Part shown: in pieces, positions 1 through 8,519 of the stretch | Numbering within the stretch: position 1 is the stretch's first letter | Layout of the letters: each line of letters opens with the position of its first letter | Source: Actinomycetes bacterium | GTDB taxonomy: Bacteria; Actinomycetota; Acidimicrobiia; Acidimicrobiales; RAAP-2 | Direction: 5' to 3' | Assembly (NCBI GenBank): GCA_021781315.1 | Contig: JAJXXB010000091.1 | Coordinates: 1 to 8,519 of the forward strand | Length of the DNA: 8,519 nucleotides | Notes under the pieces: generated by a model | The model's input: only the letters and a program-made list of their open reading frames with translations | Told to the model about the DNA's origin: nothing | Databases searched by the model: none | Made by a program: the position numbers and the translations under genes

Positions 1-200
1 CAGTAGGCCGGCCAGCTCAGGCGCCCGAAGGCCGCGGCGACGCGCTTGGGCGCGTCGGTCCCGAGGCCCCGCACCGTGCCGATCAGCCCGGCGAGGACCA
101 GTTGGCCGCCGACCCAGACCGTGGCGGCGAGCACGTGCAGGGTGAGGCGCGTAATGCTCAGGGCGTTGGCGAGCTGGGGGTGGCTGAGGGCGGCGAGCAA
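1..200 (-). CDS. CopD-like small membrane protein (N-terminal part, runs off left edge)
   Basis: The visible 66 codons encode a mostly hydrophobic N-terminus. It contains the segment LHVLAATVWVGGQLVLAGLI (about residues 23-42) and then APKRVAAAFGRLSWPAY near the window edge. A His in front of a WVGG turn in the first membrane helix is characteristic of the small CopD-like/DUF2269-type membrane proteins common in actinobacteria; copper handling is suggested for the family but not shown here. The proposed start is a TTG one base after the crotonase stop codon (TAA-G-TTG). No clear Shine-Dalgarno is visible and no ATG or GTG is available nearby, so the start is uncertain. The one-base spacing implies co-transcription and translational coupling with the crotonase. 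The C-terminal part is outside the window, so family assignment rests on one helix only. Confidence 0.65.
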   Translation of the reverse strand, partial: MLAALSHPQLANALSITRLTLHVLAATVWVGGQLVLAGLIGTVRGLGTDAPKRVAAAFGRLSWPAY

Positions 201-201
201 C

Positions 202-966
202 TTAGCGGCCCGTCCAGACGGGCGGACGCTTCTCGGCGAAGGCGACCGCGCCCTCGAGGGCGTCGGCGCTCGCGCCGATGCTCGAGAAGGCGTCGTTGTT
301 CACCGTCCAGGCCTCGGCCTCGGTGAGGTCGAAGGCCTCGTGCATGACGCGCTTGGAGGTGCGCACGGCGAGCGGGGCATTGGCGGCGACGCGCTCGGCG
401 AGGGCGATCGCGGTGTCGAGCAGCTCGGCAACGGGCACGACGCGATTCACGATCCCGAGCTCGTAGGCGCGCGCCGCGTCGATCGGGTCGGCCGTGAGGG
501 CGAGCTCGTAAGCGACGGCGATCGGGATGCGCCGGGCCAGGCGGATGAGCCCGCCGCCGCCGGCGATGAGCCCGCGCGAGGCCTCGGGGATGCCGAACTT
601 GGCGTGGTCGGCGGCGACCACCATGTCACAGCTGATCATGATCTCAAAGCCGCCGGCGAGCGCGGCGCCGTTCGCGGCCGCGATGATCGGCTTGGTGAAG
701 AAGCGCGTGGCGATCCCGGCGAAGCCGTGGTCGGTGAAGGGCACCTCCCCGGCGGCGAAGGCCTTCAGGTCCATCCCGGCCGAGAACGCCTTGTCCCCGG
801 CGCCGGTCAGCACGACGACCCAGACGTCGTCGTCGGCCTCGGCCTCGTTCAGGGCCGCGTCGAGCGCGAGGGCGGTCGCGCGGTTGATGGCGTTGCGCGC
901 CTCGGGACGGTTGATGGTGAGCAGCAATACGTGCCCACGTCGTTCGCGCAGGATTTCGTCGGCCAT
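202..966 (-). CDS. Enoyl-CoA hydratase/isomerase (crotonase) family protein
   Basis: This 254-aa protein has the usual length of a single-domain crotonase. Such enzymes hydrate or isomerise acyl-CoA thioesters in the cytoplasm, typically in beta-oxidation. The N-terminus has the NRPEARNAIN motif (19-28). The oxyanion-hole residues lie in FSAGMDL (61-67) and ALAGGFE (102-108). Both glutamates needed for hydratase chemistry in the rat enzyme (Glu144 and Glu164) have counterparts: E108 in GGFEIM and E128 in FGIPEAS. The protein is therefore probably a true hydratase, but the acyl-CoA substrate cannot be read from sequence. The ATG at 966 is chosen because AAGGAGGA lies just upstream on the minus strand, one of the few strong Shine-Dalgarno sites in the window. 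The CopD-like gene begins one base after its stop. Confidence 0.93.
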   Translation of the reverse strand: MADEILRERRGHVLLLTINRPEARNAINRATALALDAALNEAEADDDVWVVVLTGAGDKAFSAGMDLKAFAAGEVPFTDHGFAGIATRFFTKPIIAAANGAALAGGFEIMISCDMVVAADHAKFGIPEASRGLIAGGGGLIRLARRIPIAVAYELALTADPIDAARAYELGIVNRVVPVAELLDTAIALAERVAANAPLAVRTSKRVMHEAFDLTEAEAWTVNNDAFSSIGASADALEGAVAFAEKRPPVWTGR

Positions 967-970
967 GAGT

Positions 971-979
971 CCTCCTTGG
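971..979 (-). promoter_or_regulatory. Strong Shine-Dalgarno of the crotonase gene
   Basis: Read on the minus strand, CAAGGAGGA precedes CTC-ATG closely. It decides the start of the crotonase at 966 and rules out the much longer upstream reading frame as the real gene. Confidence 0.8.
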
Positions 980-1002
980 ACGCCCCGTCGGGGGTACGGC
1001 GA

Positions 1003-1018
1003 CGACGCTACTGCGTCG
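1003..1018. promoter_or_regulatory. Inverted repeat between divergent genes, possible operator
   Basis: CGACGC-TACT-GCGTCG is a perfect 6-bp inverted repeat with a 4-nt spacer. It lies in the 78-bp gap between the divergent crotonase and GH1-like genes. On the minus strand it includes TAGCGT (1010-1005), which fits a TANNNT -10 element placed to give the crotonase a leader of about 30 nt. A repressor binding here would cover that promoter. In DNA this GC-rich, a repeat of this length can arise by chance. Confidence 0.35.
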
Positions 1019-1044
1019 CTGCGATGGCGTGAGAGACTGCAGCG

Positions 1045-1848
1045 GTGACCGGTCCGCGCCTGTTCGCCACGCTCGATGGCTACGCCGTCGAGGGCGGCTA
1101 CGACGGACTCACGGGTCCGACGAGCTGCTACGCGCCCTCGATCACGCTGGGTCGACTGGCCGGGCCCGACGCGCTCGGACTCTGGGACGACTACGAGGCG
1201 GTGCTCGACGCGGCGGCCGGGCTGGGGCTCGACGGCGTGCGCCTCGCCGTCGAGTGGACGAGGGTCGAACCGCGCCGGGGTGTCGTCGACGACACGGCGC
1301 TCGCGCGCTACGCGGCGGTGGTCGAGCACGCGCGACGGGCGGGACTCGCCGTCACGGTGGTGCTCTTTGACGTGGTCTGGCCCCTCTGGGCCGGGCTCGA
1401 GGCGTGGTTGTTGCCGTGGGTGGAACCGATGGCGATCGCCCACGGCCGCCGCGTCGCGCGCGCGCTCACTGGTGCCACCGGGATCATCGTCGCCACGCGC
1501 GCGGCGGACCTGGTCGACGCCGGGTTTCTCGCGGGCACCGCGCCGCCGTTTCGCGAGCGCGCGACTCAAGACGCCCGCAGCGCCCACGAGGCCCTCGGGC
1601 GGATCGTCGCGACCCTCGCCGCTGACCCCGCGATCGCGCCGCGCCTGGTGCGCGCCTGGCGCGAGCTGCGCCTGATTCACGGCACCGGCGCGGTGCGCAC
1701 GGCCGTGACCTCGGGCGCGACGGAGGTCTACCTGCGCAGCCTCGTCGCGGGGACGGGCCCGACGGCCGAGGCCGCGGGGCTGCTCGCGCGCCGCGACGAT
1801 GTCTGGGTGCCCACCGAGGCGGCGGGCCTACTCGGGCTTCTGCGCTGA
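1045..1848 (+). CDS. Truncated GH1-like protein lacking the catalytic acid/base motif (probable pseudoenzyme)
   Basis: This 267-aa protein resembles the N-terminal half of glycoside hydrolase family 1. YAVEGGYDG (13-21) matches the YQxEG-xDG entry motif. LGLDGVRLAVEWTRVEP (60-76) matches the RFSIxWxRxxP strand and helix. VTVVLFDVVWPLW (103-115) matches the VTLxHWDLP strand. GFLAGTAPPF (160-169) matches the GYxxGxxAPG segment following the acid/base motif. The TxNEP motif itself is gone: the aligned stretch reads VATRAAD (149-155), and there is no Glu between 128 and 170. No ITENG nucleophile motif is visible, and the protein is much shorter than the usual 440 or more residues. Glycosidase activity is therefore unlikely; a sugar-binding or structural role is possible. 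The GTG at 1045 has no Shine-Dalgarno but has GAGACT six bases upstream. The 3' end overlaps the DedA gene tail-to-tail. Confidence 0.75.
   Translation: MTGPRLFATLDGYAVEGGYDGLTGPTSCYAPSITLGRLAGPDALGLWDDYEAVLDAAAGLGLDGVRLAVEWTRVEPRRGVVDDTALARYAAVVEHARRAGLAVTVVLFDVVWPLWAGLEAWLLPWVEPMAIAHGRRVARALTGATGIIVATRAADLVDAGFLAGTAPPFRERATQDARSAHEALGRIVATLAADPAIAPRLVRAWRELRLIHGTGAVRTAVTSGATEVYLRSLVAGTGPTAEAAGLLARRDDVWVPTEAAGLLGLLR
1828..1848. other. 21-bp tail-to-tail overlap of convergent genes
   Basis: The last codons of the GH1-like gene (stop TGA at 1846-1848) and of the DedA gene (stop TAG, 1830-1828 on the minus strand) share the same 21 bp. There is no room for a separate terminator between them, so the two transcripts must overlap at their 3' ends. 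Confidence 0.9.
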
Positions 1849-2505
1849 CTGGTCGGGGTGTTCGGCCTCCCAGGTCGCCTCGATCGCGAGGTCGCGCCGG
1901 CGGCGCAGCAGGTGGATCACGAGGTAGCCGCCGATGATCGCGACGAGCAGGACGACCCCGACCCAGGTCGAGTAGGTCTCGATCGTGGTGAGCGCCCCGC
2001 CGGCGAAGTAGCCGAGCAGCGAGTACGACGTCCCCCACGCGATGCCCCCGAGGGCGTTGGCGACGAGGAAGCGCCGGTACTTCATCCCCGACAGGCCGGC
2101 GAGCCCGGGCATCACCGCGCGCAAGAACGCGGTGAAGCGGCCGAGAAAGACGTAGAGGGGGCCGCGCTGGGCGAGGCCCTCGAGCGCGCGGTGCAGACTC
2201 GCCTGGCGTTTTCGAAGCACGGGCAGCTCGAGCAGTCGGTCGCCGTAGCGCTTGCCGACCTCGTAGCCGACCGAGTCGCCGATGACCGCTGACACGATGA
2301 CCAGACCCACGAGGACCCCGATGTTCACGTGGCCCCGGCTCGCCACCACGCCCGCCACGATGACCGAGGTCTCCCCGGGCAGCACGAAGCCGATGAAGAG
2401 GGCCGCCTCGCCAAAGACCAGCAGCGCCACGAGGCCGTAGACCAGTCCGCCGGGCAGGTGCTGGATCTTGGTGATGATGAAGCTGACGACCGTGGCAAAG
2501 ACCAT
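1828..2505 (-). CDS. DedA-family integral membrane protein
   Basis: This 225-aa protein matches the DedA/SNARE-associated family, whose studied members act in the cytoplasmic membrane in lipid-carrier (undecaprenyl phosphate) or phospholipid translocation. The family signatures appear in order. EAALFIGFVLPGE (33-45) is the re-entrant acidic loop. GDSVGYEVGKRYG (76-88) is the Gly/Tyr motif. FLGRFTAFLRAVMPGLAGLSGM falls at 120-141 and contains the two conserved arginines, R123 and R129. ALGGIAWGTSYSLLGYFAG (151-169) follows, then a last TM (about 180-200) and an Arg-rich cytoplasmic tail. The start is taken at the ATG at 2505, giving a typical DedA N-terminus; upstream in-frame codons would add a polar, family-atypical extension into the divergent gene. 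CACAAT six bases upstream of the ATG may be the -10 of a leaderless promoter. Which lipid it moves cannot be told. Confidence 0.92.
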   Translation of the reverse strand: MVFATVVSFIITKIQHLPGGLVYGLVALLVFGEAALFIGFVLPGETSVIVAGVVASRGHVNIGVLVGLVIVSAVIGDSVGYEVGKRYGDRLLELPVLRKRQASLHRALEGLAQRGPLYVFLGRFTAFLRAVMPGLAGLSGMKYRRFLVANALGGIAWGTSYSLLGYFAGGALTTIETYSTWVGVVLLVAIIGGYLVIHLLRRRRDLAIEATWEAEHPDQSAQKPE

Positions 2506-2511
2506 TGCTCC

Positions 2512-2517
2512 ATTGTG
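2512..2517 (-). promoter_or_regulatory. Possible -10 element of the DedA gene
   Basis: On the minus strand the hexamer CACAAT is followed by six bases (GGAGCA) and then the ATG at 2505. This fits the A-at-2, T-at-6 pattern and the distance of a leaderless start seen at other genes here. The GGAG in the spacer lies too close to the ATG for a normal Shine-Dalgarno. Confidence 0.35.
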
Positions 2518-2576
2518 GTCGCTTCGCGAGCGGCCCCGAACATTCGTGGCGACCGCGCTCGGCGCGGGCGCTGTGG

Positions 2577-2582
2577 CAGCAT
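2577..2582 (+). promoter_or_regulatory. Possible -10 element of the DoxX-Rieske operon
   Basis: CAGCAT lies five bases before the ATG at 2588 and resembles the TAGCAT found before the GTG at 5826. No Shine-Dalgarno is visible. The hexamer departs from TANNNT at its first base, so support is weak. Confidence 0.3.
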
Positions 2583-2587
2583 GAATC

Positions 2588-3748
2588 ATGTCCGACACGA
2601 CGCCCTCAGGCCGACGCACGCCGAAATCGCTGCGCGAGCGCGCGCCGCTGCGCGCCGGGGCCCTCTCGGAGTGGGCGCTCGTCCCCCTGCGGCTCTTCCT
2701 CGGGGCGACCTTCACCTACGCCGGGCTGCAGAAGTTCGCCAACCCCAACTTCTTCAACGGCGTGAGCCCGATCTCGATCCACGCCCAGCTCGTGGCGGCC
2801 GCTCGGGTGAGCCCGCTGCACGCCATCGTCGTGCACCTGGTGGGCCTCGCCACGCCCATTGGCGCGACGATCGCGATCGCCGAGCTCGCGATCGGGGCCG
2901 CCACGCTGATCGGGATCTTGCAGCGCGCCGCCGCGATCGGGGGCGCGGCCCTCTCGTTCCTGCTCTTTCTCACGGTGAGCTTTCACGCGACGCCCTACTA
3001 CACGGGGGCCGACCTGGTCTTCTTCTTCGCGTGGCTGCCCCTCGCGCTCGCCGGACGTTCCTCGCGGCTCTCGCTCAGCGCGCTGGTCGAGGCGCGCTCG
3101 GCCGCCGAAGCGCGCCGGCCCGCCCCCGAGATCGTCGCGATCCCCTTTGACGAGGTCCGTGCGCGCTGCGGCCACTACGACACGGGACGCTGCAGCGCGC
3201 TCGACGGGGCAGCCTGTGCCTCGACCCACTGCCCGGTGCTCGCGGGACCCTCGGCGTCAGCGAGCGACGGCGAGGTCGATCGGCGCGCGGTACTCGCGAC
3301 GGCGAGCACGGTGCTCGTCGGCGGTGCGGTCGCCGTCGGCGCGGTGGTGACCGCCGTCGCCGGGCGCGTGGTCGGTGGTGCGGTCGACCCGGTTGCGCCC
3401 AACACCCTGCACGCGCCGCCGGGCGCCGCGCGCACGGCGCTCGGGGTGGAGCTCGGGCCCGCGCGCGACGTGCCCGTGGGCAAGGCCGCCAACTTCACGA
3501 TCCCCGCGACCGGCGACCCGGGCATTGTCGTCCAGGCGAGCAAGGGGGTCTTTGACGCCTACGACGCCGTCTGTCCCCACGCCGGGTGCACGGTTGGCTA
3601 CTACGCCCAGAACCACCTCTTGGTCTGTCCGTGCCATGGTTCGCAGTTCCTGGTCGCCACCGGCGAGGTCGTGTCGGGCCCCGCGCCGCACGGCTTAGCC
3701 AAGCTCACGGTGCTAGAGGGCCCGGACGGTAACCTCTACTTGAAATGA
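2588..3748 (+). CDS. DoxX-Rieske fusion: membrane redox protein with internal Tat-type segment
   Basis: This 386-aa protein has four parts. Residues 28-158 form a DoxX/DoxD-like domain of about four TM helices, beginning with LRLFLGATFTYAGLQKF (34-50); DoxD is the small subunit of thiosulfate:quinone oxidoreductase. A linker follows with C194, C202, C210 and C215. DRRAVLATAS (231-240) plus a hydrophobic helix to about 259 looks like an internal twin-arginine anchor. Residues 290-386 are a Rieske [2Fe-2S] domain: box I CPHAGC (329-334) and box II CPCHGS (347-352). By homology to bc1 Rieske proteins, C329, H331, C347 and H350 bind the cluster, C334 and C349 form the disulfide, and S352 suggests high potential. 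Electron transfer to or from quinone at the outer membrane face is inferred; the substrate is unknown. The stop overlaps the regulator's start (ATGA). Confidence 0.9.
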   Translation: MSDTTPSGRRTPKSLRERAPLRAGALSEWALVPLRLFLGATFTYAGLQKFANPNFFNGVSPISIHAQLVAAARVSPLHAIVVHLVGLATPIGATIAIAELAIGAATLIGILQRAAAIGGAALSFLLFLTVSFHATPYYTGADLVFFFAWLPLALAGRSSRLSLSALVEARSAAEARRPAPEIVAIPFDEVRARCGHYDTGRCSALDGAACASTHCPVLAGPSASASDGEVDRRAVLATASTVLVGGAVAVGAVVTAVAGRVVGGAVDPVAPNTLHAPPGAARTALGVELGPARDVPVGKAANFTIPATGDPGIVVQASKGVFDAYDAVCPHAGCTVGYYAQNHLLVCPCHGSQFLVATGEVVSGPAPHGLAKLTVLEGPDGNLYLK

Positions 3749-4431
3749 CTGAAGAACGCCGCCGGGTACTCGTCGTCGAGGACGACCACAACCTCGCCCA
3801 GGCCCTCGCGGACCTGCTCACCGACGAGGGCTTCTCGGTCACCCAGCGCCACGACGGCGAGTCGGGATTTACCGAGGGCCGCGACGGCGCCTACGACGTG
3901 ATCGTGCTCGACATCATGCTGCCCAAGCGAAACGGCTTCTCGGTCTGTCTGGACCTGCGCAGCGCCGGCGTGCACACGCCCCTGCTGATGCTCACGGCCA
4001 AGGACGGCGAGCTCGACGAGGTCGAGGGACTCGAGGTCGGCGCCGACGACTTCTTGCGCAAGCCCTTCGAGTGGTCGATCCTGCTCGCGCGGGTGAACGC
4101 GCTGCTGCGCCGCCACGAGCGCGAGCGGCCCCAGCCGCTCATCGTCGGGCCGGTCTCGCTCGACCCGGTCAGCCGCCGGGTCATCGCCCACGACCGGCCG
4201 GTGTCGCTCACCCCGCGCGAGTTCGCCCTGCTCGAGTACCTGCTCAGCCACGGCAGCGAGGCGATCAACAAGGGCGACATCCTCACGGCCGTCTGGGGCG
4301 GCGACTTCGACGGTGACCCGAACATCGTCGAGGTCTACATCGGCTACCTGCGGCGCAAGATCGACCTGCCCGACCGACCCTCGATCATCCGCACGGTCCG
4401 TGGCGTGGGGTACCGCGTTCGCGAGGACTGA
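3745..4431 (+). CDS. OmpR/PhoB-family response regulator
   Basis: This 228-aa DNA-binding regulator is complete. The receiver domain (about 7-123) has the acidic pocket E12-D13-D14, phospho-acceptor D56 in DVIVLDIMLP, the switch T84 in MLTAKD and K106 in FLRKPF. A winged-helix effector domain (about 131-226) follows, with SLTPREFALLEYLL (154-167) and the C-terminal RTVRGVGYRV hairpin (216-225) typical of OmpR/PhoB proteins. It is presumably phosphorylated by the kinase encoded immediately downstream. Its ATG overlaps the stop of the DoxX-Rieske gene (ATGA) and its own stop overlaps the kinase start (TGATG), so all three are translationally coupled. Target promoters are unknown; the operon's own upstream region is an obvious candidate. 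No specific named orthologue is recognisable. Confidence 0.95.
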   Translation: MTEERRRVLVVEDDHNLAQALADLLTDEGFSVTQRHDGESGFTEGRDGAYDVIVLDIMLPKRNGFSVCLDLRSAGVHTPLLMLTAKDGELDEVEGLEVGADDFLRKPFEWSILLARVNALLRRHERERPQPLIVGPVSLDPVSRRVIAHDRPVSLTPREFALLEYLLSHGSEAINKGDILTAVWGGDFDGDPNIVEVYIGYLRRKIDLPDRPSIIRTVRGVGYRVRED

Positions 4432-5816
4432 TGCGCCGGCGCGCGCTCTCGATCCGCGCCCGCCTGACGATGTTCTTCGTCATCTCGATCGCGGTCGTGC
4501 TCGGCTTCACCGGCATCGCACTGGTGAACCTCGTGCACCGCTCGCTGGTGAACAGCGCCACGAACCAGGTCACCGAGGTCATGGCCCAGGTCGAGAACCG
4601 CCTGTCGACCTCGACCCTGCCCGCCGGCCAGTTGGTGCTGCCGATGGTCGGCGACGTCGTCGTCCAGGTGACCGACCCCAAGGGCCGCGCCGTCTGGGCG
4701 GCGAGCTCGGCGATCGCCAACGAGCCGGTGCTCGCGCGCGCCGAGCCCGACAACGCCTCGACGACCGGACTCGCGGCGATCATCGTGCGCCACCGCGGCG
4801 CCGACCCGATCCTCGCGGCGCTCAGCCAGTCGACGGTCCAGTCGATCACGACCTCGCGCGGGCCGGCGCTGATCTTCGGCTTCGTCGACGGCGCCTCGAT
4901 CACCCACAGCGTCGGCGTGCTGCTCGCCAGCGTCGCGATCTCCTTCCCGCTGCTGCTCGTGCTCGCCGGCGGGCTCATCTGGCTCGGGCTCGGACTCGCG
5001 CTCGCGCCCGTCGAGTCGATCCGCCGGCGCGTCGAGCGCATCGCCGCGCGCGACCTGTCCGAGCGGGTGCCGGTGACCGGCGGCGACGACGAGATCGCGC
5101 GCCTGGCGCGCACCGTGAACGAGATGCTCGACCGTCTCGAGGCGGCCAATCGCTTCCAGCAGGAGTTCGTCTCCAACGTCAGCCACGAGCTGCGAAGCCC
5201 GCTGACGACCCTGCTCGCGACGACCGAGCGGGCGACCAACCTGGCCGAGCGGGCCGACTGGGCGAGCGTGGCCGACACGATCACCCGCGAGGGCCGGCGC
5301 CTGGACGTGCTGATCGACGACCTCTTCTGGCTCGCGCGCAACGACGAGGGCCAGATCGAGTTACGCCACGTCGACGTGGACCTCGACGACCTGCTCTTCG
5401 AAGAGGCCCAGCGGGTGCGCTCGATGACCGGGCTCGCCGTGGACACCTCCGCGGTCACCCCGACGCGGGTCGTGGGCGACCCCGCGACCTTAAAGCGCAT
5501 GGTGCGAAACGTCGTGGACAACGCGGTGCGCTACGCGAGCGCCCAGCTGTCCTTCTCGGCCGCCTACGACGGCGACGAGGCGGTGGTGCGCATCGCCGAC
5601 GACGGCGAGGGCATCGACGTGGCGACGAGCGCGCGCTTCTTCCAGCGCTTCGTGCGCAGTGACCCCGCACGGGCGCGCACGTCGGGGGGCACGGGGCTCG
5701 GCCTCGCGATCGTGGCCGACATCGCCGCGCGCCACGGCGGCACGGCGCGCTTCGTGCCGGTCGACAGCGGCAGCTGTCTCGAACTGCGTGTCGCGCGCGG
5801 TGACGACGCGGTTTAG
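4431..5816 (+). CDS. Sensor histidine kinase with extracytoplasmic domain, HAMP, HisKA and HATPase
   Basis: This 461-aa membrane kinase is complete. TM1 (about 12-34) is followed by a roughly 125-residue extracytoplasmic region (about 36-160) of unrecognised fold and without cysteines, then TM2 (about 162-190). A HAMP linker follows, ending in an LEAANRFQQEF dimerisation helix (236-246). The H-box is SHELRSPL (251-258) with phospho-acceptor H252. The ATP-binding domain has the N-box RNVVDNAVRYA (N360, N364), the G1 box DDGEG (390-394), the F-box ARFFQRF and the G2 box GGTGLGL (419-425). All residues for autophosphorylation are present, so it should be active towards the co-encoded regulator. 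The lack of cysteines or a PAS domain argues against direct thiol or flavin redox sensing by the kinase alone. The signal is unknown. Confidence 0.95.
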   Translation: MRRRALSIRARLTMFFVISIAVVLGFTGIALVNLVHRSLVNSATNQVTEVMAQVENRLSTSTLPAGQLVLPMVGDVVVQVTDPKGRAVWAASSAIANEPVLARAEPDNASTTGLAAIIVRHRGADPILAALSQSTVQSITTSRGPALIFGFVDGASITHSVGVLLASVAISFPLLLVLAGGLIWLGLGLALAPVESIRRRVERIAARDLSERVPVTGGDDEIARLARTVNEMLDRLEAANRFQQEFVSNVSHELRSPLTTLLATTERATNLAERADWASVADTITREGRRLDVLIDDLFWLARNDEGQIELRHVDVDLDDLLFEEAQRVRSMTGLAVDTSAVTPTRVVGDPATLKRMVRNVVDNAVRYASAQLSFSAAYDGDEAVVRIADDGEGIDVATSARFFQRFVRSDPARARTSGGTGLGLAIVADIAARHGGTARFVPVDSGSCLELRVARGDDAV

Positions 5817-5819
5817 CAT
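5814..5819 (+). promoter_or_regulatory. TAGCAT -10 element overlapping the kinase stop codon; leaderless start
   Basis: TAGCAT fits TANNNT exactly and is followed by six bases (CACAGC) and the GTG at 5826. There is no Shine-Dalgarno. The first three bases are also the TAG stop of the sensor kinase. This arrangement suggests the downstream gene has its own leaderless promoter as well as possible read-through from the operon. No convincing -35 is visible. Confidence 0.5.
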
Positions 5820-5825
5820 CACAGC

Positions 5826-6578
5826 GTGACCCCGCTCGAACTGGCCCAACGCCTCGCCCGACCGGTCGGCGCCATCGGGGCCGGCTTCTACTTCGACCCC
5901 GGCACGGCCGAGGCCGCCGCGGCGCTCGGGATCAACGTCTATGAGTTCTACGGCCTCGGGCGCGGCGGCGTGCTCGGCAACGTCGACGTCGAGGTGGTGC
6001 GCGACGCCTTCTACTTCTTCCATCCGCGCACCATCGACCTGCTTTGGGCCGCCGCCAAAGAGAAGGGCGATCCCGTCGAGGTCGCGCGCGCCCACGTGGC
6101 GGCGGCCTACGCCTACGCCGAGCGCACCTTCGCCGACGTGCCCCGCGACCTGCTCGCTAACACGGCGACGTACGCACAATTGGTGCTCGGTGCCGACCCG
6201 CTCGGGGAGCACCCCCTCGCTGACGGCTACCGGCGCGTCGAGACGCCCGAGCACCCCGCGCACGCGGCCTACCTCGGGGTGATCGGGCTGCGCGAGCTGC
6301 GCGGCGCGATCCACATCGGGGCGATCATCGCCGCGGGGCTCTCCCCGGCCCAGGCCTGCTACCTCGAGAGCCCGTCGATCTTCAAGCTCCACGGCTACCG
6401 CGACGAGGACGTCCCAACGGTCACGCCCGACCTCGAGGGGCGAAAGGCGGCCGCCGAGGCGGCGACCGACGAGGGGATGGCCGAACGGCTCGCCGTGCTC
6501 GACCAAGCCCAGGGCGAAGCGCTCGCGGCGGGCGTCGAGGCGATGGCGGCCGCGATGGCGAGCGAGGCCACGCGCTAG
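5826..6578 (+). CDS. SCO6745/SalK-like family protein of unknown function
   Basis: This 250-aa soluble, largely helical protein resembles the actinobacterial SCO6745/SalK-like family. Visible landmarks are GFYFDP near the N-terminus (20-25), the glycine-rich GLGRGGVLGNV (43-53), AFYFFHP (61-67) and LRELRGAIHIGAIIAAGLSP (155-174). The last is the counterpart of the LREHRGxxH motif I associate with the family; H163 is retained. Some members are annotated as helix-turn-helix proteins, but I cannot identify a clear DNA-recognition helix and do not assign a regulatory role. The GTG start has no Shine-Dalgarno and sits six bases after TAGCAT, consistent with leaderless translation. The C-terminal 50 residues are Ala/Glu-rich and probably one long helix. 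A four-TM protein gene follows after two bases. Confidence 0.7.
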   Translation: MTPLELAQRLARPVGAIGAGFYFDPGTAEAAAALGINVYEFYGLGRGGVLGNVDVEVVRDAFYFFHPRTIDLLWAAAKEKGDPVEVARAHVAAAYAYAERTFADVPRDLLANTATYAQLVLGADPLGEHPLADGYRRVETPEHPAHAAYLGVIGLRELRGAIHIGAIIAAGLSPAQACYLESPSIFKLHGYRDEDVPTVTPDLEGRKAAAEAATDEGMAERLAVLDQAQGEALAAGVEAMAAAMASEATR

Positions 6579-6580
6579 CG

Positions 6581-7054
6581 ATGGCGCGGCGCGTCCCGAT
6601 CCCGCGCGACCCGCTGCTCACGGCGCTCACCGTGGCGGCGATCCTCGAGACGGCCTGGACGATCTACATCGGCTTCAGCCTGCCGCGCTACTACGTTGCG
6701 AGCCACTGGCGCCTCGCCTGGGTGGGACTTGACGTCGGCGAGGTGCTGACGCTGCTCGCGGCCGCGTGGGCCGCGTGGAAGCGCCGGGCCATCCTCGCGC
6801 TCTTCACCAGCTCCGCGGGCACCATGCTGCTCGTGGACGCGTGGTTCGACATCACAACCGCCCGGCGCGGCGACCAGTTCCAGAGCCTGCTCTCGGCGCT
6901 CTTGATCGAGATCCCCTCGGCGGTCGCGCTCTACTGGGTCACCCAGCGCACGATCCGCCAGATCAACCGACAGCGCATGGGCGACGACGGCGTGCACGCG
7001 GTGCGCCAGTTGCCGATCGACCCGATCGACCCGCGGCGCGAGAGTCAGCGCTGA
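6581..7054 (+). CDS. Conserved actinobacterial four-TM membrane protein, function unknown
   Basis: This 157-aa protein has four predicted membrane helices at about 12-32, 46-66, 70-90 and 103-121, then a polar basic tail. Acidic residues sit in or beside the helices: WVGLDVGE (47-54) and DAWFD (86-90). From memory, both motifs recur in a family of uncharacterised actinobacterial integral membrane proteins; no activity is known to me. Charged residues inside helices could bind a metal or conduct protons, but this is speculation. The ATG is two bases after the upstream TAG stop with no Shine-Dalgarno, so translation probably relies on re-initiation from the SCO6745-like gene. Its 3' end overlaps the methyltransferase gene by 10 bp, tail-to-tail. 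Confidence 0.8.
   Translation: MARRVPIPRDPLLTALTVAAILETAWTIYIGFSLPRYYVASHWRLAWVGLDVGEVLTLLAAAWAAWKRRAILALFTSSAGTMLLVDAWFDITTARRGDQFQSLLSALLIEIPSAVALYWVTQRTIRQINRQRMGDDGVHAVRQLPIDPIDPRRESQR
7045..7054. other. 10-bp tail-to-tail overlap of convergent genes
   Basis: The stop of the four-TM protein gene (TGA, 7052-7054) and the stop of the methyltransferase gene (TGA on the minus strand, 7047-7045) fall in the same 10 bp. As at 1828-1848, no terminator lies between the convergent genes. Confidence 0.9.
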
Positions 7055-7521
7055 CGCGGGTGGGCCCGCTCGAGGGCTAGGAGGAACTCCTTCACGTCAA
7101 GGCCGCCGCCGTAGCCGCCGAGGCCGTTGGCGGCGACGACCCGGTGACAGGGCACGACGATCGGCCAGGGGTTCACGTGGTTAGCCTGGCCGACGGCGCG
7201 CATGGCCTGGGGCCGGCCGATCGCGCGCGCCACGTCGCCGTAGGTGCGCACCTCGCCGTAGGGGATCGCGACCAGCGCGTCCCACACCTCACGCTGGAAG
7301 TCGGTCGCCTCCACGTCCTCGAGGCTGACGGTGAAGTCGTGGCGCTGGTGGCTGAAGTACTCGGCGAGTTGGCGGGCCCCCTCGGCGACCGCGCGCGGCG
7401 TCGCGCCGCGGGTCGCGCGCGGGTGCTCGCTGGGCATGAGGATCCGGTTGATCGAGCGCTCGGTGCCCATGACGCCCCACCGGCCCACGGGCGACGTCAC
7501 GGTCGCGACGAAGTGCTCCAC
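7045..7521 (-). CDS. ogt: Methylated-DNA--protein-cysteine S-methyltransferase (Ogt type)
   Basis: This 158-aa DNA repair protein transfers the alkyl group from O6-alkylguanine to its own cysteine in a single-turnover reaction. The active-site motif is VVPCHRVV (122-129) with C125. Other hallmarks are the helix-turn-helix IPYGEVRTYGDVARAIG (86-102), the arginine finger R108 in AMRAVGQAN, the Asn hinge in NHVNP (114-118) and GGYGGGLDVKEFLLALE (135-151). It lacks the Ada N-terminal zinc and AraC-like domains, so it is a stand-alone Ogt form of normal length, with a typical short N-terminal domain (1-70). The start is the GTG at 7521: TAGAAC lies six bases upstream and there is no Shine-Dalgarno. 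It diverges from an epoxide hydrolase gene 28 bp away. Confidence 0.95.
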   Translation of the reverse strand: MEHFVATVTSPVGRWGVMGTERSINRILMPSEHPRATRGATPRAVAEGARQLAEYFSHQRHDFTVSLEDVEATDFQREVWDALVAIPYGEVRTYGDVARAIGRPQAMRAVGQANHVNPWPIVVPCHRVVAANGLGGYGGGLDVKEFLLALERAHPRQR

Positions 7522-7527
7522 GACCCT

Positions 7528-7543
7528 GTTCTACCAGTACCGT
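7528..7543. promoter_or_regulatory. Back-to-back -10 elements of a divergent promoter
   Basis: On the minus strand TAGAAC (7533-7528) lies six bases before the GTG at 7521. On the plus strand TACCGT (7538-7543) lies six bases before the GTG at 7550. Only four bases separate the two hexamers, so each -35 region would lie beyond the other's -10 and two polymerases could not bind at once. Both genes would be leaderless. TACCGT fits TANNNT fully; TAGAAC deviates at the last base. Confidence 0.5.
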
Positions 7544-7549
7544 CGAGAC

Positions 7550-8374
7550 GTGCTGCGACGAAGCGTCCACGACGGCGTTGGGATCGTCACCGACGACGTC
7601 GGCGACGGCGAGACGGTGCTGCTGCTGCACGGTTGGCCCGACACCGCCGCGCTCTGGGACGAGGTCGGCGCGGGGCTCGTCGCGAGCGGGATGCGCGTCC
7701 TCGCCCCGGACCTGCGCGGCTGTGGCCGCTCGGACAAGCCCGAGGCGGTCAGCGCCTACGCCATGGGCCACCTCGTCGCCGACGTGCTCGCCATGCTCGA
7801 CGAGGCGGGCGTCGCCACGGCCCACGTCGTCGGTCACGACTGGGGCGCCGCGCTCGCCTGGGCCGTGGCGACCTTCGCGCCCGAGCGGGTCACCTCGCTC
7901 GCCGCCCTCGCGGTCGGGCACCCGACGGCCTTTCGCAGCGCGGGGATCGAGCAACAGCTGAAGAGTCTCTACACCCAGGTGTTCATCCGCGACGGCGTCG
8001 GCGAGGCCTTCGTGTCCCAGCGCGACTACGAGTTGCTGCGCACGTGGTTCGCCCACCCGCGCGCGGCCAGCGTCATCGCCGAGCTCGAGCGCGACGGCCA
8101 GCTGCACACCCATCTCAACTGGTACCGCGCCAATCTGCCCGCCGACGCCTTCCTCGTCGAGCCCCCGCGCCTGCCACCGGTCCTCGCGCCGACGCTCGGC
8201 GTCTGGTCGAGCGGCGACCGGGCGCTCTCGGAGTCCCAGATGGTCGAATCGGGCCGGTACTGCGCCAACGGCTTTACCTACGTGCGCCTCGAGGGCTACG
8301 GCCACTGGTTCCCCCTCGAAGCACCCGAAGAAGTGACGAAAGTCCTTAGGGATTTCCAGGCCCGCGTGGCCTAA
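7550..8374 (+). CDS. Alpha/beta hydrolase, epoxide hydrolase type
   Basis: This 274-aa enzyme has the features of a microbial epoxide hydrolase, which opens epoxides to diols through an aspartyl ester. HGWP (27-30) supplies the oxyanion hole. The nucleophile elbow VGHDWGA (94-100) has D97 rather than Ser, which separates it from esterases. The acid is probably D223 in SSGDRAL, and the base is H252 in GYGHWFPLEAPE. Two lid tyrosines that activate the epoxide in known enzymes have counterparts: Y141 in KSLYTQVF and Y192 in NWYRANL. The tyrosines favour epoxide hydrolase over haloalkane or haloacetate dehalogenase, which share the HDWG elbow. The GTG at 7550 is chosen because the fold starts soon after it and TACCGT lies six bases upstream; the longer in-frame extension runs antisense through ogt. 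Confidence 0.88.
   Translation: MLRRSVHDGVGIVTDDVGDGETVLLLHGWPDTAALWDEVGAGLVASGMRVLAPDLRGCGRSDKPEAVSAYAMGHLVADVLAMLDEAGVATAHVVGHDWGAALAWAVATFAPERVTSLAALAVGHPTAFRSAGIEQQLKSLYTQVFIRDGVGEAFVSQRDYELLRTWFAHPRAASVIAELERDGQLHTHLNWYRANLPADAFLVEPPRLPPVLAPTLGVWSSGDRALSESQMVESGRYCANGFTYVRLEGYGHWFPLEAPEEVTKVLRDFQARVA
8358..8372 (+). terminator. Small hairpin spanning the hydrolase stop codon (weak terminator candidate)
   Basis: AGGCC-CGCGT-GGCCT forms a perfect 5-bp stem with a 5-nt loop, ending inside the TAA stop. No T-run follows directly, although ATTTT occurs at 8381-8385. It could slow or end transcription before the transhydrogenase gene, but the stem is short for an intrinsic terminator. Confidence 0.25.
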
Positions 8375-8403
8375 TCACGGATTTTGCCCCGGTGGTCGGG
8401 TGG

Positions 8404-8415
8404 TAGAAAAGGATG
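8404..8415 (+). promoter_or_regulatory. Start region of the transhydrogenase gene: -10-like TAGAAA and AAAGGA
   Basis: TAGAAA (8404-8409) is followed by AGGATG and then the ATG at 8416, matching the six-base leaderless spacing seen elsewhere except for the last hexamer base. The same stretch contains AAAGGA, which could act as a Shine-Dalgarno but lies very close to both tandem ATG codons (8413 and 8416). The sequence does not decide between the two readings. Confidence 0.35.
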
Positions 8416-8519
8416 ATGAAAATTGCGCTCTGTAAAGAGTCGCGCGCCGGAGAGACTCGAGTCGCGCTCACGCCCGACGCGGTCAAGGCCTTCGCGCGCG
8501 ACGGATGGGACGTCGTCGT
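8416..8519 (+). CDS. pntA: NAD(P) transhydrogenase alpha subunit, PntA-like (N-terminus only, runs off right edge)
   Basis: The visible 34 codons start MKIALCKESRAGETRVALTP and continue DAVKAFARDGWDVVV. This is the first beta-alpha-beta unit of the alanine dehydrogenase/PntA superfamily. The ETRVALTP sequence is closest to the alpha subunit of the membrane proton-translocating transhydrogenase, which exchanges hydride between NADH and NADP+; alanine dehydrogenase normally has a different motif here. Two in-frame ATG codons are available, at 8413 and 8416; the second gives the family-typical N-terminus. The NAD-binding domain and any downstream beta subunit lie outside the window, so PntA versus a related dehydrogenase cannot be settled fully. 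Confidence 0.7.
   Translation, partial: MKIALCKESRAGETRVALTPDAVKAFARDGWDVV

Follow-up and report, generated by a model that had tools for sequence, protein, structure and literature searches.

Introduction

Membrane proteins that depend on both the Sec and the Tat pathway share a characteristic layout. In the passages of PMC5449189 that treat them, dual Sec/Tat proteins have an even number of helices before a twin arginine (RR), and their last helix is weakly hydrophobic and followed by positive charges. Actinobacterial QcrA, the three-helix Rieske subunit of the bc1 complex, belongs to this class, and the same passages mention KSE_30950 of Kitasatospora setae, a Rieske homologue with five TMDs and RR beside TMD5. 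Four-helix domains of the DoxD/DoxX type are known from another system, the DoxDA thiosulfate:quinone oxidoreductase, which has a DoxA partner.

We examined a gene that joins a DoxX-like membrane domain to a Rieske domain. It lies in a window of 8,519 bases (the whole stretch of DNA analysed), with a GC content of 70-75% in 1-kb steps. The original prediction had read the gene as a fusion that applies the QcrA dual-pathway logic to an unrelated membrane domain and works outside the bc1 complex. It contained neither the four-cysteine (Cys4) module in the linker nor the two-component partner or the Kitasatospora five-TMD precedent.

Architecture of the fusion protein

The single frame claimed for this locus, with a DoxX-like four-helix domain, linker, DRRAVL motif, fifth helix and full Rieske domain, was borne out over 386 residues. 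The anatomy of the protein is well supported, and its parts are as follows.

2588..3748, plus strand: DoxX-Tat-Rieske fusion gene, 386 aa, ATG start, TGA stop, frame uninterrupted
2654..3055, plus strand: DoxX/DoxD/MauE-like four-helix membrane domain, residues 23-156 (Pfam, alignments, AF2)
3056..3280, plus strand: linker from helix 4 to the RR motif, residues 157-231, predicted cytoplasmic (charge counts, linker lengths, AF2)
3167..3235, plus strand: Cys4 module C-x7-C-x7-C-x4-C-P, residues 194-216, with C194, C202, C210 and C215
3278..3373, plus strand: DRRAVL motif and fifth helix, predicted Tat-dependent anchor, residues 231-262 (DRRAVL, 231-236; AF2 helix, 227-262)
3434..3745, plus strand: Rieske [2Fe-2S] domain, residues 283-386 (Pfam, fold comparison)
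3572..3589, plus strand: Rieske box 1, CPHAGC, with C329, H331 and C334
3626..3643, plus strand: Rieske box 2, CPCHGS, with C347, C349, H350 and S352, then F354

Over residues 29-135 the window protein matched the Pfam models DoxX (20.0 bits), MauE (19.0 bits) and DoxD (17.6 bits), each below its gathering score. Among 18 diverse members of the family, DoxX matched 18/18 and DoxD 17/18 at E<=0.01, with best E-values of 3.8e-11 and 2.4e-10, and the Rieske model likewise matched all 18. Matches across so diverse a set securely identify the N-terminal domain as DoxX-like at the level of sequence. Its conserved residues are R35, K49, E99, R113, H133 and D142. Foldseek returned no significant match for the DoxX part, which speaks against part of the reading proposed below; a solved DoxD/TQO structure was absent among the structure matches listed, which excludes nothing. 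No cysteine was conserved within the DoxX helices in 121 aligned close sequences, where the conserved cysteines were the four of the linker and four in the Rieske domain.

The linker cysteines C194, C202, C210 and C215 were invariant in all 121 of these sequences. Across 241 sequences the module was all-or-none: 175 linkers had four or five cysteines (172 and 3 sequences) and 66 had none or one (64 and 2). Median linker length was 76 residues with the Cys4 module vs 29 in linkers with no cysteine. A 116-row tree, from which the linker columns and roughly half of the P0001-P0120 rows selected were omitted, requires eight changes of the Cys4 state, at least three of them forced by well-supported branches. 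Two genomes of the window's own genus group (G017, G115) had a fusion match that skips the module, and a module search found none there. That search matched at least 18 of 296 genomes, all 18 inside fusion frames; in many genomes it scored 24 first-look candidates, so copies elsewhere could escape it. No relative of the module was found in Pfam, where the best match was to Cys-rich VLP (E 0.017, 3 of 19 members) and the other Cys4 match to zf-C3HC4_2 (E 0.037, 1 of 19 members), or in the PDB (best E 0.32, partial). Four cysteines gained and lost as one unit suggest a metal site rather than chance cysteines, and we infer that the Cys4 linker binds metal.

The twin arginine was invariant in 241/241 sequences and also in all of the 121 aligned close sequences. 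R260, at the outer end of helix 5, was conserved in at least 90% of 130 rows. The 24 N-terminal residues contain six K/R vs two D/E, and the predicted outer loops contain one and zero K/R; the linker, with nine K/R and ten D/E, is not net positive. Despite the linker charge, this pattern together with the RR favours a topology with the N-terminus inside and the Rieske domain outside. TatC was found in 40 of 41 relatives.

The QcrA-like dual-pathway layout that had been proposed held in part. An even number of predicted helices is followed by RR directly before the last helix, with the cofactor domain behind it, and R260 places a positive charge at the outer end of that helix. The part that did not hold is the weak hydrophobicity of the last helix: on the Kyte-Doolittle scale, where the published test used another predictor, the last helix was the least hydrophobic in 0 of 239 sequences, and in the window protein helix 5 is the most hydrophobic of the five.

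The Rieske domain matched PF00355 with 47 bits over residues 289-372 (gathering score 20.3), and comparison of folds also assigned it to the Rieske fold. As originally claimed, the [2Fe-2S] ligands (C329, H331, C347, H350) and the disulfide pair (C334/C349) were all present. Across the 241 sequences the ligands were conserved in 241, C334 in 240 and C349 in 241. According to the relevant passages of PMC12954380, the potential of one Rieske protein that carries a Ser/Phe pair is +335 mV, values above 200 mV are to be expected when the serine is there, and loss of a tyrosine elsewhere costs about 65 mV; such potentials exceed the expectation for menaquinol oxidation. Ser352 and Phe354, with both ligand pairs and the disulfide, suggest that the cluster is probably of high potential. 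Such a potential would allow quinol oxidation, without demonstrating it.

Distribution of the family

A first search scored 7999 candidates and gave 1927 proteins at E<=1e-10, the best 120 of which were examined; a second, with a distant member as query, gave 416, of which 120 were examined. The domain-architecture check that had been suggested for the fusion gave a clear answer. By precomputed Pfam, a Rieske domain was present in 240/240 homologues listed, and 236/240 also had DoxX, DoxD or MauE. The remaining four (P0001, P0002, P0009, P0120) showed Rieske alone; P0001 is the 90% cluster nearest to the window protein. A 96% identical copy of the window protein was found in another MAG (L031).

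Within the nearest genus group of 37 genomes, the fusion was found in 31, in 30 as a single frame and in G033 split by a contig edge; both parts were not seen in G012, G013, G019, G023, G031 and G035. Single-frame fusions also occurred in several other families within the class and in some beyond it, and a further search added more matches of this kind. An 18-row profile at E<=1e-20 matched 42 of 395 genomes of the class and 71 of 396 of the phylum, counts that include Rieske-only and DoxX-only proteins. Named relatives were metagenome-assembled Actinomycetes and Acidimicrobiaceae, and the few other names were mostly Acidimicrobiales; one Acidobacteriota label appeared among the homologues listed (P0078). 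No phage family match was found.

An assembly chimera or a frameshift joining two genes has next to no probability as the origin of this gene. A frameshift was looked for and none was found. Recurrence of the architecture in the 236 homologues, in further families and in the near-identical copy of a second MAG refutes this explanation.

In family f91 (L143, L144) we noted a long DoxX protein (about 550 aa per frame) that has a low-complexity tail and lacks a Rieske domain. Among the matches listed for the 37 genomes of f91, none covered both the DoxX and the Rieske part.

Members of this widespread actinobacterial DoxX-Rieske family are already present in sequence databases, and no description of it was found in the open-access literature searched. 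In the available parts of PMC5449189, PMC10427800, PMC12954380 and PMC3758308, no such fusion is described.

Gene neighbourhood

The fusion gene is flanked by a divergent gene and by genes of a two-component system.

1828..2505, minus strand: DedA/VTT-domain membrane protein, divergent neighbour, start uncertain
3745..4431, plus strand: OmpR-type response regulator, its ATG overlapping the fusion stop (ATGA, 3745-3748)
4431..5816, plus strand: sensor histidine kinase (HAMP, HisKA and HATPase_c domain matches)

We compared 39 loci, consisting of the window and others that include L065 from another family; some end at contig edges, L039 and L041 were omitted, and most other omitted loci were repeats of those used. 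Genes were called with our own codon-usage caller, so that starts are approximate, and the fusion frame was added manually in L155 and L160. With the window counted, a response regulator lay immediately downstream of the fusion in 34/39 loci and a kinase came second in 31/39. The DedA/VTT cluster (c1) was near the fusion in 37/39 loci, in 36 of them at position -1. No response regulator adjoined the fusion in L068, L069 and L070. In G024, an 80% identical response regulator was found on a different contig.

Two further genes follow on the plus strand of the window. The product of 5826-6578 is HTH_67/SCO6745-like, at 113.1 bits vs an NCBIfam cut-off of 120, and that of 6581-7054, 157 aa long and hydrophobic on visual inspection, matched nothing in Pfam or NCBIfam. 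Their clusters, c8 and c9, each occurred in 23/39 loci.

The association extends beyond the window's genus. An OmpR-type response regulator, mostly with a kinase, adjoins the fusion in L065, L145, L146, L148, L149, L151, L161 and L176, in varying orientations. It lies divergently upstream in f80, f114, f139 and f22, whereas in f31 a regulator/kinase pair precedes the fusion on the same strand. For a test across genera, each genus other than the window's was represented by a single genome, presence was scored by hand, and genera were treated as independent although in fact they are not. A response regulator was found within 3 kb of the fusion in 11/20 genera vs 0.46 expected. The same association held by family, in 5/10 vs 0.45 expected. 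Regulator matches were taken to about E 5e-39, and absences may therefore be overcounted. The genus test omits G440, where DoxX and Rieske are in separate frames, and G549 and G665, where the fusion is at a contig edge; in the latter two a response regulator does adjoin the fusion.

In four genomes of the window's family (G107, G163, G174, G441), and also in G058 and G448, the adjoining regulator was the genome's best match to the window regulator. In G529, G509, G646, G627, G607 and G305 a different response regulator scored higher. This mixed pattern suggests that the fusion is associated with regulators of this type, which need not be orthologous across the deep branches.

Other neighbours were recorded in single branches. 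In L149 of f80, and similarly in L145 and L146, genes +1 to +4 encode an AIRS-domain protein that by eye resembles SelD, then a JAB-domain protein, a ThiF protein and a ThiS-family carrier; for L149 the domains come from Pfam. In L065 (G058), genes -2 to +1 comprise a short Rieske-like fragment and two beta-propeller/Kelch-like proteins, identified by eye.

Relation to the bc1 complex

The proposal that the fusion stands outside bc1 received partial support. A QcrA-like gene apart from the fusion was present in 35 of the 37 genus-group genomes, and no cytochrome b was found among the ten window proteins scanned. Against this, only one of the 35 passed the 275-bit cut-off of the QcrA model NF050121, and no such gene was found in G023 or in the nearest genome, G001 (82% complete). 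Most of these matches fell within about 20 bits below 275, two were partial, and the cut-off itself was passed by only 2 of 61 relatives. NF050121 was also the best NCBIfam match for the Rieske part of the window protein, at 50.3 bits and well below the cut-off.

Proposed function and alternatives

Our leading reading, at a probability of about 0.45, is that the fusion is a self-contained electron-transfer protein outside bc1, inserted by both Sec and Tat, with a high-potential Rieske cluster fed by menaquinol in the DoxX bundle and expression tied to the two-component system. DoxX-like helices 1-4 would be inserted by Sec with both ends cytoplasmic, and the cytoplasmic linker would hold a four-cysteine metal site in the window's branch. 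The twin arginine would then direct export by Tat of the Rieske domain, already folded and carrying its cluster, so that helix 5 stays in the membrane as an anchor and the Rieske domain lies outside. We infer a (mena)quinol site in the DoxX bundle, close to the outer face, from which single electrons would pass to the high-potential Rieske cluster and then to an outer acceptor. The adjacent OmpR-type system would be coupled to expression of the fusion. In this role the DoxX-Rieske protein could be a respiratory electron carrier in one piece that has escaped notice.

Many of the listed homologues bear the JGI product name 'thiosulfate dehydrogenase (quinone) large subunit', and the protein could accordingly be a thiosulfate:quinone oxidoreductase in which Rieske replaces DoxA. 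DoxD Pfam matches in relatives point the same way, the DoxD cut-off being exceeded in 36 of 61 relative genomes through the fusion or other proteins. The window protein itself is under that cut-off, and DoxA (PF07680) was found in 0/61 relatives and not in the window protein, while the control, Bacteroides ihuae, was positive. The product name is thus left without its supporting partner subunit, and we regard a thiosulfate function as unlikely. A role as sensor is somewhat less doubtful: instead of carrying bulk electron flow, the fusion could inform the histidine kinase of the state of the quinone pool or of metal/redox state. Regulator and kinase genes adjoin it in several families and varied orientations, and its stop codon overlaps the regulator start in the window. 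Nine of the 20 genera, however, had no response regulator inside 3 kb, and the N-terminal 240 residues of the adjoining kinase, compared by eye in 13 cases, showed no obvious common motif and differed by branch.

The MauE and DoxX models cover the same helices, and the nearest solved fold to the four-helix domain was the assembly factor NACHO, a match that was not significant by Foldseek. Both observations would suit a MauE/DoxX-like maturation or thiol-redox factor whose Rieske domain supplies electrons to an exported partner. Such a factor seems improbable, since the DoxX helices lack a conserved cysteine and no client gene was recognised in the neighbourhood. Only slightly less speculative is an extension of the electron-transfer reading, in which the Cys4 module holds iron-sulfur or redox-active zinc on the cytoplasmic side. 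The protein would then be a one-chain transmembrane redox relay, from metal site through quinone in the DoxX bundle to the outer Rieske cluster, that both carries electron flow and reports it to the two-component system; gain or loss of Cys4 would switch between two working forms.

If the electron-transfer reading is true, quinol-to-Rieske chemistry, best known in the large bc1/b6f complexes, would in many Actinomycetota also be carried out by a single chain of 40 kDa, and a further class with a new Sec-inserted part would join the dual Sec/Tat membrane proteins. With DoxA absent, the unsupported thiosulfate dehydrogenase names in JGI mean that sulfur-metabolism annotations may mislead. The all-or-none Cys4 insert offers a natural experiment on Cys4 function.

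Comparison with known systems

Several described systems resemble parts of the fusion. The animal proteins NACHO/TMEM35A and the GGCX membrane part share 12-15% identity with the four-helix domain, with no significance by Foldseek, and have no Rieske domain. DoxDA thiosulfate:quinone oxidoreductase has a DoxD/DoxX-type four-helix domain in common with the fusion, which carries a Rieske domain instead of the DoxA partner.

The dual Sec/Tat proteins covered by the passages of PMC5449189 resemble the fusion in layout. The five-TMD families of Sco3746 (MoCo) and of the polyferredoxin have five helices, RR before helix 5 and an outer cofactor domain, and the polyferredoxin also has cytoplasmic Fe-S sites. 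Their cofactor domains differ from that of the fusion, and the likeness rests on helix count and RR layout. QcrA shares the C-terminal Rieske domain, RR directly before the last helix and an even number of preceding helices; it has two helices before the last, whereas the fusion has four that are DoxX-like. PMC5449189 was not among the papers pairing the word DoxX with Rieske, and its section 9 does not name the first four helices of KSE_30950, which is compared here by its description alone. On that description, with five predicted helices, RR next to the fifth and Rieske homology, KSE_30950 is the closest precedent of the fusion.
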